From Nitrospinota bacterium (lineage in GTDB: Bacteria; Tectomicrobia; Entotheonellia; J063), in NCBI GenBank assembly GCA_003696125.1, contig RFHZ01000500.1, forward strand, positions 1-5,326: a stretch of DNA of 5,326 nucleotides, in the 5' to 3' direction. The number at the start of each line of letters is the position of its first letter. Positions within the stretch are counted from its first letter, which is position 1. Under the pieces are notes generated by a model. The model saw only the letters and a list, made by a program, of their open reading frames with translations, had not been told where the DNA came from and made no database searches. Of the stretch, positions 1 to 5,326 are shown piece after piece. A program made the position numbers and the translations under genes.

Positions 1-796
1 AGTGAGGATCGCTAAAGACCAGGACCACCGGCTGACCCCGGTACTCGGCCAGGGCAAGCTCGCCCCCCTCCAGCCGGGGTAGAGTAAAATCAGGCGCCAG
101 CGTGCCGGCTGACAATCCGCTGCGATTGATCCGGCTCCCGGCCAGGGAACGATGTCCCTTGGGCCGGGGATGGCCGTTCGTGGGAGCCGGGGCAGGCGTG
201 TGGTAAGGCGTATGAGCCAGGGCGAGCAGGGCCTGTGCGCCCACGGTGAGGGGACTGGCGATCTTCCCCGTCTCATCGATCAGATAGCCCATGGGGGTAC
301 CATGCGCCTGATACTGAGAGGCCACCTCCCCCTGCTCCTGGACCAGGACCGGACAGCGGATCCCATGCTCGGCCATGAAGGTGCGGTTGGTGGTCATCTC
401 CCCGGTGGTGACCACCACCGGGAGGGGGTGTTCGGGGGAAGTATCGAGCGGCAGCGCGGCCAGTTCCTGGGCCATCTGCCGGCAAAATCCACAGGTGGGG
501 TTAAAGAAGATCAGCAGCAGCCGTCGGCCCTGCCATTGCGCCAGGTGCTGGGGGGTGCCCTCCAGATCAGGGAGGGTAAAGGCCGGGGCCGGTGCGCCGA
601 CCGGTAAGCCCTGGGGTGATGAAGGTGCGGTTCGGCTGGGCCGGGGAGCCGGGGCCGTGCCACGCAGCCTGAGGTGTTCTTCCAGGGCATCCAGGCGGAG
701 CAGGATCCGCCCGTTCTGGTGCATCAGGTGGTAACCGATCCAACACCCGAGGCCCACGATGAGCCAGGGGAAAATGGTGCCAAGTAGTAGAATCAT
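1..796 (-). CDS. Membrane-anchored tandem thioredoxin/TlpA-like (redoxin) protein, 3' end outside window
   Basis: The minus-strand frame is open from ATG at 796 to the window edge (265 codons plus one base), with no stop. Residues 1-24 form one hydrophobic segment (MILLLGTIFPWLIVGLGCW...), probably an uncleaved membrane anchor. A short helical piece and a Pro/Ser/Ala-rich linker run to about 62. Residues 64-193 form a TlpA/AhpC-type thioredoxin fold: the entry motif GAPAPAFTLPDLEG, a beta strand LLLIFF, the active site T-C102-G-F-C105, and the cis-Pro loop GTP168 followed by GYLID. After a second Pro/Arg-rich linker (about 195-226), a second copy begins with LAPDFTLPRLEGG and VVLVFSDPH. The next codon starts with T, which would fit a Cys. 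Family knowledge: such proteins reduce or oxidise thiols outside the cytoplasmic membrane. Substrate and partners cannot be told. ATG is preferred to the adjoining in-frame GTG (799) because the SD lies 7 nt upstream of it. The gene is divergent from the large regulator. No close family name is claimed beyond redoxin/TlpA-like. Confidence 0.88.
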   Translation of the reverse strand, partial: MILLLGTIFPWLIVGLGCWIGYHLMHQNGRILLRLDALEEHLRLRGTAPAPRPSRTAPSSPQGLPVGAPAPAFTLPDLEGTPQHLAQWQGRRLLLIFFNPTCGFCRQMAQELAALPLDTSPEHPLPVVVTTGEMTTNRTFMAEHGIRCPVLVQEQGEVASQYQAHGTPMGYLIDETGKIASPLTVGAQALLALAHTPYHTPAPAPTNGHPRPKGHRSLAGSRINRSGLSAGTLAPDFTLPRLEGGELALAEYRGQPVVLVFSDPH

Positions 797-803
797 CACT
801 CTT

Positions 804-810
804 CCTCCTT
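804..810 (-). promoter_or_regulatory. Strong Shine-Dalgarno of the thioredoxin-like gene
   Basis: On the minus strand AAGGAGG ends 7 nt before ATG (796-794). It would be only 4 nt from the alternative GTG at 799-797, so it decides the start in favour of the ATG. Confidence 0.8.
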
Positions 811-827
811 ATTATCATCGCATCGCC

Positions 828-841
828 AGGCGTCCACGCCT
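828..841. promoter_or_regulatory. 14-bp palindrome upstream of the thioredoxin-like gene (candidate operator)
   Basis: AGGCGT-CC-ACGCCT is a perfect inverted repeat with 6-bp arms and a 2-bp centre, about 32 bp upstream of the minus-strand start codon. The tight centre suits a dimeric protein site better than an RNA hairpin, though a 5-bp stem with a 4-nt loop is possible. No matching regulator is identified, and a GC-rich 14-mer could arise by chance. Confidence 0.3.
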
Positions 842-1047
842 CTCCAGTTATTCGGCGAACCCCCATGTGGGAGGCACTCGAATGGCCATGACCTCTCCGC
901 GGACACATTCCTCTCCCCGCGAAGACAACGTGCAGTGCAAGACGCTCTTCTTTCGGTCATGGCTGGACACCTTAACGTCTTCTGTTCGTGCTTTAGAAAG
1001 CATGCCCCTCATCTGTCATGGTAATGAAGTTTATCTACCCGCCTGGC

Positions 1048-1079
1048 ACTATAGCACGCTCTGGGAGCGGAAACTTGAA
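1048..1079 (-). promoter_or_regulatory. Weak candidate promoter for the thioredoxin-like gene with an internal dyad
   Basis: On the minus strand a -10-like TATAGT (1053-1048, 5 of 6 to consensus) is preceded at 20 bp by TTCAAG (1079-1074), a poor -35. Between them lies CGCTC-CCA-GAGCG (1069-1057), a perfect 5-bp-arm dyad. A dyad inside an over-long spacer is the layout of MerR-type promoters, but the -35 is weak and no MerR gene is visible. Transcription from here would give a leader of about 245 nt. The -35 overlaps the last of the TGAAGATT repeats. This is a guess, and the true promoter could be elsewhere in 811-1130. Confidence 0.2.
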
Positions 1080-1105
1080 GATTGTGTGAAGATTTCCTGA
1101 AGATT
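1076..1105. repeat. Three TGAAGATT direct repeats at exact 11-bp spacing (candidate winged-helix regulator box)
   Basis: TGAAGATT occurs at 1076-1083, 1087-1094 and 1098-1105. The second and third 11-mers (GAAGATTTCCT and GAAGATTTCAT) differ at one position. Known for the family: PhoB/OmpR-type and SARP-type winged-helix domains bind tandemly to 7-bp direct repeats separated by 4 bp, so that monomers sit on one DNA face. The neighbouring 1367-4951 gene encodes such a domain. The box lies 27 bp upstream of the regulator's -35, and on the other strand it abuts the weak candidate promoter of the divergent gene. Binding is inferred from architecture only. Confidence 0.5.
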
Positions 1106-1131
1106 TCATTTGGCTCCGGTATTTTTTTGCC

Positions 1132-1161
1132 TTGACCTCCCTTCCCTCTGTCCCCTATGAT
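1132..1161 (+). promoter_or_regulatory. Sigma70-type promoter of the large regulator gene
   Basis: TTGACC (1132-1137, 5 of 6 to TTGACA), an 18-bp spacer and TATGAT (1156-1161, 5 of 6 to TATAAT) predict a start near 1168 and an untranslated leader of about 200 nt. A T7 run (1122-1128) lies just upstream of the -35. The -10 overlaps the ATG at 1157, which argues that this ATG is not the translation start. It is the best promoter match in the intergenic region. Confidence 0.6.
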
Positions 1162-1162
1162 G

Positions 1163-1176
1163 GGTATTGTTATACC
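1163..1176. promoter_or_regulatory. Dyad over the predicted transcription start (candidate operator)
   Basis: GGTAT-TGTT-ATACC is a perfect inverted repeat with 5-bp arms, immediately 3' of the -10 and spanning the predicted +1. A protein bound here would block initiation, as many dimeric repressors do. The sequence alone does not identify a binder, and the arms are short. Confidence 0.3.
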
Positions 1177-1212
1177 TATTAGAAATGTCAGAGGGTCAGG
1201 TACTCTTTTTGA

Positions 1213-1324
1213 CACGGTTGCCGTGAAATCTAACCGCCGAGCACGCTGTGGTCGCGGAGATCTTTCTGGTAAAAAGTCTTGCTCCTCGCTATATCCCGGC
1301 AAATGCTGCGGTGATCTTTTTACC
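1213..1324 (+). other. Potentially structured mRNA leader with a small hairpin and a long-range stem
   Basis: CACGG-TTG-CCGTG (1213-1225) can fold into a 5-bp stem. GGTAAAAAG (1268-1276) is perfectly complementary to CTTTTTACC (1316-1324). The stem can gain two pairs past a bulged T (1277-1278 with 1313-1314) and encloses about 34 nt, which include a 4-bp TTGC/GCAA pair (1279-1282 with 1299-1302). No known riboswitch class is recognised. A 13-codon reading frame from ATG 1185 and a three-codon frame from ATG 1303 have no SD and are not called as genes. Confidence 0.35.
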
Positions 1325-1331
1325 GAACTCA

Positions 1332-1360
1332 GGAGGAATACCCGTCCTCCGAAAGGAGGA
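1332..1360 (+). promoter_or_regulatory. Ribosome-binding site within an SD / anti-SD / SD three-segment switch
   Basis: The SD GGAGGA (1355-1360) ends 6 nt before ATG 1367. It is exactly complementary to TCCTCC (1345-1350), and the loop is GAAA (GNRA type). An identical GGAGGA at 1332-1337 can pair with the same TCCTCC through a 7-nt loop. The two hairpins exclude each other: the downstream one hides the SD and the upstream one frees it. The upstream GGAGGA has no start codon at a usable distance, so it is not a second ribosome site. The arrangement is seen directly; a switching role is inferred. Confidence 0.5.
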
Positions 1361-1366
1361 TTGACA

Positions 1367-4300
1367 ATGATATATCGCTTTGAAGACTATGAACTCGATA
1401 CCCGGCTCTATGAACTCCGCCACCATGGTCAGCCCCTTAAGCTCGAGCCCCAGGTGTTCAATCTCCTCCTCTACCTCATCCAACATTGGGATCGGGTGGT
1501 GAGCAGAGAGGAACTCCTCGACTACCTGTGGCCAGACAGGTTCGTCAGCGAGGGGATCTTGAGTCAACGCCTGATGGCCGCACGCCGGGCCATTGGGGAT
1601 AGCGGACGCGAACAGCGTCTCATCCAGACCGTGCATGGCCGGGGGTATCGCTTTATCGGACGGGTGGAAGAGGAGGCAGCCCCTTCTCCTGACCATACGG
1701 TGCAGGCTGGACTCGCCCCGCCCTCCACTTTAGAGACACCAGGATCAGACCTTACGATTCCAGAACCCCTCTCTTCCCCTGCCTCTCTTGATCCCTCTCT
1801 CCCTTTCTCCTTCTCTCTTTCCGACCAGATCCGCACTTCCTGGACCGCCCTGGAAGGGGAGCGCAAGTACGTCACCGTGGTATTGTGCACCGTGGCCAAT
1901 GCTGCTGCCATCGCCGAGCAGGTGAGTCCCGAAGTGCTGCATACCCTGTTGCATCGCTTCTTTGAACTGGCCTTGCACGAGGTACAGCGGTATGAGGGGA
2001 TCATCACCCAGTTCCTGGGCAACGGGATCATGGCCCTGTTCGGTGTTCCCTTTGCCGAGGAGGAACATGCCCGGCAGGCGGTGCAGGGTGCGCTGGGGAT
2101 CCAGCGCGGGATCGAGCAGAGTCTCACCCCTCTTGGCCAGCAGCATGGAACAGGCCTGGCCGTCCAGATCGGGGTACATACAGGGCTGGTCATCGTGGGG
2201 ACCCTGGAAGAGGGGGAGCGGGTCACCTATACCGCGGTGGGGGATACCCTCACCCTGTTGACGCATCTGCACCAGCTCACCACTCCCGGGATGATCCTGC
2301 TCACGGAGCAGACCTGGAAGCTGGTGGCAGGGTATTTTCAGTGTACCGAGGCCGGTCTGGTGGAGACCGGTGGCGATGCTGCTCCGGTCCGCGTGTACCG
2401 GGTTATCGGGGAGCAGGGGGCCCGCTCCCGCTTCGATGTGGCCCGCGAGCAGGGCTTGACCTGTTTTGTCGGCCGGGAACAGGAGCTGGCCCTGTTGCAA
2501 CGGTGCCTGGACCGGGCCGTATCGGGTCAGGGACAGAGTGTAGGGATCGTGGGGGAGCCTGGACTGGGAAAGTCGCGTCTCCTCTATGAGTTTCGACACT
2601 TTGTTGCGCAACAGGAATACCGCTGGCTGGAAGGATACTGCTTGCCGCAAGGGAAGAGGATACCCTATAGCCCGGTGCTGGAGAAGCTGCACACCGGTTT
2701 TCAGATTGAGGAAAACGATCATCCACACCAGATCCGGGAGAAACTGCGCCAGGGGATCCACCTGTTGGATCCGGAACTGGAGAGGACTGTCCCTTTCCTG
2801 GAGGCCCTGTTTGGACTGCCAGGTACCGATGAGGCCCTACGGCATCTAGACCCCAAAGAGCGGCGGCAACAGACCCTGGCAGCGTTACAGGCGCTGATCT
2901 TTGCCCTGTGCCGGAGACAGCCGCTGGTACTGGTCTGTGAAAACCTGCACTGGATCGATCAGAGCTCTGAAGACTGTCTGGCCATGCTCATCGAGAGTCT
3001 CGCCAGTATGCCGGTACTGATACTTACCACTCATCGTCCTGGGTACAGGGTGCGGTGGGCAGATAACCCCTCCTACACCCAGATTGCCCTGCATCTCTTT
3101 TCCCAGGCAGAGACCGCATCCATGGTCACCGATCTCCTGGGGAGTCAAGAGCTGCCCCCAGGACTCCTCCCCTTCATCCAGGAGCGAACGGGTGGCAATC
3201 CGCTCTTCATCGAGGAGGTAATCCAGTCCCTGCTCGAGCAGGGGAGACTGGTCCGGCACCCTGGAGGCATCCGGTGGAGAGATGAGGTAGGGACCGACTT
3301 CCCGGCGACCATGCAGGACATCATACGGGCTCGCCTCGACCGCCTGGACAGACCGGTGAAGCGCACCATACAGGTGGCAGCGGTCATCGGCCGGGAGTTT
3401 GATCTGCCGTTGCTTACGCCTTTCTCGGAAAACCCGGCCGAACTCCGGTACAGCCTGGAGACGCTGAAGCATCTCGACTTGATTCATGAAACCCATGTCT
3501 TCCCCCAGCCTTCCTACCGGTTCAAGCACGCCGTCATCCAGGATGTCGCCTACCAGAGCCTCTTCGAGCAGCAGAGACAGGAACTACACGGGGCTATCGG
3601 CCTGGTGCTGGAGCAGAGCCTCTCCGCCCAACAACAGGAAGAGCAGGCTGCCATGCTCACCTATCACTATACCCGGAGTAGATATCCGGAGAAGGCGATT
3701 GCTTACTCCTTGCTGACCGGAGACCGGGCCGCTCGTCTCTATGCCTCTACCGAGGCGAGCGCGTACTATGCCCAGGCCCTGACCAGGGCCCAGGCCCTTC
3801 CCCCCTCTCCTGAGGCGTATCGCTTCCAGATCGATGCCACCCTCAAGCTTGCCAGCGTCGGGACGACGCGGGAGGAGTTTGAGCGCAGTCGTGCTGCCCT
3901 GGACCAGGCACAACACTATGCAGAGGCCTTGTGTGATGAGGCGCGTTGGGCACAGGTTCTCTACTGGCTGGGACGGATGTCCCATGTCTTAGGAGACCCC
4001 GTTGCCGCCATCACCTATGCCCGGCAGAGTCTTGAGATCGCCGATCGACTGGAGGATGAAGCACTGGCCGCCCCGCCGGTCAACCTGATGGGACGGGCGT
4101 ACTGGTTTCGCTCCGACTTTGTGCAGGCAGCACAGATGCTGACACGAAGTGCCGAGCAGATGCACCGGCTCGGGAACACCGGTGAAGAGGCCACCGCCTC
4201 GGGTTTTGCCGGTCTGGCCCTGGGACATCTGGGGGAGTTCGCTCGCGCCTTCCCCTATCTGGACCGGGGTATCCGCCTATCCCAGGAGATCCAGCATCCC

Positions 4301-4951
4301 TTAGCCGAAGCGGCTGCATATCACTATCGGGCCATGATCTACGACCAGCAGGGAGAGTGGAGTGCGGTGATCAGGGATTGTGAGCGAGCACGGCAGATTG
4401 CGGCAGAAAAAGGGGATCTCGTCCGAGTCTACCTGGTGAAGATCGTGGAAGGACGGGCCTACACCATGCGGGGAGAACCGGAGCGAGGACGCGAAATCCT
4501 GGAAGAGGGGTTGGCCCTGGCCGAACAGTTGGGGATCAGGCTGGTCCTGGCCTGGCTGAAGACCAACCTGGCCGCCTGTCTGGGACGCCTGGGCCTTTTC
4601 GCTGCCGCCCTCCCCCTCTGTCAGGATGCGCTCACCCTGGCCCAGGCCACCGATGACCGGTACGCCCAGGCCCTGGCTTACCGGATCCTGGCCAAGACCT
4701 TATTTGGTTTGGATCCGGCCGATGCACAGCGGGCAAACCACTACTTCCAGGAGGCGTTCCGTATCCAGAAAGAGATCGGGACTGCACCCGAGTTGGGCCG
4801 GAGCTACGTGAGCTACGCCAGTCTGCTGCAGAGTCAGGGGGAGAGCGACCGGGCCAGGGAGTATCTGGTCCAGGCCAGGGAGCTGTTTCGCCAGATGGGG
4901 ATGACCTGGGATCAGGGTCAGGCCGAACAGCTTCTGGCAGCAATAGCATAA
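1367..4951 (+). CDS. Winged-helix / pseudo-cyclase / STAND-type NTPase / TPR multidomain transcription regulator
   Basis: The 1194-residue protein is probably cytoplasmic, with no membrane segment seen. Residues 1-100 are an OmpR/PhoB/CadC-type winged helix (LKLEPQVFNLLLYL, LWP at 54-56, recognition helix about 60-78, wing TVHGRGYRF). Residues 101-164 are a Pro/Ser-rich linker. Residues 165-345 are a class III adenylate/guanylate cyclase fold lacking its catalytic residues: Thr175 and Asn219 replace the two metal-binding Asp, Gln215 the purine Lys, Thr296 and His300 the transition-state Asn and Arg; Asp293 remains. Residues 367-735 are an AAA_16/STAND NTPase with FVGRE, Walker A GEPGLGKS (396-403), Walker B LVLVCENLHWID (520-531), TGGNPLFIEEV and FKHAVIQDVAYQSL. 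About 785-1190 is a helical array of TPRs. In this family ligand or partner sensing by TPRs is thought to control an NTPase switch, here coupled to DNA binding. ATG 1367 is chosen for its SD. An in-frame ATG at 1157 lies within the -10 element, and the 70 residues it would add look non-coding. Automatic annotation may call it an adenylate cyclase, which the residues do not support. Confidence 0.92.
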   Translation: MIYRFEDYELDTRLYELRHHGQPLKLEPQVFNLLLYLIQHWDRVVSREELLDYLWPDRFVSEGILSQRLMAARRAIGDSGREQRLIQTVHGRGYRFIGRVEEEAAPSPDHTVQAGLAPPSTLETPGSDLTIPEPLSSPASLDPSLPFSFSLSDQIRTSWTALEGERKYVTVVLCTVANAAAIAEQVSPEVLHTLLHRFFELALHEVQRYEGIITQFLGNGIMALFGVPFAEEEHARQAVQGALGIQRGIEQSLTPLGQQHGTGLAVQIGVHTGLVIVGTLEEGERVTYTAVGDTLTLLTHLHQLTTPGMILLTEQTWKLVAGYFQCTEAGLVETGGDAAPVRVYRVIGEQGARSRFDVAREQGLTCFVGREQELALLQRCLDRAVSGQGQSVGIVGEPGLGKSRLLYEFRHFVAQQEYRWLEGYCLPQGKRIPYSPVLEKLHTGFQIEENDHPHQIREKLRQGIHLLDPELERTVPFLEALFGLPGTDEALRHLDPKERRQQTLAALQALIFALCRRQPLVLVCENLHWIDQSSEDCLAMLIESLASMPVLILTTHRPGYRVRWADNPSYTQIALHLFSQAETASMVTDLLGSQELPPGLLPFIQERTGGNPLFIEEVIQSLLEQGRLVRHPGGIRWRDEVGTDFPATMQDIIRARLDRLDRPVKRTIQVAAVIGREFDLPLLTPFSENPAELRYSLETLKHLDLIHETHVFPQPSYRFKHAVIQDVAYQSLFEQQRQELHGAIGLVLEQSLSAQQQEEQAAMLTYHYTRSRYPEKAIAYSLLTGDRAARLYASTEASAYYAQALTRAQALPPSPEAYRFQIDATLKLASVGTTREEFERSRAALDQAQHYAEALCDEARWAQVLYWLGRMSHVLGDPVAAITYARQSLEIADRLEDEALAAPPVNLMGRAYWFRSDFVQAAQMLTRSAEQMHRLGNTGEEATASGFAGLALGHLGEFARAFPYLDRGIRLSQEIQHPLAEAAAYHYRAMIYDQQGEWSAVIRDCERARQIAAEKGDLVRVYLVKIVEGRAYTMRGEPERGREILEEGLALAEQLGIRLVLAWLKTNLAACLGRLGLFAAALPLCQDALTLAQATDDRYAQALAYRILAKTLFGLDPADAQRANHYFQEAFRIQKEIGTAPELGRSYVSYASLLQSQGESDRAREYLVQARELFRQMGMTWDQGQAEQLLAAIA
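1766..1822 (+). other. Polypyrimidine tract encoding the Pro/Ser-rich interdomain linker
   Basis: Of 57 bases on the plus strand, 54 are C or T (exceptions at 1781, 1790 and 1791). It encodes residues about 134-152 (PLSSPASLDPSLPF...), the flexible linker between winged helix and cyclase-like domain. The base skew is largely explained by the Pro/Ser/Leu/Phe content. Confidence 0.6.
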
Positions 4952-5040
4952 CATATCATCCTCCAGTACCGTGTCACCGGTGTATCTTGCTTCCCTTGCA
5001 CCTCTCCCCTTTGCTCTCTTCCCAATTGAAACTTTTCTCC

Positions 5041-5070
5041 TTCTCAGTCCACCCATCCCTGGACTGAGAA
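5041..5070. other. Perfect 11-bp-stem hairpin 3' of the regulator, not a canonical terminator
   Basis: TTCTCAGTCCA (5041-5051) is fully complementary to TGGACTGAGAA (5060-5070) around the 8-nt loop CCCATCCC. It lies 90 nt after the regulator's stop. On the plus strand it is followed by six A (5071-5076), not T; on the minus strand the T-run precedes the stem. Neither strand shows the stem-then-U-tract order of an intrinsic terminator. It could still act as a 3'-end stabiliser, a Rho-assisted pause site or a DNA-level inverted repeat. Confidence 0.6.
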
Positions 5071-5081
5071 AAAAAACCGGA

Positions 5082-5110
5082 TTGCGGAAAGAAGGAGAAA
5101 AAAGTAAAAT
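5082..5110 (+). promoter_or_regulatory. Candidate promoter of the downstream HTH gene
   Basis: TTGCGG (5082-5087, 3 of 6 to consensus), a 17-bp spacer and TAAAAT (5105-5110, 5 of 6) would start transcription near 5117. That leaves a leader of about 20 nt holding the SD. The good -10 and exact spacing support it; the -35 is weak, which would suit an activated promoter. Confidence 0.4.
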
Positions 5111-5117
5111 AAGGGGT

Positions 5118-5125
5118 AGAGGTGA
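5118..5125 (+). promoter_or_regulatory. Shine-Dalgarno of the downstream HTH gene
   Basis: AGAGGTGA matches the 16S-complementary GGAGGTGA over its last seven bases and ends 10 nt before ATG 5136. A GTG within it (5122-5124) leads to a stop after four codons and is not a start. Confidence 0.55.
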
Positions 5126-5135
5126 AGCCAGCATC

Positions 5136-5326
5136 ATGAAACAAGAAACCTACTCTCCCAGGCAGTCAAGTAGACACGCTACCCCACAGCTTAGCCGGGT
5201 ACCCCGGCTGATCCGGCTGATCACCGAGGTAAAGACCAATCCAGACCAGACCCCGGCCCAGCTCTGTCAGACCTTGGGGATCAGCCGGAGCGGTTTTTTC
5301 CAGGACAAGACCCTGTTGGAGCAGCA
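5136..5326 (+). CDS. Helix-turn-helix transcription regulator (HTH_11/DeoR/WYL-like), N-terminal part only
   Basis: From ATG 5136 the frame is open for 63 codons to the right edge. A basic, probably disordered start (MKQETYSPRQSSRHATPQ) leads into a helix-turn-helix: residues about 22-63 read VPRLIRLITEVKTNPDQTPA, then QLCQTLGISRSGFFQDKTLL. The pattern of a first helix, a second helix ending L-G-[IV]-S-R, then a recognition helix with F/Y-x-D-x-x-L-L matches the winged HTH of DeoR, HTH_11 and WYL-type regulators. The C-terminal effector domain is outside the window, so the signal cannot be guessed. It is codirectional with the large regulator, 184 bp downstream, with its own candidate promoter and SD, so it is probably a separate transcription unit. 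Confidence 0.75.
   Translation, partial: MKQETYSPRQSSRHATPQLSRVPRLIRLITEVKTNPDQTPAQLCQTLGISRSGFFQDKTLLEQ

Follow-up and report, generated by a model that had tools for sequence, protein, structure and literature searches.

The locus analysed here raises a simple question: which protein would bind a threefold DNA repeat placed between two divergent genes, and which gene would it control? The window, by which we mean the whole stretch of 5,326 nucleotides, is the entire contig C845 of a 4.18-Mb, 990-contig assembly that is fragmented and about 8% contaminated. On the + strand it has three copies of the word TGAAGATT, exactly 11 bp apart, at 1076-1105 (repeat search: spacing 11, 11), and the earlier note, which had reported these three copies, is confirmed on this point: TGAAGATTGTGTGAAGATTTCCTGAAGATT matches at exactly 1076-1105 with 0 mismatches, and none of 200 dinucleotide shuffles matches even when 3 mismatches are allowed. 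The array is intergenic, lying between the ORFs 799->2 (-) and 1367->4951 (+), and its 3-bp linkers vary from unit to unit. Read on the minus strand, it becomes AATCTTCA-N3 three times, followed by AGTTT-N14-TGCTATAGTG. A search against Rfam gave no match. The features of the window are as follows, C385 being another contig of the assembly and J017 a Nitrospirae bacterium.

2-799, minus strand: redoxin / AhpC-TSA gene of thioredoxin fold, cut by the contig end, starting at GTG 799 or ATG 796 with AGGAGG upstream; the likeliest regulated gene.
1048-1056, minus strand: extended -10 element TGC-TATAGT, its TATAGT 17 nt after AGTTT; C385 (TGGTATAGT) and J017 (TGCTATAGT) agree with it in element and spacing.
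1071-1075, minus strand: AGTTT, an extension that immediately follows the promoter-proximal unit and is the same in C385 and J017.
1076-1105, minus strand: predicted operator of three exactly repeated AATCTTCA units at 11-bp spacing, with the word and register of the Corynebacterium glutamicum CopR site.
1132-1161, plus strand: weak sigma-70-like promoter TTGACC-N18-TATGAT facing the regulator gene, at a distance of 26 bp from the array (1 found against 0.6 expected in shuffles).
1367-4951, plus strand: protein with domain matches to a wHTH (Trans_reg_C), a class III cyclase, AAA_16 and TPR; a neighbour of the array, earlier proposed as its binder.

OmpR/PhoB-type sites consist of at least two direct repeats in a 10-11-bp register, placed just upstream of a -10 element where they replace or adjoin the -35. 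The window has three exact units at 11 bp in that placement, although the gap to the -10 is longer than the 10 bp of PhoB. The proposal of a PhoB/OmpR-register operator is thus borne out, and to judge from the DNA we consider it right. Like the Pho boxes of Escherichia coli PhoB and cyanobacterial SphR, the array is made of tandem 8-bp repeats with 3-bp linkers upstream of the -10 (PMC1906773), and SphR boxes have at least three units (PMC1906773). The words differ, the Pho box being CTGTACTA as printed for E. coli and CTTAACCT for SphR (PMC1906773), and so does the distance to the -10, which is about 10 bp for the PhoB box and 23 nt for the window array.

A likeness in the word itself is found in the copper system CopRS of C. 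glutamicum. The site bound by its response regulator CopR is TGAAGATTT-ga-TGAAGATTT, and CopR no longer binds once the repeat is mutated (PMC3140484). Set against the CopR box TGAAGATTT-nn-TGAAGATTT, the three TGAAGATT units of the window are rightly spaced, and the ninth base is T in two of the three units and G in the first. The two sites share the word TGAAGATT(T), the 11-bp register, the intergenic position between divergent genes and, as predicted for the window, a two-component response regulator; this likeness is one of DNA word, register and architecture. The window array and others of its type have three or four units, whereas the CopR site has two, and they belong to another lineage. 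Our verdict is that the window array, as far as its sequence tells, is a real operator with a known architecture and a known word.

Within the source genome the array is not alone. A relaxed search of the whole 4.18-Mb assembly for (AATCTT-N5)x3 with up to 3 mismatches returned only three places, the window and the contigs C385 and C324, each with 0 mismatches. The genome scan for the spaced pair TGAAGATT-N3-TGAAGATT that had been suggested for this locus also leads to C385, where there are four units, the fourth with one change. On C385 the array is flanked by an M6-peptidase ORF and by an ORF of 196 aa whose N-terminus has a hydrophobic, signal-like stretch; the AATCTT array of C324 starts directly 3' of a histidine-kinase gene, which itself follows a response-regulator gene. 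No copper gene was recognised next to the arrays of the source genome, and no array within 3 mismatches was found in four genomes of the same class. As a separate observation, an operon-like row stands behind the C324 kinase (L039 2454-5611), consisting of 173-aa and 180-aa ORFs with signal-like N-termini and no Pfam family, and a DUF4382/DUF5666 protein.

The promoter beside the array tells in which direction it is likely to work. On the minus strand the window and C385 have AATCTTCA-AGTTT-N17-TATAGT in common with identical spacing, and the two-unit form of this promoter (gap 22) occurs only in these two places in the whole genome with up to 3 mismatches. A collection scan also found it, identically spaced, in J017 (L053), there before another gene that is truncated at the contig edge. 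In all three loci the hexamer of the extended -10 (TGCTATAGT in the window) comes 23 nt after the last AATCTTC, and there is no consensus -35. A three-way alignment leaves the array, AAGTTT and the extended -10 (TGNTATAGTG) as the only common parts; spacers and leaders differ, and on comparison no shared RNA or leader peptide was seen in the three leaders. Since these parts are common to the three loci, the promoter is directed at the redoxin gene (window), the 196-aa ORF (C385) and the truncated ORF (J017). Leftward transcription would start near 1041, and the array presumably takes the place of the -35, so that an activator would be required. The gap of 23 nt in the three redoxin-type promoters contrasts with about 9-10 nt in kinase-adjacent arrays, wherever a -10 is visible there. 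For the redoxin gene itself, homologues in relatives outside the source genome reach at most 33% over the aligned domain and are too diverged for an orthologous upstream comparison. A fragment elsewhere (G000:C938 2-202) matches the last 67 redoxin residues at 97% and then runs on into a second redoxin-like stretch; judged by its sequence, the redoxin, whose ORF runs off the contig, may have two such domains. At the other end of the window, 5136-5324 covers the first part of an ORF (MKQETYSPRQ...) that may encode a helix-turn-helix and likewise runs off the contig.

In the genome search only three Trans_reg_C proteins came up, namely the response regulators of C324 and C585 and the window protein. 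The C324 response regulator (RR324) passes the NCBIfam heavy-metal model TIGR01387, the family model of CzcR/SilR/CopR-type regulators, with 304.1 bits against a cut-off of 279.2, and its kinase falls just below the kinase cut-off (290.6 versus 292.55). Among the matches listed in a tblastn search against plasmids, SilR and PcoR are 53-57% identical to RR324; no Corynebacterium CopR is among the 60 matches listed. For the well-studied regulators AgrR, P. syringae CopR and PcoR the binding site is an inverted repeat contained in 16 bp (PMC7380067), a site that we do not find here, the candidate sites being head-to-tail direct repeats; the inverted repeat is a property of the studied heavy-metal members and not of the TIGR01387 family model. 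The direct repeats set the window array apart from these regulators and not from C. glutamicum CopR, because inverted repeats belong to the other heavy-metal regulators.

Other genomes connect the word with this kind of regulator. The pattern AATCTT-N5-AATCTTC-N4-AATCTTC occurs in 46 stretches of a public genome collection, many of which, notably in Bacteroidetes, are plain tandem repeats that we left out of the support. Six of the 46 lie within 150 bp of an RR324 or kinase (HK324) homologue on the same strand, L050 and L076 among them being similar to each other and so not fully independent; random placement in the same loci gave a mean of 0.2 and a maximum of 3 in 2000 trials. The array stands behind the kinase in L050, L052, L076, L077 and L084 and before the regulator in L060, and AATCTTC is oriented towards the following gene in the array loci examined. 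This association with regulator-kinase pairs spans several phyla. Response regulators beside the word have 5 to 15 of 18 recognition-helix positions identical to RR324, whose orthologues are 59% identical in J017, 55% in Deferribacteres, 52% in Desulfobacteraceae and 49% in Syntrophaceae. J017 and five other array-bearing genomes all have such an orthologue, and in J017 a degenerate array lies behind the kinase of the orthologous pair.

The closest orthologous pair, in G003 (response regulator 84%), has no array behind the kinase. A degenerate array (TTTCATCTGCC-TTTAATCTTCC-TCTAAGCTCCC) is found there about 5 kb downstream of the pair, before an operon with a PepSY-like gene that by eye is similar to one behind C324, the C324 protein having no Pfam match. 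In G001 and G002 an 11-bp periodic stretch of another word, TTTCTAAGCCT TTTCTCATTCA TTTCTTAACGC, was seen by eye behind the orthologous kinase (L157 5720-6030, minus strand; L158 8830-9130, plus strand), and this site may have drifted together with its regulator.

These observations bear on the earlier note's idea of the wHTH of the 1367-4951 protein as binder of the array, with its own gene, the redoxin gene or both as targets, which we now hold to be very improbable. The place of the array between the two genes would fit, and so would the upstream regions of two distant relatives, in which significant triple arrays stand 85-93 bp ahead of the relative's own start codon (equalled by 0/300 and 1/300 shuffles), the one in G003 being unique in its genome:

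L184 763-797 (G003:C6) and L188 866-899 (G004:C151): 11-bp triple direct repeats before the genes of wHTH-cyclase relatives, words TGTGGCTTTTT; GTAGTYTTTG.

Autoregulation through 11-bp arrays may thus exist for this class of protein, as far as these repeats indicate. The relatives' arrays have another sequence, however, and no 11-bp array was found upstream of three other relatives tested; the expectation that the same word would recur upstream of relatives of the protein fails, the G003 and G004 relatives having either a different array or no array at all. The identical array and promoter stand before unrelated genes in C385 and J017, and the window word recurs beside homologous regulator-kinase pairs in the source genome and several others, including genomes in which no wHTH-cyclase relative was seen (J017 and the five other array-bearing genomes, the absence from J017 not being absolute); the best matches to the window wHTH in these six are their own response regulators. 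The recognition helix of the window protein has 4 of 18 positions in common with RR324, the array with its extended -10 faces the redoxin gene and not the regulator gene, and the CopR site of C. glutamicum, mapped by EMSA and mutated, has this word (PMC3140484). A response regulator probably explains the window array better than autoregulation does, and the hope for a target motif of a regulator class without known sites finds no support here.

A C324-type regulator might also activate both divergent genes, the redoxin gene and that of the cyclase-type regulator, which would extend the explanation that we prefer. C. glutamicum CopR activates both divergent flanking operons from one such site (PMC3140484; PMC3353115), and the rightward promoter-like match lies 26 bp from the array; against this stand the reading direction of AATCTTC towards the following gene and a match no better than chance, and we find this extension rather unlikely. 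Of the two targets named before, the divergent thioredoxin-fold gene is therefore likely and the regulator gene only a possible addition. The C585 response regulator would be a candidate as one of so few Trans_reg_C proteins in the genome, yet it scores below the heavy-metal family cut-off (213 versus 279 bits), no array was seen by eye in the 380 bp before its gene, and the word adjoins the C324 pair and not C585, which leaves it scarcely probable. That the repeat is functionless, arising from slippage or chance, could be argued from the many simple tandem AATCTTC repeats elsewhere; the differing linkers, the shuffles and a -10 geometry conserved in three loci with unrelated flanks leave next to no room for it.

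The window array is thus quite probably the operator of the C324-type OmpR/PhoB-family response regulator of the heavy-metal (CopR/CusR-like) kind, which would activate the redoxin gene. Points against this reading are the G003 pair, the unequal gap to the -10, the spread among recognition helices beside the word, the many plain tandem repeats and the state of the assembly. In the mechanism that we propose, each 11-bp unit (AATCTTC-N4) would take up one phosphorylated regulator molecule, in a head-to-tail row. Sitting immediately upstream of the extended -10, where a good -35 is missing, the molecules would recruit RNA polymerase for leftward transcription of the redoxin gene. Two further targets would be under this regulator, namely the C385 gene, whose 196-aa product has an apparent signal sequence, and the operon that follows the regulator's kinase gene on C324. 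The sequence shows the array, its recurrence in the genome, the promoter geometry common to the loci and the neighbourhood of regulator-kinase pairs in several phyla; that the regulator binds and activates, that transcription runs leftwards in vivo and that the signal is metal or envelope stress is what we infer. The sole hints that suggest copper as inducer are the C. glutamicum precedent and the family model. A redoxin and proteins that seem to carry signal sequences are the predicted targets here; in C. glutamicum the targets are a multicopper oxidase and a copper ATPase.

An orphan array can in this way be assigned to a specific response regulator, and a regulon of three promoters is predicted in an uncultured bacterium. 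The word established by experiment for C. glutamicum CopR turns up again next to response-regulator genes of distant phyla, and there is somewhat less than an even chance that the AATCTTC operator word, in 11-bp tandem arrays that often follow the kinase gene immediately, has persisted across Desulfobacterota, Deferribacteres, Nitrospirae-labelled bins and Actinobacteria, in a group of response regulators whose best-studied members bind inverted repeats. If this is true, regulons of uncultured bacteria would become readable from DNA alone.
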